Below, piece by piece: positions 1 to 64,000 of a DNA stretch of 64,000 nt. The position numbers and the translations under genes are program-made. The notes beneath the pieces were generated by a model that saw nothing but the letters and a program-made list of their open reading frames with translations, did no database searches and was not told the origin of the DNA. How positions within the stretch are numbered: position 1 is the first letter of the stretch; the number at the start of each line of letters is the position of its first letter. This stretch comes from Saccharothrix sp. HUAS TT1 (GTDB lineage Bacteria; Actinomycetota; Actinomycetes; Mycobacteriales; Pseudonocardiaceae), in assembly GCF_040744945.1 (NCBI RefSeq), contig NZ_CP160453.1, forward strand, positions 3,906,001 through 3,970,000, read 5' to 3'.

Positions 1-1584
1 GTGATCGTCGCGCCGCGCAAGCTCGCCGAGGTCACCCGGTCGTGGGGCTGGATGCTCCAGCTCTACGCGATGCGCTCGGCGGAGTCGTGGGGCATGGGCG
101 ACTACGGCGACCTGGCCACCCTGGCCGAGCGCAGCGCCGTCGAGCTGGGCGCGGGCGTGCTGCTGGTCAACCCCGTGCAGGCGATCAGCCCGACCTCGCC
201 GGTGGAGCGCTCGCCGTACTCGCCGTCGAGCCGCCGCTTCGCCAACCCCCTCTACCTGCGCGTCTCCGACGTCCCGGCGTACCGCGAGCTGGATGACGCG
301 GCCCGCGCGGAGGTCGACGCGCTGCGCCCGCCCAACGACACCGAGCTGATCGACTACGACGCCGTGTGGGCCGCCAAGGCCAAGGCGCTCGAACTGCTCT
401 GGCGGCACGTGGAGCACCGCGCGCCCGAGGGCGACCTGCTGGACTTCGCCCGGTTCTGCGCCCTCGCCGAGGTGCACGGCCCCGACTGGCGCGAGTGGCC
501 ACCGGCCCAGCGCGACCCGGCCACCGCCACCGCCGACCCCGAACGGGTGGCGTTCCACGCGTGGCTGCAGGAGCTGTGCGAGGAGCAGTTGGACGCCGCG
601 CGCCGCGCCGCGCGCGACGCGGGCATGCCGGTCGGCGTCGTGCACGACCTGCCGGTCGGCGTGCACCCCGGCGGCGCGGACACCTGGGCGGTGCGCGACG
701 TGTTCGCCGCGGACGTCACGGTCGGCGCGCCACCGGACGCGTTCAGCCGCCTCGGCCAGGACTGGGCCCTGCCGCCGTGGCGGCCGGACCGGCTCGCCGA
801 GCAGGGCTACGAGCCGTTCCGGGCCGTGGTGCGCAGCGTGCTGCGGCACGCCGACGGCATCCGCATCGACCACGTGGCCGGCCTGTGGCGGCTGTGGTGG
901 ATCCCGCCGGGCGAGCCGGCCAAGCGCGGCACCTACGTGCACTACGACCCGGACGCCATGCTCGCCGTGCTGACCCTGGAGGCGCACCGCGCGGGCGCGG
1001 TCGTCGTCGGCGAGGACCTGGGCACCGTCGAGACGAAGGTCACCGAGGCGCTGCACGAGCACGGCGTGCTCAGCTCGGCCGTGCTGTGGTTCCAGCGCGA
1101 GTACGACCTGCCCGACCACCCGCTGATCCCGCCGGAGAAGTGGCGCTCGTCGGCGATGGCCAGCATCTCCACCCACGACCTGCCGACGGTGGCCGGCTTC
1201 CTCGCCGCCGAGCACGTTCGGGTGCGAGCCGAACTCGGTCAGTTTGAAGGACCCGTCGCCGGGGAATACGAGGCAGCCGAGCGCGAGCGCGGGGAGTTGC
1301 TGGAACTCCTCAAGCAGGAGGGTGTGGCTGCCGATGACCTGGTTACCGCGTTCCACGCCCTGCTCGCGAAGGCCGGTTCGGCGCTCGTGCTGACCTCGCC
1401 CCAGGACGCGTTGGGCGAGCTGCGCCAACCCAACCTGCCCGGCACCACCGACCAGTACCCGAACTGGCGCATCCCGCTCCCCGTCGCGCTCGCCGACCTG
1501 TTCGACGACCCCCGGGTGCGCCGGGTGGCGGCCGAGCTGACCGGCGGGCGCGTGCCGCCCGCGGGCGGGATCGGGTCGTCGTGA
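1..1584 (+). CDS. malQ: 4-alpha-glucanotransferase (amylomaltase), 5' end outside window
   Basis: MalQ moves alpha-1,4-glucan chains between acceptors and releases glucose; it is a cytoplasmic GH77 enzyme of maltodextrin and glycogen use. The visible 527 residues hold the whole catalytic core: the SPYSP..RRFANPLY substrate-loop region near residues 70-83, the nucleophile Asp290 in RIDH, the acid/base Glu338 in GEDLG and Asp393 in STHD. Actinobacterial MalQ proteins are usually 650-720 residues with an N-terminal extension, so the GTG at base 1 is probably an internal Val codon and the gene starts upstream of the window. It lies just ahead of glgX-treY-treZ on the same strand, which fits glucan remodelling. 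Function is well supported; only the start is missing. Confidence 0.93.
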   Translation: MIVAPRKLAEVTRSWGWMLQLYAMRSAESWGMGDYGDLATLAERSAVELGAGVLLVNPVQAISPTSPVERSPYSPSSRRFANPLYLRVSDVPAYRELDDAARAEVDALRPPNDTELIDYDAVWAAKAKALELLWRHVEHRAPEGDLLDFARFCALAEVHGPDWREWPPAQRDPATATADPERVAFHAWLQELCEEQLDAARRAARDAGMPVGVVHDLPVGVHPGGADTWAVRDVFAADVTVGAPPDAFSRLGQDWALPPWRPDRLAEQGYEPFRAVVRSVLRHADGIRIDHVAGLWRLWWIPPGEPAKRGTYVHYDPDAMLAVLTLEAHRAGAVVVGEDLGTVETKVTEALHEHGVLSSAVLWFQREYDLPDHPLIPPEKWRSSAMASISTHDLPTVAGFLAAEHVRVRAELGQFEGPVAGEYEAAERERGELLELLKQEGVAADDLVTAFHALLAKAGSALVLTSPQDALGELRQPNLPGTTDQYPNWRIPLPVALADLFDDPRVRRVAAELTGGRVPPAGGIGSS

Positions 1585-1669
1585 GGTCGAACGCGCACGT
1601 CACGGCACGCGCCGCCGCGCAGCACCGTCAACGAGTCACCCGCGCCATGGTTGGAGGTGGCAATCACCC

Positions 1670-2008
1670 GTGAACACGAACTTGGTGTCCCGCACCGGGC
1701 TGGTGCCCGAGCAGATGATCCCCCAGAGCAGTCCGGCGGACGCCCTGGAAACCACCGTCGAGAGGGTCCTCGTGGCCGTCCGACCGTCGAACCTCGCCGA
1801 TCCACTGGCCGGAACCCGGCACGCCGAGGAGTCCCTGCGGGACGCCCTGCGGCGCGTCGACGCCGGTTCCGACCCGGCACTGGCCCAGGCGGTCGCCTGT
1901 GCCGAGGCAGCCTGCGAGCACCTGCGCTACGGCGAGCTGCAGGAGGCGCGGCTGCTGCTGGTCGCTGCCCGCGGCCGGCTCGCCAGGTCGCACGCCGGCA
2001 GCGCGTGA
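1670..2008 (+). CDS. Small hypothetical protein between malQ and glgX
   Basis: Unrecognised 112-residue protein. The GTG start is chosen because GGAGGTGG lies about 9 nt upstream (1653-1660). There is no signal peptide or membrane segment. The C-terminal two thirds is Ala/Leu/Arg-rich and predicted helical, ending in an alternating helix pattern (HLRYGELQEARLLL). It sits 85 bp after malQ and 50 bp before glgX on the same strand, so it could be co-transcribed with the glucan genes. No catalytic motif is visible. The good RBS and actinobacterial codon use favour a real gene; no function is assigned. Confidence 0.6.
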   Translation: MNTNLVSRTGLVPEQMIPQSSPADALETTVERVLVAVRPSNLADPLAGTRHAEESLRDALRRVDAGSDPALAQAVACAEAACEHLRYGELQEARLLLVAARGRLARSHAGSA

Positions 2009-2058
2009 ACTAGATCGGTGAGGGTCGGATCGTCCCAGCTCGTCCGGAGGAAAACCCT

Positions 2059-4178
<2,120 letters not shown>

Positions 4179-4182
<4 letters not shown>

Positions 4183-6425
4183 CGGAATTGTCGGACCCCG
4201 CCGGTAAAATCAAACCAGGGGTCCCTGAGGGGGGACGCCTGCGAAGCCCTTCGGGCACCGGCGCGGGCGCGCCGCCCGCGTCGACCTACCGCCTCCAGTT
4301 CACCCCCGACTTCACCTTCGCCCACGCCGAAGCCGTGGTCGACTACCTGGACAGGCTCGGCGTCGGCGCCCTCTACGCCTCGCCCGTGCTGGAGGCCGTC
4401 CCCGGCTCCACGCACGGCTACGACGTGGTCGACCCCACCCGGGCCCGGGAGGAGCTGGGCGGCGAAGCGGGCCGGTTGGCGCTGCACAAGGCGGTGAGGA
4501 GGGCGGGCCTCGGGTTCGTGCTCGACATCGTGCCCAACCACATGGCCGTCGGCCCCGACGACGTCAACCAGTGGTGGTGGGACGTGCTGCGGCACGGCCG
4601 CGAGTCGCGGTACGCCGAGTACTTCGACATCGACTGGGCGTCCGGCTCGCTGCTGCTGCCGTTCGCGGGCGACGAGGCGTCCGAGGAGGAGCACGAGCAC
4701 TACCGGCTGGCGTTCTGGCGGCGCGGCAACACCGAGTTGAACTACCGGCGGTTCTTCGACATCACCACGCTGGCCGCGGTGCGGGTCGAGGACCCCGAGG
4801 TCTTCGACGCCACCCACGACGAGGTGCTGCGCTGGGTGGCCGCCGGCGAGGTGACCGGCCTGCGGGTCGACCACCCGGACGGCCTGGCCGACCCCGGCGG
4901 GTACGTGCGGCGGCTCAAGGAGCGCTCGGGCGCGTGGCTGGTGGTCGAGAAGATCCTCGGCGCGGACGAGCGGCTGCCGGCGAGCTGGCCGGCCGACGGC
5001 ACCACCGGCTACGACGCGCTGCGCGAGGTGTGCGGGCTGTTCGTCGACCCGGCCGGCGAGGCGGCGTTCACCGCGCTGGCCGACGAGCTCGGCGTGCCGG
5101 TCGACTTCGCCGCCGTCGAGCACGAGTGCCGCGAGCTGGTGACCAGGACGATCCTGCGCGCCGAGGTGCGCCGGATCGCCGCCCTGGTCCGCGACGTCGA
5201 CCGCGAGGACGCCGAGCGGGCCGTCGCCGAGGTCATGGTCAACTTCCCGGTCTACCGCTCCTACCTGCCCGAAGGGCTCGACGCCTGGACGGCGGCGGTG
5301 CGGGCGGCGACGTCGCCCGCGGTGCCGGAGCTGGACCGGCAGGTGCGCGCCGACCCGGACGGCGAGCTGGCCACCCGGCTCCAGCAGACGTCCGGCATGG
5401 TCGTCGCCAAGGGCACCGAGGACACCGCGTTCTACCGGTACACCCGGTTCGTGGCGCTCAACGAGGTCGGCGGCGCGCCGGACCGCTTCGGCGTGCCGGT
5501 GGCCGAGTTCCACACCAGGTCGGCGCTGCGCGAGGCGTCCTCCCCGGCGTCGATGACGACCCTGTCCACGCACGACACCAAGCGGTCCGAGGACGTGCGG
5601 GCGCGGCTCGCGGTGCTGGCCGAGGTGCCCGACGAGTTCGCCGAGCTGGTGCGCCGGTGGACCGCCGCGCACCCGATCGACGAGCCGTCGCTCAACGCGC
5701 TGGCGTGGCAGTCGCTGGTCGGCGCCTGGCCGATCACCGCCGACCGGATGCGCGCCTACCTGGACAAGGCGGCCAAGGAGTCGAAGGTCCGCACCACCTG
5801 GACCGACCACGACGAGGCGTTCGAGGAGGCCGTGGCGGCGTGGCCGGAGCAGGTGCTGGCCGGGCCGGTGGCCGCCGAGGTCGCGTCGTTCGTGGACCGG
5901 ATCGTCGCGGCGGGCTGGTCCAACGCGCTGGGGCAGAAGCTGGTGCAGCTCACCGCGCCCGGCGTGCCGGACGTCTACCAGGGCACCGAGCTGTGGGACC
6001 TGTCGCTGGTCGACCCGGACAACCGCAGGCCGGTCGACTACGAGGTGCGGCGGCGGCTGCTCGACCGGATCGAGGACGGCTGGCTGCCGGACGTGGACGA
6101 CTCGGGCGCGGCCAAGATGCTCGTCGTGCAGCGCGCGCTGCGGTTGCGCCGGGAACGGCCCGAGCTGTTCCGCGGCTACCGGCCGCTGGAGGCGTCCGGG
6201 GACACCGCGCCGCACGTGGTCGCGTTCGAGCGGACCGGGCTGGTGGCGGTGGCCACCCGGCTCCCGCTGGGGCTGGCGGCCGCGGGCGGCTGGGGCGACG
6301 CGGTGCTGCCGCTGCCGCCGGGCGAGTGGACCGACGTGCTCACGTCCCGACCGGCCGCCACCCGGCTGGCGGACCTGCTGGACCGCTACCCGGTGGCGCT
6401 GCTGGTCGACCGCCGGCGGGGCTGA
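4179..6425 (+). CDS. treY: Malto-oligosyltrehalose synthase TreY
   Basis: TreY converts the reducing-end alpha-1,4 bond of maltodextrins into an alpha,alpha-1,1 bond, giving maltooligosyl trehalose. The 748 residues begin with a 30-residue low-complexity lead, then the STYRLQF motif typical of TreY, the GYDVVDP segment, the nucleophile Asp231 in LRVDHPDG, the acid/base Glu257 in VVEKIL and a late [14 protein letters not shown] block characteristic of this family. A longer in-frame start at 4050 lies inside glgX and was rejected in favour of the ATG overlapping the glgX stop. It is followed 36 bp later by treZ, its obligate partner. Confidence 0.95.
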
Positions 6426-6461
6426 CCACCGGCAGGGCTGACAATCGGACCGAGGAGATCA

Positions 6462-8204
6462 GTGACTTTTTCGGTGTGGGCGCCGGCGCACGAGCGCGTC
6501 CGGGTCCGGGTCGACGGCCGGGACCACGGGATGACCGCGGGCGAGGGCGGGTGGTGGCACTCGGACGCGTCCGGGACCGACTACGCGTTCCTGCTCGGCG
6601 ACTCCGACGACGCGCTGCCCGACCCGCGGTCGCGGTGGCAGCCGGCCGGGGTGCACGGGGCGTCACGGGTGTACGACCACGACACGTTCGAGTGGACCGA
6701 CCAAGCGTGGACCGGGCGCGCGCTGCCCGGCGCGGTGATCTACGAGCTGCACATCGGCACGTTCACGCCGGAGGGCACGTTCGACGGCGCGGCGACCCGG
6801 CTGGACCACCTGGTCGAGCTGGGCGTCACGCACGTCGAGGTGATGCCGGTCAACTCGTTCGACGGCGTCGCCGGCTGGGGCTACGACGGCGTGCTGTGGG
6901 GCGCGGTGCACGAGCCGTACGGCGGGCCGGACGGGTTCAAGCGGTTCGTGGACGCGTGCCACGCCCGCGGGCTGGCCGTGCTGCTGGACGTGGTCTACAA
7001 CCACCTCGGGCCGTCCGGCGCGTACCTCGACCGGTTCGGCCCGTACTTCGCGGGCAGCAACGACTGGGGACCCGGCCTCAACCTCGACGGCGAGGGCGCC
7101 GACGAGGTGCGGCGGTACGTCGTGGACAACGCGCTGGGCTGGCTGCGCGACTTCCACGTGGACGGGCTGCGCCTGGACGCCGTGCACGCTCTCGTGGACC
7201 GCAGCGCGCTGCACGTGCTGGAGCAGCTGGCCGTCGAGGTGGACGCGCTGTCGGCCGCCGTGGGGCGCCCGCTCACGCTGATCGCCGAGTCGGACCTCAA
7301 CGACGCCCGGCTGGTCACCGCGCGGGAGGGCGGCGGGCACGGCCTGCACGCCCAGTGGGCCGACGACCTGCACCACGCGCTGCACGTGGCGCTGAGCGGG
7401 GAGACGTCCGGCTACTACCCGGACTTCGAGGGCGAGCTGGCCAGGACCCTGCGCGAGGTGTTCCTGCACACGGGCACCTGGTCGTCGTTCCGGGGTCGCA
7501 GCCACGGCCGCCCGGTGGACCGCGACCGGCTGCCCGGCTACCGGTTCCTCGCCTACCTGCAGAACCACGACCAGGTCGGCAACCGCGCCACCGGCGACCG
7601 GCTGTCCGCGACGGTGCCGTGGCAGCGGCAGGCGGTGGGCGCGGCGATCGTCCTCTGCTCCCCGTACACGCCGATGATCTTCATGGGCGAGGAGTGGGCG
7701 GCGAGCACGCCGTGGCAGTTCTTCGCGTCGTTCCCGGACCCGGAGCTGGCCGAGGCGGTCCGCACCGGGCGGCGGCGGGAGTTCGGCAGGCACGGGTGGG
7801 GCGAGTCCGAGGTGCCCGACCCGATCGACCCGGAGACCCCGCGGCGGTCGACGCTGCGCTGGGACGAGGTGGGCGAGCCGGGCCACCGGGAGCTGTTCGA
7901 GCTCTACCGGGCGCTGATCGCGCTGCGCCGGTCCCGCCCGGAGCTGGCGGACCCGCGGCTGGACCGGTTCGCGGTGCGCGAGCAGGGCCGGGTGCTGGTG
8001 CTGCACCGCGGCGCGCTGCGGGTGGTGTGCAACCTCGGTGACCAGGCCGAGGCGCGCCTGGACGTCGAGGTGGGCGAGGTGCTGCTCGCCTCGGCCGGGG
8101 TGGAGGTGGACGGGCAGGTCTTGCACCTGCCCGCCGACTCCTTCGCGATCGTCGACCGCGCGGCGGTCACGCCCCGTCCGAGGCGAGCCACCCCACCTCG
8201 GTGA
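6462..8204 (+). CDS. treZ: Malto-oligosyltrehalose trehalohydrolase TreZ
   Basis: TreZ hydrolyses the alpha-1,4 bond next to the trehalosyl end made by TreY, releasing free trehalose, a compatible solute. The 580 residues show an N-terminal CBM48-like domain (about 1-85) and a GH13 barrel with Asp239 in LRLDAVHAL, Glu276 in IAESD and Asp370 in NHDQVGNR, plus the FMGEEW motif common in TreZ. The GTG start is preceded by GAGGAG about 8 nt upstream. Length matches the family. The 3' end overlaps the stop of the convergent ANTAR gene by 38 bp, so transcription of the two could interfere. Confidence 0.95.
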   Translation: MTFSVWAPAHERVRVRVDGRDHGMTAGEGGWWHSDASGTDYAFLLGDSDDALPDPRSRWQPAGVHGASRVYDHDTFEWTDQAWTGRALPGAVIYELHIGTFTPEGTFDGAATRLDHLVELGVTHVEVMPVNSFDGVAGWGYDGVLWGAVHEPYGGPDGFKRFVDACHARGLAVLLDVVYNHLGPSGAYLDRFGPYFAGSNDWGPGLNLDGEGADEVRRYVVDNALGWLRDFHVDGLRLDAVHALVDRSALHVLEQLAVEVDALSAAVGRPLTLIAESDLNDARLVTAREGGGHGLHAQWADDLHHALHVALSGETSGYYPDFEGELARTLREVFLHTGTWSSFRGRSHGRPVDRDRLPGYRFLAYLQNHDQVGNRATGDRLSATVPWQRQAVGAAIVLCSPYTPMIFMGEEWAASTPWQFFASFPDPELAEAVRTGRRREFGRHGWGESEVPDPIDPETPRRSTLRWDEVGEPGHRELFELYRALIALRRSRPELADPRLDRFAVREQGRVLVLHRGALRVVCNLGDQAEARLDVEVGEVLLASAGVEVDGQVLHLPADSFAIVDRAAVTPRPRRATPPR

Positions 8205-8670
8205 GCTTCTCGGCCAGCAGCCGACCGGCCAGCTCGACCTGGTCGGCCAGCTGTCTTCGCACCTCCGGCCGGTCGTCGCCGGAGTCCTGGGCCGCGTCGT
8301 AGGCCGCGACCAGCCTGCGTGCCGCGTGCACCACCTCCACCCCCGGCCACTCGGGCAGGGCCACCGGCTCGTCCGGCGGCGGTTCGGCGGTGGTGTGCAC
8401 GGCCCGCACGGCCTGGCGCGGCCCCAGCTCGGCGGACAGGTCGAGCAGCTTCAGCGCTATCGTGTGCAGCTTCACGTTGTGGTGCTGAGACATCCGCACG
8501 AGCAGCTGGAAGCCCTCCTGGGGCGTGCAGCCCTGCACGGCGGATATCAAGCCGGTGGCCTGCCCGATGACGGTGCGCGTCTGCACCGCCTTGCGCAGTC
8601 CGACTATCTCGGCCTCGAGGCTGGCGATCCGCGCGGTCAGCGAATCGTCGCGCCCGTTGTCCCCGACCAC
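8167..8670 (-). CDS. ANTAR-domain RNA-binding antiterminator-type regulator
   Basis: ANTAR domains bind paired hairpins in nascent RNA and prevent termination. Here a short coiled-coil lead (SLTARIASLEAEIVGLRKAV) is followed by an ANTAR core with TRTVIGQATGLI and the three-helix stretch ending QHHNVKLHTIALKLL, then an acidic tail of about 80 residues of unknown role. The GTG at 8670 is chosen because AGAGGAG lies 7 nt upstream; an in-frame GTG at 8838 would give 223 residues with a low-complexity N-terminus. No GAF or receiver domain is present, so the input signal is unknown. It is convergent with treZ and overlaps it by 38 bp. Confidence 0.85.
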   Translation of the reverse strand: MVGDNGRDDSLTARIASLEAEIVGLRKAVQTRTVIGQATGLISAVQGCTPQEGFQLLVRMSQHHNVKLHTIALKLLDLSAELGPRQAVRAVHTTAEPPPDEPVALPEWPGVEVVHAARRLVAAYDAAQDSGDDRPEVRRQLADQVELAGRLLAEKLTEVGWLASDGA

Positions 8671-8911
8671 GGTCGGGCTCCTCTCTCGCACGTAGGTACC
8701 GGTCAGCCAGGCCAGCAGTGCGAGAGCGTCCGGACACGCGGGTGCCAGCACCGGCAAGCCCACAGCTCTCGCTGACCCTGGTGCCCTCACGGGTGCCGGG
8801 TGGCTTGCGGCTGGCTTTTCAACCGCGTAGACGATCACCGTAGTAGAGGATGGGTGGTCAGGTGCAACTGGAGGGGTTCTGCGGCTGGTCGCGCCGCCTC
8901 CGGGGCGTCCG

Positions 8912-9271
8912 CTAGCGCGGCGGGAGCACGCAGAACTCGTTGCCCGCCGGGTCGGCGCACACCACCCACGGCAGGGTCGGGTCGGCGTCCACGACCCGCG
9001 CGCCGAGCCCGGTCAGCCTGGTCACCTCGGCGTCCCGGTCGCCGTCCGCCGCGAGGTCGAGGTGCAGCCGGTTCTTGACCTGCTTCGGCTCGGCGACCGG
9101 CTGCAGCAGCAGCATCGGCCCGGAACCGGTCAACTCGGTGTACTCGACCCCTTTCGGGTCTCTCCACCGGCGTGCCACCCGGTGCCCGAGCGCGGCGCAC
9201 CAGAACTCCTCCAGGGCGCTGACCTGGTCCGCTGGGCAGTCCACGGTGATGGCGATGATGTGTGCGGTCAT
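8912..9271 (-). CDS. VOC-family (glyoxalase-like) protein
   Basis: 119-residue vicinal-oxygen-chelate fold protein: two betaalphabetabetabeta modules, beginning ITVDCPADQVSALEEFWCAALGH and ending DPAGNEFCVLPPR, the usual end of the second module. HLDLAAD near residue 70 supplies a likely metal or ligand position. The substrate cannot be told; actinomycetes carry many such single-domain proteins of unknown or antibiotic-binding role. Transcribed alone, divergent from the csbD-udgX pair, with about 75 bp between. Confidence 0.82.
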   Translation of the reverse strand: MTAHIIAITVDCPADQVSALEEFWCAALGHRVARRWRDPKGVEYTELTGSGPMLLLQPVAEPKQVKNRLHLDLAADGDRDAEVTRLTGLGARVVDADPTLPWVVCADPAGNEFCVLPPR

Positions 9272-9345
9272 GCGCCGGTAGTTTCCCCGTCCGGGCGAGG
9301 GGTATCCGTCGGGTGACGGAAAAAGTCCCGACGAGAGGAACGGTC

Positions 9346-9528
9346 ATGGGGACCGACGACAAGGTCAGCAACAAGGCCGAAGAGCTCAAGGGCAAGGCCA
9401 AGGAAGCGGTCGGCGACGCCACCGACAACGAGCAGTGGCAGGCCGAGGGCCGCGCCGAGCAGGCCAAGGGCTCGCTCAAGCAGGCGGGGGAGAAGGTCAA
9501 GGACGCCTTCCGTGGCGACGACCGGTAG
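9346..9528 (+). CDS. CsbD-family general stress protein
   Basis: 60-residue, highly charged Lys/Glu/Ala-rich protein with the CsbD pattern NKAEELKGKAKEAVGDATDN then a Trp-containing second half (QWQAEGRAEQAKG). CsbD proteins are small hydrophilic stress proteins, often under general stress sigma factors; their biochemical role is unknown. The ATG at 9346 follows GAGAGGA about 9 nt upstream; the longer in-frame start at 9262 would overlap the divergent VOC gene and was rejected. The 3' end overlaps udgX by 17 bp, linking a stress protein with a DNA-repair gene. Confidence 0.88.
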   Translation: MGTDDKVSNKAEELKGKAKEAVGDATDNEQWQAEGRAEQAKGSLKQAGEKVKDAFRGDDR

Positions 9529-10180
9529 GACGGCCGCCAAGACCGCCAAGCAGACGTCGAGCGCCGCCGAGTTCGTGCCCGAGGGGGCCGACTTGGCGGC
9601 GCTCCGCCGTGCTGCCGCCGGTTGCCGGGGCTGCGAGCTGTACGAGCCCGCCACGCAGGTGGTGTTCGGTCAGGGACCGGAGGCCGCCCGCCTGGTGCTG
9701 GTCGGCGAGCAGCCGGGCGACGTCGAGGACCGGCAGGGCGAGCCGTTCGTCGGGCCTGCCGGCCGGTTGCTGGACAAGGCGCTGGAGGAGGCCGACCTGG
9801 CCCGTGAGGGCGTCTACCTGACCAACGCGGTCAAGCACTTCAAGTTCGTGCCCGCCGAGCGCGGGAAGCGGCGCGTCCACAAGTCGCCGACGCGCGGCGA
9901 GGTCGTCGCCTGCCTGCCGTGGCTGGAGGCGGAACTGGCCCGGGTGCGGCCCGCGCTGGTGGTGTGCCTGGGCGCGACGGCGGCCAAGGCCGTGCTGGGC
10001 ACGTCGTTCAAGGTCACCGAGCGGCGCGGGCAGGTCGAGCGGGTCGGGGACCACGACGTGATCGCGACCGTGCACCCGTCGGCGGTGCTGCGCGCGCCCG
10101 ACCGCGACGAGGCGTACCGGGGCTTCCTGGCCGACCTGAAGGCCGTGCGCGCCCACTTCGACTCGCTGAGCGCTCGCTGA
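9512..10180 (+). CDS. udgX: UdgX-type uracil-DNA glycosylase
   Basis: UdgX is a 4Fe-4S uracil-DNA glycosylase of the family IV/V group that, in Mycobacterium smegmatis, ends with a covalent bond between a His of the KRRIH loop and the abasic site. Visible here: Cys38 and Cys41 (CRGC) plus two later Cys (ACLPW, VVCLG) for the cluster, GEQPGD at residues 65-70 for motif A, and KRRVH with His123 at residues 119-123, a conservative variant of KRRIH. HPSAVLR closes the active site. The GTG start at 9512 overlaps the csbD stop. Assignment to UdgX rather than ordinary family IV UDG rests on the KRRVH loop. Confidence 0.92.
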   Translation: MATTGRTAAKTAKQTSSAAEFVPEGADLAALRRAAAGCRGCELYEPATQVVFGQGPEAARLVLVGEQPGDVEDRQGEPFVGPAGRLLDKALEEADLAREGVYLTNAVKHFKFVPAERGKRRVHKSPTRGEVVACLPWLEAELARVRPALVVCLGATAAKAVLGTSFKVTERRGQVERVGDHDVIATVHPSAVLRAPDRDEAYRGFLADLKAVRAHFDSLSAR

Positions 10181-10189
10181 CCACCTGCC

Positions 10190-10378
10190 GAGGGTGTGAA
10201 ACGGCCCCCGGACCGCTTCCCGCACCAGGTGCGGGCCGAGCTGGACTGGGCTCGGGGTCACGGGGGCCGGGTGGCTGCCTGGGATTCGCCCAGACCACCT
10301 GAAGGTCGGTCCTAGCGGACAGCCACCTCACGACGAGTCCTATAGCTATTCAACTTCGGACCACCTCCTTCCTCGTGT
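10190..10378 (-). ncRNA. Candidate structured RNA (two predicted three-way junctions)
   Basis: The intergenic strip between udgX and the SDR gene is full of nested perfect pairings. Module A: an 8-bp closing stem (10270-10277 with 10320-10327) holds a hairpin 10279-10283/10289-10293 and another 10294-10300/10303-10310 with one bulge. Module B: a 9-bp closing stem (10202-10210 with 10261-10269) holds hairpins 10219-10225/10229-10235 and 10236-10241/10250-10255. The minus strand is preferred because a promoter-like pair lies at 10386-10414 and module B would then be the terminator end, followed by TTTCAC. The family is not recognised. Structure is read directly; transcription and strand are inference. 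Confidence 0.6.
10312..10353 (-). CDS. Possible 13-codon leader or micro-ORF
   Basis: On the minus strand AAGGAGGTGGTCC (10358-10370) can pair with the 16S 3' end over 13 positions with one G-U, and 9 nt from its core a TTG opens MNSYRTRREVAVR followed by TAG. The stop lies between the closing strand of module A and its internal hairpins, so translation would run through one side of the three-way junction. It could be a regulatory leader peptide, a real microprotein, or chance. No peptide family is recognised. There is no downstream gene on this strand for a classic attenuator. Confidence 0.3.
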   Translation of the reverse strand: MNSYRTRREVAVR

Positions 10379-10385
10379 ACCGCGA

Positions 10386-10414
10386 ACGCTATGCGAGCCC
10401 CGACGGGCTCGCAA
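10386..10414 (-). promoter_or_regulatory. Promoter with embedded palindrome for the minus-strand element
   Basis: Read on the minus strand: TTGCGA (10409-10414), exactly 17 bp, then TAGCGT (10386-10391), which fits the actinobacterial TANNNT -10. Between and touching the two boxes is a perfect 8-bp-arm palindrome, GCGAGCCC-CGAC-GGGCTCGC (10393-10412), placed where a repressor would block RNA polymerase. Predicted transcription start is near 10378, a few bases before the long Shine-Dalgarno. Confidence 0.45.
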
Positions 10415-10521
10415 CGGCTTTTCCTGCTCGATCCGGCTCCGCGTCCGCCCCGGTCGGCGGCGGTAGCGCCGGGTCTGATTCCCGCCGGACCGGAATCGCC
10501 TGGTGGCGCAGGATTCCCGGC

Positions 10522-11250
10522 ATGGAACTCGAAGGCAGGGTCGCCCTGGTCACCGGCGGCAGCAGGGGCATCGGGGCGGCGGTCGCGGTGCGGTTGGCGG
10601 AGGCGGGCGCGGACGTCGCGATCACGTGCCGGAACGGTCCGGGCGACGTGGTCGAGCGGATCGAGGCGCTGGGGCGGCGGGCGGTGGCGGTCCGGGCGGA
10701 CAGCGGTGACGCGGACGCGGTGGTGGCGGCGGTCGAGGAGGCCGTGGCGGTGCTGGGGCGGCTGGACGTGCTGGTGAACAACGCGGGTGAGTTCATCGTC
10801 GGGCCGGTGGCGGAGCTGGGGGTGGCGGAGTTCGACCGGACGTTCGACGTGAACGTGCGGGCGGCGTTCGTGGCGGTGAAGGCGGCGCTGCCGCACCTCG
10901 GCGCCGGCGGGCGGGTGATCGGGATCGGCAGCAACGTGGCGTCGCGGGCGGTGTTCCCGGGGTTCTCGCTGTACTCGGCGAGCAAGGCGGCGCTGGTGGG
11001 GCTGACGAAGGCGTTGGCGCGCGAGCTGGGGCCGCGGGGGATCACGGTGAACCTGGTGCACCCCGGTGCGACCGACACCGACTCGAACCCGGCGGACGGC
11101 CCGGCGGCCGACGTCATCCGCGGGTTCACCGCGCTCGGCCGGTACGCCGTGCCGGCGGAGGTGGCCGCCGCCGTCGCGTTCCTCGCCTCCGACGAGGCCC
11201 GCTACGTGACCGGCGCCCAACTGCACGTCGACGGCGGCTTCACCGCCTGA
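10522..11250 (+). CDS. Short-chain dehydrogenase/reductase (SDR)
   Basis: NAD(P)-dependent oxidoreductase of the classical SDR type, 242 residues. TGGSRGIG near residues 12-19 is the dinucleotide-binding turn, NNAG the structural motif, and Ser..YSASK (Tyr/Lys) the catalytic set; HVDGG near the C-terminus is typical of 3-ketoacyl-ACP reductase-like members. The ATG at 10522 matches where the Rossmann fold begins; the in-frame GTG at 10375 would add 49 residues of low-complexity sequence through the structured element. Substrate unknown. Downstream lies a palindromic repeat block separating it from the convergent LPMO gene. Confidence 0.9.
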   Translation: MELEGRVALVTGGSRGIGAAVAVRLAEAGADVAITCRNGPGDVVERIEALGRRAVAVRADSGDADAVVAAVEEAVAVLGRLDVLVNNAGEFIVGPVAELGVAEFDRTFDVNVRAAFVAVKAALPHLGAGGRVIGIGSNVASRAVFPGFSLYSASKAALVGLTKALARELGPRGITVNLVHPGATDTDSNPADGPAADVIRGFTALGRYAVPAEVAAAVAFLASDEARYVTGAQLHVDGGFTA

Positions 11251-11255
11251 CCCCC

Positions 11256-11401
11256 GCGAGAGTCCAACGTCCACGCCGCGAGAGTCCAACGTCCAGCGCA
11301 CCTGAGTTCAACGCTCAGGGCCGGAGCGGGCGCGCCTGAGCGTTGAACTCGGGGTGCGTGAGCGTTGGACTCTCGCGGGCTGGGGGTTGGACTCTCGCGG
11401 T
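11256..11401. repeat. 22-bp-period palindromic repeat cluster between convergent genes
   Basis: Two direct copies of GCGAGAGTCCAACGTCCA start at 11256 and 11278 (period 22). A hairpin unit CCTGAGTTCAACGCTCAGG follows at 11301-11319, then its inverted partner (11335-11350), then two inverted copies of the first unit (about 11362-11377 and 11385-11399). The array can fold into one long stem in either strand. It fills the gap between the SDR gene and the convergent LPMO gene, so a bidirectional terminator role is likely. A related array lies at 42186-42285. Confidence 0.8.
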
Positions 11402-11404
11402 TGG

Positions 11405-11920
11405 TTAGCTGGCGTTCACGTCGATGCAGGCGTAGAACGCGTTGGAGGTGTCACCGATGTTCCAGATGGCGAGCACGGTCTGGCGGCCGGAGGCGCCCAG
11501 GTTCACCGTGTGCGACACGGTGGCCGGGGGCTGCTGGTTGCCGCCGTCGAAGAAGCCGACCCGCCGGCCGGCGACGTAGTACTCGTAGTTCGCGGTGCGG
11601 TGGCGCGCGGTGAAGGTCCAGTTGAACGTGACGGACCGGCCGGTGCTCGCGACCTGCCAGCCCTTGTTGTTGTCGTTCAACTCGGCGAACCGGGCGACGC
11701 CGCCGTTGCAGCTGCGCAACCCCTTCGGGCCTTCGACGCTCTGCGGCTCGTACTTGATGTCGCCGCACGGCACCAGGCCGCGGGCGCACTGGGCCTGACG
11801 ACTGGCCGGTGACGACACGTACCCGTGCGCGAACGCGGGCGCCGAGGGCAGGGCGACCGACACGAGCGGGGCGACGAGCACGCCTGCCGCCACCGCGGCG
11901 ATCCTTCGGCGGAGTGACAT
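11405..11920 (-). CDS. Secreted AA10 lytic polysaccharide monooxygenase (chitin-active type)
   Basis: Copper enzyme that oxidatively cleaves crystalline polysaccharide outside the cell. A signal peptide ends PAFA before His32, which becomes the N-terminal copper ligand (HGYVSSPASRQ). The second histidine-brace residue is in TARHRTANYEYY, and the axial aromatic residue is in NAFYACIDV. Mature length is 140 residues, one catalytic domain with no binding module, like small chitin-active AA10s. The ATG at 11920 has AGGAG 7 nt upstream; earlier in-frame starts would lengthen the signal region implausibly. A DasR-type operator at 12005-12020 suggests N-acetylglucosamine control. Chitin is inferred from family and operator. 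Confidence 0.92.
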   Translation of the reverse strand: MSLRRRIAAVAAGVLVAPLVSVALPSAPAFAHGYVSSPASRQAQCARGLVPCGDIKYEPQSVEGPKGLRSCNGGVARFAELNDNNKGWQVASTGRSVTFNWTFTARHRTANYEYYVAGRRVGFFDGGNQQPPATVSHTVNLGASGRQTVLAIWNIGDTSNAFYACIDVNAS

Positions 11921-12004
11921 GTGGACTCCTCTGATCGGATGGGCGGAAACGCTTGTGGCGAACGCCAACCCGAGTGCGCTGGGCGTTCACCCAAACGCGG
12001 CGGC

Positions 12005-12020
12005 AGGTCTAGACCATACT
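12005..12020. promoter_or_regulatory. DasR-type operator (dre) upstream of the LPMO gene
   Basis: AGGTCTAGACCATACT contains the palindromic core GGTCTAGACC (12006-12015), identical to the centre of the Streptomyces DasR consensus A(G/C)TGGTCTAGACCA(G/C)T. It lies 86 bp before the LPMO start codon, within promoter distance. DasR represses chitin and N-acetylglucosamine genes until glucosamine-6-phosphate accumulates. The flanks match only partly. The rest of the gap (11921-12261) shows a strong RBS and no other gene. Confidence 0.7.
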
Positions 12021-12261
12021 CTCTGTGACTGGCCTGTGACAACAGTTCACCCGGCAGTTGTCCGGTTGTCCTGTCTCGTCCCGGTGGGCCCGGAAGCGGG
12101 TGGTGGGAATGACCTTGGCCGAGCAGGCGGCCAGGACGACGGTCGGCGAGGTGTGGCAGGCCGTGATCAACGGCGTCGGACAGCCGCATCGGCTCACTTC
12201 CGCATGAAAGTCGATCACCCGGCGGCCGTTGAGGACAACAGGCGCCCCGCGCGGGAACGGC

Positions 12262-13095
12262 CTACGGTCGGTGAAGCGCGTGGGCTTCTTCCGGCAGGTG
12301 TGCCGCCTGCGCGGTCCGTTGGTACACCACGTAGCGCCCGGCCCCGACCTTGGTGACGAGGCGTGCGCGGTGCGGTGCGCCGAGGTGGTAGGAGACGGTG
12401 CTCGGGGCGTAACCGACCCGGGCGGCGAGTTCCGCGGTGGACCGGGCGGTTCCGAGGTCGGCCGGCAGGGCCGCCCGGACGTCGCCGACCACCTGCGCGA
12501 TGCCCCCCGGGCCCGTGGTCACGGCCGGCTCCGACCCGTTGGGCGGGGTAGTAGAGGACGAACTGCCCGGGGGTGTCGACCTGGATGACGACGTCGCGCG
12601 CTGGGCGATGTCCTGGTCGGTGATCGAGCGCAGTTCGGGCCGGCCGTCGGAGAGGGCGTCCCGCCAGAACCGGGCGAGGCCGTTGGCGAGGCGTCGTTGC
12701 ATCCGCCCCGACTCCGCGACCCGGCGGGTGGTGGCCCGCAGCGGCCTGCTCCAGTGGGTGCGCGTGTAGGTGAGGACCTGGGTTTCCAGGTCCTCCTGCG
12801 TCGCGGCCTCGATCTGCGCGACCTGCTCGGCGAGCGGGTCGCGGCGGCGCGCGCCCGTCCCCGGTTGCGGGGTGAGCAGGTCGGGCGTGTAGGTGTCGCC
12901 GTTGTGCGGCAACAGGTCCACAAGCAGGGCGACGTCCGGGTGGGCGAGTGACGCGCGGGCGAGTGGTCCGGGATCCCCGAACACCGGGTGCCGGCCCGAC
13001 GCGGCGGTGAGCGTCAGCCACGCCAGGGACTCCGACGCGGGGAAGGGGTCAACCGCGTCCCGGCCACCGTGTCGGCGTCTGCGCGCAGCGTGAGC
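12262..13095 (-). pseudogene. Disrupted ArsR-type winged-helix regulator
   Basis: Remnant of the long ArsR-like regulators that have an N-terminal effector region and a C-terminal wHTH. Recognisable pieces are VLTLR at 13095, PASESLAWLTLTA, FGDPGPLARASLAHPDV, LANGLARFWRD and the wHTH AELAARVGYAPSTVSYHLGAPH..RARLVT. Two parts are in the wrong frame: after VLTLR the expected ADADTVAGTR reads in another frame, and near 12560-12600 the family-like DTPGQFVLYYPAQRVG is read only in the +1 frame. Family members are about 330 residues, here at most 277. The HTH could still be made. Sequencing indels are an alternative explanation. Confidence 0.6.
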
Positions 13096-13183
13096 ACCGC
13101 GCCCGCGCTAGCAGTCGTCGCGGTGGATTCGAGCCGGTTCGAATGCTTTCCGGTCCCAGGCCCGCGCGGGGTTGAGTGGTGTT

Positions 13184-13233
13184 GCCGAGCAGATCCGGAC
13201 GACTGGGCGACCTGCCGCCCGGATCTGCTCGGC
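13184..13233. terminator. Strong hairpin downstream of the EcsC-like gene
   Basis: Perfect 15-bp arms (13184-13198 with 13219-13233) around a 20-nt loop that itself can pair. It lies 18 bp past the stop of the minus-strand gene at 13251, so it is probably that gene's terminator. No U-tract, as is usual in this group. Confidence 0.6.
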
Positions 13234-13250
13234 GGACCGCCGGTGGGATC

Positions 13251-13988
13251 TCAGCCGGTCTGCGGCCCCGACCCCGGCTCCGGTTCGAGTTCCGGCGCGG
13301 TGTCGGGCCACGACTCCGGGGCCGGGCCGAACGCGCGTCGGGCGGTTCGGACGGTCAGGGCGGCGACGGCGGCGTTGGCGCCGCCGCCGATCACCGCGCC
13401 GATGCCGAACGGGACCGCCCGGCCGAGCACGATGATCCCCTGCTTGGTGCCGTACTTGGTGATGAAGTGCTTGCCCAGGACGCCGTTGATCCGGCGCAGC
13501 GTCGCCACGGGCACCTTGCCGACCAGTTGACGACCCCAGTGCTGACCGGTGCGCTCGGCGATCTTGCCGATGGTCTTGGAGCCGGACTCGCCGAGCATGA
13601 TCCCCATGACGAGCGTCCGGCGGCGTTCGACCTCGTCGATCCGGACCCCGTGGACCTCGGCGACCGAGAGCACGAACAGGGCGCTCAGTTCGAGCGAGGA
13701 GAAGAACTCGCCCGCCGACAGCGCCAGCGCGGCCCCGGTGCCGACGGCGGGTGCGGCGGCGACGCCCCCGACCGCGGCCCCCGTGCTCGCCAGGGCGCTG
13801 ACGTACATCCGCTCCAGGGTGCGGACGACCTCCGCCGGTGTCGCCTCCGGGTTGCGCTGCCGGGCCCGGGCGATGTTCTTGCGGACCAGCGGCGCCTGCA
13901 GGCCGATGGCCTTGTCCAGCAGGTCGAGGATGGTCCGGCCCCGCCCACCGGATTCCGGGGCTGATCCTCCGATGGCGTCAGGCTCCAC
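13251..13988 (-). CDS. EcsC-like family protein, function unknown
   Basis: 245-residue protein with the conserved block SALFVLSVAEVHG followed by RRTLVMGIMLGE and the C-terminal FGIGAVIGGGANAA glycine-rich helix seen in EcsC-related actinobacterial proteins. Hydrophobic helices near residues 85-105, 120-140 and 205-225 suggest membrane association without a signal peptide. The GTG at 13988 has GAGGGAG 6 nt upstream; longer in-frame starts to 14411 overlap the divergent gene and were rejected. The acidic C-terminus (PELEPEPGSG) is a tail. Biochemical role unknown. Confidence 0.7.
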   Translation of the reverse strand: MEPDAIGGSAPESGGRGRTILDLLDKAIGLQAPLVRKNIARARQRNPEATPAEVVRTLERMYVSALASTGAAVGGVAAAPAVGTGAALALSAGEFFSSLELSALFVLSVAEVHGVRIDEVERRRTLVMGIMLGESGSKTIGKIAERTGQHWGRQLVGKVPVATLRRINGVLGKHFITKYGTKQGIIVLGRAVPFGIGAVIGGGANAAVAALTVRTARRAFGPAPESWPDTAPELEPEPGSGPQTG

Positions 13989-14135
13989 GCCGAACTCCCT
14001 CAGGTCGTCACGTCTCGGAGCAGTCTCGCACCCGCACGACGCCGAGGCGCCCGGGCCGCGCGGCGGGTTGTGGGAGGATGGTGTCGCGATGAGGAAACCG
14101 CCCGGGAGAGCCGATTCCCGCGCGCGGCGGGCACG

Positions 14136-14720
14136 ATGACCGACGAGCGCGCCGCGCGGATCGACGTGACGCGCCTGCCCGCCGAACTCGTGGCGCTGAT
14201 CGACCGCCTCGGGCCGGGGGAGGACCTGGCCATCACGCGCGACGGCGGCGTGATCGCGACGATCTCGGGCGGCGGGGGCGGGGGTTCCCGGACGCCGACC
14301 GCGGACTTCGGCGACGTGACGGTCGTCGCCACGGCGATGAAGCTGTCCGCGTCGGCGCGGGCGGCGCTGTCCGAACAGCTCGGCCCCGACTACATCGTGC
14401 TCGACATGCACTCCGCGCCCACGACGGCGGACGTGCTGCTGGTGCCGCCGGCCAGCCCGCAGCTGATCGGGAGCCTCCAGGCGCTGTACCCGAAGGCGCG
14501 CGTCGTCGTCGCCGAGATCGAGGACCGGGAGCTCGGGATCAGCTACCGGGGCCCGGTCCGGCGCATGCTGGACGCGGGCGCGCGGACCTACCTGATGTCG
14601 AGCACCATCCCCGTGCTGGCCGAGCAGCTCGACCAGGTCGTCACCAGCGGACGGGCGCAGCTCGCCGGGGGAGCCGAGGCGCGGCTGGAGATCGAGCCGG
14701 GGCGGGACGACCCGAGCTGA
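14136..14720 (+). CDS. Hypothetical protein with Phd/YefM-like N-terminus
   Basis: 194 residues. The first 45 residues (DVTRLPAELVALIDRLGPGEDLAITRDGGVIATI) read like the substrate- or DNA-binding start of Phd/YefM antitoxins, a helix, a turn with an acidic pair and a beta-hairpin. The rest (YIVLDMHSAPTTADVLLVPP through VVVAEIEDRELG) looks like an alpha/beta domain of unknown family. A Gly-rich linker (GGGGGGS) at about residue 45 joins the two. No toxin gene adjoins. An upstream ATG at 14070 would add 22 basic residues; 14136 is preferred because the fold begins there. Divergent from the EcsC-like gene. Confidence 0.55.
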   Translation: MTDERAARIDVTRLPAELVALIDRLGPGEDLAITRDGGVIATISGGGGGGSRTPTADFGDVTVVATAMKLSASARAALSEQLGPDYIVLDMHSAPTTADVLLVPPASPQLIGSLQALYPKARVVVAEIEDRELGISYRGPVRRMLDAGARTYLMSSTIPVLAEQLDQVVTSGRAQLAGGAEARLEIEPGRDDPS

Positions 14721-14733
14721 CGCCGCCCGAGGA

Positions 14734-15429
14734 TCACCGGGCGGGCACCTTGACGTGACCCGGAGGGCGGAGGGCGCGCTCGACGTGGGCGCGCAGTCCG
14801 GTGTGGTCGAGCACGGTCGTCAGCGGCGAGGTGGCTATCGCGGTGGCGCGGGGGTCGGCGCGGTCGGCGATGGCGTCCGCGGTGCGCCCGGTGCCGCGCA
14901 GGACGGCCAGCGGTCGGCGGTGGCGCAGGCTGTGCTCGGCGTCGTCGTAGGCGATCGGGCCGCCGTTGGCCAGCACGGTCAGCGACGGCTGCCGGCCCGC
15001 GACCAGGTCGGCGACGTCGGCGAGCCACGGCGACTCGTCGCCCCACCCGCCACCGGGGACCACGACCAGGTGGGTGTGGTTCGGTTCGAACGCGGCCGCG
15101 TCGACGGCGACCTCGGCGGCCACGCCGACCAGCGGGAACGCGCCGCCCGCCGCCGCGCGCGCCCGGCCGATGGCGCGCATGACGCCGGTGTCCGTGCCGC
15201 CGTCGACCACGACCGCACGGCACTCGTCCAGCAGCGGCACGAGGGCGCGGAGCGCGTGGCCCAACGACTCCAGGTCGGCCGCGCCCATCCCGGCGGCCCC
15301 GCCGACCAGCACCAGGACCGGGCGGTCCGGGGGCAGCCCCGCGTCGCGCAGCTCGGCCTTCGACGTGACCCGCACCCGCTCCACGACAGGCGACCGTACC
15401 GCCGCGACCCCGGCCGGTCGCCATGCCAC
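14734..15429 (-). CDS. LSDAT/SLOG-domain protein
   Basis: 231 residues with the Rossmann-like SLOG fold of prokaryotic LSDAT proteins, related to the ligand-sensing N-terminus of TRPM channels. Visible: VLVLVGGAAGM near residue 40, VVVDGGTDTGVMRAIG near 75-90, and the late VVVPGGGWGDES loop, all typical nucleotide-ligand loops. In other bacteria such domains sense nucleotide derivatives and sit in conflict or signalling loci; here no partner domain is fused. It converges with the Phd-like gene (13 bp apart). GTG at 15429 is the outermost start and not firmly supported. Confidence 0.72.
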   Translation of the reverse strand: MAWRPAGVAAVRSPVVERVRVTSKAELRDAGLPPDRPVLVLVGGAAGMGAADLESLGHALRALVPLLDECRAVVVDGGTDTGVMRAIGRARAAAGGAFPLVGVAAEVAVDAAAFEPNHTHLVVVPGGGWGDESPWLADVADLVAGRQPSLTVLANGGPIAYDDAEHSLRHRRPLAVLRGTGRTADAIADRADPRATAIATSPLTTVLDHTGLRAHVERALRPPGHVKVPAR

Positions 15430-15450
15430 GGGGGTATCCGGGGATCGGCC

Positions 15451-16884
15451 CTACAGGTCCAACCCGGTGAGCACGAGGACCCGCTGCTCGGTCAGGTCGG
15501 CCATGGCCGCGGCGACGCCCTCCCGGCCCGTGCCGGACTCCTTGACCCCGCCGTACGGCATCTGGTCGGCGCGGAAGCTCGGCACGTCGCCGACGATCAC
15601 GCCGCCGACCGCCAAGCGCTTGGCGGCGCGGAACGCCAACCGGACGTCGTGCGTGAACACGCCCGCCTGCAGGCCGAAGCGGGAGGCGTTCACCCGGTCG
15701 AACGCCTCCTCGGTCGACGGGACGGCGTCCAGCACCACGACCGGGCCGAACACCTCCTCGTCCACCACCTTGCACCCCGGCGGCACGTCGGCCAGCACGG
15801 TCGGCTCGTAGGTCGCGCCGGAGCGCTTGCCGCCGGTGAGCACCCGCGCCCCCGCCGCCACGGCCTCGTCCACCCACGCCTCGACCCGCCGCGCGGCGGC
15901 CTCGTTGATCAGCGGGCCGACGTCGGTGGCCGGGTCGGTCGGGTCGCCGGTCCCGAGCCCGCGCACGTGCGACACCACGGCCTCGGCGAACGCCGGGTAC
16001 ACGTCCTCGTGGACGTACACGCGCTGCACCGAGATGCACGACTGCCCGCCCTGGTACATGGAAAAGGTCGCGACGCGCTGCGCGGCCCGGTCCAGGTCCG
16101 TCCAATCGGGACAGACGACGGCCGCCGCGTTGCCGCCCAGCTCCAGCACCACGTGCTTGCGCGGCACCCGGTCCAGGATCGAGTAGCCGACCGGGCCGGA
16201 CCCGGTGAACGACACCACCGGCAGCCGGGGGTCCTCGGCCAGCGCGCCCGCCACCTCGTTGGGCACCGGCAGCACCGACCACGAGCCCGCGGGCAGGTCC
16301 GCCTCGGCCAGCAGCTCGCCGAGCAGCAGCGCCACCAGCGGTGTCGCCGGCGCGGGCTTGACGACGATCGGCGCGCCGACCGCCAGCGCGGGCGCGACCT
16401 TGTGCGCCACCAGGTTCAGCGGGAAGTTGAACGGCGCGATGCCCAGCACCGGTCCGCGCGGCGCCCGGCGGACCAGCGCCAGCCTGCCGTTCGCCGCCGG
16501 GTCGGTGTCGAGGCGTTGCAGCTCGCCGGAGAACCGGCGCGCCTCCTCGGCGGCCCAGCGGAACGTCGACACCGCGCGGGCGACCTCGACCCGCGCCCAC
16601 TTCAGCGGTTTGCCGGACTCGGCGGTGATCAGCGCGGCGACCTCGTCGGCGCGTTCGGCGAGCCGGCGCGACACGTGGTCCAGCGCCGCCGCGCGGGCGT
16701 GCGCGGGCAGGTCGGCGAACTCGGCGGCGACGGCGTGCGCGGCGGCGACGGCCCGCTCCACGTCCTCGGCGGTGGCGTTCGACGTCACGCCCGCCACCGC
16801 GCCGTCGTGCGGTGCGCGGATCTCGACCACGTCGTCGCCGGTGGCGGGTCGCCCGGCGACCCAGTACGGGGTTGTCGTCGTCAC
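15451..16884 (-). CDS. NAD(P)-dependent aldehyde dehydrogenase (succinate-semialdehyde type)
   Basis: 477-residue ALDH superfamily enzyme. PFNFPLN near residue 150, KPAPATP, FTGSGPVG, ELGGNA (general base Glu) and GGQSCISVQRV (nucleophile Cys near 280) are in the expected order, followed by EEVFGPVVVLD. The GTG start overlaps the stop of the upstream gabT remnant (GTGA), so it was once the second gene of a gabT-gabD-like pair, pointing to succinate-semialdehyde oxidation from 4-aminobutyrate. With gabT broken, other aldehydes are possible. Divergent PucR at 17340 is the likely regulator. Confidence 0.9.
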   Translation of the reverse strand: MTTTTPYWVAGRPATGDDVVEIRAPHDGAVAGVTSNATAEDVERAVAAAHAVAAEFADLPAHARAAALDHVSRRLAERADEVAALITAESGKPLKWARVEVARAVSTFRWAAEEARRFSGELQRLDTDPAANGRLALVRRAPRGPVLGIAPFNFPLNLVAHKVAPALAVGAPIVVKPAPATPLVALLLGELLAEADLPAGSWSVLPVPNEVAGALAEDPRLPVVSFTGSGPVGYSILDRVPRKHVVLELGGNAAAVVCPDWTDLDRAAQRVATFSMYQGGQSCISVQRVYVHEDVYPAFAEAVVSHVRGLGTGDPTDPATDVGPLINEAAARRVEAWVDEAVAAGARVLTGGKRSGATYEPTVLADVPPGCKVVDEEVFGPVVVLDAVPSTEEAFDRVNASRFGLQAGVFTHDVRLAFRAAKRLAVGGVIVGDVPSFRADQMPYGGVKESGTGREGVAAAMADLTEQRVLVLTGLDL

Positions 16885-17258
16885 TCGATGGCTCCTTCAA
16901 GCACGTCCAGGTCCTCGGCCGGCAGGTCGTCCGGGATGGTGAGCGGTGGCAGCAGGCCGCCCGCGATGCCCTTCGCCGTGACCACCAGCTCCGGCCGGTC
17001 GACGGCGGCGACCGCGCGCCGGGCCGCCTCCTCGCCGGTGAGGCCGTCGCGCAGGGGGTAGGAGCCGGGGACCCGCTGGACGCCGGGCGTGAACGGGCCG
17101 AAGCCGTGCTCGTGGGGCAGCTCGCGGGCCGTCATCGCCATCGTGAGGTTGGTGCGGCCGTGGTAGGCGTGGTCGAGCACGACGACGCCCGGCCGGCCGG
17201 TGGCGTGCCGGGCGATCTTGACCGCGTTCTCCACCGCCTCCGCGCGCAGCCGGGCCAT
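16881..17258 (-). pseudogene. Remnant of 4-aminobutyrate aminotransferase (gabT)
   Basis: Only disconnected blocks of GabT remain: RAEAVENAVKIARHATGR and VVVLDHAYHGRTNLTMAMTA from the cofactor domain, FGPFTPGVQRVPGSYPLRDGLTG, then directly ELVVTAKGIAGGLLP from after the PLP-lysine region, and a C-terminal fragment LDVLEGAIE. GabT is about 440 residues; about 125 remain, so the N-terminus, the segment between TGEEAARRAV and VTAKG, and most of the C-terminal domain are deleted. The surviving stop still overlaps the aldehyde dehydrogenase start. Loss by internal deletions is inferred from the intact frame across junctions. Confidence 0.85.
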
Positions 17259-17290
17259 GGCTTCAGCATCGGCCGTTCCACCAGCGAGCG

Positions 17291-17341
17291 ACAGTGTCCA
17301 TAGTGGCGATTCGCCCCTCGGGTGTTGTACACAGTGTCCAT
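17291..17341. promoter_or_regulatory. Two ACAGTGTCCAT direct repeats at the pucR start
   Basis: Identical 11-bp copies at 17291-17301 and 17331-17341, 40 bp apart (about four helical turns), in the divergent gap between the gabT remnant and pucR. The second copy ends in the pucR ATG. PucR-type regulators often bind direct repeats near their own promoter, so autoregulation is likely but inferred. Confidence 0.45.
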
Positions 17342-18647
17342 GGCGGTGACGGTCGGGGCGTTGGCCCGCGAGATCGGGTTGACGGTGCTCGTGGACGCCG
17401 GGCTGGACCGGGTCGTGGCGTGGGTGCACAGCACCGAGCTGGCCGACCCGACGCCGTTCCTGGAGGGCGGCGAGCTGCTGCTGACCACCGGCATCGCGCT
17501 CGGGCCGCACGAGGACTACGTGCGGCGGCTGGTGGCCGCGGGCGCGGTCGGCCTCGGGTTCGGCACCGGGCTGAGCCACGACCGGGTGCCCGAGGACCTG
17601 GTCCGGGCCGCCCGCGACGCCGGGTTGGCGTTGCTGGAGGTGCCGCGGGCCACGCCGTTCATCGCGATCACCAAGGCGGTCTCGCGGGCCGTCGCGGCGG
17701 ACGAGTACGCGGCCGTGGCGCAGGCCGGCGCGGCGCAGCGCGCGTTGACCCGCGCGGCGGTGAACGACGGGCCGCGGGGGGTCGTGCGGCGGCTGGCCCG
17801 GCTCATCGACGGCGGCGTGGCGCTGCTGGACCCGCACGGCTCGCCGGCGCACGTCGTCGGCGACCTGCCCGACCTCACCGGCCACCTGCGCCGGTTGGCG
17901 GCGTCGGGCGGTCCGGCGGGCGCGGCGTGGCAGGTGGGGCGGCGGCGCGTCGCGATGCAGGTGCTGGGGCGGCAGGGCTACCTGGCCGTCGCCGCCGACC
18001 GGCCGCTGGAGGCGGGCGTGGTGAACACCGCCGCGTCGCTGCTCACGCTGGCGCTGGCCCGGTCCGACGAGGGGGCGGAGGCGTCGTCCCGGCCCGGGTC
18101 GGACGACGTCGAGGCGGTGCGCAAGGAGCTGCGGGAGGCGCGGTTCCGGTTGGCGCTGGCGGGCGTGCCGGTGGACGGGGTGCCCGAGGGGCCGTTCCGG
18201 GTGTTCGTGCTGCGCGGCGAGTGGGCCGAGCCGACCGGGTTCTGGGCCGAGGTGGACGGGCAGGTGGTCGTGCTCGCCCGCGAGCTGGACGTGCCCGCCG
18301 CCGCGTCCGGCCCGGTGGACGCGCACAGCGTCGCCCGCGGCCACCGGGAGGCGCTGCGGGCGTTGGAGGAGGGCGTGGACACCTTCGAGGAGGTGGCCGG
18401 GGCCGGGCTGCTCGCGCCGGACGCGGCGCGGTTCGCCGCCGCCCTCCTCGCGCCGCTGGACGACGTGCTGCGGGAGACGGTGCGGGTCTGGCTGTCGTGC
18501 CACGGCCAGGCGGAGCCGGCCGCCGCGCGCCTCGGCGTGCACCGCCACACGGTGCGCAACCGCCTCCTGCGGGTGGAGCAGCTGCTCGGGCGCTCGCTGG
18601 AGCCCGCGGGGACGCGAGCGGAGCTCTGGTTCGCCCTGCACGCCTGA
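17340..18647 (+). CDS. PucR-family transcriptional regulator
   Basis: 435-residue regulator with an N-terminal PucR sensor domain (about 1-120, VGALAREIG through ITKAV), a GGDEF-like middle region and a C-terminal PucR-type HTH with the signature HRHTVRNRLLRVEQLLGR near the end. PucR proteins control purine, GABA or other nitrogen catabolism genes next to them; the divergent aldehyde dehydrogenase and gabT remnant suggest GABA or amine use. ATG 17340 is chosen; a TTG at 17322 is 6 codons earlier. Neither has a clear RBS, so leaderless translation is possible. Confidence 0.88.
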   Translation: MAVTVGALAREIGLTVLVDAGLDRVVAWVHSTELADPTPFLEGGELLLTTGIALGPHEDYVRRLVAAGAVGLGFGTGLSHDRVPEDLVRAARDAGLALLEVPRATPFIAITKAVSRAVAADEYAAVAQAGAAQRALTRAAVNDGPRGVVRRLARLIDGGVALLDPHGSPAHVVGDLPDLTGHLRRLAASGGPAGAAWQVGRRRVAMQVLGRQGYLAVAADRPLEAGVVNTAASLLTLALARSDEGAEASSRPGSDDVEAVRKELREARFRLALAGVPVDGVPEGPFRVFVLRGEWAEPTGFWAEVDGQVVVLARELDVPAAASGPVDAHSVARGHREALRALEEGVDTFEEVAGAGLLAPDAARFAAALLAPLDDVLRETVRVWLSCHGQAEPAAARLGVHRHTVRNRLLRVEQLLGRSLEPAGTRAELWFALHA

Positions 18648-18676
18648 CCGGGCCCGGAGCGACCGCGGGCCGAAGA

Positions 18677-18692
18677 TCACTCGACCGAGTGA
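18677..18692. promoter_or_regulatory. Palindrome TCACTCGACCGAGTGA upstream of the kinase gene
   Basis: Perfect 7-bp arms with a 2-bp centre, in the 229-bp gap between pucR and the kinase gene. It resembles a TetR- or MarR-type operator in symmetry. Could also be the end of the pucR transcript. No gene is seen in the rest of the gap. Confidence 0.3.
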
Positions 18693-18876
18693 ACTTCAAC
18701 GATCGGCTGGTCAGGCTGCCGCTGGTGCTTCGGTGATCCGAAGGAGGTGGTGGTTTGCGGTGCCGGGATGTGGGTACGCCTCCCCGAACGGTCGGACCGG
18801 GTGGCCGGCCGGGCCGGCGGGCGGGTAGCTTCCGGCGTCCGGGCCGACGTCGTCGACACAGCGGAGGTTCAACCGG

Positions 18877-20295
18877 ATGTGGGACGGTGACCTCACCGGC
18901 GAGGTGGTCGACGGCAGGTACGCCCTGGGCACCCTGTACGGGTCGGGCGGGATGGCCGAGGTCTACCGGGCGCTGGACACCCGGGCGGACCGCCGGGTCG
19001 CGATCAAGTTCTTCCTCGGCGCGGAGGCGGGCGAGGACCGGATCAGGCTCGACCGCGAGGCGGAGGTGCTGGCCGCGCTGCGCTGCCCGGGACTGGTCGA
19101 GGTGTACGGCACCGGAGTCTTCCGCGGCCGGCCCTTCTACGTGATGCAGGCGGTCGACGGCGGCACGCTGCGCCGCCGGATGCGCGGCGCCATGGCGCCC
19201 GAGGCGGTGGCCGCGATCGGGGCGCAGGTCGCCGGCGTGCTGGCCCACGTGCACGCCAACGACGTGGTGCACCGGGACGTGAAGCCGTCGAACATCCTGC
19301 TCGACACCGCCGGGCGGCGCGCCTACCTGGCCGACTTCGGGCTGGCGCTGCAGGGCCAGGTCACCAGGGTGACCAGGTCCGGCATCCTGGTCGGCACCGC
19401 GGGCTACCTCGCGCCCGAGCAGGTGCGGGGCGCCGACGTGCGGCCCTCGGCCGACGTCTACGCGCTGGGGCTGGTGCTGCTGGAGTGCCTGACCGGGCGG
19501 CCCGAGTACCCGGGCGGCGACACGGAGGCGGCGCTGGCGCGGCTGCACCGGGAGCCCCGGGTGCCGGTCGACCTGCCCGCGCCGTGGGCCGAGGTGCTGA
19601 CCGCGATGACCGCGTCGAACCCGGACGGGCGGCCGTCGGCGGCGGAGTGCGAGCGGCTGCTGGAGCGGGCGCGGCAGGCCAGTGCCGGGCTCGCGCCGCT
19701 GGTCGGCGCGGCCGTGGCGGACCGGTCCGAGGAGCCGAGGCACGCGCTCAAGGCCGGCCGTGGTCGGGCGGACGGCGGTGCGGCGGACGTCGGCGGGACA
19801 GGCGTCGGCGGGGCGGGTGGTCGGGGGCTCAGGCCGGACAGCCGGGCGGCGCTGGCCGGTGCGGTCGTCGCGGCCGGGGCGTTGACGCTGGTCGGGTTCC
19901 TGCTGTGGGGCGACACGTACGAGCCGACGCCCGGCGAGCGGTCCGAGCGGACGGTCACCAGCACGGTCGGCGACCCGGTCGCCGAGCAGGTGAAGGACAC
20001 CGGCGCGGTCGTGCCGGGCGACCCGGCGGGCGCCACGTCGACCGCGGTCGACGCCGTCCCGGCCGAGCGGTCGCCGGACGGCGCCGACGACGCGGGCGGC
20101 CCGAGCACGACCACCACGACGACCACCTCGACCGGCACGACCGAGGCGCCCACGACGACCGACAAGACCGTCCGCCAGCCGCCGGTCGAGGTCCCGACGA
20201 ACGCGCCGGTGGTGATCGCGCCCAACTCCGGGCAGCAGCCGACGCGCACCGGACCGCCTTCGAAGACCCGCGGCAGCGAGAACGGGCGGGGCTGA
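18877..20295 (+). CDS. Membrane-anchored eukaryotic-type Ser/Thr protein kinase
   Basis: 472 residues. Kinase domain about 15-270: GSGGMAEVY glycine loop, Lys44 in VAIK, Asp134 in HRDVKPSN, Asp153 in DFG and APEQ in the activation segment. A juxtamembrane Gly/Ala linker leads to one membrane helix near 330-350 (AALAGAVVAAGALTLVGFLLW), then an extracytoplasmic Thr/Pro-rich tail without PASTA repeats. So it signals from outside by a non-PASTA sensor or an unfolded stalk. Hanks-type kinases in actinomycetes regulate wall synthesis, metabolism and antibiotics. The gene is alone; substrate unknown. Confidence 0.94.
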   Translation: MWDGDLTGEVVDGRYALGTLYGSGGMAEVYRALDTRADRRVAIKFFLGAEAGEDRIRLDREAEVLAALRCPGLVEVYGTGVFRGRPFYVMQAVDGGTLRRRMRGAMAPEAVAAIGAQVAGVLAHVHANDVVHRDVKPSNILLDTAGRRAYLADFGLALQGQVTRVTRSGILVGTAGYLAPEQVRGADVRPSADVYALGLVLLECLTGRPEYPGGDTEAALARLHREPRVPVDLPAPWAEVLTAMTASNPDGRPSAAECERLLERARQASAGLAPLVGAAVADRSEEPRHALKAGRGRADGGAADVGGTGVGGAGGRGLRPDSRAALAGAVVAAGALTLVGFLLWGDTYEPTPGERSERTVTSTVGDPVAEQVKDTGAVVPGDPAGATSTAVDAVPAERSPDGADDAGGPSTTTTTTTSTGTTEAPTTTDKTVRQPPVEVPTNAPVVIAPNSGQQPTRTGPPSKTRGSENGRG

Positions 20296-20312
20296 CGACC
20301 GGGCCCGGCCGC

Positions 20313-21272
20313 TCAGGAGCGCAGCGCGGGCAGCAGCTCGCCCTTGGCGAACTCCAGGAACCCCGACTGGTGGCCGCCGCCGATCTGCACCAGCGCCAGG
20401 TCGGTGAACCCGGCCTCGCGGAACCGCGCCACCGCCTCCACCACCGGCCCGACCTCGGGACCGCACGGGATCTTCCCGGCCACGTCCTCCGGCCGCACGA
20501 ACTGCGTCGCACCGGCGAACCCGGCCGTCCCGGGCAGCTCGGCGTTGACCTTCCACCCGCCCGCGAACCACCGGAACTGCTCGTGCGCCCGCCGGACCGC
20601 CTCGTCCCGGTCGCGGTCCCAGCAGATCGGCAGCTGCCCGATCTTGCGCGACGGCCCGCCCTGGAAGACGTCCCACTCCTGGCCCAGCGACGCGTCCGGC
20701 TCGGTCGCCACCATCGCGTCGGCCAGCGGCGCGAACGTGCGCACCGACTGCCCGCCGGACACCGCCACCGCGATCGGCACCCGCTGCTCGGGCAGGTCCC
20801 ACAGCTTCGCCGAGTCGACCCGGAAGTGCCGGCCCGAGTAGTTGACGTACCCGCCGTCGAACAACTGCGAGATGATCTCCACGGCCTCGCGCAGCAGCTC
20901 GTGCCGCACGTTCACCGGCGGCCACCCACGCCCCACCACGTGCTCGTTCAGGTTCTCGCCCGCGCCGAGGCCGAGCGTGAACCGGTTGCCGGACAGCAGC
21001 TGCACGGTCGCCGCCTTCTGCGCCACCACCGCCGGGTGGTACCGCACGGTCGGGCACGTCACGTAGGTCATCAGCTCGACCCGCTCGGTGGCCTGGGTGA
21101 CCGCGCCCAGCACGCTCCACGCGTACGGCGCGTGCCCCTGCTCGTCCAGCCAGGGCGAGTAGTGGTCGCTCATCACCTCGAAGTCGAACCCGGCCTGCTC
21201 GGCGAGCGCGGCGTGCTCGACCAGCTCGCGCGGGCCGGCCTGCTCGGTCATGAGGGTGTAACCGATCCGCAC
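20313..21272 (-). CDS. LLM-class F420-dependent oxidoreductase
   Basis: 319-residue luciferase-like TIM barrel. SDHYSPW near residue 36, TYVTCPT near 70, RFTLGLGAGENLNEHVVG near 98-115, and the later IAVSGG-like segment match F420-dependent glucose-6-phosphate dehydrogenase-type LLM proteins (Fgd branch or TIGR03557 group). The GTG at 21272 has GGAGGAA 6 nt upstream and lies 9 bp after the HAD gene stop, so both form one operon. The substrate is not determinable from sequence. Genes of this class depend on cofactor F420, common in actinobacteria. Confidence 0.9.
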   Translation of the reverse strand: MRIGYTLMTEQAGPRELVEHAALAEQAGFDFEVMSDHYSPWLDEQGHAPYAWSVLGAVTQATERVELMTYVTCPTVRYHPAVVAQKAATVQLLSGNRFTLGLGAGENLNEHVVGRGWPPVNVRHELLREAVEIISQLFDGGYVNYSGRHFRVDSAKLWDLPEQRVPIAVAVSGGQSVRTFAPLADAMVATEPDASLGQEWDVFQGGPSRKIGQLPICWDRDRDEAVRRAHEQFRWFAGGWKVNAELPGTAGFAGATQFVRPEDVAGKIPCGPEVGPVVEAVARFREAGFTDLALVQIGGGHQSGFLEFAKGELLPALRS

Positions 21273-21280
21273 GGTTCCTC

Positions 21281-21931
21281 CTACGCCATCGGCAGGTCGG
21301 TCAGGTCCGCCCGCAACTGGTCGAGTTCTTCGTAGACCGCCGACGCGCCCGCGTCGCGCAACTCGGCCTCGCCGAAACCACCCGTGCGAAGGCAGACGAC
21401 CGGCAGCCCGGCCCGCTGGGCGGCCTCGCAGTCCCACACCGAGTCGCCGATGACGACCGCGCGACCGCCGTCGCGGTCGACCTGCCGCAGGGCGGTCTCG
21501 ACCAGGTCCGGCGCGGGCTTGCTCTCCTCGACGTCGTCCGACGAGGTCGAGGGGGTGTCGACGGCGTCGATCAGCTCGAGGTAGTGGTCCACGTGCTTGC
21601 GCTTGCCGGAACTGGCCAGCACCACGGCGAAGTCCTGCTCCAGGGCCGCCGAGACCAGGCGGTGCGCGCCCTCCAGCGGCCGGACCTCGGCCAGCATCGG
21701 CTCGAACTCCGCCTCCCAGGCGGCGCGCAGGTCGTCGCCGTGCTCCCGCTCCGCGTGGTCGCCCGCGACGGCGGCGACGAGCTTGTCGCCGCCCATCCCG
21801 ATCGCGCGGTGCAGCCGCCAGGTCGGCACGGTGATGTCGAAGCGGCGGAACGCGCGGAACCAGGCCACGGCGTGGTGGTAGTTGGTGTCCACCAGCGTGC
21901 CGTCCACGTCGAGGACGAGCGTGTTGGTCAT
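21281..21931 (-). CDS. HAD-family hydrolase (phosphatase-like)
   Basis: 216 residues with the four HAD motifs: DVDGTLVDT (nucleophile Asp8 and Asp10), VVLASSGK (motif II), Lys of ESKPAPD (motif III), and GDSVWDCEAA (motif IV). The cap domain between motif I and II is helical (C1 type), as in phosphoglycolate-phosphatase-like proteins. First gene of a two-gene operon with the LLM oxidoreductase. Probably removes phosphate from a small metabolite; which is unknown. Confidence 0.9.
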   Translation of the reverse strand: MTNTLVLDVDGTLVDTNYHHAVAWFRAFRRFDITVPTWRLHRAIGMGGDKLVAAVAGDHAEREHGDDLRAAWEAEFEPMLAEVRPLEGAHRLVSAALEQDFAVVLASSGKRKHVDHYLELIDAVDTPSTSSDDVEESKPAPDLVETALRQVDRDGGRAVVIGDSVWDCEAAQRAGLPVVCLRTGGFGEAELRDAGASAVYEELDQLRADLTDLPMA

Positions 21932-21992
21932 GCGGCCTGGTTAACCCGGCCGGAGGACCGGCAAACCGGGCGGCCCCCCGGCCGGGGCGCGG

Positions 21993-22733
21993 TCAGCCGC
22001 GGCCGTCGACGCCGTCCAGGAACTCCTCGATCAGCCGGACCCACTCGGCGGGCGCCTCGGCGGCGGGGGAGTGGCCGCTGTCCAGCTCGGCCCACCGCGC
22101 GCCGGGGATCAGGTCGGCCAGCTCGCGGGTGGTGGCGGCCGCGATCAACCGGTCGTGCCTGGCGCCGATCACCAGCGTCGGCACGGCCACCGAGGGCAGT
22201 TCGGCGCGCAGGTCGACGCGCTGCACCAGGTCCACCTGCTCCGGCGAGCCGGGCGGCACGGTGAGCGCGATCAGCTCCAGCAGCCCGTCGGTCTGCTCGG
22301 CGGTCATCCGCCGCAGGTACGGCTCGCCCAGCGCGGTCGAGATCAGGTAGCGGGCCAGCGCGGCGCGGTCGCCGTCCAGCCGCCGGCGCCACTCGCGCAT
22401 CCGCTCCGCGGTCCCGTCGTCGAGGCGGGCGAACCCGGCGGTGAGCACCAGCGCCGTCACCCGCTCCGGGTGCCGCAGCGCCGCGCGCACCGCCACCGCG
22501 CACCCCATGGAGTAGCCGACGACCGCGAACCGCTCCTCGCCGTCGGCGGCGGCGACCAGCCGGTCGGCCAGGTCGTCCAGCTCCAGGGGCGCGGACGCGC
22601 GCGGTGTCGTGCCGGAGCCCGGGAAGTCCACCGCGTGCACCTTGCGCTTGCGCGACAGCTGCGGGATGACCGGGCTGAAGTTGGCGCGGACCGTGCCGCC
22701 GGCGCCGTGGGCGAGCAGGAGAGCGGGAGTCAC
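21993..22733 (-). CDS. Alpha/beta hydrolase
   Basis: 246 residues with HGAGG oxyanion motif at residues 9-13, nucleophile Ser in VVGYSMGCAV near 75, Asp in VIGARHD near 193 and catalytic His in DSGHSP near 222. GTG 22733 gives a fold start directly at beta1; the in-frame 22805 start would prepend a low-complexity stretch. Carboxylesterase- or proline-iminopeptidase-like, substrate unknown. 61 bp upstream of the HAD gene on the same strand. Confidence 0.86.
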   Translation of the reverse strand: MTPALLLAHGAGGTVRANFSPVIPQLSRKRKVHAVDFPGSGTTPRASAPLELDDLADRLVAAADGEERFAVVGYSMGCAVAVRAALRHPERVTALVLTAGFARLDDGTAERMREWRRRLDGDRAALARYLISTALGEPYLRRMTAEQTDGLLELIALTVPPGSPEQVDLVQRVDLRAELPSVAVPTLVIGARHDRLIAAATTRELADLIPGARWAELDSGHSPAAEAPAEWVRLIEEFLDGVDGRG

Positions 22734-22815
22734 GCCGCCGATTCTGCCGGGAGACGGGGCTCGGGCGCGCCGGTTGAACCGAGGGTGGTTCGTGTTCAAG
22801 CCCACACCCGCCGCG

Positions 22816-23736
22816 TCAGCCGACGTACACCCGGATGACCGTGCCGTCCTCGCGCGTGTGCACCCGGACCAGGTCGCACAGCAGGTTCACCAGCATCACG
22901 CCGTACCCGCCGTGCGCGCTCACGCCGGGGTTGCGCCTGCCCATCATCGGGTTGGCGATGCGGCCCCGGTCGCGCACCTCGCACACCACCGTGCCGCCCT
23001 CGCGCCACAGCAGCAGCGTGCCCGTGCCGCCCGCGTGCACGACGCTGTTCGTGGTCAGCTCGTTGACCGCGAGCACCAAGTCCTCCACCTGGTCCGCGGT
23101 CAGGCCGGCGCCGGTGGCGAACTCGGCCACCAGCCGCCGGGCGCCGCCCAGGGCGTCGAGGTCGAACCGGCGGGTGAGCGCGCCCGGCGGCGGCGGTGGC
23201 AGCGGGAGGTTGAACTCCTCGGCGACCAGGAACGGTTCGCGGTAGCCGGTGCTGGGCCTGCGCTGCTCCGCCGCCACGACGGTCGAGTGGGTGAACTCGG
23301 CGTCGCGCACCGCTTCGGGGGTGAGGTTCGCCGCGTCGTACGGGCAGAGGATCCAGGCGGGCCGGTCCTCGAACGCGGTGTTGACCAGCGCCTCGTGCTG
23401 CACGCACGCCGGGTACTCCAGGTCGGTGCGGTCCGGCCAGATCGGCTCGGCGACGATCCGCACCCGACCGCCGGCGGCCGTCGCGTTGTCGGTGAACGCG
23501 GCCAGCACGCCGGGGATGATGCGGCCCGGGTTGCGCCCGGCCCGCCGCATGTCCAGGAACTCGACCTGCTCGGCCTGCCGGCCCAGCGCCGGCCGCAGCA
23601 GGTCGATGCCCCGCTGCGGCACGGCCACCAGCACCGGTTCGCCCGCTGTGAGACCGTCGCGCACGAACGGCACTGTTCCCGCGAGGTACTGCTCGTCGTC
23701 GCGGTAGAGCAACGCCTCGTGCACGAAATCGACCAC
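22816..23736 (-). CDS. MEDS-domain anti-sigma-factor-type ATP-binding protein
   Basis: 306 residues. The first about 170 (FVHEALLYRDDEQYLAGTVPFV...) match the MEDS domain, found in actinobacterial stress regulators and methanogen/methylotroph sensors. The second half is an RsbW/SpoIIAB-like GHKL ATPase with the N-box AVNELTTNSVVHAGG near 230 and the G1 box DRGR; no H-box, so it is not a full histidine kinase. Such proteins bind and inhibit sigma factors or act as switch kinases for STAS antagonists. Two STAS proteins occur elsewhere (26845, 54948) but no sigma factor is adjacent. Confidence 0.88.
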   Translation of the reverse strand: MVDFVHEALLYRDDEQYLAGTVPFVRDGLTAGEPVLVAVPQRGIDLLRPALGRQAEQVEFLDMRRAGRNPGRIIPGVLAAFTDNATAAGGRVRIVAEPIWPDRTDLEYPACVQHEALVNTAFEDRPAWILCPYDAANLTPEAVRDAEFTHSTVVAAEQRRPSTGYREPFLVAEEFNLPLPPPPPGALTRRFDLDALGGARRLVAEFATGAGLTADQVEDLVLAVNELTTNSVVHAGGTGTLLLWREGGTVVCEVRDRGRIANPMMGRRNPGVSAHGGYGVMLVNLLCDLVRVHTREDGTVIRVYVG

Positions 23737-23769
23737 CTTGGGGAACCTCCGAACAGTCCGCGGACGCCC

Positions 23770-24276
23770 TCAGTATCGCGCCCGCGCGCCGCGGCGCAGC
23801 GGCCTGCTCAGCACGACGCGCGTCGCCGGGTCCAGGCCGCGCGCCGCTTCGTCCGCGACGACGGCGGCCAGCCCCGGCGACAGGTCCGCGACCTCGTGGA
23901 ATCCAAGTCGGAGGTAATAAGGCGCGTTCCACGGGATCTCGCGGAACGTGGTGAGGGTCAGCGCGTCCAGCCCCTCGGCGCCCGCCCAGAGCTCGACGTG
24001 GTCGAGCAGCGCCGCGCCGACACCGCGCCGGGCGTGGTCGGGGTGCACGCTGATCTGCTCGACGTGGGCGGCGCCGTCGACCACCTCGACCGCGACCCAG
24101 GCCACCGGGCGCGGGTCGACCGCCACCCAGACGCGCAGGTGTTCCAAGGTGTGCAGCGGCATCGGGTCGTCGTCGGCGATCTCCGGCATGCCGAAGTCGC
24201 GGAACGGTTCGCCGGAGGCGCGTTCGATCAGGGGCAGCAGGGGCAGTTCGGCGGGTCGGGCCGGGCGGATCTCCAC
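23770..24276 (-). CDS. GNAT-family N-acetyltransferase
   Basis: 168-residue acetyl-CoA-dependent acetyltransferase fold. [23 protein letters not shown] is the motif-A region with the pyrophosphate loop RRGVGA near residues 95-103, and [22 protein letters not shown] is the conserved motif-B end ([10 protein letters not shown]). Function and substrate are unknown. The GTG start at 24276 lies 10 bp after the stop of the upstream SRPBCC gene; a TTG at 24312 would overlap it. Likely co-transcribed with the SRPBCC gene. Confidence 0.85.
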
Positions 24277-24286
24277 CGGCCCATGG

Positions 24287-24658
24287 TCAGCCGGCGGCGA
24301 GGTCCCGCTCAACCTCGGTCCCGAGCGCTTCGAGCAGGCGCGCCGGGAGCCCTTCGTCCGGGCAGTCGTCCACCTCCAGCTCGGCGACGCTGCCCGCGAC
24401 CCCCGCCAGCGAGACCCGCAGCGCGCCCCGGCAGCCGTGCGCGGCCAGCGGTTCCCAGGTCAGGAGCAGCCGGTCGTAGTCGGCGGCCAGGCTGACCTGG
24501 CGCGGCTCGTCGTGCGCGCGCAGGATCAGCACGTCGTCTGCCCGGCCGACGACCCGGTACGGCTCGGGCAACCAGGAGGCCAGCCGGGAGGGGTCGGCGG
24601 CGGCGGCGAACACCAGGTCGGGCAGGGCGGGGACAGCTCTTCTGACGTGGATGGTCAC
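24287..24658 (-). CDS. SRPBCC-type (START/polyketide-cyclase-like) protein
   Basis: 123-residue protein with the helix-grip pattern: N-terminal [29 protein letters not shown] followed by antiparallel strands ([36 protein letters not shown]) and a C-terminal long helix ([20 protein letters not shown]). Binds a hydrophobic ligand in family members, or acts as an activator-like (AHSA1) protein. GTG 24658 chosen by alignment to the fold start. First gene of the pair with GNAT. Confidence 0.65.
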
Positions 24659-24709
24659 GGCCTCACGGTTACCCCGTTCGAGCAGGCGCACACCGGGTAA
24701 CCGGCGGGC

Positions 24710-24895
24710 ATGACGGCAGCACAGGACCCAGCGGACCAGCCGGTAGACCCGGACGAGGTGGCCGAGGAGGCCCCGATCGACCCCACCCCGCAGGAGGTCG
24801 ACGAGTACCGCGCGCTGATCGGCGACGAGACGCCCGACCCCGAGGGGACGCCCGAGCCGGAGCCCCGCGTCGAGCCGGAGCCGCCGCGGTCGTGA
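24710..24895 (+). CDS. Small acidic hypothetical protein
   Basis: 61 residues, about 30 percent Asp/Glu and rich in Pro (PDPEGTPEPEPRVEPEPP), so likely disordered. The ATG is supported by position only; no strong RBS is visible. Followed immediately by a 15-bp-arm hairpin (24900), which suggests a genuine short transcript. No family recognised. Confidence 0.5.
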   Translation: MTAAQDPADQPVDPDEVAEEAPIDPTPQEVDEYRALIGDETPDPEGTPEPEPRVEPEPPRS

Positions 24896-24899
24896 GCGG

Positions 24900-24933
24900 G
24901 CGGGTGGGGACCGGTCCGCCGGTCCCCACCCGC
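24900..24933. terminator. Bidirectional terminator hairpin
   Basis: Perfect 15-bp arms (24900-24914 with 24919-24933) and a TCCG tetraloop between the small acidic gene (+) and the convergent SDR gene (-). No U-tract on either side. Confidence 0.75.
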
Positions 24934-24967
24934 TCCTACGGACCTCCGTCCGACACCCGCCCCGCTC

Positions 24968-25774
24968 CTACGAGCCGGAGTCGGCCGAACCGGGTTCGGT
25001 CATCGCCCGCATCGCCCGCGCCTTCACCGGGTCCGGCAGGGCGCGGCCCGCGACCGCCTGGGCCTTGTTGCGCAGCGAACCGGCCACCACGTGGTCGTCG
25101 CCGTCCATCAGCGCCTCGAACCCCGCCCGCGCGACCTCGGCCGGGTCGTCCTTCGGGCCGGTGGCGACCTTGGTGTCGGTCATGCCCGCCCGGCGGAAGA
25201 AGTCGGTGTCCGTCGGTCCCGGCATCAACGCCGTCACGGTCACCCCGCTGTCCCGCAGCTCCTCCCGCAACGCCTGCGAGAACGACGCCAGGAACGCCTT
25301 CGACGCCGCGTACACCGAGTGGAACGGCCCCGGCGCGGTCGCCGCCACCGACGACGTGAACAGCACCCGCCCGGCGCCCCGGTCCACCATCGCGGGCACC
25401 AGCCGCTTCGCCAGGTGCACCGCGGAGCCGATGTTCAGGTCCACCACCCGCAGGTGCGTCCGCAGGTCGCTGTCGTCCACGAAGTCGCCGCCGATGCCGA
25501 TCCCGGCGTTGACCGCCAGCGCGTCCACCGGCCGCCCGAACCCCTCGACCACCGCGACCAGGTCCTCGTTGCCCGCGAACGTGGCCAGGTCCGCCCGCAC
25601 CGGGTCGACCCGCGCGCCGCCGGTGGCCAGTTCCCGCGCCACGTCGTGCACCGCGTCGTTCTCCGCCGCCACGACCAGGTCGTACCCGTGCTCGACGAAC
25701 ACCCGGGCCAGTTCGAGCCCGATCCCGCTCGACGCGCCGGTCACCACCGCCAGGGGCCTTTCCGAAGCAGTCAT
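24968..25774 (-). CDS. Short-chain dehydrogenase/reductase (SDR)
   Basis: 268 residues, classical SDR: TGASSGIG near residue 14, NAGIG near 90, Ser of TSSVA near 142 and Tyr/Lys in YAASK near 158. The C-terminal DTDFFRRAGMTDTK segment matches the group of 'SDR family NAD(P)-dependent' acyl/sterol-like reductases common in actinobacteria. Substrate unknown. Divergent from the Ppx/GppA gene with about 100 bp between. Confidence 0.9.
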   Translation of the reverse strand: MTASERPLAVVTGASSGIGLELARVFVEHGYDLVVAAENDAVHDVARELATGGARVDPVRADLATFAGNEDLVAVVEGFGRPVDALAVNAGIGIGGDFVDDSDLRTHLRVVDLNIGSAVHLAKRLVPAMVDRGAGRVLFTSSVAATAPGPFHSVYAASKAFLASFSQALREELRDSGVTVTALMPGPTDTDFFRRAGMTDTKVATGPKDDPAEVARAGFEALMDGDDHVVAGSLRNKAQAVAGRALPDPVKARAMRAMTEPGSADSGS

Positions 25775-25874
25775 GGAGGTGAACTACCCGGAGTCGGATC
25801 ACCCAATCCGGTTTCACCCGATGTGCCCGGGGGCATCCTGTCAGGTAACTCTCTTCCGCGGATGGTGGTGACGT

Positions 25875-26834
25875 ATGTCCGGAAGACCCGGTCTGGTCGG
25901 TGTGCTCGACGTCGGCTGCTTCAGCGCCCACCTCGTCGTCGTGGCGGGCTCTCCCCTGCACCCGGTGGTCTCGCACAAGACCCGCCTCCGCCTGGACCGG
26001 GCGCTCGACCGGCACAACCGGCTGCGCCCCGAAGGCGTCGACCAGGTGGTGACCGCCGTCCGCACCGCGCACCGCGCCGCCGAGAAGGCGGGGGTCGCCG
26101 GGATCGTCCCGTTCGCCACCTCCGTCATCCGCGACGCGCCCAACGCCGACCAGGTGATCGCCGAGGTCGCCCGCCGCACCGGCACGCGGCTGCGCGTGCT
26201 GCCCGGCAAGGAGGAGGCCCGGCTCGCCTACCGGGCCGCGCGCCAGTGGTTCGGCTGGCACGCCGGCCCGCTGCTGGTGCTCGACGTCGGCGGCGGGACG
26301 GTGGAGCTGGCGGCGGGCGAGGACGCCGAGCCGTCGCTGACGCGCTCGCTGCCGTTCGGCGCCCGCACGACGACCCGGCGGCTGGCGGTGGCCGGGACCG
26401 TCGCCCGCGACCACCGCGGCCTGGCCCGCGAGCAGGTCCTGGTGCACGACCGGGTGATCGCCGCGCTGGAGGGGACGTCCACCGCCGGCCACCGGGCCGT
26501 CGGCTGCTCGAAGGTGTTCCAGCAGCTGGCGCGGCTGGCCGGCGCGCGTCCGCAGCACGAAGGGCCGTTCGTGCCGCGCGTGCTGCGGTTGGAGGACCTG
26601 CGCGGCTGGATACCCCGGCTGGCCCGGATGCCCGCGCCCAAGCGCGCCCGGCTGCCCGGCATCTCCCGGCACCGCGCGGAGCAGTCGTTGGCGGGAGCCC
26701 TGGTCGCGGAGGCGTTGATGGTGGCCACCGGGCAGGACGAGGTGGAGATATGCCCCTGGTCCACCAGGGAGGGGCTGCTGCTCTCCCTGCTGGGGGCGGG
26801 CGATGACGACGACGAGCACTGCCGGGTGGCGTGA
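25875..26834 (+). CDS. Ppx/GppA-family exopolyphosphatase
   Basis: 319-residue ASKHA-fold enzyme. LVGVLDVGCFSAHLVVV is the first phosphate loop and LLVLDVGGGTVELA near residue 135 the second, with FATSVIRDAPNADQV between. Members remove phosphate from polyphosphate ends or from pppGpp; two-domain (Ppx1-like) actinobacterial proteins of this length lack the C-terminal HD region. The typical Asp-Ser pair at the first loop is DVGCFS here, slightly divergent. Followed by a STAS protein 10 bp after the stop. Confidence 0.88.
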   Translation: MSGRPGLVGVLDVGCFSAHLVVVAGSPLHPVVSHKTRLRLDRALDRHNRLRPEGVDQVVTAVRTAHRAAEKAGVAGIVPFATSVIRDAPNADQVIAEVARRTGTRLRVLPGKEEARLAYRAARQWFGWHAGPLLVLDVGGGTVELAAGEDAEPSLTRSLPFGARTTTRRLAVAGTVARDHRGLAREQVLVHDRVIAALEGTSTAGHRAVGCSKVFQQLARLAGARPQHEGPFVPRVLRLEDLRGWIPRLARMPAPKRARLPGISRHRAEQSLAGALVAEALMVATGQDEVEICPWSTREGLLLSLLGAGDDDDEHCRVA

Positions 26835-26844
26835 AGGGATCGGG

Positions 26845-27432
26845 ATGCTGGCGCTGTCGGTCGAGGCCCACCGGACCGGGTGCGCGGTGGTCGTGGCGAC
26901 CGGGGAGTTGGACCTGGCGGGCGCGCGCCGGGTGCTGGACCGGATGGACCGCCTGATCACCGAGGGGCGTGACCGGGTCGTGCTCGACATGGCGGGGGTC
27001 GCGTTCTGCGGCGCCCAGGCGATGAGCGCGCTGGTCCGCACCAGGGCGCGGGCCCAGCGGTCGGGCGGCTGGCTGCGGCTGGCCGCCGTGCCGCCGCACG
27101 TGCGGCGGGTGTTCGAGCGCACGGACCTGGACCGGCTGTTCCCGCGCTACCCGGACGTGGCCTCGGCGGCGACCGGCCGCGCGGTCCCGGCCGGTGAACC
27201 GCGCGCGGTGCCGGGCGCTGGGCCGCGGGCGGCGGCGGGTGGGCCGCGGGCGGTGCCGGCGGCGGAACCGGGAGCCGGTCCCGACGGCGGGACGGGGGCC
27301 CCGGCGCGCCGGACGGTCTCCCGCAACGAGCGGCGTGCGCTTCCAGGTGGTGTGCCGGCCCCGGACGGTCGATCCGTTTCGAGCGGTGACCGCGGGGTAG
27401 CCGAGCGCGAACCACCGTCACAGGCGAGGTGA
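26845..27432 (+). CDS. STAS-domain protein (anti-anti-sigma type) with disordered tail
   Basis: 195 residues. The first about 105 form a STAS domain: AVVVATGELDLAGARRVLDRM, then VLDMAGVAFCGAQAMSALV, where the phosphorylatable Ser/Thr of antagonists is replaced by Cys-Gly-Ala, so regulation by phosphorylation may be lost. The rest is Gly/Ala/Pro/Arg low complexity. ATG 26845 is preferred over an ATG at 26803, which would overlap ppx. Likely translated with ppx in one transcript. A MEDS/GHKL partner lies at 22816 but is not adjacent. Confidence 0.75.
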   Translation: MLALSVEAHRTGCAVVVATGELDLAGARRVLDRMDRLITEGRDRVVLDMAGVAFCGAQAMSALVRTRARAQRSGGWLRLAAVPPHVRRVFERTDLDRLFPRYPDVASAATGRAVPAGEPRAVPGAGPRAAAGGPRAVPAAEPGAGPDGGTGAPARRTVSRNERRALPGGVPAPDGRSVSSGDRGVAEREPPSQAR

Positions 27433-27436
27433 TCCG

Positions 27437-27877
27437 ATGAGCGCCACCACGGGGGTGCCGCACCCGGTCCGCGGCGCGGCCATGGCGGTCGCGGTCGTGT
27501 TCCTGCTGGTCGGCGTGCTCGGCTTCGTCCCGGGTGTCACCGCCCACCTCGGCGACATCACGTTCGCCGGCCCGGACTCCGGCGCGCACCTGCTCGGCGT
27601 GTTCCACGTGTCCGTGCTGCACAACCTGGTGCACCTGCTGTTCGGCGCGGTCGGCCTGGCGATGGCGCGCGCGGCGTCGAGCGCGCGGGCGTTCCTGGTC
27701 GGCGGCGGCGCGGTGTACCTCGTGCTGTGGCTCTACGGCCTGCTCGTGGACGAGGCGAGCGCGGCGAACTTCGTGCCGCTCAACGCCGCCGACGACTGGC
27801 TGCACCTGGGCTTGGGCCTCGGCATGGTCGCCCTGGGCCTGGCGCTGAAGGGCAACCCGAATGCGCGCAGTGCCTGA
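27437..27877 (+). CDS. DUF4383 membrane protein
   Basis: 146 residues with four hydrophobic helices (about 15-35, 52-75, 85-105, 120-140) and the family signature HVSVLHNLVHLLFGAVGLA. Found across actinobacteria; function unknown. Follows the STAS gene by 4 bp. Confidence 0.88.
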   Translation: MSATTGVPHPVRGAAMAVAVVFLLVGVLGFVPGVTAHLGDITFAGPDSGAHLLGVFHVSVLHNLVHLLFGAVGLAMARAASSARAFLVGGGAVYLVLWLYGLLVDEASAANFVPLNAADDWLHLGLGLGMVALGLALKGNPNARSA

Positions 27878-28502
27878 CGTGGTGGAGTCCGCGTTCCGGC
27901 TGCTGGCGAGCGCGCGCGACGCCAGGGCGTTCCACCCGCGCGGCCGGTGGTTCGAGGGCACGCTGACCACGACGTTCGACGGCGCGCTGCCGCTGCCGAC
28001 CGGCGCGACGGAGGTGGTCGGCCGGCTGTCCAAGGGCGCGGGCACGCCCGGCGGCGCGCCCGACGTGCTCGGGCTGGCGTTCCGGCTGCCCGGCCCGTGG
28101 GACGTGCTGCTGTCCACGTCGTTCGCCCGCGTGCTGCCCCGGCCCGCGCGGACCTGGACCAGCGCCCGCTACGGCTCCATCACCCCGTTCCGCTGGCGCG
28201 ACCGCCTGGCGTGGCTGTCCGCCGTGCCCGACGCCGACCACCGCGTCCGCTCGGCGGCGCTGGACGACCTGCCGCCCGAGCTGGGGTTCACGCTGGAGGT
28301 CGGCGGGACCTGGCGGCCGGTCGGCAGGCTCGTGGTCCGGCCGCTCTCCGCCGACCGGGACCTGCCCGCGCTCGACCCCCTCCGGCACCGGCCCGCGGGC
28401 CTCGACCTCGCGCCCGCCGTGCTCGCGAGGGCGCGGGAGCGGGCGTACCGGGGGAGCCGTCGCGGACGATCGCCCGATCCGGTGACTGCTCCGGACGCAT
28501 GA
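27861..28502 (+). CDS. Catalase-fold-like hypothetical protein
   Basis: 213 residues. AFHPRGRWFEGTLTTTF, then VVGRLSKGAGTPGGAPDVLGLAFRLPG and DVLLSTSFARV follow the order of conserved segments of the catalase heme domain (HAKG...GTF, R-S...G...D-GFA). The distal His region and proximal Tyr are not identifiable, so catalase activity is unlikely. It may bind heme or another ligand. The ATG overlaps the DUF4383 stop by 17 bp, so the two are probably co-translated. No secretion signal. Confidence 0.55.
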   Translation: MRAVPDVVESAFRLLASARDARAFHPRGRWFEGTLTTTFDGALPLPTGATEVVGRLSKGAGTPGGAPDVLGLAFRLPGPWDVLLSTSFARVLPRPARTWTSARYGSITPFRWRDRLAWLSAVPDADHRVRSAALDDLPPELGFTLEVGGTWRPVGRLVVRPLSADRDLPALDPLRHRPAGLDLAPAVLARARERAYRGSRRGRSPDPVTAPDA

Positions 28503-28699
28503 GCGTCCACTGCTCCGGGTAGCCGAACGCCACGGCGTTCCCGTCGAGACCCGACGGGTCGCCACGGCTTTGTTCGCGTAGACCTACGTACCGCTACCCG
28601 GATTGTTAGACACCCCTGGTCACCAGAAGGTGGGTCCACGTGGCCGCCGGTCTCGACCGACACCCGTGCTGGGCGGCCTAGTGGAACGGAGAACGACCG

Positions 28700-30271
28700 A
28701 TGCGACACCATCGCTCGACCCGGCGGAGGGTCGTCACCGCCTGCCTGGCGACGGCGGCCCTGCTGCTGACCGGGGCCGGCTACGGCTACGGGGCCGGGCG
28801 ACAACCCGAGGGCGAGATCATCGGCGTGGGTCAGCCCGGTGCGGTCGACGGGAGCTACATCGTCGCGCTGCGGGAGTCCGCGGTCACCATGGAGCAGGCG
28901 CCCGACCTGGCCGTCTCGTTGATCGGCCGGTACGGCGGCGAGGTGCGGCAGACCTACCGCGCCGTGCTGCGCGGCTTCTCGGCCGCGATGACCGAGGCGC
29001 AGGCGCGCCGGCTCGCCGCCGACCCGGTGGTCGAGTACGTCGAGCAGGACGGCGTCGCGCACGCCACCGAGACCCAGGAGAACCCGACCTGGGGCCTGGA
29101 CCGGGTGGACCAGAAGGCCCTGCCGCTGGACTCCAAGTACACCTACACCGCGACCGGCGCCGACGTCACGGCGTACGTGATCGACACCGGCGTGCAGAAG
29201 GCGCACCCGGACTTCGGCGGCCGGGCCGTCGACGGCCACGACTTCATCGACGACGACGCCGAGGCGCAGGACTGCCACGGCCACGGCACGCACGTCGCGG
29301 GCACCATCGGCTCCACCACCTACGGCGTGGCGAAGGCCGTGAAGCTGGTCGGCGTCCGGGTGCTCAACTGCCAGGGTTCCGGGCAGTGGTCGCAGATCAT
29401 CGCCGGGCTGGACTGGGTGGCGCAGCAGCAGGCCAAGCCCGCGGTCGCCAACATGAGCCTGGGCGGCTCCGGCAACACCTCCATCGACGAGGCGGTCCAG
29501 AAGATCGTCGCGGCGGGCGTCACCGTCGCGGTGGCCTCCGGCAACGACGGCCGCGACGCCTGCAACACGTCGCCGGCGCGCGTCCCCGAGGCGATCACGG
29601 CCAACGCGTCGGACAAGGCCGACAACCGCGCCACGTTCTCCAACTTCGGCCGCTGCACCGACCTCTTCGCGCCCGGCGCGAACATCACCTCCACCTGGAA
29701 CAACGGCGCCGAGCGCACGATCAGCGGCACGTCGATGGCGGCGCCGCACGTGGCGGGCGCGGCGGCGCTGCACCTGAGCGCCGCGAAGGCCGCCGCCCCG
29801 GCCGACGTGGCCAAGGCGCTGATCGACAACGCCACGCCCGACGTGATCCAGAACCCCGGCGCGAGCACGCCGAACAAGCTGCTGTTCACCGGCTTCATCG
29901 GCGGCGGCGAGCCCGGCCCGACCTGCCCGGGCGGCTCGTCCACCGAGGACGTGGCGATCCCGGACGCCGGCGAAGCGGTCACGTCCGGCATCGAGGTGTC
30001 CGGTTGCGACGGGGCGGGCACGGCGACGACGTCGGTCAAGGTCGACATCGTGCACCCGTACACCGCCGACCTCGCGGTGGACCTGATCGGCCCGAGCGGC
30101 AAGGCGATCCCGCTGCGGCCCTCGGGCGGCGAGAGCTCGCCGGACGGCATCCACGAGACGTTCAAGGTCGACACGTCGGCGGAGACCAAGAACGGCACGT
30201 GGAAGTTGCAGGTCAAGGACGTCTACACCTACGACACCGGCACCATCGACGCCTGGTCCATCGCGTTCTGA
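28700..30271 (+). CDS. Secreted subtilisin-like serine protease (S8) with P-domain
   Basis: 523 residues. Signal peptide (about 1-30), an I9 inhibitor propeptide (SYIVALRESAV ... EYVEQDGVA), then the S8 domain with Asp162 (YVIDTG), His195 (HGHGTH) and Ser345 (GTSMAAPH), and a C-terminal proprotein-convertase P-domain (about 420-523, DLAVDLIGPSGKAIPLR). Four to six Cys suggest disulfides. The propeptide is cut off after folding. Broad extracellular proteolysis is likely. The RBS GGAG lies 9 nt before ATG. Two hairpins follow. Confidence 0.95.
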   Translation: MRHHRSTRRRVVTACLATAALLLTGAGYGYGAGRQPEGEIIGVGQPGAVDGSYIVALRESAVTMEQAPDLAVSLIGRYGGEVRQTYRAVLRGFSAAMTEAQARRLAADPVVEYVEQDGVAHATETQENPTWGLDRVDQKALPLDSKYTYTATGADVTAYVIDTGVQKAHPDFGGRAVDGHDFIDDDAEAQDCHGHGTHVAGTIGSTTYGVAKAVKLVGVRVLNCQGSGQWSQIIAGLDWVAQQQAKPAVANMSLGGSGNTSIDEAVQKIVAAGVTVAVASGNDGRDACNTSPARVPEAITANASDKADNRATFSNFGRCTDLFAPGANITSTWNNGAERTISGTSMAAPHVAGAAALHLSAAKAAAPADVAKALIDNATPDVIQNPGASTPNKLLFTGFIGGGEPGPTCPGGSSTEDVAIPDAGEAVTSGIEVSGCDGAGTATTSVKVDIVHPYTADLAVDLIGPSGKAIPLRPSGGESSPDGIHETFKVDTSAETKNGTWKLQVKDVYTYDTGTIDAWSIAF

Positions 30272-30302
30272 TTCCCTGCTCAGGTTCCCTGCACCCGAAC
30301 GA

Positions 30303-30339
30303 CACCCGCGGCGCGCGGCGACCCCACGCGCCGCGGGTG
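30303..30339. terminator. Terminator hairpin after the subtilisin gene
   Basis: 13-bp perfect arms (30303-30315 with 30327-30339), 31 bp after the protease stop, 11-nt loop. Confidence 0.7.
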
Positions 30340-30440
30340 CTTCCACCCTGCGCTCGTGGAGGAAGTCCGACGGCTCACCGGCCGACGGCCGCCGCGACGC
30401 GACCCCCCTCCGACGCAGTGACCAACTGTCCGCGAGGGTG

Positions 30441-30478
30441 CGGGTGGGTGGGGGCCGGACCCGGTCCCCACCCACCCG
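30441..30478. terminator. Second hairpin, bidirectional position
   Basis: 13-bp perfect arms (30441-30453 with 30466-30478) followed by TTTCG, between the protease gene and the convergent DUF2203 gene; serves the latter's 3' end as well. Confidence 0.65.
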
Positions 30479-30522
30479 TTTCGTCGTCGGGGCAGGGCTT
30501 CGGGCCAGGCGTCAGGCCGGGG

Positions 30523-30885
30523 TCAGGCCAGCGGGCGGCGTCCGGCGAAGCCCACGTCGGCGCGGTGGTACCAGTGCAGGCCCTCGTCGCCTTCGAGCCA
30601 GCACAGCAGCACCGGCACGCCGGCCAGCTCGGCCGGGAAGTCGACCAGCAGCGGCGCGAAGCCCTTCAGCTCCGCGCCCGTCGCCTGCACCGTCGTCATC
30701 AGGTCGTCCAGCCTGGCCTGCGCGGCCTTCAGCTCGGGCAGGCCGCCGAGGTCGGTCGGCGCCCCGTCGCCGTTCAGCGACGCGGCCAGCTCGGCGGCGT
30801 CGGCGCGGACCTCGACGATCTCGGTCAGCACCGGCAGCAGGCCGGCCAGCTCCGCGCGCGCCTCGGGCACTGTGAACAAGGCCAT
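30523..30885 (-). CDS. DUF2203-family protein
   Basis: 120 residues. N-terminal MALFTVPEARAELAGLLPVLTEI helix pair, a long central coiled region ending GAELKG, and the family signature VLLCWLEGDEGLHWYHRADVGFAGRRPL at the end. DUF2203 proteins are small, cytoplasmic and of unknown function in many bacteria. Sits alone between two minus-strand and plus-strand units. Confidence 0.9.
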   Translation of the reverse strand: MALFTVPEARAELAGLLPVLTEIVEVRADAAELAASLNGDGAPTDLGGLPELKAAQARLDDLMTTVQATGAELKGFAPLLVDFPAELAGVPVLLCWLEGDEGLHWYHRADVGFAGRRPLA

Positions 30886-30972
30886 CCCCCGGTCCGCTCG
30901 GGCCTGCCGTACGCGGCACAGGTTACCCGCGGCGGGGGTCGCCGGTGTCGGTCCGGCGACCCCCGCCCGGTC

Positions 30973-32133
30973 TCAGCGCAGCGGCGGTGAGGCGAGCTTC
31001 GCCAGCTCCAGCGCCTGCTCCGGCCACCAGCGGCCGGCCGCCGGCCCGCCCTGGCACTCGCCGTCCGACTCACCGGGCCGCTTGACCCACAGGAACGCGT
31101 CCACCAGCGGGATGCCGGTGTTCGCCGTCGGGCGTTCGCCCAGGCCGCGGCCGGGCGGGTTGCACCAGTCGGTCTCGCCCTCGCCGGGCGTGTAGTGGCC
31201 CCGGCCGTTGCGGCTGGTGTCCAGCACGAAGTGCGTCATCTTCGACTTGCGCACCGGCATCGCGTCCAGCTCCGCCTCGGCGGGGCAGTCGGCGGCGCCT
31301 TCCTCGGTGCGCAGGTAGAGGCACTTGGAGATGCGCGTGCCGTACTGGACCAGGTCCTCGGTGAAGCGGTAGTTCGACGTGTTCAGCGCGAACCCGTCGG
31401 CCCGCTCGACACCGCCCCGCAGCAGCCGGTTGACGATGCCCAGCTGCTGCCGCGGCTCGCCGTAGCCCGCGTCGTAGTCGTTGAGCGCCTGCCACGCCGA
31501 GTGCCCGGCGTCGAGGTAGACCCTGGTGTGCTTGCCGCGCTTGAGCGCGTCCACCGCGTGGTTGATCTCGCGGAACCGCTGCGGCACCAGCTCCTCGTCC
31601 GGGCCGATCGTGCACCACGGCTCGCTGGTCAGCAGGGCCAGGCCGTCCGGCTCGACCACGACGACCGCCTTCTCGTCACCGATGCCGGCGGCGAAGGCGT
31701 CGATCCACTCCTTGTACTCCTGCTCGCTGCGCGCGCCGCCCGCCGACCACTGCGAGCAGTCCCGGTACGGCACGAAGTACGCCACGAGCACGGGCACCTG
31801 GCCCTTGGCGCGCGCGTTGCGCACGACGTCGCGCACGTCCCGCCGGACCTGCTCGGCGCCCGCGGTGGTGAACCAGATCGCGGTCGGCTGCGCGGCCACG
31901 GCGGCCATCAGGTCGGCGTCCGCGGTGCGGCCCTCCGCCCGCCACTGCGCGGCCTGGCGCTTGGCGTTGGACTCCGGTTCGACGTAGAACTTGGTGCCCT
32001 TGGGCAGGTGCGGCGGTCCTGAAGCTGTCACCTGTCCGACCTCCGCTCCGGCTCCGCCCGCGCCGACCAGCGCGCACACCACGGCCGCGGCCAGGGTCAA
32101 CCCGATCCGCCGTCGTCTCGCTGCGTTCTCCAC
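30973..32133 (-). CDS. Secreted glycoside hydrolase family 6 (cellulase)
   Basis: 386 residues. A signal peptide (IGLTLAAAVVCALVGAGGAGA) is followed by a single GH6 domain: KFYVEPESNAKRQAAQW, FVPYRDCSQWSAGG, the signature VVVEPDGLA carrying the general acid Asp, LDAGHSAW, and SRNGRG near the C-terminus. No carbohydrate-binding module. Probably an endoglucanase acting on beta-1,4-glucan. GTG at 32133 has TGAGGAG 8 nt upstream. A perfect CebR operator stands 25 bp upstream of the start, so cellobiose-type sugars should induce it. Confidence 0.93.
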   Translation of the reverse strand: MENAARRRRIGLTLAAAVVCALVGAGGAGAEVGQVTASGPPHLPKGTKFYVEPESNAKRQAAQWRAEGRTADADLMAAVAAQPTAIWFTTAGAEQVRRDVRDVVRNARAKGQVPVLVAYFVPYRDCSQWSAGGARSEQEYKEWIDAFAAGIGDEKAVVVVEPDGLALLTSEPWCTIGPDEELVPQRFREINHAVDALKRGKHTRVYLDAGHSAWQALNDYDAGYGEPRQQLGIVNRLLRGGVERADGFALNTSNYRFTEDLVQYGTRISKCLYLRTEEGAADCPAEAELDAMPVRKSKMTHFVLDTSRNGRGHYTPGEGETDWCNPPGRGLGERPTANTGIPLVDAFLWVKRPGESDGECQGGPAAGRWWPEQALELAKLASPPLR

Positions 32134-32157
32134 TCGCCTGCTCCTCACATCGCTTCC

Positions 32158-32171
32158 TGGGAGCGCTCCCA
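32158..32171. promoter_or_regulatory. CebR operator upstream of the GH6 gene
   Basis: TGGGAGCGCTCCCA, a perfect 14-bp palindrome identical to the CebR consensus of Streptomyces. CebR is a LacI-family repressor of cellulose and cello-oligosaccharide genes, released by cellobiose/cellotriose. It lies 25 bp before the GH6 start. No CebR gene lies in the window, so this is a regulon member. Confidence 0.92.
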
Positions 32172-32218
32172 ACGAGCCGCCAGCATGCTTCCTCATGAGC
32201 TGGATCACAACCCCGACT

Positions 32219-32246
32219 TGATAGGCAAGTATTCACTTGCCTATCA
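32219..32246. promoter_or_regulatory. ArsR autoregulatory palindrome reaching the start codon
   Basis: TGATAGGCAAGT-ATTC-ACTTGCCTATCA, 12-bp perfect arms; the last base is the A of the ATG at 32246. This form fits the dyad operators bound by winged-helix ArsR-family repressors. No Shine-Dalgarno can be seen, so the mRNA may be leaderless. Confidence 0.8.
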
Positions 32247-32548
32247 TGGGGTCCGTGGCTGACGATGTCTTCAAGGCGCTGGCCGACCCGACCCGCCGGC
32301 GCATCCTCGACGAGTTGGCGGAGCGGGGCGGCCAGTCCTTGTTCGAGATCTGCGCGCGGCTGTCGGCCAAGCACGGCCTGGGGCTCACCCGCCAGGCGGT
32401 CAGCCAGCACCTGGCCGTGCTGGAGGCCGCGGACCTGGTCCGCACCCGGCGCGAGGGCCGCTACAAGTTCCACGACCTGAACACCGAACCGCTTGAGCGC
32501 ATCGCGACTCGATGGCTCAAACCGAACGCACCGGAGCGCACCTCATGA
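32246..32548 (+). CDS. ArsR-family metalloregulator-type repressor
   Basis: 100 residues, single wHTH: FKALADPTRRRILDELAERGGQSLFEICARL...LTRQAVSQHLAVLEAADLVRTRREGRYKFHDL. No Cys pair (CxC) in helix 5, so it is probably not an As/Cd sensor; these ArsR/VOC pairs sense other ligands or none known. ATG 32246 is preferred because the operator ends there; a TTG at 32237 lies inside the operator. The stop overlaps the VOC start (ATGA). Confidence 0.85.
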   Translation: MGSVADDVFKALADPTRRRILDELAERGGQSLFEICARLSAKHGLGLTRQAVSQHLAVLEAADLVRTRREGRYKFHDLNTEPLERIATRWLKPNAPERTS

Positions 32549-32931
32549 GGATCCACCTGTCCAGCGTCTTCGTCGACGACCAGGAGAAGGCCCTCCGCTT
32601 CTACACCGACGTGCTGGGCTTCGTGAAGAAGAACGACGTCCCGCTCGGCGTCCACCGGTGGCTGACCGTGGTCTCACCGGACAACCCCGACGGCGCCGAG
32701 CTGGTGCTGGAGCCGGACGAGCACCCGGCCGCCAAGCCCTTCAAGACGGCCCTGGTCGAGGACGGCATCCCGGTCACCTCCTTCGCCGTCGACGACGTGC
32801 CCGCCGAGTTCGACCGGCTGCGCGGCCTCGGGGTGCGGTTCACCCAGGAGCCGGCCGAGATGGGTCCCGTCGTCACCGCGGTGCTGGACGACACGTGCGG
32901 CAACCTGATCCAGATCGCCCAGTACAAGTGA
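32545..32931 (+). CDS. VOC-family protein partnered with ArsR
   Basis: 128 residues. SVFVDDQEKALRFYTDVLGF and TAVLDDTCGNLIQIAQ are the typical opening and closing halves of a glyoxalase/bleomycin-resistance-like fold; Gly-His pair pattern GVHRW and Glu/Gln ligands are present. ATGA overlap with arsR implies coupling. The pair (ArsR repressor plus VOC protein) is a common detoxification cassette; substrate unknown. Confidence 0.9.
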   Translation: MRIHLSSVFVDDQEKALRFYTDVLGFVKKNDVPLGVHRWLTVVSPDNPDGAELVLEPDEHPAAKPFKTALVEDGIPVTSFAVDDVPAEFDRLRGLGVRFTQEPAEMGPVVTAVLDDTCGNLIQIAQYK

Positions 32932-32996
32932 TCGCCGGTCACCGGACCGTCCGGCCGGGACCGTCCCAGTAGGACGGTTCCGGTAGGGCGGTCGGG

Positions 32997-33866
32997 TCAG
33001 CTCGCCTTCGCGTGCCGGACGGGGTCGGTGGGGACGGCTTCGGTGCGCTGGGTCGGGATCTCGTCGAGCGGGGCGTGCAGCAGGGGAGTGGCCTCGGCCA
33101 GCAGGCGGCGGGCGTCGCGCAGGCCGGCGGCGATGTGGTCGCGGCGGGCGCGCAGTTCGTCCACCCGCTGCCCGGCCTCGGCGAGGATGCGGCGCGCGTG
33201 GTCCTCGGCGTCGCGGACCAGTTGTTCGGCCCGCGCCTGAGCGGCGGCCCGCTGTTCGGCGACGGTGGCGGCGGCTTCGGCGCGGCGGGCGCTCATGGCC
33301 AGCTCGAAGTCGACCCGGACCTCCTCGCGGGCCGCCGCCGCCAGGTCGTCCAGCTCGCGCCGCCGCCGCTCGGCCTCGCCGGTCGCCAGCCGGATCCGCT
33401 CGGCGGCCTCCTCCATCAGGGCCCGGTGCTCGGCCTCGGCCCGCCGGCGCTGGGCGTCCAGCTCGGCGACCAGGCGTTCCGACCGGTCGCGCACCCTGGC
33501 CGCGGCCCGCTCGGCGGTGCTCCAGTGACCCTCGGCGACGGCCCGCGCCCGGGTGACGACCTCCGCCGCCTCCTCGTGCGCCAGCTCGGCCATCCGCCGC
33601 AGCCGCTCGGTCAGGGCGGCCGGGCTGATCGGCGTCCGGGAGATCCGGTCGACGTGCTCGCGCAGCGCGCGGATCTCCGCCCGCGCGGTCTCCAGCTGGC
33701 GGGCCAGGTCGTCGGCCCTGGCCTCGGCCGCGTCCCGGTCGGCCGCGAGCACCTTCAGCTCCGCTTCCGCGGCCTCCACGTGGCGCCGCACCTGGCGGCG
33801 GTCGTAGCCGCGCCACACCACGTCGAAGTCCGCCCGCAACGGGACCAGGTCCCCGTCCACCGCCAT
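32997..33866 (-). CDS. DivIVA-like coiled-coil protein
   Basis: 289 residues. VPLRADFDVVWRGYDRRQVRRHV resembles the DivIVA/Wag31 N-terminal lipid-binding and dimerisation motif, followed by about 220 residues of continuous heptad-rich coiled coil (AEAELKVLAADRDAAEAR ...), ending in a short Thr/Pro tail. Such proteins mark curved membrane or the polar growth site in actinomycetes; others in this family are called cellulose-binding or cytoskeletal. ATG 33866 has GAGGAAGG 10 nt upstream; a GTG 3 codons earlier has poorer spacing. Confidence 0.85.
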   Translation of the reverse strand: MAVDGDLVPLRADFDVVWRGYDRRQVRRHVEAAEAELKVLAADRDAAEARADDLARQLETARAEIRALREHVDRISRTPISPAALTERLRRMAELAHEEAAEVVTRARAVAEGHWSTAERAAARVRDRSERLVAELDAQRRRAEAEHRALMEEAAERIRLATGEAERRRRELDDLAAAAREEVRVDFELAMSARRAEAAATVAEQRAAAQARAEQLVRDAEDHARRILAEAGQRVDELRARRDHIAAGLRDARRLLAEATPLLHAPLDEIPTQRTEAVPTDPVRHAKAS

Positions 33867-34089
33867 CAGCGCCACACCTTCCTCACCGTGATCGCCCGCG
33901 TCCCGCCGCGAGCCGCCCATGATCTTGTTAGCACTCCCGGGCGTGGAGGCCAATCGGCCGGCCCGGGTCGATCGGCGAGCGGGGTTTGGTAACCCGATGG
34001 GGTGTGAACCCACTCGTGACCGACCGCCCGCTGCGACGCTTGGCAGCAGCGGGCGTCCTGTTGTCCGCAGCCGCTGTGGAGGATCACCG

Positions 34090-34308
34090 ATGAGCGTGGA
34101 AAAGCCGTGGAACGACGTGCCCGACCAACTGCGCGCGGTCGACCAGGACAACGACTCCGGGACCGTGGACGAGGAGGCGTCGGTCGGCAGGCCGCAGACC
34201 CCGGCGGAGCCGCCGGAGGTGCCCGAGGCCGACCCGGCCGACGTCGCCGACCAGCACCGGGACGTGCCGCTGCCCGACGACGGGCCCGTGCCGGACGGGG
34301 GCTGGTAG
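34090..34308 (+). CDS. Small acidic hypothetical protein
   Basis: 72 residues, rich in Asp, Glu and Pro (DVADQHRDVPLPDDGPVPDGG), likely disordered. ATG 34090 has GGAGG 7 nt upstream. The longer in-frame version to 33919 would have a low-complexity N-terminus and is rejected. Leader contains a 9-bp-arm hairpin (34026-34034/34046-34054). Function unknown; stops 4 bp from the convergent hydrolase stop. Confidence 0.6.
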   Translation: MSVEKPWNDVPDQLRAVDQDNDSGTVDEEASVGRPQTPAEPPEVPEADPADVADQHRDVPLPDDGPVPDGGW

Positions 34309-34312
34309 CCCC

Positions 34313-35116
34313 TCAGGGCGCCTGACCGGCGATCGCGTCGACCAGCTGCGGGCCGTCCAGCAGCACGCGGTCGTTGTGGTCGGCGCCCGTCACCTCGACC
34401 GCCCGGGCGCCGGCCGCCGTCGCGACCGCGCGGCTCTGCTCGGGCGGCACGACCGCGTCCGCCGTGCCGAGGACGACGGTGACCGGCGCGTCGACCCGCG
34501 CCACGTGCTCGGCGGTGCGGAACGCGTCCCGCAGCAGCCACCGGACCGGCAGGAACGGGTAGTGCCGCGCGCCGACCGCCGCCAGGTCGGTGAACGGCGA
34601 GCGCAGCACCAGCGCGGCGGGCGGGTGCTCGGTGGCGAGTTCGGCGACCACCGCCGACCCCAGGCTCTCGCCGAAGTACAGCAGCCGCTCCGGCGGCACG
34701 CCCGCCTCGCGCACCAGGAAGTCGCGGGCGGCGCGCGCGTCCAGCGCCAACCCGGCCTCGGTCGGGTCGCCGGGGTTGCCGCCGTAGCCGCGGTAGTCCA
34801 GGAGCAGCACGGACAGGCCGCGGGCGGTGAGGGCGCGGGCGAGCGGGACGCGCAGGCCCCGGTTCCCGGCGTTGCCCGGCGCGACGAGCACGGTGGCGCG
34901 GGCCGCGTCGACCGGGAAGTGCCACGCGGTCAGCCGCAGGTCGTCGGCGGTGCGGAGGGTGACGTCACGCCCGCCGGGCAGCACCTCGGCCGCGTCCGGC
35001 AGCGGTCCGCCGGACGGCAGGTAGACGAGCTCGCGCTGGAACGCGAACACACCGCCGAACACCACGGTCACGATGATGGCGACGACCGCGAGCACGGACA
35101 ACAACCGCTTGCGCAC
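34313..35116 (-). CDS. Membrane-anchored alpha/beta hydrolase (BEM46-like)
   Basis: 267 residues. One N-terminal membrane helix (LLSVLAVVAIIVTVVFGGVFAF), then hydrolase domain with the LLDYRGYGGNPG segment, nucleophile Ser in YFGESLGSAV near 150, Asp in VLGTADAVVPP near 216 and His in TGADHND near 246. Homologues of BEM46/YfhR type are cell-envelope hydrolases of unknown substrate. Downstream of the divergent acidic ORF. Confidence 0.88.
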   Translation of the reverse strand: MRKRLLSVLAVVAIIVTVVFGGVFAFQRELVYLPSGGPLPDAAEVLPGGRDVTLRTADDLRLTAWHFPVDAARATVLVAPGNAGNRGLRVPLARALTARGLSVLLLDYRGYGGNPGDPTEAGLALDARAARDFLVREAGVPPERLLYFGESLGSAVVAELATEHPPAALVLRSPFTDLAAVGARHYPFLPVRWLLRDAFRTAEHVARVDAPVTVVLGTADAVVPPEQSRAVATAAGARAVEVTGADHNDRVLLDGPQLVDAIAGQAP

Positions 35117-35166
35117 CTCACCATCATGCGGGGCGACGAGTGGCGGCTCGACGCGGTCGGCCGCGC

Positions 35167-35424
35167 TCAGCGGGAGGCGGCCTCGCCGACGAGCGTGCCC
35201 AGCCGGTGGTGGGCGAGGCGGTGCAGCATCTCGGCCATGGCCTCGGGGGTGATCTGGCCCTGAAGGTCGCGGCGGGCGTCCAGCACGGTGCTCGCCACCA
35301 CGCCGCGCGACAGCCTGCCGGCGAACTCGGCGGACAGCTTGCGCACGGCTTCCCGGTAGTGCCGGTCGGTCTGGTACTGGTCGTGGTCCACGGCTGCCCC
35401 CGCCTTCGTCCCGGATGAACCCAT
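35167..35424 (-). CDS. Small helical hypothetical protein
   Basis: 85 residues; RHYREAVRKLSAEFAGRLSRGVVASTVLDARRDLQGQITPEAMAEMLHRLAHHRLGTLV forms two to three amphipathic helices, similar in pattern to actinobacterial three-helix-bundle dimerisation proteins. ATG 35424 start. No enzyme motifs. Stands between the hydrolase and the lipoprotein gene. Confidence 0.6.
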   Translation of the reverse strand: MGSSGTKAGAAVDHDQYQTDRHYREAVRKLSAEFAGRLSRGVVASTVLDARRDLQGQITPEAMAEMLHRLAHHRLGTLVGEAASR

Positions 35425-35462
35425 GGTGCGCCGAACCGCCTGGTGGGGACCTGACAACTGGC

Positions 35463-35675
35463 TTACAACCCCGCCGCCGTGGTGGTCGGCGTCGAGCCGG
35501 TGGTGGTGGGCGGCGCGGTGGTCGTGGAGGTGGTCGGGTCCGGCCGCTGGGTGAGCGTCGGCGTCGGCACGGGGTTCGCGGTGGAGGTGACCAGCGGTTC
35601 CGGTTCGTCCTGGGTGGTGACGCCGCACGACGTGACCAGGGCCGCCACGGCCAGCAAGAGCGCTGCGAGCCTCAT
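35463..35675 (-). CDS. Small lipoprotein in the two-component operon
   Basis: 70 residues with a lipobox VTSC (Cys17), so attached to the outer face of the membrane, followed by a Thr/Pro-rich low-complexity tail (TSTTTAPPTTTGSTPTTTAAG). The ATG overlaps the stop of the sensor kinase (ATGA). By analogy with CseA, which tunes the CseB/CseC pair in Streptomyces, it may dampen or shape the kinase signal; that is inference. RBS GGTGGGAG is present. Confidence 0.7.
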   Translation of the reverse strand: MRLAALLLAVAALVTSCGVTTQDEPEPLVTSTANPVPTPTLTQRPDPTTSTTTAPPTTTGSTPTTTAAGL

Positions 35676-37069
35676 CTCCCACCTTCCGGCAGTTCCACCA
35701 CGAACCGGGCGCCGCCGCCCGGCCGGTCCTCCACCCGCACCGTGCCACCGTGCCGGTGCACGTGCTGCGCGACCAGCGCCAGGCCCAGGCCGCTGCCGGT
35801 GTCCGCGCCGCGGCTGCCCGCCCGCGCGCCCCGGTCGAACCGGTCGAAGATGCGGTCCCGCAGTTCCGGCGGCACGCCCGGCCCGGCGTCGTCCACCTCG
35901 ATCCGGGCCCGCCCCGACCGGGAGAACACGCCGATCCGCACCACGCCGCCCGCGTGCCGCTCGGCGTTGTCGAGCAGGTTGTCGACGGCCCGGTCCAGCC
36001 GGCGGCGGTCGCCGAGCACCTGCGGCGGCGGTGAGCCGGTGTCCACCGGCACCGGGCCGCCCGGTCGGGCCGCGACGACGTTGCCGACCAGGGTGACCAG
36101 GTCGATGGTCTCCAGCGTGGGGTCCTCGTCCTGCTGGTCGGCCCGGGAGATCTCCAGCAGGTCCACCACCAGCCGGGCGAACCGGTCCACCTCCGACGTC
36201 AGCAGGTCCAGCGCCTTGCCCGCGGTGCCGGGCACCTCGACCCGGCGGCGGCGCAGCACCTCGGCGGCGTTGACCATGGTCGTCAACGGCGACCGCAGCT
36301 CGTGGCTCACGTCGCCCGCGAACCGCGCGTCGCGCCGCACCCGCTGCTCCAGCGCCTCGGCGGTCGCGTTGAACGTCCCGGCCAGCGACGTCAGGTCGGG
36401 GTCGGTCTGGGTCGGCAGCCGGGACCGCAGGTCGCCGCCCGCGATCCGGGAGGCGGCCCTGGTCAGCTCGGTCAGCGGGCGCAGCGCCCGCCTGCTCGCC
36501 CACGAGCCCAGCGCCACCCCCAGCAGGCCGCTGGCCACGGTGACGGCCACCAGCAGGGCGCTGAGGAACCGGAACGTCCGGTCCAGCTGCACCAGCGGCG
36601 CCAGCTCGACGTAGGCGGCGTCGGTCGACTCGATCGGCAGCGACACGGCCAGCACCGGGACGCCGTCCGCGACGATCCGCTGCGCGGCGGGCGTGCCCGC
36701 GCGGGCCAGGTCGACCAGCCGCCGGGGCAGGCCGCGCGCGTCCACCTGCCGCCCGCTGGTCAGCACCTGGCCGTCGTGGAACAGCAGGATGGTGGAGTCC
36801 GGGCCGGTGGTCAGCCCGGTGAGCAGCCCGGTCAGCCCGCCGGAGCCGGTGCGCAGCGCCTCGTCGACCAGCCGCACGTTGACCTCGGCCTGCCGGACCG
36901 CGCTCTGCTCGCGCTGGCGCAGCATGTAGCCGGAGGTGAGGTTCCACACCGCCACCGCCACCGCGCTGGTCAGCAGCACCGAGCCGAGCCCGAGGGCGAG
37001 CGCGACCCGCCAGCGCAGGGAGAACCGCCGGCGCAGCGGGAACGGCCGGCGCGGGGGGAACCGCGGCAT
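35672..37069 (-). CDS. Sensor histidine kinase
   Basis: 465 residues. Two membrane helices (about 22-45 and 165-190) flank an extracytoplasmic sensor of about 120 residues, then a HAMP domain (RALRPLTELTRAASRIAGGDLRSRL), HisKA with phosphoacceptor His256 in FAGDVSHELRSPL, and HATPase_c with DNLLDNAERHA (N-box) and GSGLGLALVAQHVH (G2). No Cys-rich ligand-binding. It overlaps the response-regulator stop by one base (TGATG), and its own stop overlaps the lipoprotein start. Confidence 0.95.
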   Translation of the reverse strand: MPRFPPRRPFPLRRRFSLRWRVALALGLGSVLLTSAVAVAVWNLTSGYMLRQREQSAVRQAEVNVRLVDEALRTGSGGLTGLLTGLTTGPDSTILLFHDGQVLTSGRQVDARGLPRRLVDLARAGTPAAQRIVADGVPVLAVSLPIESTDAAYVELAPLVQLDRTFRFLSALLVAVTVASGLLGVALGSWASRRALRPLTELTRAASRIAGGDLRSRLPTQTDPDLTSLAGTFNATAEALEQRVRRDARFAGDVSHELRSPLTTMVNAAEVLRRRRVEVPGTAGKALDLLTSEVDRFARLVVDLLEISRADQQDEDPTLETIDLVTLVGNVVAARPGGPVPVDTGSPPPQVLGDRRRLDRAVDNLLDNAERHAGGVVRIGVFSRSGRARIEVDDAGPGVPPELRDRIFDRFDRGARAGSRGADTGSGLGLALVAQHVHRHGGTVRVEDRPGGGARFVVELPEGGR

Positions 37070-37746
37070 CAGGCGTCCACCCGGTAGCCCGCGCCGCGCA
37101 CCGTCACGACCAGCGTCGGCTCGTCCGGGTTCGCCTCGACCTTGCGGCGCAGCCGGCGGATGTGCACGTCGAGCAGCCGGGTGTCGCCGAAGTAGTCGTA
37201 GCCCCAGACGCGCTGCAGGAGCTGTTCGCGGGTCACGATCCGGCCGCCCGCCGACGCCAGCTCCACCAGCAGCCGGAACTCCGTCCGCGTCACGTGCACC
37301 TCGTGCCCGGAGCGCTGCACGGTGCCGACGTCCGGCCGGATCTCCAGGTCGCCGACGCGGATCACCTCGTCCTGCCGGCCGCCGCCGCGCCGCCGCAGCA
37401 GCGCCCGGATGCGGGCCGCCAGCACGCTCGCCACCAGTGGTTTCGTCACGTAGTCGTCCGCGCCCGCCTCCAGCCCGGCGATCACGTCGGCGGCGTCGGC
37501 GCGCGCGGTCACGATGATGATCGGCAGGTCGCCGCGGGACCGCAGCAGCCGGCACACCTCCAGGCCGTCCACCCCGGGCAGCATCAGGTCCAGCAGCACG
37601 ACGTCGAACGCGGCGCCCTCCAGCAGGTCGAGCGCTTCCTCGCCGGACACCGCGTCGCTGACCGCGAAGCCCTCGTCGGCGAGGGCGAGCCCCAGCGCCT
37701 GGCGGATGTGCTCGTCGTCCTCGACCAGCAGTACGGACAACTCCAT
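37069..37746 (-). CDS. OmpR-family response regulator
   Basis: 225 residues. Receiver domain with acidic triad Glu9, Asp10, Asp11 and phospho-acceptor Asp53 (LLDLMLPG), Thr and Lys of DYVTKP, then a winged-helix DNA-binding domain with the signature RLLDVHIRRLRRKVE and GAGYRVD. ATG 37746 has GAGGATC 8 nt upstream. First gene of the regulator-kinase-lipoprotein operon. The order resembles envelope-stress CseB/CseC but the regulon is unknown. Confidence 0.95.
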   Translation of the reverse strand: MELSVLLVEDDEHIRQALGLALADEGFAVSDAVSGEEALDLLEGAAFDVVLLDLMLPGVDGLEVCRLLRSRGDLPIIIVTARADAADVIAGLEAGADDYVTKPLVASVLAARIRALLRRRGGGRQDEVIRVGDLEIRPDVGTVQRSGHEVHVTRTEFRLLVELASAGGRIVTREQLLQRVWGYDYFGDTRLLDVHIRRLRRKVEANPDEPTLVVTVRGAGYRVDA

Positions 37747-37952
37747 GGCACTGGATCCTCGTGCTAGGGGCCACCATAGTGCCGCACGACCACTCTCCGT
37801 GCACTGATCGCAAGCTGATCGCAAGGTTGCGCACGGGCGTTTCCGGCTGCGGCGGTCCGGGTCCGCACGACAATCCGGGTGCACGACCCAGCGTCGGCCG
37901 CGAGGCGGTCGGAGCCCGCCCCGCACCCGACTCGGAAGTGGATACCGGTACT

Positions 37953-38144
37953 GTGACCGCCATCCCCGGTGACCACGACACGTCCCAGCTCGTCCTGATC
38001 TGCGACCACTGCGGACGTGCCCACCACCGGCCCGGCGAGGCCGCCGCCACCTGGAAGCCGCTCTGGGCGCAGGCCGTCACGGAGGGTTGGCACGGCCTCG
38101 ACCGCCCGGTCGGCCCGCACTTCTGCTTCCGCTGCACCGGCTGA
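37953..38144 (+). CDS. Small zinc-ribbon-like protein
   Basis: 63 residues. Two Cys pairs, CDHC near residue 17 and CFRC at the end, with His between, suggest a zinc ribbon. GTG 37953 chosen by fold; earlier starts to 37761 are unconvincing. Sits 120 bp before the copper operator. No family assigned; could be a small binding protein. Confidence 0.55.
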   Translation: MTAIPGDHDTSQLVLICDHCGRAHHRPGEAAATWKPLWAQAVTEGWHGLDRPVGPHFCFRCTG

Positions 38145-38264
38145 TCCCGCCGGACCGCGCACCCGACGCCGTCCTCTTGGGACGACCCGCCGGTGCTCCG
38201 CGCGCCCGCCTCCCGATACAGTACGGGGGTAGGGTGAGCGTGGTCACCGCTCCGGGTTCCCGGG

Positions 38265-38293
38265 TTGACCGCGATACCCCCCAGGGGTATGAA
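38265..38293 (+). promoter_or_regulatory. csoR promoter with CsoR palindrome between -35 and -10
   Basis: TTGACC at 38265-38270, exactly 17 bp, then TATGAA at 38288-38293. Inside is ATACCCC-CCA-GGGGTAT (38274-38290), perfect 7-bp arms, which matches the CsoR box shape. A second CsoR-like run, GTACGGGGGTA, lies at 38221-38231. Binding would block RNA polymerase until Cu(I) releases CsoR. Confidence 0.85.
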
Positions 38294-38342
38294 TGTCCCA
38301 GGCGCGCCGCCGAACCCGACGGGTGGCCGAGGGGAGTGGGGC

Positions 38343-38624
38343 ATGCGGGGTCGCAGCTCGGACAAGGACGCCGTCCTCAAGCGCTTGCGCCGGGTGGAGG
38401 GCCAGGTCCGGGGCCTGCAGCGGATGGTGGAGGGCGACGAGTACTGCATCGACGTCCTGACCCAGGTCGCGGCGGCCACCAAGGCCCTGCAGGCCGTCTC
38501 CCTGAACCTGCTCGACGAGCACCTGAAGCACTGCGTCGCCGACGCGCTGGCACAGGGCGGCGACGGCGCCGACGCCAAGGTCCGCGAGGCGAGCGAGGCG
38601 ATCGCCCGCCTGGTGCGGTCCTGA
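38343..38624 (+). CDS. csoR: Copper-sensing repressor CsoR
   Basis: 93-residue all-helical repressor. The copper-binding set of the family is present as Cys35, His60 and Cys64 (YCIDV, DEHLKHC). KRLRRVEGQVRGLQRMVE is the DNA-contacting first helix. ATG 38343 is chosen although the frame is open to an ATG at 38289, because that ATG lies within the -10 box and transcription starts after it; GGGGAG stands just before 38343. First gene of a copper-response operon with copZ, an exported protein and a copper ATPase. Confidence 0.96.
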   Translation: MRGRSSDKDAVLKRLRRVEGQVRGLQRMVEGDEYCIDVLTQVAAATKALQAVSLNLLDEHLKHCVADALAQGGDGADAKVREASEAIARLVRS

Positions 38625-38650
38625 ACCGAAACGACAACGAGGAGCACGAC

Positions 38651-38857
38651 ATGGCCGAGTCCACTTTCACCGTCACCGGCATGACCTGCGGTCACTGCGT
38701 GGCGTCCGTGACCGAGGAGGTCGCCAGGATCGACGGCGTGACCGCCGTGGACGTCGACCTGCCGACCGGCGCGGTCAAGGTGACCAGCGAGGCCCCGGTC
38801 GCGGAGGCGGACGTGCGCACCGCCGTCGAAGAGGCGGGTTACGCGCTCGCCGGCTGA
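38651..38857 (+). CDS. copZ: Copper chaperone CopZ (HMA domain)
   Basis: 68-residue ferredoxin-like HMA domain with GMTCGHC near residue 10, the Cu(I)-binding CxxC. Hands Cu(I) to the ATPase and to CsoR. RBS GAGGAG is 8 nt upstream. Only 26 bp follow csoR, so they are one operon. Confidence 0.94.
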   Translation: MAESTFTVTGMTCGHCVASVTEEVARIDGVTAVDVDLPTGAVKVTSEAPVAEADVRTAVEEAGYALAG

Positions 38858-38967
38858 GGACCGGCCACCGGTGGTACCCCGGTGGGGACCACCACAGGCA
38901 CGAACGGCACGACGGCCGATCCGGAGCCCGCCGGGAGGCGGGCTCCACCAGTCTCGAGGACTGAGAG

Positions 38968-39903
38968 ATGAACACAGCAGCGAAGCTCTCCGCCTACGGT
39001 GCGGTGCTCGCCCTGGTCGCCGGTGGCGCCTGGGCGGCCGGCAGCGCTGTCGGTCCCTTCGCCGTCGAAGCCGCCCCGCGCGGCCACGACGGGACGTCCG
39101 GCGCTGAGGGCGCCGGGCACGGGGACGACCACGGCGGCACCGTCGCGGAGGCCGCGGACCAGCCCGCCGGGCTGGCGTCGTCCAGGGGCGGCTACACCCT
39201 CACGCCCACCGACACGACGCTGACCACGGGATCCGACTCCTTCTCGTTCCGCGTGCTGGGGCCCGACGGCGCGGCGGTCACCGCCTTCGACGTCGAGCAC
39301 GACAAGCGGATGCACCTCATCGTGGTCCGGCGCGACACGTCCGGCTTCCGGCACGTCCACCCCGAGATGGCGGCCGACGGCACGTGGACCGCGCCGCTGG
39401 ACGTCGCCGGTGCGGGCTCCTACCGGGTGTTCGCCGACTTCAAGCCGACCGGCGGCGAGGCGACCACGCTCGGCGTCGACGTCTCCGCGCCCGGCGTCTA
39501 CGAGCCGCGCGCCTACCCGCCGTCCCGGGTGTCCGAGGTCGACGGCTACCGGGTGCGCCTGGACGGCGTCCTGGTGGCGGGCAGGGCGTCACCCGTGCAG
39601 CTGACCGTCAGCCGGGACGGCGCGCCGGTCACCGACCTCCAGCCCCACCTGGCGGCGTACGGCCACCTGGTGGCGTTGCGCGAGGGCGACCTCGCCTACC
39701 TGCACGTGCACCCCGAGGGCGCGCCCGGTGACGGCCGGACGGCCGCGGGGCCGCGGGTCGCGTTCGTGGCGGAGGTGCCGTCGGCCGGTCGCTACCGGCT
39801 GTTCCTGGACTTCCGGCACGACGGGGTGGTCCGCACCGCGGAGTTCACCGTCACCGCGGCGGCGGCGGACGGGCACGAGGAGGACGGGCACAGCCATGGC
39901 TGA
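38968..39903 (+). CDS. Exported copper-operon protein with His-rich ends
   Basis: 311 residues with an N-terminal membrane or signal segment ([18 protein letters not shown]) and His/Asp-rich segments at both ends ([18 protein letters not shown]). The two folded domains read [20 protein letters not shown] and [12 protein letters not shown], repeating His patterns likely to bind metal. This type occurs next to copper chaperones in actinobacteria and is annotated as a copper-related or heavy-metal-binding protein; its exact role is unproven. Its stop overlaps the ATPase start by 8 bp. Confidence 0.7.
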
Positions 39904-42190
39904 CACCGACGTCGAACTGGCCATCACCGGCATGACCTGCGCGTCGTGCGCGGCGCGGATCGAGCGCAAGCTGAACAAGCTGGACGGCGTGACCGCGACG
40001 GTGAACTACGCCACCGAGAAGGCCCGCGTCACGTTCCCCGCCGACGTCGACCCGCGGCTGCTGGTCGAGACGGTCGAGGCGGCGGGCTACCAGGCGACGC
40101 TGCCGGTCGTCGAGACCGGGACCGGGCAGGCCGTCGAAGAAGAGGACGACCCGACCGGGGCGTTGCGGCAGCGGCTCGTCGTCTCGACGGCGCTGGCGGC
40201 GCCGGTGGTGCTGCTGGCGATGGTCCCGGCCCTGCAGTTCACCCACTGGCAGTGGATCTCGCTGACGCTGGCCGCGCCGGTGCTGGTGTGGGGCGCGTGG
40301 CCGTTCCACCGGGCCGCGTGGACGAACCTGCGGCACGGCGCGGCCACCATGGACACGCTGGTCTCGATGGGCACCGTCGCGGCGTTCGCCTGGTCGTTGT
40401 ACGCGCTGCTGTTCGGCACGGCGGGCACGCCCGGCATGACGCACCCGTTCGAGCTGACCATCTCCCGCACCGACGGCGCGGGCGCGATCTACCTGGAGGT
40501 CGCGGCCGGGGTGACGGTGTTCATCCTGGCGGGTCGTTATTTCGAGGCGCGGTCCAAGCGGCGGGCGGGCGCGGCGCTGCGGGCGTTGCTGGAGCTGGGC
40601 GCGAAGGACGTCGCCGTGCTGCGGGACGGGCGCGAGGTGCGCGTCCCGGTCGGCGAGCTGGCCGTCGGCGACCGGTTCGTGGTGCGGCCCGGCGAGAAGA
40701 TCGCCACCGACGGCGTCGTGGTCGAGGGCAGCTCGGCGGTCGACGCGAGCATGCTGACCGGCGAGTCCGTGCCGGTCGAGGTCGGGCCCGGCGCCGCGGT
40801 GGTCGGCGGGACGGTCAACGCGGGCGGCCGGCTGGTCGTGCGGGCCACCCGGATCGGGTCGGACACGCAGTTGGCGCAGATGGCGAAGCTGGTCGAGGAC
40901 GCGCAGACCGGCAAGGCCGAGGCGCAGCGGCTGGCGGACCGGATCTCGGCGGTGTTCGTGCCGGTGGTGATCGCGATCGCGGTGGGGACGCTGGCGTTCT
41001 GGCTGGGCGCGGGTGGCGGCTCGGCGGCGGCGTTCACGGCGGCGGTCGCGGTGCTGATCATCGCGTGCCCGTGCGCGTTGGGCCTGGCCACGCCGACGGC
41101 GCTGCTGGTCGGCACCGGGCGTGGCGCGCAGCTCGGCATCCTGATCAAGGGACCGGAGGTGCTGGAGTCGACCCGCCGGGTGGACACGGTGGTGCTGGAC
41201 AAGACCGGCACCATCACCACGGGGCGGATGAGCCTGGTGGCCGTGCACGCGGCGGAGGGCGTTCGGGAGGACGAAGCGCTGCGGCTGGCCGGTGCGCTGG
41301 AGCACGCGTCCGAGCACCCCGTCGCGAGGGCCGTCGCGGTGGGCGCGGCGGAGCGGGTCGGCGACCTGCCCGAGGTGGAGGACTTCCGCAGCTTCGAAGG
41401 TCTCGGCGTGCAGGGCGTGGTCGACGGGCACGCGGTGGTCGTCGGGCGCGAGCGGCTGCTGGCCGAGTGGGGCGTGCGCCTGGACGGTCCGCTGGCCGAG
41501 GCGAAGCGGGCCGCCGAGCGGGGTGGCCGCACGGCCGTGCTGGTCGCGTGGGACGGCGCGGCGCGTGCCGTGCTGGTGGTGTCGGACACCGTGAAGCCGA
41601 CGTCCGCGCAGGCCGTGCGGCAGTTGCGGGGGCTCGGGTTGACGCCGGTGCTGCTGACCGGTGACAACGAGGCGGCGGCGCGGGCGGTGGCGGCCGAGGT
41701 CGGCATCGAGCGGGTCGTCGCCGAGGTGCTGCCGGAGGGCAAGGTCGACGTCGTCGCCCGGTTGCAGGGCGAGGGCAGGGTCGTGGCGATGGTCGGTGAC
41801 GGGGTGAACGACGCGGCGGCGTTGGCCAAGGCCGACCTGGGGCTGGCGATGGGCACCGGCACGGACGCGGCGATCGAGGCCAGTGACCTCACGCTGGTGC
41901 GCGGCGACCTGCGTTCGGCGGTGGACGCGATCCGGTTGTCGCGGCGGACGTTGGGGACGATCAAGGGCAACCTGTTCTGGGCGTTCGCGTACAACGTCGC
42001 GGCGCTGCCGCTGGCGGCGGCGGGGTTGCTGAACCCGATGATCGCGGGTGCGGCGATGGCGTTCTCGTCGGTGTTCGTGGTGTCGAACAGCCTGCGGTTG
42101 CGCGGGTTCCGCGGCACGGCCGACGGCGAGGGCCGGCCGACGCGCCCGGCCGGGTCCACTCGGGACAAGGTGCCCGCCGGGGTGTCCTGA
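39896..42190 (+). CDS. Cu(I)-exporting P1B-type ATPase
   Basis: 764 residues. One N-terminal HMA domain with GMTCASC (Cys15, Cys18), the transmembrane CPC motif (Cys391-Pro-Cys393) for ion passage, phosphorylation Asp435 in DKTGT, the HP motif (SEHPVA), and GDGVND. The family's typical length is 740-800. Pumps Cu(I) out. The ATG at 39896 lies inside the previous gene and has GAGGAGG upstream; longer in-frame starts are rejected. Its own TGA lies within a palindromic repeat at 42186. Confidence 0.96.
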
Positions 42191-42285
42191 GCGTTGAACT
42201 CAGGGGTCCTGGACGTAGGACTCTCGCGCCGTGGACGTAGGACTCTCGCGTGCTGGACGTAGGACACGCGCGAGAGTCCTGCGTT
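42186..42285. repeat. Second 22-bp-period palindromic repeat block, overlapping the ATPase stop
   Basis: CCTGAGCGTTGAACTCAGG (42186-42204) is the exact reverse complement of the unit at 11301-11319 and includes the ATPase TGA. Then three tandem copies starting TGGACGTAGGAC at 42210, 42232 and 42254 (period 22), and an inverted partner CGCGAGAGTCC near 42269-42279. It separates the ATPase from the convergent lacI. A bidirectional terminator role is likely. Confidence 0.8.
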
Positions 42286-42306
42286 CGGGGGTGGTGAGTC
42301 GCGCGG

Positions 42307-43314
42307 TCAGGTGGATTCGCGGATGACCAGGCGGCAGGGGTGGCGGACGACGCCGGTCGGGCGTCGGCCGTCCAGGGCGGTGAAGAGGTGGCGCGCGGCG
42401 GCGGTGCCGAGGCGTTCCAGGTCCAGGTCCACCGTGGTCAGCGGCGGGCGGCAGTCGGCGGCGAACTCCTCCCAGTTGTCGTAGCCGACGATCGCCACGT
42501 CGTGCGGGACGCGCTTGCCCAGGTCGGTGAGCGCGTCCGCGACACCGGTCGCGATCTGGTCGTTGCCGCAGAACACCGCGTCCACCGCCGGGTCGGTGGC
42601 CAGCAGCGACCCGGCCGCGTGCCTGCCCCAGCGCTGCGACCACTCGCCGTACAGCGGCGCGCCGCCCGCCAGCGGCAGGCCGTGCTCGGCCAGCACCCGG
42701 CGCAGCGCGGTGACCCGGTCGCGCGCGGCGCGGTAGGTCTGCGGGCCGGTGATGTGGCCGATGCGCCCGCGCCGCAACGACACCAGGTGCTCGACGGCGA
42801 GCCGGGCGCCGCCCTCGTCGTCGGCGATCACCGACAGGTCCCGCGGGTCGCTGGACTCGCAGTAGACGTACACCACCGGCACCGGGATGTCCTCGGTCAG
42901 CGACGGCCGGATGTCGTTGTCGTCGCCCAGCACGATGAACCCGTCGACCTGCCGGGCCAGCAGCGTGCTGATGTAGTGCCGACGCCGGATCGCGTCGCCG
43001 CGCGCGTCGCACAGCAGCACCGACATCTGCTCGTTCGCCAGCGCGTTCTCCACGCCCAGCAGGATCGGGATGGCGAACCGGCCGCCCAGCTCGTCGGTGA
43101 GCAGCCCGATCGTGCGGGTCCGCCCCGAGATCAGGCCCCTGGCCAACGCGTTCGGCTGGAACGACAGCTCGGCGGCGGCCCGCAGCACGCGGTCGCGGGT
43201 GGCGGGCGCGACCTCGTCCCTGGCGTTGATGGCCTTGGACGCGGTGGAGATCGAGACGCCGGCCAGCCGCGCCACGTCGCTGAGGGTCACCGCGTCGGAC
43301 CGCCGTCTACCCAT
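42307..43314 (-). CDS. LacI-family repressor
   Basis: 335 residues. HTH VTLSDVARLAGVSISTASKAIN followed by the hinge and a periplasmic-binding-like effector domain (GLLTDELGGRFAIPILLGV). ATG 43314 has palindromes TCGAAAGCCTTTCGA (43314-43328) and CTTTCGAAAG (43322-43331) overlapping it, an arrangement of autoregulation. Likely represses the divergent arabinose-polymer cluster. Effector is probably a pentose-derived sugar; unproven. Confidence 0.92.
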   Translation of the reverse strand: MGRRRSDAVTLSDVARLAGVSISTASKAINARDEVAPATRDRVLRAAAELSFQPNALARGLISGRTRTIGLLTDELGGRFAIPILLGVENALANEQMSVLLCDARGDAIRRRHYISTLLARQVDGFIVLGDDNDIRPSLTEDIPVPVVYVYCESSDPRDLSVIADDEGGARLAVEHLVSLRRGRIGHITGPQTYRAARDRVTALRRVLAEHGLPLAGGAPLYGEWSQRWGRHAAGSLLATDPAVDAVFCGNDQIATGVADALTDLGKRVPHDVAIVGYDNWEEFAADCRPPLTTVDLDLERLGTAAARHLFTALDGRRPTGVVRHPCRLVIREST

Positions 43315-43331
43315 CGAAAGCCTTTCGAAAG
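43314..43331. promoter_or_regulatory. Operator-like palindromes at the lacI start
   Basis: TCGAAAG-C-CTTTCGA (43314-43328) and CTTTCGAAAG (43322-43331), overlapping dyads that share arms and touch the ATG. GAAA/TTTC dyads are typical operator forms for LacI-type sugar repressors. Confidence 0.55.
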
Positions 43332-43422
43332 AGTTTGTCGAACGCCGAACTGGTTGTAGGTGCACTTCACCACCGTGACTGGTCATGGTGGGGCACGTTT
43401 CCGGGTGGCCACAAGGACCATT

Positions 43423-43440
43423 GCCGAAAAGGTTTTCGGC
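43423..43440. promoter_or_regulatory. Perfect palindrome in front of GH127
   Basis: GCCGAAAA-GG-TTTTCGGC, 8-bp arms, 45 bp before the ATG of the GH127 gene; related in sequence to the lacI-start palindromes (CGAAA/TTTCG). Probably the LacI operator for the sugar genes. Confidence 0.6.
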
Positions 43441-43484
43441 TGCCAGAGTCAGGACGGGGGGCACGCGGACCGCGGGAGGTTGGG

Positions 43485-45422
43485 ATGACAGTGACGTCAC
43501 CGGACACCACTGCCGTCGGGGGACGCCCGGTCGTGCCGTCGCGCGGCCCGCTGCGACCGCTCGGCCAGGACGAGGTCCGCGTCACCGGCGGTTTCTGGCG
43601 GGTCCGCCAGGACGTCAACGCCGCCGCGAGCCTGCCGCACGCCCGGTCGTGGATGGACCGGCTCGGCTGGACCGGCAACTTCACCGCGCCGGACGCCGCC
43701 GCCGCGCACCGCCGCGGCCGGGAGTTCACCGACTCCGAGGTCTACAAGCTGCTGGAGGCGATGTCCTGGGAGGTCGGCCGGGGCGTCACCGAGCGGGGGC
43801 CGCTGGAGGCCCGGATCGCCGAGCTGACCGACGCCATCGCGTCGGCCCAGGCGCCGGACGGCTACCTGCACACCGCCTTCGGCCGGCCCGGCCAGCCGGC
43901 CAGGTACAGCGACCTGCTGTGGGGCCACGAGCTGTACTGCACCGGCCACCTGCTCCAGTCGGCCGTGGCCCGCGCCCGGACGGGCGGCGGTGACGCGGAC
44001 CCGCTGCTCGCGGTGGCCCGGCGCGCCGCCGACCACGTGTGCGAGGTGTTCGGCCCGGACGGCCTGCCGGCGATCTGCGGCCACCCGGAGGTCGAACCGG
44101 CCCTGGTGGAGCTGTTCCGGGTCACCGGCGAGCAGCGCTACCTGGACCAGGCCGCGCTGTTCGTCGACCGGCGCGGCCACCGGACGCTGCCGCGCAACCA
44201 CCTCGGCTGGTCCTACGCGGGCGACGACCAGCCGGTGCGGGAGGCGACCGTGCTGCGCGGCCACGCGGTGCGCGCGCTCTACCTGGCGGCGGGCGCGGTG
44301 GACGTCGCGGTGGAGACCGGCGACGACGAGCTGCTGCAGGCCGTCGCGGCCCAGTTCGACCGGGCGCTGGCGCGGCGCACCTACCTGACCGGCGGCATGG
44401 GCTCGCGGCACCAGGACGAGGCGTTCGGCGACGACTTCGTGCTGCCGTCCGACCGCGCGTACTCCGAGACGTGCGCCGGGGTGGCGGCGATCATGCTCGC
44501 CTGGCGGTTGCTGCTGGCCACCGGCGACGGGCGCTACGACGAGGTGATCGAGCGCGTCCTGTACAACGTCGTCGCCACCGCGATCGGCGACGACGGCCGG
44601 TCGTTCTTCTACGCGCACACCCTGCACCAGCGCACGCCCACCGCCGCGGCGCCCTCGGACGAGGAGCAGCTGGGGTTCGGCGGCGGGCCGCGGGCGCCGT
44701 GGTTCGAGGTGTCCTGCTGCCTGGGGAACACGGCCCGCCTGCTGGCCGCGCTGTCCTGCTACCTGGTCACCGCCGACGACACCGGCCTGCGGCTGCACCA
44801 GTACGTCGACTCGGAGATCGCCACCCGGCTGGCCGACGGCCGCGAGGTGGGCCTGCGGGTGCGCTCCGGCCTGCCGGACGGCGGTTCGGTGGCGGTGCGG
44901 GTGACCAGGACCGACGACCAGCCGTGGTCGATCACCCTGCGGGTGCCGCAGTGGGCGGTGGGCGCGGAGCTGGTCACCACGCACGGCCGCCGCCGGGTGC
45001 CGGTGGGCGACATCGTGGTGTACCGGACGTTCGCGGTCGGCGAGGAGATCCGGTTGGAGCTGCCGGTGCGGCCCCGCTTCACCACCCCCGACCCGCGGAT
45101 CGACGCGACGCGCGGCTGCGTGGCCGTCGAACGCGGTCCGCTGGTGTACTGCGCCGAGTCGGTCGGCGCGGACGCGGTCGACCTCGACACCCTGCGCGTG
45201 GACGACTCGGCGCCGCCGGTCGACGCGGCGGCGGGCGTCGAGGTCCGCGCCCGGTTCGACGCGCCGGGCGCGGACGCGTGGCCCTACGCCCCGGCCGATC
45301 CGACCCCGTCCGGCCCGCGGCCACCCGCCACCACCGCGACCGCCCCGCTGCGCCTGGTGCCCTACCACCGCTGGGCCCGCGGCGGCCCGTCGACCATGAG
45401 GGTCTGGCTGCCGACCACCTGA
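43485..45422 (+). CDS. GH127 beta-L-arabinofuranosidase, cytoplasmic
   Basis: 645 residues with the GH127 (DUF1680) fold and the Zn/Cys catalytic set: Glu328 and Cys330 in SETCAG, and the pair Cys411-Cys412 in EVSCCLG, one the nucleophile by comparison with HypBA1 of Bifidobacterium longum (Glu338, Cys340, Cys417, Cys418). No signal peptide, so it acts on imported arabino-oligosaccharides. RBS GGGAGG 7 nt upstream. Divergent from lacI. No transporter lies in the cluster. Confidence 0.93.
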   Translation: MTVTSPDTTAVGGRPVVPSRGPLRPLGQDEVRVTGGFWRVRQDVNAAASLPHARSWMDRLGWTGNFTAPDAAAAHRRGREFTDSEVYKLLEAMSWEVGRGVTERGPLEARIAELTDAIASAQAPDGYLHTAFGRPGQPARYSDLLWGHELYCTGHLLQSAVARARTGGGDADPLLAVARRAADHVCEVFGPDGLPAICGHPEVEPALVELFRVTGEQRYLDQAALFVDRRGHRTLPRNHLGWSYAGDDQPVREATVLRGHAVRALYLAAGAVDVAVETGDDELLQAVAAQFDRALARRTYLTGGMGSRHQDEAFGDDFVLPSDRAYSETCAGVAAIMLAWRLLLATGDGRYDEVIERVLYNVVATAIGDDGRSFFYAHTLHQRTPTAAAPSDEEQLGFGGGPRAPWFEVSCCLGNTARLLAALSCYLVTADDTGLRLHQYVDSEIATRLADGREVGLRVRSGLPDGGSVAVRVTRTDDQPWSITLRVPQWAVGAELVTTHGRRRVPVGDIVVYRTFAVGEEIRLELPVRPRFTTPDPRIDATRGCVAVERGPLVYCAESVGADAVDLDTLRVDDSAPPVDAAAGVEVRARFDAPGADAWPYAPADPTPSGPRPPATTATAPLRLVPYHRWARGGPSTMRVWLPTT

Positions 45423-45458
45423 CCCGCTCGAACCCCGACCGCGCCCGAAGGAGGACCG

Positions 45459-45599
45459 GTGACGACCGACGAGTCCACCGCCGCTCCCGACGCGCGCGGA
45501 GCGGGGATGGCGTCCACGGCAGTGCCCTGCCCCACGTTCTCCGCCGCCACGCAACGCAGCTACGTCCGCGGGTTCGCGTCAGGGGCCGCCAAGGGCTGA
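45459..45599 (+). CDS. Small ORF (46 residues) with strong RBS
   Basis: GAAGGAGG sits 6 nt before GTG 45459, an ideal Shine-Dalgarno. Encodes a 46-residue hydrophilic peptide (DARGAGMASTAVPCPTFSAATQRSYVRGF), no signal peptide, one Cys. Lies 36 bp after GH127 and 60 bp before the metallopeptidase. May be a real microprotein or a start-only relic of a lost gene. Confidence 0.5.
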   Translation: MTTDESTAAPDARGAGMASTAVPCPTFSAATQRSYVRGFASGAAKG

Positions 45600-45659
45600 C
45601 CCGTGCACGCGTGGACCGGCCGAACCGACGCTGCTTCGGCAACCGGAAGGAAGATCGTC

Positions 45660-46517
45660 GTGTCACGACCATGGATGAGAACGCTGCTCGGCGCGGTGAC
45701 CCTGGCCCTGGCCCTGAGCGGCGCGGGCGTCGCGCAGGCGGAGGACGCGCGTGACGTCGCGGTCGCCGCGAACCCGGCGACCTGGAGCCCGCCGTCGAAC
45801 CTGGTCACCCCGCTGAACCAGGTCTGGTCGCACCAGGAGAGCACGTACGGCAACCTGTACGGGTTCCGCAACTACGGCTGGGACCAGGTCTTCGCCAACG
45901 GCGGCTACCTGAACTTCTGCGTGCGGTGGGACTCGTCGGCCCCGGTGAGCGCGGCGCTGCGGGACCGCATCCACGCCAAGCTCGCCGAGCAGTACAAGAA
46001 GTGGACCGACCTGGTGGTGGGCCACAACAACTGGCCGTACGCGCAGGTGCCGGTCAAGGTCGTCGGCTGGGCGGTGCGCGACCGCAACACGCTGCAGTGG
46101 AGCGACAACTCGGTCGACATCTACGTCGACAACATCCGCGAGAACGCGCCGCAGTGCGCCGAGCCGTGCGGCCGGTTCTTCGTCCGCGACGGCCAGTACC
46201 GCAACTGCCCCGGCGGGGTGGCCCGGCACTACGACCAGTCGCTGTGGCTGACCGCGGGCATGGGCGGCGGCGCGGGCGGCGACTGGGGCCAGCGGATCGG
46301 CAGCGAGTACTTCGTCAACAACCTCAACTCGCCCAACGTGCACATCCTGCTGCACGAGATCGGCCACACCTTCGGGCTGGACGACTTCTACGACTGGACG
46401 CCGTCCGGCGTGGGCGGCTTCCTGATGAAGGCGGGCAGCGCGTCCACGATCACCGAGTTCGACGCCTGGATGTTCCGCGACTGGTGGCGTCACCTGAAGA
46501 GCCGCTACGGCCGCTGA
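45660..46517 (+). CDS. Secreted zinc metallopeptidase (HExxHxxGxxD)
   Basis: 285 residues with a signal peptide (MRTLLGAVTLALALSGAGVAQA). HEIGHTFGLDD at His232-Glu233-His236 with the third ligand Asp, metzincin-like. Four Cys and YNxx aromatic-rich middle. The mature part (LNFCVRWDSSAPVSAALRDRI...) is similar to proteins annotated 'cellulose-binding' in Streptomyces by homology, but the zinc motif suggests a protease. GTG 45660 chosen because of GGAAGGAAG 8 nt upstream. In a glycan cluster, so it may cut the protein part of a glycoprotein. Confidence 0.75.
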   Translation: MSRPWMRTLLGAVTLALALSGAGVAQAEDARDVAVAANPATWSPPSNLVTPLNQVWSHQESTYGNLYGFRNYGWDQVFANGGYLNFCVRWDSSAPVSAALRDRIHAKLAEQYKKWTDLVVGHNNWPYAQVPVKVVGWAVRDRNTLQWSDNSVDIYVDNIRENAPQCAEPCGRFFVRDGQYRNCPGGVARHYDQSLWLTAGMGGGAGGDWGQRIGSEYFVNNLNSPNVHILLHEIGHTFGLDDFYDWTPSGVGGFLMKAGSASTITEFDAWMFRDWWRHLKSRYGR

Positions 46518-46524
46518 GCGAAGC

Positions 46525-46561
46525 GCCGACGCCCCCGGTCCCCGCACCCGGGGGCGTCGGC
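46525..46561 (+). terminator. Hairpin between metallopeptidase and the secreted GH127
   Basis: 14-bp perfect arms (46525-46538 with 46548-46561), 8-25 bp past the peptidase stop. May be a full terminator or a processing/stability hairpin within the operon. Confidence 0.6.
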
Positions 46562-46585
46562 CCCCTGTCACGGAAGGTGACGCGC

Positions 46586-49096
46586 ATGTCCCTGCCAACC
46601 CCCTCCCGCCGTGCCGTGCTGCGCGCGGGCGCGGTGGTCGCCTCGGCCACCGCCCTGCCCGCCCTGTCCACGACGACCACCGCGAACGCCGCCACCGACA
46701 CCGCCGCTGTCGCCGCCGCCAGGCCGGACACCGGTGTGTCGGCGCACCCGTTCCCGCTCGGCGCGGTGACGCTGCTGGCCGGTCCGTTCCAGTCCAACAC
46801 CGCCCGCACGCACGCCTACCTGAAGTTCCTCGACCCGGAACGCCTGCTGCACACGTTCCGGCTCAACGTCGGCCTGCCGTCCTCGGCCACCCCGTGCGGC
46901 GGGTGGGAGTCGCCGACCACCGAGCTGCGCGGCCACTCCACCGGCCACGTGCTGACCGCGCTCGCCCAGGCGTTCGCGAGCACCGGCGACACCGCGTTCC
47001 GCGCCAAGGGCGACCACCTGGTCGCCCAGCTGGCGATCTGCCAGGACCGGGCGCAGGCCGCCGGGTACAACACCGGCTACCTGTCGGCGTTCCCGGAGAG
47101 CTTCATCGACCGCGTCGAAGCGCGCCAGCAGGTCTGGGCGCCCTACTACACCCTGCACAAGGTCTTCGCCGGGCTGCTGGACATGCACCTGCTGGCGGGC
47201 AACGCGCAGGCGTTGACCGTGCTGACCCGGATGGCCGCCTGGGTGGGCCGGCGCAACGGCCGGCTGACGCTCGCCCAGCGGCAGAACATGCTCAAGACCG
47301 AGTTCGGCGGCATGAACGAGGTGCTGGCCAACCTGTACCAGCTCACCGGCGACCCGGCGCACCTGATGGCCGCGCAGCACTTCGACCACGCCGAGGTCTT
47401 CGACCCCCTGGCCGCCAACACCGACGCGCTCAACGGCTACCACGCCAACACCCAGATCCCGAAGGCGCTCGGCGCGATCCGCGAGTACCACGCCACCGGC
47501 CTGACCCGGTACCGCGACATCGCGACCAACTTCTGGAACATCGTGGTCGGCGCGCACACCTACGCCATCGGCGGCAACTCCAACGGCGAGTACTTCAAGC
47601 CGCCCGGCCGGATCGCGTCGGAGCTGTCGGACCACACGTGCGAGTGCTGCAACACCTACAACATGCTGAAGCTGACCCGCCAGCTGTTCCGCACCGACCC
47701 GCGGGCGCACTACTTCGACTTCCACGAGAAGGCCCTGTACAACCACCTGCTCGGCGCGCAGAACCCGGCGTCCGCGCACGGCCACCACAGCTACTACGTG
47801 CCGCTGCGACCCGGCGGCCGGCGCACCTACAGCAACGACTACCAGGACTTCACCTGCTGCCACGGCACCGGGATGGAGACCAACACCAAGCACGGCGACA
47901 GCATCTACTTCCACTCCGGCGAGACGCTGTACGTCAACCTGTTCATCGCCTCCGCGCTCACCTGGCCGGGCCGGGGGATCTCGGTGCGGCAGGACACCGG
48001 CTTCCCGGAGTCGGCCGCCACCAGGCTCACCGTGACCGGCTCCGGCCACGTCGACCTGCGGGTGCGCGTCCCGTCCTGGGCGGCGGGCGCGCAGCTCCGG
48101 CTGAACGGCGCGGTGCAGGACGTGCCGACCGTGCCGGGCACCTACGCCCGCCTGGACCGCACGTGGAGCAGCGGCGACGTGGTCGACCTCGCCCTGCCGA
48201 TGGCGCTGACCCGCGAGCCGGCGCCGGACAACCCGGCGGTGCAGGCCGTCAAGCACGGGCCGATCGTGCTCGCGGGCGGTTACGGCACGACCGACCTGAC
48301 GTCGATGCCGACGCTCCAGCCGGGGACGCTGCGCGCGACGTCCACCCCGCTGCGGTACACGGCGACGGCGAGCACGGGCCAGGTGGCGCTGCAGCCGTTC
48401 TACCAGACGCACGGGCAGCGCTACACGGTCTACTGGAACGTCGCCGACACGCCCGCGCCGCCGCCGTTCATCGCGTACTACCCGTTCGACGAGGCGGCGG
48501 GCTCGGTGGCGGCGGACGCCACCGGCAACGGCCGCACCGCCACCCTCGCCGGCACCGCGCGGTGGACCACGGGCCGCTCGGGCTCGGCGGTCGACCTGGG
48601 CGGCGCGGGCGAGCACGTGCTGCTGCCCTCGGGCCTGCTGGCGGGCGCGACGGCGTTCAGCGTGGCCACCTGGGTGTGGCTGGGCGCGGTGACCACGTGG
48701 GCGCGCGTGTTCGACTTCGGCTCCGGGCCGAGCGCGTGCCTGTTCCTCACCCCGCGCAGCTCGGCGGGCGGGGCGCGGTTCGCCATCACCACCGGCGGCT
48801 CGGGCGCCGAGCAGCGCGTCGACGCCCCGTCGCCGCTGCCCGCGGGCGTGTGGACGCACGTCGCCGTGACCCAGACCGGCAACCTCGGCGTGCTCTACGT
48901 CAACGGCGTCGAGGCGGCCCGGAACACGGCGCTGACCGTGCGGCCGTCCGCGCTGGGCAGCACCACGCAGAACTGGATCGGGCGCTCCCAGTACTCGGGC
49001 GACCCGTACCTGGACGGCGCCGTGGACTCGTTCCGGGTCTACGGCCGCGCCCTCACCGCCGCCGAGGTGGCCGACCTGCACTCCACCGGCCGCTGA
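46586..49096 (+). CDS. Tat-secreted GH127/GH146-like beta-L-arabinofuranosidase with LamG domain
   Basis: 836 residues. The Tat-type signal (SRRAVLRAGAVVA) precedes a DUF1680 catalytic domain with Glu353, Cys355 (ECC) and Cys424-Cys425 (TCCHGTG), the Zn/Cys set expected of GH127/GH146. A C-terminal LamG/concanavalin-like domain (about 640-836, YYPFDEAAGSVAADATG ...) should bind carbohydrate. Export by Tat means it folds with its metal before secretion. RBS GGAAGGTGA. Pairs with the cytoplasmic GH127. Confidence 0.92.
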   Translation: MSLPTPSRRAVLRAGAVVASATALPALSTTTTANAATDTAAVAAARPDTGVSAHPFPLGAVTLLAGPFQSNTARTHAYLKFLDPERLLHTFRLNVGLPSSATPCGGWESPTTELRGHSTGHVLTALAQAFASTGDTAFRAKGDHLVAQLAICQDRAQAAGYNTGYLSAFPESFIDRVEARQQVWAPYYTLHKVFAGLLDMHLLAGNAQALTVLTRMAAWVGRRNGRLTLAQRQNMLKTEFGGMNEVLANLYQLTGDPAHLMAAQHFDHAEVFDPLAANTDALNGYHANTQIPKALGAIREYHATGLTRYRDIATNFWNIVVGAHTYAIGGNSNGEYFKPPGRIASELSDHTCECCNTYNMLKLTRQLFRTDPRAHYFDFHEKALYNHLLGAQNPASAHGHHSYYVPLRPGGRRTYSNDYQDFTCCHGTGMETNTKHGDSIYFHSGETLYVNLFIASALTWPGRGISVRQDTGFPESAATRLTVTGSGHVDLRVRVPSWAAGAQLRLNGAVQDVPTVPGTYARLDRTWSSGDVVDLALPMALTREPAPDNPAVQAVKHGPIVLAGGYGTTDLTSMPTLQPGTLRATSTPLRYTATASTGQVALQPFYQTHGQRYTVYWNVADTPAPPPFIAYYPFDEAAGSVAADATGNGRTATLAGTARWTTGRSGSAVDLGGAGEHVLLPSGLLAGATAFSVATWVWLGAVTTWARVFDFGSGPSACLFLTPRSSAGGARFAITTGGSGAEQRVDAPSPLPAGVWTHVAVTQTGNLGVLYVNGVEAARNTALTVRPSALGSTTQNWIGRSQYSGDPYLDGAVDSFRVYGRALTAAEVADLHSTGR

Positions 49097-49127
49097 CCGA
49101 CATCCCCCACCGTTAGGACCCCCACCC

Positions 49128-50558
49128 ATGCGCACCCGACACCGGGCGGTGAAGCTGGGCGCGGCACTCGCGCTCGTCGCCTCCGCCGCCGTCAGCCCGG
49201 CCGCGTTCGCGGCCAACCCGATCATCACGAGCTACTACACCGCCGACCCCGCCCCGCTGGTCGTCGGCAACACGATGTACATCTACGCGGGCCGCGACGA
49301 GGCCGCCCAGGGCAACAACAACTTCGTGATGCGCGAGTGGCGGGTGCTGTCCTCGACGGACGCCGCCACGTGGACCGACCACGGCGCGAAGGCGAACATC
49401 GGCACGTTCCCGTGGGCCGGCGCGGACGCGTGGGCCAGCGAGGTCGAGCCGAAGAACGGCAAGTACTACTGGTACACCTCGGTCAACGGCAACGGCGCCG
49501 GGTGGATGGACATCGGCGTCGCGGTCGGCGACAGCCCGCTCGGCCCGTTCCGCGACGCCAAGGGCGGGCCGCTGGTCAGCGACAGCACCCCCAACTCGTC
49601 CGGCCTGAACATCGACCCGACGGTGTTCACCGACGATGACGGCCAGAGCTACCTCTACTGGGGCGGCTACTGGGGCGTGCGCGCCGCGAAGCTCAAGGCC
49701 AACATGATCGAGCTGGACGGCGCGGTCGTCACGCCGCAGGGCCTGGCGAACTACTGGGAAGCGCCCTGGATGTTCAAGCGCAACGGCCTGTACTACATGG
49801 TGTACGCGGCCAACGACACCAACGGCTGCGTGACCAGCTCCAGCTACGCCTGCCAGCGCTACGCCACCGCCACCAGCCCGCTGGGGCCGTGGACGCACCG
49901 CGGCGTCGTGCTCGACCAGGTGTCCTCGACCACGAACCACGCGGGCGTCGTGCAGTTCAACGGTCAGTGGTACATCGTCTACCACAACGCCAACGCGCCC
50001 GGCGGCGGCAACTTCCGCCGTTCCGTCGCGGTGGACCTGCTGCACTTCAACGCCGACGGCACGATGCGCAAGGTCACCCAGACCACCACCGGGCCGCCGC
50101 CCAATCCCGGCGGCAACCCGGGTCCGGGCACGAACCTGGCCCCGTCCGCGACCGCCTCCGCCTCGCACGTCTCGGCCTGGGAGTCGTTGGCCGCGCTGAA
50201 CAACGGCGGCGCGCCCGCGAACTCCGCGGACCGCTCCAACCTCGTCTACGGCAACTGGCCGGAGCGGGGCACGCAGTGGGTCGAGTACCAGTGGCCGACC
50301 GCGAAGTCGGTGAACGAGGTGGCCACGTACTGGTTCGACGACGACCAGGGCATCGACCTGCCCGCGTCGTGCAAGGTGCAGCACTGGAACGGCAGCGCCT
50401 ACGTCGACGTGCCCGGCCAGTCGGCGTGCGGCGTCGTGGGCAACGCGTTCAACACGACCACGTTCACCGCCGTGAGCACCACGCGGCTGCGGTTGTCGAT
50501 CACCTCGAAGCCCGACTTCTCGACGGGGGTGTTGGAATGGCAGGCTTTCCAGGCGTGA
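49128..50558 (+). CDS. Secreted GH43-family arabinosidase/xylosidase with C-terminal binding module
   Basis: 476 residues. Signal peptide ends near AFA (28). Five-bladed propeller with catalytic base Asp40 (TADPAP) and general acid Glu in YWEAPWMF near residue 210. After a Pro/Gly linker (PPNPGGNPGPG) a C-terminal module (about 340-476) matches a galactose-binding-like or F5/8-type domain also found twice in the next gene. Expected to release arabinose from arabinan or arabinoxylan. Confidence 0.93.
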   Translation: MRTRHRAVKLGAALALVASAAVSPAAFAANPIITSYYTADPAPLVVGNTMYIYAGRDEAAQGNNNFVMREWRVLSSTDAATWTDHGAKANIGTFPWAGADAWASEVEPKNGKYYWYTSVNGNGAGWMDIGVAVGDSPLGPFRDAKGGPLVSDSTPNSSGLNIDPTVFTDDDGQSYLYWGGYWGVRAAKLKANMIELDGAVVTPQGLANYWEAPWMFKRNGLYYMVYAANDTNGCVTSSSYACQRYATATSPLGPWTHRGVVLDQVSSTTNHAGVVQFNGQWYIVYHNANAPGGGNFRRSVAVDLLHFNADGTMRKVTQTTTGPPPNPGGNPGPGTNLAPSATASASHVSAWESLAALNNGGAPANSADRSNLVYGNWPERGTQWVEYQWPTAKSVNEVATYWFDDDQGIDLPASCKVQHWNGSAYVDVPGQSACGVVGNAFNTTTFTAVSTTRLRLSITSKPDFSTGVLEWQAFQA

Positions 50559-53500
50559 GCCGGCGGTTGGCGGCCGTCGTGGTGCTCGGCGCGCTCCTCG
50601 TGCCGACGACGCCCGCGTCGCCCGCCTCGGCCGCGCAGACGATCGGCTACCCGACGTTCAGCGGGCCGTCGATCCCCGCGCCGCCGGTCGGCTACAGCAC
50701 CGGCAGCACCATGCGGGCCATCTACGACGCCGAGAGCGGCGGCGCCGACTTCTGGGTGGACCGGCTGCTCGCGCGGCCCGGCAACGACCCGGCCGGGCCG
50801 TGGCTGATGACCCGCGGTCGCGGCATGTTCATGCACACCCACAACCCCGCGGTGATCGGGTTCGGCGGCAACGCGGCCTACTGGGACAACATCAGCAGCC
50901 AGAACGCCTACGCGGTCACCGTCGGCTCGGGGGCGCTGACCGAGCAGGTGTCGAGCCGGTGGCAGGCCCCGAGCCACTGGAAGGGCGTCTACACCGGCAC
51001 CGGCCTGCGGGTGGAGGTGGCGAAGTTCGTCACGCACAACAACGTCGCCGTCACCAACCTGACCGTCACCAACACCGGCTCGGGGTCCGCCACCGTGCCG
51101 CTGCGCGTCACCTCGCCCTACGCCACCACCGTGAGCGGCGCCGAGCTGACCGGGTCGCGGCAGGTGAAGAACAACCTCACCACCATCCGGCCGAGGCTGG
51201 CCGGTGACGGGTTCACCGCCGCGAGCGGCGCGCTGACCCGGTCGGTCGCGCTGGGCGCGGGCCAGTCGGTCACCACGAAGGTGGTGATGGGCTTCGTCAC
51301 CGACGAGATCCCGGAGTCGCTGACCGAGTACAACGCCTACCGGGGCCACTCGCCGTCGGTCGCGTTCGCCACCCACGTGCGCGAGTACAACCGGTGGTGG
51401 GCCGACACGATCCCGTACATCGACGTGCCGGACCCGGCGATCAAGAAGAACATCTACTACCGCTGGTGGCTGATGCGCTTCAACCACCTCGACGTCGACA
51501 TCCCGGGCCAGGACTTCCAGTTCCCGGTGTCGATCGAGGGCGTCACCGGCTACAACAACGCCATCGCGCTGACCCAGCCGATGCACATCGACGACCTGAA
51601 GTACCTGCGCGACCCGGTCTACTCGTACGGGCCGTGGCTGTCGGCCGGCCAGTCGTCCAAGGGCGGCCGGTTCATGGACAACCCGGGCGACCCGGAGAAC
51701 TGGTCCAACTCCTACACCCAGTACATCTCCGAGGCCGCGTGGCGCAGCTACCAGGTCCACGGCGGCCAGCCGGCCGTCGCGGGCAACCTGGCCAAGTACG
51801 CCGAGGGTGACGTCAAGGGCCAACTGGCCACCTACGACACCAACGACAACGGCGTCATCGAGTACGACTGGGGCGCGATGACCGGCAACGACGCCGACGC
51901 GGTGTCGTTCGACTGGCGGGCCGGCAACCTGGACCGGGCCGAGACGGCGTACGTGTGGAGCGGCGCGATGGCCGCGCAGCAGGCGTACTCGCTGATCGGG
52001 AACACGGCCAAGGCGAGCGAGATGCAAACGCTTGCCGACCGCATCCGCAACGGCGTGGTGAACACGCTGTGGAACCCGTCGCGGCAGCTCCTGGAGCACA
52101 AGCACGTGGCCACGAACGCGCACGTGCCGTGGAAGGAGATCAACAACTACTACCCGTACTCGGTCGGCCTGATGCCGAGCACCGACCAGTACAAGCAGGC
52201 GCTGCGGCTGTTCGCCGACCCGGCCGAGTACCCGGTGTTCCCGTTCTACACGGCCAACCAGCGGGACAAGGCGGAGGCGGCGCAGGCGGGCCACCCCGGC
52301 TCGAACAACTTCTCCACCATCAACTCGACCGTGCAGTTCCGGCTGTACTCGTCGGTGCTGCGCAACTACCCGAACCAGTGGATGACCGCCGAGGACTACA
52401 AGAAGCTGCTCTACTGGAACACCTGGGCGCAGTACGTCGGCGGCAACACGCAGTGGCCCGACGCCAACGAGTTCTGGGCGAACTGGAACGCGGGCGCCAA
52501 GACCATCGACTACCGGTCGTGGATCCACCACAACATCCTCGGCAGCAGCAACTGGACCGTGGTCGAGGACGTGGCCGGGCTGCGCCCGCGCACCGACAGC
52601 CGGGTCGAGCTGTCGCCCATCGACATCGGCTGGTCCCACTTCGCGGTCAACAACCTGCGCTACCGCAACATGGACCTGAGCGTGGTGTGGGACGACCCGG
52701 CCGACGGCGTGACCCGCTACAGCGGTGTGCCGCAGGGGTACTCGGTCTACCTGAACGGCGCCCGCGCGTTCACCGTCGACCGGCTCACCAGGGTCCTCTA
52801 CAACCCGGCCACCGGCGAGGTCACGTTCCCCTCGGGCGCGGGCACGGTGACCTACAGCGCGACGATCGGCGGGTTGCAGGCGCCGCAGAACGTGGCGCAC
52901 GGCAGCGCGCGCATGGTGGACATGTTCGCCAAGGCGGGCGTGGACCTGACCTCCACCGCGCCGAACCTGGCGCAGGGCGCGGCCGTCTCCGCGTCCTACA
53001 CCGCCTCCGGCACGTCCACCGGGGCCGCGGTCGACGGGTTCCCGACCAACGAGCCCCTGTGGGGCACCTCGGGGTCGCCCAACTCGACGGACTGGTACGA
53101 GGTCGACTTCCGGCAGCAGCGCACGGTGGACGAGGCGCGGCTGCACTTCCGCGACGACCGGGCGGGCAACCGCTACCGCGCGCCGTCGTCGTACGCGGTC
53201 CAGTACTGGAACGGCTCGGCCTGGGTGGCCGCGGCGGCGCAGGTGAAGACGCCGACGACGCCGAGGGCGAACTACAACCGGGTGCGGTTCACGCCGGTGT
53301 CCACCCAGTGGATCCGGGTCCAGGTGACCCACGCGTCCGGGTTCAGGACCGCGTTGACCGAGGTGAAGCTGTACCAGCGGGGCGGTGGTGGCGAGCCGCC
53401 GCCGGCGAACCTGGCGGTCGCGGCGACGCCGTCCGCGTCGTACACCTCGCCGTGGGAGTCGGTGGCGGCGATCAACGACGGCGTCGACCCGACGTCGTCC

Positions 53501-53827
53501 GACGACGCCGCCAACCCCCGGTGGGGCACGTGGCCGAACACCGGTGAGCAGTGGGCCGAGCTGACGTGGGCCTCGGCGCGGTCGGTGCGGTCGGCGCAGG
53601 TGTACTTCTTCGACGACAACGGGGGAGTGCGCGTGCCCGCGTCGTGGAAGCTGCAGCACTGGAACGGCTCGGCGTACATCGACGTGCCGGGCGCGAGCGG
53701 TTACCCGGTCGGCGTGGACCGGTACCACGAGGTGACGTTCCCCGCCGTGAGCACGACCCGGTTGCGGGTGCTGCTGCAGAGCGGCGCGGACTCCGTGGGG
53801 TTGTTGGAGGTCAAGGCTTTCGGCTGA
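50537..53827 (+). CDS. Large secreted MGH1-like glycoside hydrolase with two C-terminal modules
   Basis: 1096 residues, signal peptide near residues 9-33. Catalytic (alpha/alpha)6 part (about 280-700) with IYYRWWLMRFNHLDVDIPGQDFQFPVSIEG, aromatic-rich, as in MGH1-like hydrolases; the GH142 family (beta-L-arabinofuranosidase) is one candidate, not proven. Two C-terminal domains follow (about 810-945 and 960-1096), the last homologous to the GH43 C-terminus. ATG 50537 overlaps the GH43 stop by 22 bp; an alternative GTG at 50555 (GTGA overlap) also fits. Confidence 0.85.
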   Translation: MAGFPGVSRRLAAVVVLGALLVPTTPASPASAAQTIGYPTFSGPSIPAPPVGYSTGSTMRAIYDAESGGADFWVDRLLARPGNDPAGPWLMTRGRGMFMHTHNPAVIGFGGNAAYWDNISSQNAYAVTVGSGALTEQVSSRWQAPSHWKGVYTGTGLRVEVAKFVTHNNVAVTNLTVTNTGSGSATVPLRVTSPYATTVSGAELTGSRQVKNNLTTIRPRLAGDGFTAASGALTRSVALGAGQSVTTKVVMGFVTDEIPESLTEYNAYRGHSPSVAFATHVREYNRWWADTIPYIDVPDPAIKKNIYYRWWLMRFNHLDVDIPGQDFQFPVSIEGVTGYNNAIALTQPMHIDDLKYLRDPVYSYGPWLSAGQSSKGGRFMDNPGDPENWSNSYTQYISEAAWRSYQVHGGQPAVAGNLAKYAEGDVKGQLATYDTNDNGVIEYDWGAMTGNDADAVSFDWRAGNLDRAETAYVWSGAMAAQQAYSLIGNTAKASEMQTLADRIRNGVVNTLWNPSRQLLEHKHVATNAHVPWKEINNYYPYSVGLMPSTDQYKQALRLFADPAEYPVFPFYTANQRDKAEAAQAGHPGSNNFSTINSTVQFRLYSSVLRNYPNQWMTAEDYKKLLYWNTWAQYVGGNTQWPDANEFWANWNAGAKTIDYRSWIHHNILGSSNWTVVEDVAGLRPRTDSRVELSPIDIGWSHFAVNNLRYRNMDLSVVWDDPADGVTRYSGVPQGYSVYLNGARAFTVDRLTRVLYNPATGEVTFPSGAGTVTYSATIGGLQAPQNVAHGSARMVDMFAKAGVDLTSTAPNLAQGAAVSASYTASGTSTGAAVDGFPTNEPLWGTSGSPNSTDWYEVDFRQQRTVDEARLHFRDDRAGNRYRAPSSYAVQYWNGSAWVAAAAQVKTPTTPRANYNRVRFTPVSTQWIRVQVTHASGFRTALTEVKLYQRGGGGEPPPANLAVAATPSASYTSPWESVAAINDGVDPTSSDDAANPRWGTWPNTGEQWAELTWASARSVRSAQVYFFDDNGGVRVPASWKLQHWNGSAYIDVPGASGYPVGVDRYHEVTFPAVSTTRLRVLLQSGADSVGLLEVKAFG

Positions 53828-53835
53828 GGCGACGA

Positions 53836-53864
53836 GGGGGGACCGGCCGGTGGCCGGTCCCCCC
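53836..53864. terminator. Bidirectional terminator between the large hydrolase and the M15-like gene
   Basis: 13-bp perfect arms (53836-53848 with 53852-53864), 3-nt loop, TTCG tail. Both genes end beside it. Confidence 0.75.
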
Positions 53865-53879
53865 TTCGCCGCGACGGTG

Positions 53880-54416
53880 TCAGCAGCCGCCGCAGTTGTA
53901 GTAGGTGACGTCCCAGTGGTTGCTCTCCAGGTAGTAGACGTTCCCGGAGGCCGAGCGCCACTTGTTGCCACCGATGGAGGTGAAGGTGCCCTTGACGTAG
54001 TTGGTGAGGCAGGTGGTGAGGCGGAAGTCCAGCTTGTAGCCGTTCCAGTGGCTGTAGGTGCCGCTGGCGTGGCCGGTCTCGGTGCCGCCGGTGATGGTCA
54101 GCGCGCAGCCGGTGGCGCGCTTGAGCGTTTCCGCGCCCTGCACCGTGGTCAGGTTGATCGAGGTGAACGACGTGCAGGTCGGGTTGTTGCGGTCGCTGCA
54201 CCCGCCGCTGGATGTCCACGAGATGCCCGCCGCGCTGAAGCGGGCGGTGGCCTGCGAGTGGGTCAGCTTGGTGACCAGCGCGGTGACCGGGGTGCCGGCC
54301 GCGGGCTGGAAGACGGTGTCCTCGACGGGGGCGGCCGAGGCCGCGGTGGCGCCGGTGATGGTGAGCAGTGCCGTGGCGGCGGCCACGACGGCGGCGCGGA
54401 ATCGACCGGTACGCAT
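53880..54416 (-). CDS. Secreted M15/hedgehog-like domain protein
   Basis: 178 residues. Signal peptide (VVAAATALLTITGATAASA). The core TGGTETGHASGTYSHWNGYKLDF carries the SHxxGxxxD pattern of DD-peptidase M15/hedgehog-fold metal sites; four to six Cys suggest disulfides. Could be a wall amidase-type enzyme or inactive binder. ATG 54416 has AAAGGA 9 nt upstream. Single gene with convergent neighbour. Confidence 0.75.
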   Translation of the reverse strand: MRTGRFRAAVVAAATALLTITGATAASAAPVEDTVFQPAAGTPVTALVTKLTHSQATARFSAAGISWTSSGGCSDRNNPTCTSFTSINLTTVQGAETLKRATGCALTITGGTETGHASGTYSHWNGYKLDFRLTTCLTNYVKGTFTSIGGNKWRSASGNVYYLESNHWDVTYYNCGGC

Positions 54417-54947
54417 GGGAACTGTCCTTTCGATGGGCAGCCCGCGTCGACCCGGTGGTGACCGGGGCGGTGGCAGGGGTGCGGCAGGGGTCGCGACGCC
54501 GAGCTTAGGTGCCGGCTTGTCACCGCACAGCGCCCAAGTGGGAGATTTTCTGACTGTACAAGCCGTGGTATGGCACCCGGTGGGCTTGTTCCGTTTGTCC
54601 GGTTCTGTCGTGGTGATTGCCGACATCCGGCAAAGAAGGAGGTTCGGGGTGGCCGGACCGGGGCGTTGTCCGGGTGGCTTGGAAGGATCATCATTATTGC
54701 AGGTCAACGCCTCGCAGGGGGTCCGCTTGGACGGGCGGTGGCGGGGACCGGGGGGTAAGGGGGATAGGGGGAAACGGGGGAGCGGTTCACGCCCGAGGGG
54801 AGCGGGGGCCGGTTGGCGCACCGGGCACGGGGAGCACCCGTGCCCTGGTGCGCTGCCCCGTGCCAGGCCGCGCGACTCCCGGAACGGGCGGCTTCCAGGC
54901 TGGTGGACACGTCGCACGACTCGTCGAGGGTGTCCCGCGCGGGCGGT
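54417..54947. other. 531-bp gap: M15-like promoter region and STAS terminator
   Basis: No coding gene is convincing. The 54417-54750 part is less GC-rich and carries the promoter of the M15-like gene. 54816-54831 and 54837-54853 form a 16-bp stem with one bulged T and a GAGCA loop, most likely the terminator of the minus-strand STAS gene ending at 54948. Runs such as GGGGGATAGGGGG at 54761-54780 are low complexity. Confidence 0.5.
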
Positions 54948-55316
54948 TCAGCCCGCGCCGGTGGCCGCGAGGGCGTGCTCCAGGGTCGGCGCCACCGTGA
55001 GCAGCCGGTCCACCTCGGTCAGCCGCAGCGGGCGCAGGACGGAGCGGTGGCTCGCCACGACGGCGAACCCCACCCCTGTCGCGGCGGCGCGGTGGTGGGC
55101 GTCGAGGAGGGCGGCGATGCCGAGCGAGCCCAGGATCGTCACCGCGGTCAGGTCGACCACCAGCGCCGGCGGCCGCAGGGCGAGCCGGCCGGCCAGCTCG
55201 GCGCGCACCAGGGCGACGCCGACGAGGTCGACCTCGCCGCTGATCCGGGTGACCGGGCGGCCGTCGACCTCGATCGTGTCGATGGCGAGACCTCCGACCT
55301 CCGGTCGACCGGTCAT
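54948..55316 (-). CDS. STAS-domain anti-sigma-factor antagonist
   Basis: 122 residues. VTRISGEVDLVGVALVRAEL, VVDLTAVTILGSLGIAALL (the loop Ser in GSLGI being the potential phosphoacceptor) and a closing helix. Typical RsbV/SpoIIAA-type antagonist that binds an anti-sigma kinase. The MEDS/GHKL protein at 22816 is of the matching class, but linkage is only by family. Divergent from terC. Confidence 0.88.
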   Translation of the reverse strand: MTGRPEVGGLAIDTIEVDGRPVTRISGEVDLVGVALVRAELAGRLALRPPALVVDLTAVTILGSLGIAALLDAHHRAAATGVGFAVVASHRSVLRPLRLTEVDRLLTVAPTLEHALAATGAG

Positions 55317-55544
55317 GGACGACGCCTCCCCGCTGGGCCGGTTTCGTGTGCCCGTGGCGTCGTCCCGGCGCGGCCCGGCGTTACGCCCCCGGCCGGGGCG
55401 GTTGCCCGTCCGGCGCGCCGGGTACCCGCCGGGCGCCGACGACAGCGGAGGTGGTGGCGTGCCCGGACCACGTGACAGCGGCGTGGCGCCCATCGGCCCG
55501 GTGGTCCCGGACCGGGTCCCGTCGACGCCGCCCGGCTGCTGACC

Positions 55545-56561
55545 GTGGCCGACATCGGGGCCCTCACCTGGGTGCTCACCATCGGCCTGGTCCTCCTGCT
55601 GCTCGCGGTGGACCTGGTGCTCGCGGTCGTGCGGCCGCACCGCGTCGGCATCCGGGAGGCGACCGCGTGGTCGGTGTTCTACGTGCTGTTCGCGGTGCTG
55701 TTCGGCGTGTGGTTCACGCTGCGGCACGGCGGTGAGGCGGGCACCGAGTACTTCGTCGGCTACCTGGTGGAGAAGAGCCTGTCGGTCGACAACCTGTTCG
55801 TGTTCGTGATCATCATGTCCACGTTCGCCGTGCCCGAGGACCACCAGCACAAGGTGCTCACGTTCGGCATCGTGCTCGCGCTGGCCCTGCGCGGGGCGTT
55901 CATCGCGGTGGGCGCGACGCTGCTGGCGCTGTTCTCGTTCGTGTTCCTGCTGTTCGGCCTGCTGCTGATCTACACGGCCGTGCAGCTGTACCGGCACCGC
56001 GACGAGGAGCCGGACGTCGAGGACAACGTCGTGGTCAGGACCGCGCGCCGGGTCCTGCCGGTCGCCGACGACTACGACGGCGGGAAGCTGTTCACCCGCG
56101 GCTCGGGCAAGGCGATGGCCACGCCGCTGTTCGTGGTGCTGCTGGCGATCGGCAGCATCGACGTGCTGTTCGCGCTGGACTCGATCCCGGCGGTCTTCGG
56201 CATCACCTCCGAGCCGTACGTGGTGTTCGTCGCCAACGCGTTCGCGCTGCTCGGCCTGCGGGCGTTGTTCTTCCTGGTCAAGGGCCTGCTGGACCGGTTG
56301 GTGTACCTGTCGCTCGGGCTGTCGGTCATCCTCGCGTTCATCGGCGTGAAGCTGATCCTGCACTGGGCGCACGAGGACGTGGACCCGAACGTGCCGGAGG
56401 TGCCGACGTTCCTCAGCCTGGGCGTGATCGTCGTGGTCCTGACCGCGGTGACGGTCGCCAGCCTGCTCAAGACCCGGCGCGACCCGTCCGCGAAGGCCCG
56501 ACCGGGCTCGCTGCGCCTCTACCGCCCCCGCGTCGACCGCCCCCGCGATCAGGGCAGGTAG
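55545..56561 (+). CDS. TerC-family membrane protein
   Basis: 338 residues with about nine membrane helices. The family blocks EKSLSVDNLFVFVII and FALDSIPAVFGIT with acidic intramembrane residues are present. TerC/Alx proteins export Mn or are tied to tellurite resistance and protein metalation at the membrane. The GTG has no strong RBS. A yybP-ykoY Mn riboswitch was sought upstream and not found. The 3' end overlaps the convergent FAD gene by 13 bp. Confidence 0.92.
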   Translation: MADIGALTWVLTIGLVLLLLAVDLVLAVVRPHRVGIREATAWSVFYVLFAVLFGVWFTLRHGGEAGTEYFVGYLVEKSLSVDNLFVFVIIMSTFAVPEDHQHKVLTFGIVLALALRGAFIAVGATLLALFSFVFLLFGLLLIYTAVQLYRHRDEEPDVEDNVVVRTARRVLPVADDYDGGKLFTRGSGKAMATPLFVVLLAIGSIDVLFALDSIPAVFGITSEPYVVFVANAFALLGLRALFFLVKGLLDRLVYLSLGLSVILAFIGVKLILHWAHEDVDPNVPEVPTFLSLGVIVVVLTAVTVASLLKTRRDPSAKARPGSLRLYRPRVDRPRDQGR

Positions 56562-57757
56562 TGGACGCCGCCGGCGGCCAGGGCACGTCGCCGGACGACG
56601 CGGTTGTGGGCCAGCGCGCCGGACAGGGCCGCGGCCGAGTCGGCGGTGCGCAACAGGCCGAGCAGGAACGAGACCGGGCTGTCGGGCAGGCGCAGCGCGG
56701 GCGTGCGGAAGCGGTCGCGCGCCAGGGGGTAGACGAGCACCACGCCGGTCCCGCCGATCGCCTCCGGGGTCAGCTCGGCGAACGTCCCGGCCAGCACCGC
56801 CTCGGCGGCGTCGTCGGGCAGCAGCACGGTGAGCCAGGGGTGCGGGCGCCCCCACGGGCCGAGCGCGCGCAGCTGCGCGACGTCGTCGGCCATCCGGTTG
56901 GCGAAGCGCCGGTACGTCGACGTGCAGACCTCGGCGGCCGACCGCCGGTCGCGCAGGCCGACCAGCAGCCGCTCGTCCGGCGGCGACCCGGTGAAGTGGG
57001 CGACGCCGTCCACCCGGAACGCCCACCGGCCCGCCCCGTCCGGCCTGGCCCGCCCCTCCAGGTGGTCGAACCGGCGTTCGCGCACGAGCACGCGCTGGTC
57101 GTGCAGGAAGTCCGCCAGGCTGTCGTACCGGAGCCGGAAGCAGCGGGCGTGGGTGGGCGCGGGCGCCAGCCGCAGCGTGGCGCGCACGATGACGCCGTGC
57201 CGGCCGCGACCCGCGCGCAGCGCGTCGAACAGCTCGCGATGCCGGGTCGGCGAGCACGTCACCCGCGTGCCGTCCGGGGTGACGGCGTCGAGTTCGAGCA
57301 CGTTGTCGGTCTGCGCGCCGAAGTGGTGGCTCGCGCCGCCGATGCCGCCGACGGACAGCGTCCCGCCCACCGACAGGTCGAGGTAGTCGGTCAGCACCGG
57401 CGGCGTCGCGCCGAGCGCCGCCGTCGCCGTCAGCACGTCCCGCCACCGCGCCCCCGCGTCCACGACGACGCGCTCCGACGTCACCTCGTGCACGGCGGCG
57501 AGCCCGCGCAGGTCCAGCACGACGCCGCCGGGCGCCTGCGCCTGCCCGCCCGTCGAGTGCCCCTCCGCCCGCGGCACGACGGCGAGCCCGCGCGCCCGGC
57601 CGAACCGGACGGCGGCCACCACGTCGTCGGCGCGGGTGGCCCGCAGCACGCCGACCGGACGGCCGCGCACGACGTGCCCGAAGTCGTCGGCGGCCCAGTC
57701 CAGCGCGTCGTCGTCGGTCACCAGCGGCAGGTCGGTCACCAGCGGGAGGTGGGGCAC
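56549..57757 (-). CDS. FAD-linked oxidoreductase (BBE/cytokinin-oxidase-like)
   Basis: 402 residues of the FAD-binding PCMH type: GLAVVPRAEGHSTGGQAQ is the FAD-contacting loop with His, VLDLRGL then the VGGTLSVGGIGGASHHFGAQ pyrophosphate-binding segment. Related to cytokinin oxidase or flavin-linked alcohol oxidases; substrate unknown. Length is somewhat short, with a reduced substrate domain. Convergent overlap with terC. Confidence 0.85.
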   Translation of the reverse strand: MPHLPLVTDLPLVTDDDALDWAADDFGHVVRGRPVGVLRATRADDVVAAVRFGRARGLAVVPRAEGHSTGGQAQAPGGVVLDLRGLAAVHEVTSERVVVDAGARWRDVLTATAALGATPPVLTDYLDLSVGGTLSVGGIGGASHHFGAQTDNVLELDAVTPDGTRVTCSPTRHRELFDALRAGRGRHGVIVRATLRLAPAPTHARCFRLRYDSLADFLHDQRVLVRERRFDHLEGRARPDGAGRWAFRVDGVAHFTGSPPDERLLVGLRDRRSAAEVCTSTYRRFANRMADDVAQLRALGPWGRPHPWLTVLLPDDAAEAVLAGTFAELTPEAIGGTGVVLVYPLARDRFRTPALRLPDSPVSFLLGLLRTADSAAALSGALAHNRVVRRRALAAGGVHYLP

Positions 57758-57845
57758 GCGCCGAGCCTGCCACCGGTCCGGCCCGCGTGCGCGGTCCCGG
57801 AGCCGAGGTTCGCCCGATCAAGGCCGCACCCGGCCGCCCCCGAGG

Positions 57846-58724
57846 TCACCGGGCGAGCAGGTCGCGCAGCGCCCCCACCACCTCGGCGGGCGACTCCTCG
57901 GCCATGAAGTGGCCGCACGTGACGGTGCGGTGCTCCAGGTCGGGCGCCCACTCCCGCCACCGGGCGGCGGCGTCGAAGCCGAGGGCCGCGCCCCAGTCCT
58001 GCTGGAGCACGGTCACCGGCATCCGCAGCCGGTTCCCGGCCTCCCGGTCGACCAGGTCGTGCTCGACGTCCACGGTGGCCGACGCCCGGTAGTCGGCGAC
58101 GATCGAGGGGACCGCCTCGCGGGACGCCCGCAGGTACTCGGCGCGGACGTCGGCCGGGATCGCGGCCGGGTCCACGGCCCAGCGGTCGAGGAAGTGGCCG
58201 AAGAACGCGTCCGCCGAGGCGCCGATCACCGCTTCGGGCAGGCCGGGCGGCTGGGCCATCAGGTAGAGGTGGAAGCCCACGGCGGCCGTGACGCCGTGCA
58301 TGACGTCCCACATGTCCAGCGTCGGCAGGACGTCCAACGAGGCCAGGTGGGTGACCGCGTCCGGGTGGTCGAGGCCGGCGCGGACGGCGACCAGCGCGCC
58401 CCGGTCGTGGCCCGCCAGCGCGAAGCGGTCGTGCCCGAGGGCGCGGGCCAGGGCGACCACGTCGGCGGCCATGGCGCGCTTGGCGTAGGCGCGGCCGTCG
58501 GCGTCGACCGGCTTGTCGCTGTCGCCGTAGCCGCGCAGGTCGGGGCAGATGACGGTGTGGTCGGCGGCCAGGTCGGCGGCGACGTGCCGCCACATCAGGT
58601 GGGTCTGCGGGAAGCCGTGCAGCAGGACGACGGGGCTGCCCGAGCCGCCGACGGCGGCGTTGAGCGCCACGCCGTCGGCGACGGTGACGCGCTGGCGGGT
58701 GAACGAGGGGATCTCCGGGGTCAT
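57846..58724 (-). CDS. Alpha/beta hydrolase, haloacetate-dehalogenase or epoxide-hydrolase-like
   Basis: 292 residues. LLHGFPQTHLMW near residue 35, PDLRGYGDSDKP, nucleophile Asp in GHDRGALVA near 107, and catalytic His in CGHFMAEE near 272. The Asp nucleophile with the HDRG context matches fluoroacetate-dehalogenase/epoxide-hydrolase relatives. No halide-specific residues can be proven. Confidence 0.85.
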   Translation of the reverse strand: MTPEIPSFTRQRVTVADGVALNAAVGGSGSPVVLLHGFPQTHLMWRHVAADLAADHTVICPDLRGYGDSDKPVDADGRAYAKRAMAADVVALARALGHDRFALAGHDRGALVAVRAGLDHPDAVTHLASLDVLPTLDMWDVMHGVTAAVGFHLYLMAQPPGLPEAVIGASADAFFGHFLDRWAVDPAAIPADVRAEYLRASREAVPSIVADYRASATVDVEHDLVDREAGNRLRMPVTVLQQDWGAALGFDAAARWREWAPDLEHRTVTCGHFMAEESPAEVVGALRDLLAR

Positions 58725-58841
58725 GGCCTGCTCCTGGTCGGCGGTGGTGTGCGACCGAGGGTGCGCGGCGCCGATCAGCGCCCGATCAGCAGCCGATCAG
58801 CGCCGGGGCGACCGGCGCGCGGGTCGGCTACGTTGGCGGCG

Positions 58842-61800
58842 ATGGTGCGTTTCGGTGTGCTGGGGCCGCTGGAGGTCGTGGACGAGCGCGGGCCGGTCGA
58901 CCTCAGGGGTGCGCGGCACCGGGCCGTGCTGGCGCGGCTGCTGGTCGCCAGGGGCCGGGTCGTGCCGGTCGAGCGGCTGGTCGACGACCTGTGGGAGGAA
59001 GCGCCGGCCAGCGCGCTCGGCGCGGTGCGGACGTTCGTCGGCGCGGTCCGCAAGGCGCTCGAACCGGACCGCCCGCCCCGGACGCCGTCCCGGCTGCTGG
59101 TGACCGTGCCGCCGGGGTACGCGCTGCGGGCCGACGAGGTGGACGCCTGGCGGTTCGAGGCGGCGGTGGCGGAAGCGGCCCGGCTGCCCGCCGGGGCGGC
59201 GCACGCGCTGCTGGACGAGGCGCTGGGCCGGTGGCGCGGTCCGGCGTTCGCGGAGTTCGCCGACCTGCCCTGGGCGCGGGCCGAGGCGGCCCGGCTGGAG
59301 GAGGCGCGGCTGCTGGCCGTGGAGCGGCGGGCCGGCGCGGCGCTGGAGGTGGGGCGGGCGGCCGAGTCGGCGCCGGACCTGCGGGCCCACGTGGCGGCGC
59401 ACCCGCTGCGGGAGGACGGCCACCGGCTGCTGGCGCTGGCGCTGTACCGGACCGGGCGGCAGGGCGAGGCGCTGGCGACGTTGCGGCAGGCGCGCGAGGT
59501 GCTGCGGGCGGAACTCGGCGTCGATCCCGGACCCGGCCTGCGGCGGCTGGAAGCGGACGTCCTCGCCCAGTCGCCGGACCTCGACGCCCCGCTGCCGGGC
59601 CTCGGGACTTCGCCACCGGGCCTCGGGACTTCGCCGCCGCCGGACCTCGCCGCCCTGCCTCCGGGCCGCGACACCCCATCGCCGCCGAGCCTCGGCACCT
59701 CACCCCTGCCAGGCCTGGACGCCCCGCCGCCCCGGCCAACCGCCGCGCACCCGTTCGTCGGCCGCGCGCGGGAGCTGGCCGAGCTGGAGCGGGCGGCCGG
59801 GTCGGCGTCGGCCGGGCGGCCCCGGCTGGCGCTGGTCTCCGGCGCCGCCGGCGCGGGCAAGACGGCACTGGTCGGCGCCCTGGCCGACCGGCTCGCGACC
59901 GCCGGGTGGACCACCGCCCTCGCCGCGTGCCCCGAACTGCCCGGCGCGCCGTCCGCCTGGCCGTGGGACCAGGTCCGCGAAGCGCTCCGCCTGCCACCCG
60001 CCCCCGAGCCGCCCCCGGACGACCCCGTCGCGGCCCGGTTCCACCGGCGCCGGGCGATCGGCGCCCAGCTGGCCACCCGCGCGCCGCTCCTGCTGGTCCT
60101 CGACGACGTGCACTGGGCCGACGAGGAAACCCTGGCCCTACTCACCTCCCTGGCCGTCGACCCGGACGCGGGCCGGCTGCTGGTCGTCGCCACCTACCGC
60201 TCGACCGAGCTGTCCGCGACCCTCACCGAAGCCCTCGGCCGGGCCGCCCGCGCCGAACCGGCCCGCGTCCACCTCGCCGGCCTGTCCGAACCCGAGGTGC
60301 GGCAGCTGGTCGAGGCCGTCACCGACCGGCGGCCGACGTCCGCCGACGCGCGCGCGATCCACGCCCGCAGCGCCGGCAACCCGTTCTTCGTCCGCGAGCT
60401 GACCCGGCTCTGGGAGACCGACCCGGCGCTGCGCACCGTCCCCGCCGGCGTCCGCGACGTCATCCGCCACCGCCTGGCGCAGCTCCCCGAACCCGCCAGG
60501 GCGCACCTGCGCCAAGCGTCCGTGCTCGGCCAGGACGTCGACCTCGACGTGCTGATCCGGCTCGTCGGCGACGAGGACGCCGTGCTGGACTCCGTCGAGT
60601 CGGCCCTGCGCGCGGGCTTCCTGGTCGAACCGGAGCCGAACCGCGCGCGGTTCGCCCACGCGCTCGTCCACGAAGCGCTGTACGAGGACATCGCCCAGGC
60701 CCGCCGCGCCCGGTGGCACGCAGCCGCCGCCGACGTCATCGAGCGCACCCGTCCCGACGACGTCGACGCGATCGCCCACCACCTCCTGAGCTCCGGCGCC
60801 CTGGCGCCACCCGCCCGCGCCGCGCACCACGCCCGCCTCGCCGCCGAACGGGCCGAACAGCGGTTCGCGCCGCACCGGGCGGCGGCGCTGTGGCGGGAGG
60901 TGCTGGCCCGGTCCGAGCACGTGGGGCCGCGCGAACGCCTCGAAGCCGTGACCGGCCTGGTGCGGGCCCTGGCCGTGACCGGCGACCTGGACCAGGCGCG
61001 GCGGCGCCGGGCGGAGGCGATCGTCGCGACCGCCGGCGACCCGGTGCTCACCGCCCGCACGATCGGGGCCTTCGACGTGCCCGCCATCTGGACCACCAAC
61101 GACGACGAGGACCTGTCCGCCGGCCTCGTCGCCGCCGCCGAGCACGCGCTCGCCGACCTGCCGCCCGACCACCCGGCCGAACGCGCCCGGCTGCTGATCA
61201 CCATCGCGATGGAGCGCCGGGCCGACGCGGGCCGGCGCGGACTGGCGGCGGCCCGGGAAGCCGAGGCGATCGCCCGCGACCTGGACGACCCGGCGCTGCT
61301 CGCGATGGCCCTCAACGGCCGGTTCCTGCAGGCGTTCCACCGGGCGGGCCTGGCGCCCGACCGGGCCCGGATCGGGGCGGAGCTGCTGGACCTCGCCCAA
61401 CGGCACGGCCTGGTGACGTTCGAGGTGCTGGGCCACCTGATCGGGGTCCAGGCCGGGGCCGCGCTGGCCGACCTGGCCGTCGCGGACCGGCACGCGGCGG
61501 CGGCCGACGCGCTCGCCGAACGCCACGACCTGCCGCTGGTCGGCGTGTTCACCGCCTGGTACGGCGCGCTGCGACTGGCCGTCACGGGACGCCGGGACGA
61601 GGCGCGGACCGCCTACCGCGCCGCCGCGACGAGGCTCGCCGGGGCCGGGATGCCCGGGGTGGAGCGGGGAATCCTGCCGCTCGCGCTGCTGAGCCTCGGC
61701 GACCGGCCCGACGTCGAGCTGCGCGACGCCGACTGGGGCCCGTACGAACCGTGGGCGCTCACCGGGGGCGACCCCGCCGGGATCCCGGACTCGCCGCACG

Positions 61801-62054
61801 ACCTGCTGCTCGAAGCCAGGACCTGCCTGCACGCCGTGGCCGCCGTCCGGGCCGGCGACCGGGCGACCGCGCAACGCCTCTACACCCGCCTGCTCCCGGC
61901 CGCCGCCGAACTGGCCGGCGCGGGCAGCGGCCTGGTCTCCTTCGGTCCCACCGCCCGCCACCTGGCCGACCTCGCCACCGCTCTGGGCAGGCACGACCGC
62001 GCCGAAGCCCACCACCGCCAGGCGCAGACCGTCCACAACAGACTGAAGCTGTGA
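58842..62054 (+). CDS. SARP-family transcriptional activator with AAA ATPase and TPR region
   Basis: 1070 residues. N-terminal OmpR-type winged helix (VRFGVLGPLEVVDERGP), the BTAD domain (about 100-245), a Pro/Gly linker with short tandem repeats (about 250-300, GLGTSPP-type), then an AAA/STAND ATPase with P-loop SGAAGAGKTAL and Walker B LLVLDDVHW, and a helical tetratricopeptide-like C-terminus. SARPs activate antibiotic clusters. No biosynthetic genes are in the window, so its target is elsewhere. ATG 58842 fits the DNA-binding start. Confidence 0.92.
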   Translation: MVRFGVLGPLEVVDERGPVDLRGARHRAVLARLLVARGRVVPVERLVDDLWEEAPASALGAVRTFVGAVRKALEPDRPPRTPSRLLVTVPPGYALRADEVDAWRFEAAVAEAARLPAGAAHALLDEALGRWRGPAFAEFADLPWARAEAARLEEARLLAVERRAGAALEVGRAAESAPDLRAHVAAHPLREDGHRLLALALYRTGRQGEALATLRQAREVLRAELGVDPGPGLRRLEADVLAQSPDLDAPLPGLGTSPPGLGTSPPPDLAALPPGRDTPSPPSLGTSPLPGLDAPPPRPTAAHPFVGRARELAELERAAGSASAGRPRLALVSGAAGAGKTALVGALADRLATAGWTTALAACPELPGAPSAWPWDQVREALRLPPAPEPPPDDPVAARFHRRRAIGAQLATRAPLLLVLDDVHWADEETLALLTSLAVDPDAGRLLVVATYRSTELSATLTEALGRAARAEPARVHLAGLSEPEVRQLVEAVTDRRPTSADARAIHARSAGNPFFVRELTRLWETDPALRTVPAGVRDVIRHRLAQLPEPARAHLRQASVLGQDVDLDVLIRLVGDEDAVLDSVESALRAGFLVEPEPNRARFAHALVHEALYEDIAQARRARWHAAAADVIERTRPDDVDAIAHHLLSSGALAPPARAAHHARLAAERAEQRFAPHRAAALWREVLARSEHVGPRERLEAVTGLVRALAVTGDLDQARRRRAEAIVATAGDPVLTARTIGAFDVPAIWTTNDDEDLSAGLVAAAEHALADLPPDHPAERARLLITIAMERRADAGRRGLAAAREAEAIARDLDDPALLAMALNGRFLQAFHRAGLAPDRARIGAELLDLAQRHGLVTFEVLGHLIGVQAGAALADLAVADRHAAAADALAERHDLPLVGVFTAWYGALRLAVTGRRDEARTAYRAAATRLAGAGMPGVERGILPLALLSLGDRPDVELRDADWGPYEPWALTGGDPAGIPDSPHDLLLEARTCLHAVAAVRAGDRATAQRLYTRLLPAAAELAGAGSGLVSFGPTARHLADLATALGRHDRAEAHHRQAQTVHNRLKL

Positions 62055-62133
62055 CCGCGATCACCCGCTCCCGCTGTCACGGGCGTCGAGCCGCAAGCGT
62101 CTTGTGGCCGACCACCGTCCAAGGGGGAACGCC

Positions 62134-62523
62134 ATGAACACCGCACTGTGGATCGTCACCGGACTGCTCGCGGCCGCCTACTTCCTCGGCGGCGCGGGCA
62201 AGCTCGTCATCCCGAAGGCGAAGATCGTCGCCACCGGCCGCGGCGCCCGGTGGGCCGAGGGCTTCAGCAGCGCCGGCGTCAAGACCATCGGGGCGCTCGA
62301 AGTCCTGGCCGCGCTCGGCCTGGTCCTCCCCGCCGTCCTCGGAACAGCGCCGGTCCTGGTGCCGCTGGCCGCCCTCGGCCTCGTGCTGATCATGATCGGC
62401 GCCTCGGTCGTCCGCTTCCGCCGCCGGGAGTTCACGCTGCTGGCGGTGGACCTGGTCTACCTCGCGCTGGCCGCGTTCGTGGCGTGGGGCCGCCTCGGAC
62501 CGGCGCCCTTCACCACCGGGTGA
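62134..62523 (+). CDS. DoxX-family membrane protein
   Basis: 129 residues with four membrane helices (about 5-25, 50-70, 75-95, 103-120). GAGKLVIPKAKI and EVLAALGLVLPAVL are typical DoxX features. RBS AAGGGGG 7 nt upstream. DoxX relatives support thiol or oxidative-stress complexes in mycobacteria; here function is unknown. Confidence 0.88.
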   Translation: MNTALWIVTGLLAAAYFLGGAGKLVIPKAKIVATGRGARWAEGFSSAGVKTIGALEVLAALGLVLPAVLGTAPVLVPLAALGLVLIMIGASVVRFRRREFTLLAVDLVYLALAAFVAWGRLGPAPFTTG

Positions 62524-62530
62524 CCGCCTG

Positions 62531-62716
62531 GTGGTCCGCCTCGCCCTGCTCATCGGCGTCGCCTTGGACCACACCCACGAGACACCGGCCGTCGAGTTCC
62601 CCGGAGGCCGGATCGCCACGCTCGACCAGCACCTGCGCCACCGGCCGCAACGCCTGTTCGACGGGCCGTCCGACCGCTACCCGGACGTCGTCGCGCCGCC
62701 GGCCGCCGCGGGCTGA
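62531..62716 (+). CDS. Uncertain small ORF or gene remnant
   Basis: 61 residues (ALDHTHETPAVEFPGGRIATLDQHLRHRPQ as central part), no signal or family. It ends 39 bp inside the 3' end of the convergent MFS gene, and follows DoxX by 8 bp. Could be a true tiny gene, or a relic of a larger enzyme. No strong RBS. Confidence 0.25.
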   Translation: MVRLALLIGVALDHTHETPAVEFPGGRIATLDQHLRHRPQRLFDGPSDRYPDVVAPPAAAG

Positions 62717-63855
62717 CCCGGTCGTGACCGGAGGACCGGGACCAGGGCGAGGGCGGGCACCAGCAGCAGCGGCACGACCAGCAACGCCCGCAGCACACCG
62801 ACCTCGTCACCCAGCAGACCGACCACCGGCGGCCCGGCCAGGAACGCGGTGTACCCGATCACCGCCACCACGCTCACCCTGGCCGCCGCCCGGCCCTCCT
62901 CGTCGGCCGCCGCGCTCATGCCCACCGGGAAACCCAGCGACGTGCCCAACCCCCACAGCGCCACCCCGGCCACGGCGACCACCGGCGAACCGCCCAGCAC
63001 CGCCACCGCCGCGCCGACGGCCGCCAGCAGCATGGTCGCCACCAGCACCGGCGTTCGCCCCCAGCGGTCCAGCGCGACCGTGCCCACCACCCGCCCGAAC
63101 GTCATCGTGGTCACGAACACCCCGAACACCGCCGCGCCCGCCGCCGGGCCGAACGCGTGACCGTCCACGAACGCCACCGCCACCCAGTCGTTCGCGGCGC
63201 CCTCGGTGAACGCCAGCACCAGCACCAGCAACCCGATCAGCAGGGTGCGCGGCTCGCGCCAGGCCCGCAGCACACCGCTCCTGCTGTTGCCCGCGGTGTC
63301 GCCGTGGCGGAAACCGCGTGCGGCGGCGACCGTGCCCGCCAGCGTCACGACGGCGACGGTCGCCAGGTGCGCGGTCACCGACAGACCCGCCCAGGCGGCC
63401 AGGGCGGCCGACCCGGCGGCGGCGACCGTGCCCAGGCTCCAGACGGCGTGGAAGCGGGGCATGACGGTGCGCCCCACCAACCGCTCGACCGCCGCCGCTT
63501 CGACGTTCATGGCGACGTTGCAGGTGCCCGAGCCGCAACCGAGCAGGAACAGGCCGACCGCCGCCGCGGTGGGGGAGGGCCAGACCCCGATCGCCGCGCC
63601 CGCGAGCACGAGGCCGAGCGCGACGCCGGTGGCCGACGCGCGGACCGCGCGGCGGGTGCCGAGCCGGTGGGTGACCTCGCCGGCGGTCAGCATGGCGAGC
63701 GTCGCGCCCGCCGACATGGCCAGCAGGAGCAGGCCGAGCGCGCCGGGGTCGAGGTCGAGCGCGTCGCGGGCGGCCGGGACGCGGGCGAACCAGGAGGCCA
63801 CCGCGACACCGTTGAGGCCGAACGCCACCGCCACCCCTCGTGCTGCCCCCGTCAT
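62677..63855 (-). CDS. MFS transporter (drug or sugar exporter type)
   Basis: 392 residues, 12 membrane helices. The loop GEVTHRLGTRRAVR matches motif A (G-x-LaDrxGrkx(x)l) in relaxed form. Proteins of this subgroup resemble small-molecule exporters or YbjJ-like sugar efflux proteins. RBS AGGAGGGG 7 nt upstream of ATG 63855. A LacI-type palindrome lies 82 bp upstream. Confidence 0.9.
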   Translation of the reverse strand: MTGAARGVAVAFGLNGVAVASWFARVPAARDALDLDPGALGLLLLAMSAGATLAMLTAGEVTHRLGTRRAVRASATGVALGLVLAGAAIGVWPSPTAAAVGLFLLGCGSGTCNVAMNVEAAAVERLVGRTVMPRFHAVWSLGTVAAAGSAALAAWAGLSVTAHLATVAVVTLAGTVAAARGFRHGDTAGNSRSGVLRAWREPRTLLIGLLVLVLAFTEGAANDWVAVAFVDGHAFGPAAGAAVFGVFVTTMTFGRVVGTVALDRWGRTPVLVATMLLAAVGAAVAVLGGSPVVAVAGVALWGLGTSLGFPVGMSAAADEEGRAAARVSVVAVIGYTAFLAGPPVVGLLGDEVGVLRALLVVPLLLVPALALVPVLRSRPGQPAAAGGATTSG

Positions 63856-63936
63856 GCCGCCGCCCCTCCTGGGTGTTGGTGCCCTCGGCCTCGCTTGGGC
63901 CTCGTTGCTCAGACCTCGTTGGCCTCAACCCCACTC

Positions 63937-63952
63937 GTGGAAGCGCTTCCAC
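63937..63952. promoter_or_regulatory. LacI-type operator palindrome near the window end
   Basis: GTGGAAGCGCTTCCAC, perfect 16-bp palindrome with the CG centre typical of LacI/CcpA-type operators, similar but not identical to the CebR box at 32158. Lies 82 bp upstream of the MFS start; could also serve a gene beyond the window. Confidence 0.65.
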
Positions 63953-64000
63953 CACAAGTGCCGGCAGACTCGCGCGGGTGGCGGCGAAGCGGCGTGAGGC

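Follow-up and report, generated by a model that had tools for sequence, protein, structure and literature searches.

What kind of RNA, if any, is encoded by the densely paired strip between a uracil-DNA glycosylase gene (udgX) and a short-chain dehydrogenase gene in Saccharothrix sp. HUAS TT1? The window, by which we mean the whole stretch of 64,000 nucleotides that was analysed, was read in an earlier note as carrying at this place an RNA of an unrecognised class, and an Rfam search was named there as a refuting check. That search (Rfam 15) gave a match, at 104.1 bits against a cut-off of 45, to RF02471 (Ms_IGR-5, described as "Actinobacteria sRNA"), with an alignment that spans the full model (1-184). 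The RNA is thus not unrecognised, and the locus adds one more member to a family already catalogued. RF02471 is the sole family that reaches its cut-off in the whole window, where the same search found no above-cut-off match to tmRNA (RF00023) or to 6S RNA (presumably accession RF00013), and it is matched only once in the whole 8.7 Mb host genome. The window RNA resembles the family over its full length and has the same terminal hairpin and 5' motif, but it differs from the Rfam consensus line, which lacks both the helix that we call P1 and a pseudoknot, and which pairs part of the ribosome-binding site. The Ms_IGR-5 family is not known to us to have an assigned function.

Ms_IGR-5 RNA is often absent from relatives. 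It was present in 50 of 60 related genomes (the host counted among the 60), that is, by kinship label, in 24/24 of the same genus, 6/11 others of the family and 20/24 others of the order; a class-level sample searched with stricter filters had it in 249 of 394 genomes, with 145 lacking a match, and a phylum-level sample in 70 of 396, of which 35 were above the cut-off. A wider model of our own (R1), built from 33 sequences of an alignment, A1, which match it by construction, was found in 51 of 149 genomes of the phylum, and in none of the 10 relatives lacking RF02471, a run made without a positive control. No match was found in phages, and the single one in plasmids is weak and belongs to a Nocardia farcinica record of 2.66 Mb.

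For the comparisons below we used mainly a set of 100 loci out of 174, which leaves out near-identical loci of the same genus and longer duplicates (L031-L050) and also omits some mycobacterial, streptomycete and other loci (for example L052, L053, L064, L156-L162, L167 and L169-L174); L091 and L115 are one and the same locus, and collapsing identical elements reduces the 100 rows to 94 for the pseudoknot count and to 95 for the frame count. A second set came from a DNA pattern that asks for no reading frame. This pattern gave at least 120 stretches, with 80 loci among the matches listed, which include Streptomyces, Mycobacterium, Nocardioides, Amycolatopsis and Acidimicrobiia; in three of the 80 the RNA is one already present in the first set, and one locus (L216) was discarded as a chance match and non-member. 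The RNA pattern also occurs on contigs labelled as lying outside the phylum, namely Acidobacteriota (L241), Zixibacteria (L232) and Spirochaetia (L253). These labels may be binning errors; for L241 mis-binning is likely, since its frame resembles those of Acidimicrobiia.

Table 1. Positions, in window coordinates, of the features discussed in the text
Feature	Positions	Strand	Remarks
Ms_IGR-5 RNA (RF02471)	10196..10378	-	183 nt, full model length; ends derived from the model
-35 box TTGCGA	10409..10414	-	TTG in this region in 64/100 relatives, against 72/1000 upstream control windows
-10 box TAGCGT	10386..10391	-	17 nt from the -35 box; TAnnnT in 89/100 relatives, against 3/1000 controls
A-rich stretch upstream of the -35 box	10418..10424	-	UP-element-like
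Extended Shine-Dalgarno	10358..10373	-	predicted to pair with the 16S rRNA 3' end, 17 contiguous bases including one more base, G-U counted
Reading frame TTG...TAG, 13 codons	10312..10353	-	M-N-S-Y-R-T-R-R-E-V-A-V-R
Pseudoknot 5' strand GGACU	10336..10340	-	inside codons 5-6 of the frame
Pseudoknot 3' strand AGUCC	10243..10247	-	apical loop under P3
Helix P1, 5' strand	10318..10327	-	last codons of the frame; covariation in relatives
Helix P1, 3' strand	10270..10279	-	covariation in relatives
Terminal hairpin P3, 5' strand	10261..10269	-	covariation in relatives
Terminal hairpin P3, 3' strand	10202..10210	-	covariation in relatives
udgX, uracil-DNA glycosylase superfamily gene, convergent flank	9512..10180	+	PF03167, E 1.7e-39; outside the RNA
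Short-chain dehydrogenase gene, divergent flank	10522..11250	+	PF13561, E 7.4e-60; outside the RNA

The promoter-like pair that had been pointed out upstream on the minus strand is there and is conserved in relatives, the -35 and -10 boxes occurring together in 61 of 100 relatives and in none of 1000 control windows further upstream. The A-rich stretch before them, which we take to be UP-element-like, has its counterpart in the relatives, where A is the commonest base at positions -44 to -41 (50, 67, 77 and 54 of 100). A stricter consensus promoter scan of the window found no promoter here.

The impression that pairing is far above chance proved right as well: with -100.4 kcal/mol, the minus-strand fold of 10190-10378 lies well below the mean of -79.1 for shuffled sequences (z -4.38, none of 200 shuffles as stable), and the plus strand folds more weakly (z -3.01). 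P1, which joins the last codons of the frame described below to a GGCAGYCACC-like segment, and P3 make up the minimum-energy fold of the window RNA (-98.5 kcal/mol), with a pair probability of about 0.67 for P1; when six extra bases are added at the 3' end, a fold closing the ribosome-binding site narrowly wins, with -100.4 kcal/mol. Of the two modules of nested hairpins described earlier, the second stands, P3 closing over two hairpins, and the first is rather a pair of nearly equal folds, one that closes the ribosome-binding site and one that forms P1. The second module had also been said to end like a terminator; a hairpin is indeed present there, but a scan of the window found no site with a T run.

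Compensatory base changes in relatives, which the earlier note had named as a check, are present for both P1 and P3. In a structure-fitted alignment (A2), 23 of 26 pairs of the two helices have changed on both sides and 93.8% of cells are paired, falling to 45.3% or less with a shifted partner; in the structure-free MAFFT alignment (A1) the values are 18 of 30 pairs, 93.8% and at most 46.3%; none of 500 shuffles was as high in either case, in tests that are inflated by sequence kinship and that took the P1 and P3 columns from alignment members. The weakest pairs in A2 are the innermost of P1, which fails in 37 of 99 rows, and a single apical pair, which fails in 30.

The strongest feature of the RNA is its potential to pair with the 3' end of 16S rRNA (in the host, GGCTGGATCACCTCCTTTCT), which extends over at least 15 contiguous bases in 99 of 100 relatives, G-U pairs included. 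Random control windows are a poor guide here, being taken from the RNA-bearing loci themselves, and their 33 long matches in 20000 reflect an unclean background; the better control is the genome-wide count of a 14-base pairing pattern, which has 6 copies in 8.7 Mb, namely the four 16S complements, this RNA and one elsewhere. In the second fold of nearly equal energy, the ribosome-binding site of the window RNA pairs instead with a complementary segment that follows directly on the stop codon of the frame. We do not claim such self-closure as a trait of the family, the 100 relatives having a mean of 8.7 contiguous pairs against 7.6 in shuffles, a slight excess.

A pairing of this length would suit an untranslated mimic of a ribosome-binding site, which uses the 3' end of 16S rRNA to retain 30S subunits and in which any reading frame is a by-product of structural constraint. 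We consider this reading unlikely, although it is the strongest of the rivals, whose likelihood falls from this 30S decoy through a micropeptide mRNA and an attenuator down to a homologue of Ms1. What bears on it is the frame. In the first 44 distinct 5' ends (56 loci) each sequence has a frame of 12-13 codons whose start lies 9-12 nt behind GGAGG, and overall the frames have 12-15 codons (13 in the window's genus, 13 to 15 in relatives outside the class). Among 95 distinct sequences the in-frame start is canonical in 85 (ATG 32, GTG 11, TTG 42) and near-cognate in the other 10 (CTG 5, ATT 2, ATC 2, ACG 1), all of these outside the window's class, so that a canonical start is not strictly needed in those ten. 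Such frequent weak starts speak for a decoy. Against it, NTG is nevertheless found in 90 of the 95 (with T in 42, A in 32, G in 11 and C in 5, the last all from outside the class), and the stop falls at the same codon, the fifth after GAG, in 94 of 95 (at the sixth in the remaining one), where TAG (81), TGA (9) and TAA (4) replace each other. Structure alone does not predict such a swap at a fixed place, and the control frames have the start and stop pattern in only 0/95 and 12/95. Lengths from start to GAG vary among relatives by whole codons. In the second set, obtained without asking for a frame, 72 of the 80 loci have canonical starts and 7 have CTG, the last being the non-member.

Two observations concern the more distant members. 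In loci labelled Acidimicrobiia (L197, L221, L234, L249, L251) the frame often starts with CTG, and some of the loci L095-L114, from outside the window's class, start with ATT, ATC or ACG behind the same strong ribosome-binding site.

Given a conserved short frame behind a very strong ribosome-binding site, the description of a free-standing RNA of about 190 nt, taken as non-coding, is incomplete: the minus strand, a length of about 185 nt, a promoter of its own and a position apart from the neighbours all stand, but the frame had been missed.

If the frame is there to be translated, is the peptide the product? A tiny mRNA for a peptide of 12-15 residues would explain why the frame is conserved and why three of its codons hardly vary, Thr standing at codon 6 in 69, Glu at codon 8 in 70 and Val at codon 9 in 69 of 70 aligned frames of 12 codons. 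We think this rather improbable. In codons 2-4, which are 68% A+T, 11 of 50 distinct single changes are synonymous against 9.5 expected at random (counted in 161 distinct 12-codon frames that were preselected for a canonical start and a stop), changes that disregard the amino acid. Moreover, the conserved codons coincide with the pseudoknot and with P1, and codon 5 may encode Arg, Trp or Gly but always keeps its GG; part of the conservation of the frame is RNA structure. By this comparison codons 2-4 appear free of amino-acid selection, start, frame and stop being kept while residues drift, and it therefore seems to be translation, and not the peptide, that is conserved. Two more specific ideas about the peptide were tried and dropped. 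The macrolide-arrest motif R-x-R is not a general trait, codon 7 being Cys in 13 of the 70 aligned frames, and a hydrophobic type I toxin is ruled out by the polar character of the peptide.

The choice of stop codon deserves a remark of its own. TAG ends 144 of the 161 distinct 12-codon frames of the family, against a background in which the stops of 992 long frames in the loci are TGA 727, TAG 204 and TAA 61, and those of 36 long frames in the window TGA 29 and TAG 7. This preference may be a constraint at the RNA level.

The frame is also tied to the 3' half of the RNA by a putative pseudoknot. GGAC in the frame and GUCC in the columns of the apical loop are found together in 95 of 100 rows; in two others (L104, L114) GUCC lies just outside the expected loop columns, and in the remaining three the strand and the loop have changed together (L126, GGAU/AUCC; L074, CGAC/GUCG; L076, CGAU/GUCG, with one G-U). 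Going outward, the adjoining bases form a Watson-Crick pair in 62/94 sequences, where shuffles give 24.2 (none of 20000 as high); on the opposite flank the excess is smaller (34/94 against 21.4). For these counts the core letters were assigned manually in L126, L074 and L076, and a sequence with several GUCC was represented by that of its best local hairpin. In A1 no two-sided change is seen at the four pseudoknot columns, L126 being absent from that alignment and L074 and L076 out of register.

A short frame lying within alternative folds is the anatomy of a leader-peptide attenuator, and one might ask whether the RNA regulates a gene behind it on the same strand, as the orientation would allow in 37 of the 96 loci with a called gene. 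We regard this as very improbable. In the window the next gene, udgX, is convergent, in agreement with the earlier remark that no open gene follows on that strand, which contradicts an attenuator at this locus. Among the 100 loci, by codon-bias gene calls, the downstream gene is on the other strand in 59 and uncalled in 4, and the 37 on the same strand have no common family, their largest shared cluster comprising 7. A conserved neighbour gene family was rejected more generally, as the largest neighbour clusters overall contain 14 and 11 of the 100 loci. With udgX convergent and no widely shared neighbour, we read the RNA as a free-standing unit. Beyond the dehydrogenase gene, at 11250-11400 of the window, lies an intergenic repeat that is scattered through the genome, the 14-mer GCGAGAGTCCAACG, many of whose copies stand next to one another in inverted orientation; it has 56 copies in the genome (27 plus, 29 minus; the reversed control has 0) and looks like a small palindromic repeat family.

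Least credible of all is homology with Ms1, a 6S-like RNA whose partner is the core of RNA polymerase: both are actinobacterial sRNAs, and PMC9130861, in the part available, predicts Ms1 in Saccharothrix and in many further Pseudonocardiaceae, but the accessible text of PMC10454040 lists IGR-5 apart from Ms1 among the RNAs of M. smegmatis, and Ms1 is about 300 nt long and is linked to the HAD hydrolase gene MSMEG_6173, a kind of linkage seen in most species (PMC9130861 and PMC4191392, as far as these are available), whereas the homologue L002 has as its neighbours the genes for an aminotransferase class IV and a heme-binding barrel protein. The two genes flanking the window RNA, for a UDG-superfamily protein and a short-chain dehydrogenase, likewise lack the HAD hydrolase linkage. 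Ms1 and 6S RNA are thus comparable as free-standing structured actinobacterial sRNAs and differ in gene, length and context, and we reject the identity of Ms_IGR-5 with Ms1, which the available parts of PMC10454040 and PMC4191392 keep apart.

The reading that we prefer, and to which we would give an even chance, is that of a free-standing RNA of about 183 nt with its own promoter, which would act as a ribosome-gated switch through its 16S pairing, short frame, pseudoknot and P1. The promoter, the 16S pairing, the start, frame and stop, P1, P3 and the pseudoknot are each supported by comparison of homologous sequences; the switch and its output we infer from the positions of these elements. The extended pairing with 16S rRNA would capture a 30S subunit. 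The initiating ribosome would then cover the pseudoknot strand, which lies 13-16 nt from the start (the cover of a ribosome reaches about 15 nt beyond the P site on the downstream side), and the terminating ribosome would cover P1 and free the pseudoknot, so that each stage of translation would favour a different fold. As no amino acids are conserved at codons 2-4, translation itself would be the signal, either through the availability of initiating ribosomes or through their passage to the stop codon, and the output would lie at the RNA level; candidates are the stability of the RNA, the exposure of a trans-acting segment, or the temporary holding of 30S subunits.

Such a switch would have partial parallels. 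Dual-function sRNAs such as SgrS and RNAIII are also small RNAs with a short translated frame (predicted, in our case), but they have a functional peptide and known base-pairing targets, whereas codons 2-4 of the window RNA appear to be free of amino-acid selection. Leader-peptide attenuators share with it the short frame placed in alternative folds and the apparent importance of translation rather than of the peptide; they differ in that the window RNA has its own promoter, a convergent gene behind it and no widely shared neighbour. The likeness to tmRNA is limited to a short frame embedded in a pseudoknotted RNA; here a strong ribosome-binding site precedes the frame, and RF00023 is not matched.

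What has been published on the family is thin, and the subscription papers are mostly outside the literature covered; the portions available mention neither a reading frame nor a pseudoknot in Ms_IGR-5. They do indicate that it is transcribed: IGR-5 of M. smegmatis overlaps ncMSMEG15794c (PMC10454040, accessible part), the S. lividans RNA has RNA-seq support (PMC8079986, likewise in part) and that of S. avermitilis is a transcription unit with mapped start and end (PMC8780764, in the text available). According to the available portion of PMC4974804, MS_IGR-5 of M. abscessus and M. smegmatis carries significant ribosome footprints, as classical ncRNAs do in the same report; footprints on homologues are no proof of productive translation.

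For the family as a whole we would tentatively go one step further, while regarding this as doubtful: Ms_IGR-5 could be a widespread actinobacterial ribosome sensor, whose short frame is there to be translated and not to make a peptide, and which gives a readout of the state of translation or else sequesters 30S subunits once growth has stopped. With a near-perfect 16S antisense followed by an often weak start (TTG being the commonest, and CTG frequent in Acidimicrobiia), its occupancy would depend on free, initiation-competent 30S subunits, the initiating ribosome breaking the pseudoknot and the terminating one breaking P1. The label "non-coding sRNA" no longer seems to fit well. If the proposal is true, a family of supposedly non-coding sRNAs would have to be re-read as organised around a translation event with an unconserved peptide; the ribosome-gated model would account for the footprints published for Ms_IGR-5, and the re-reading would make the family a testable model of ribosome-gated RNA.
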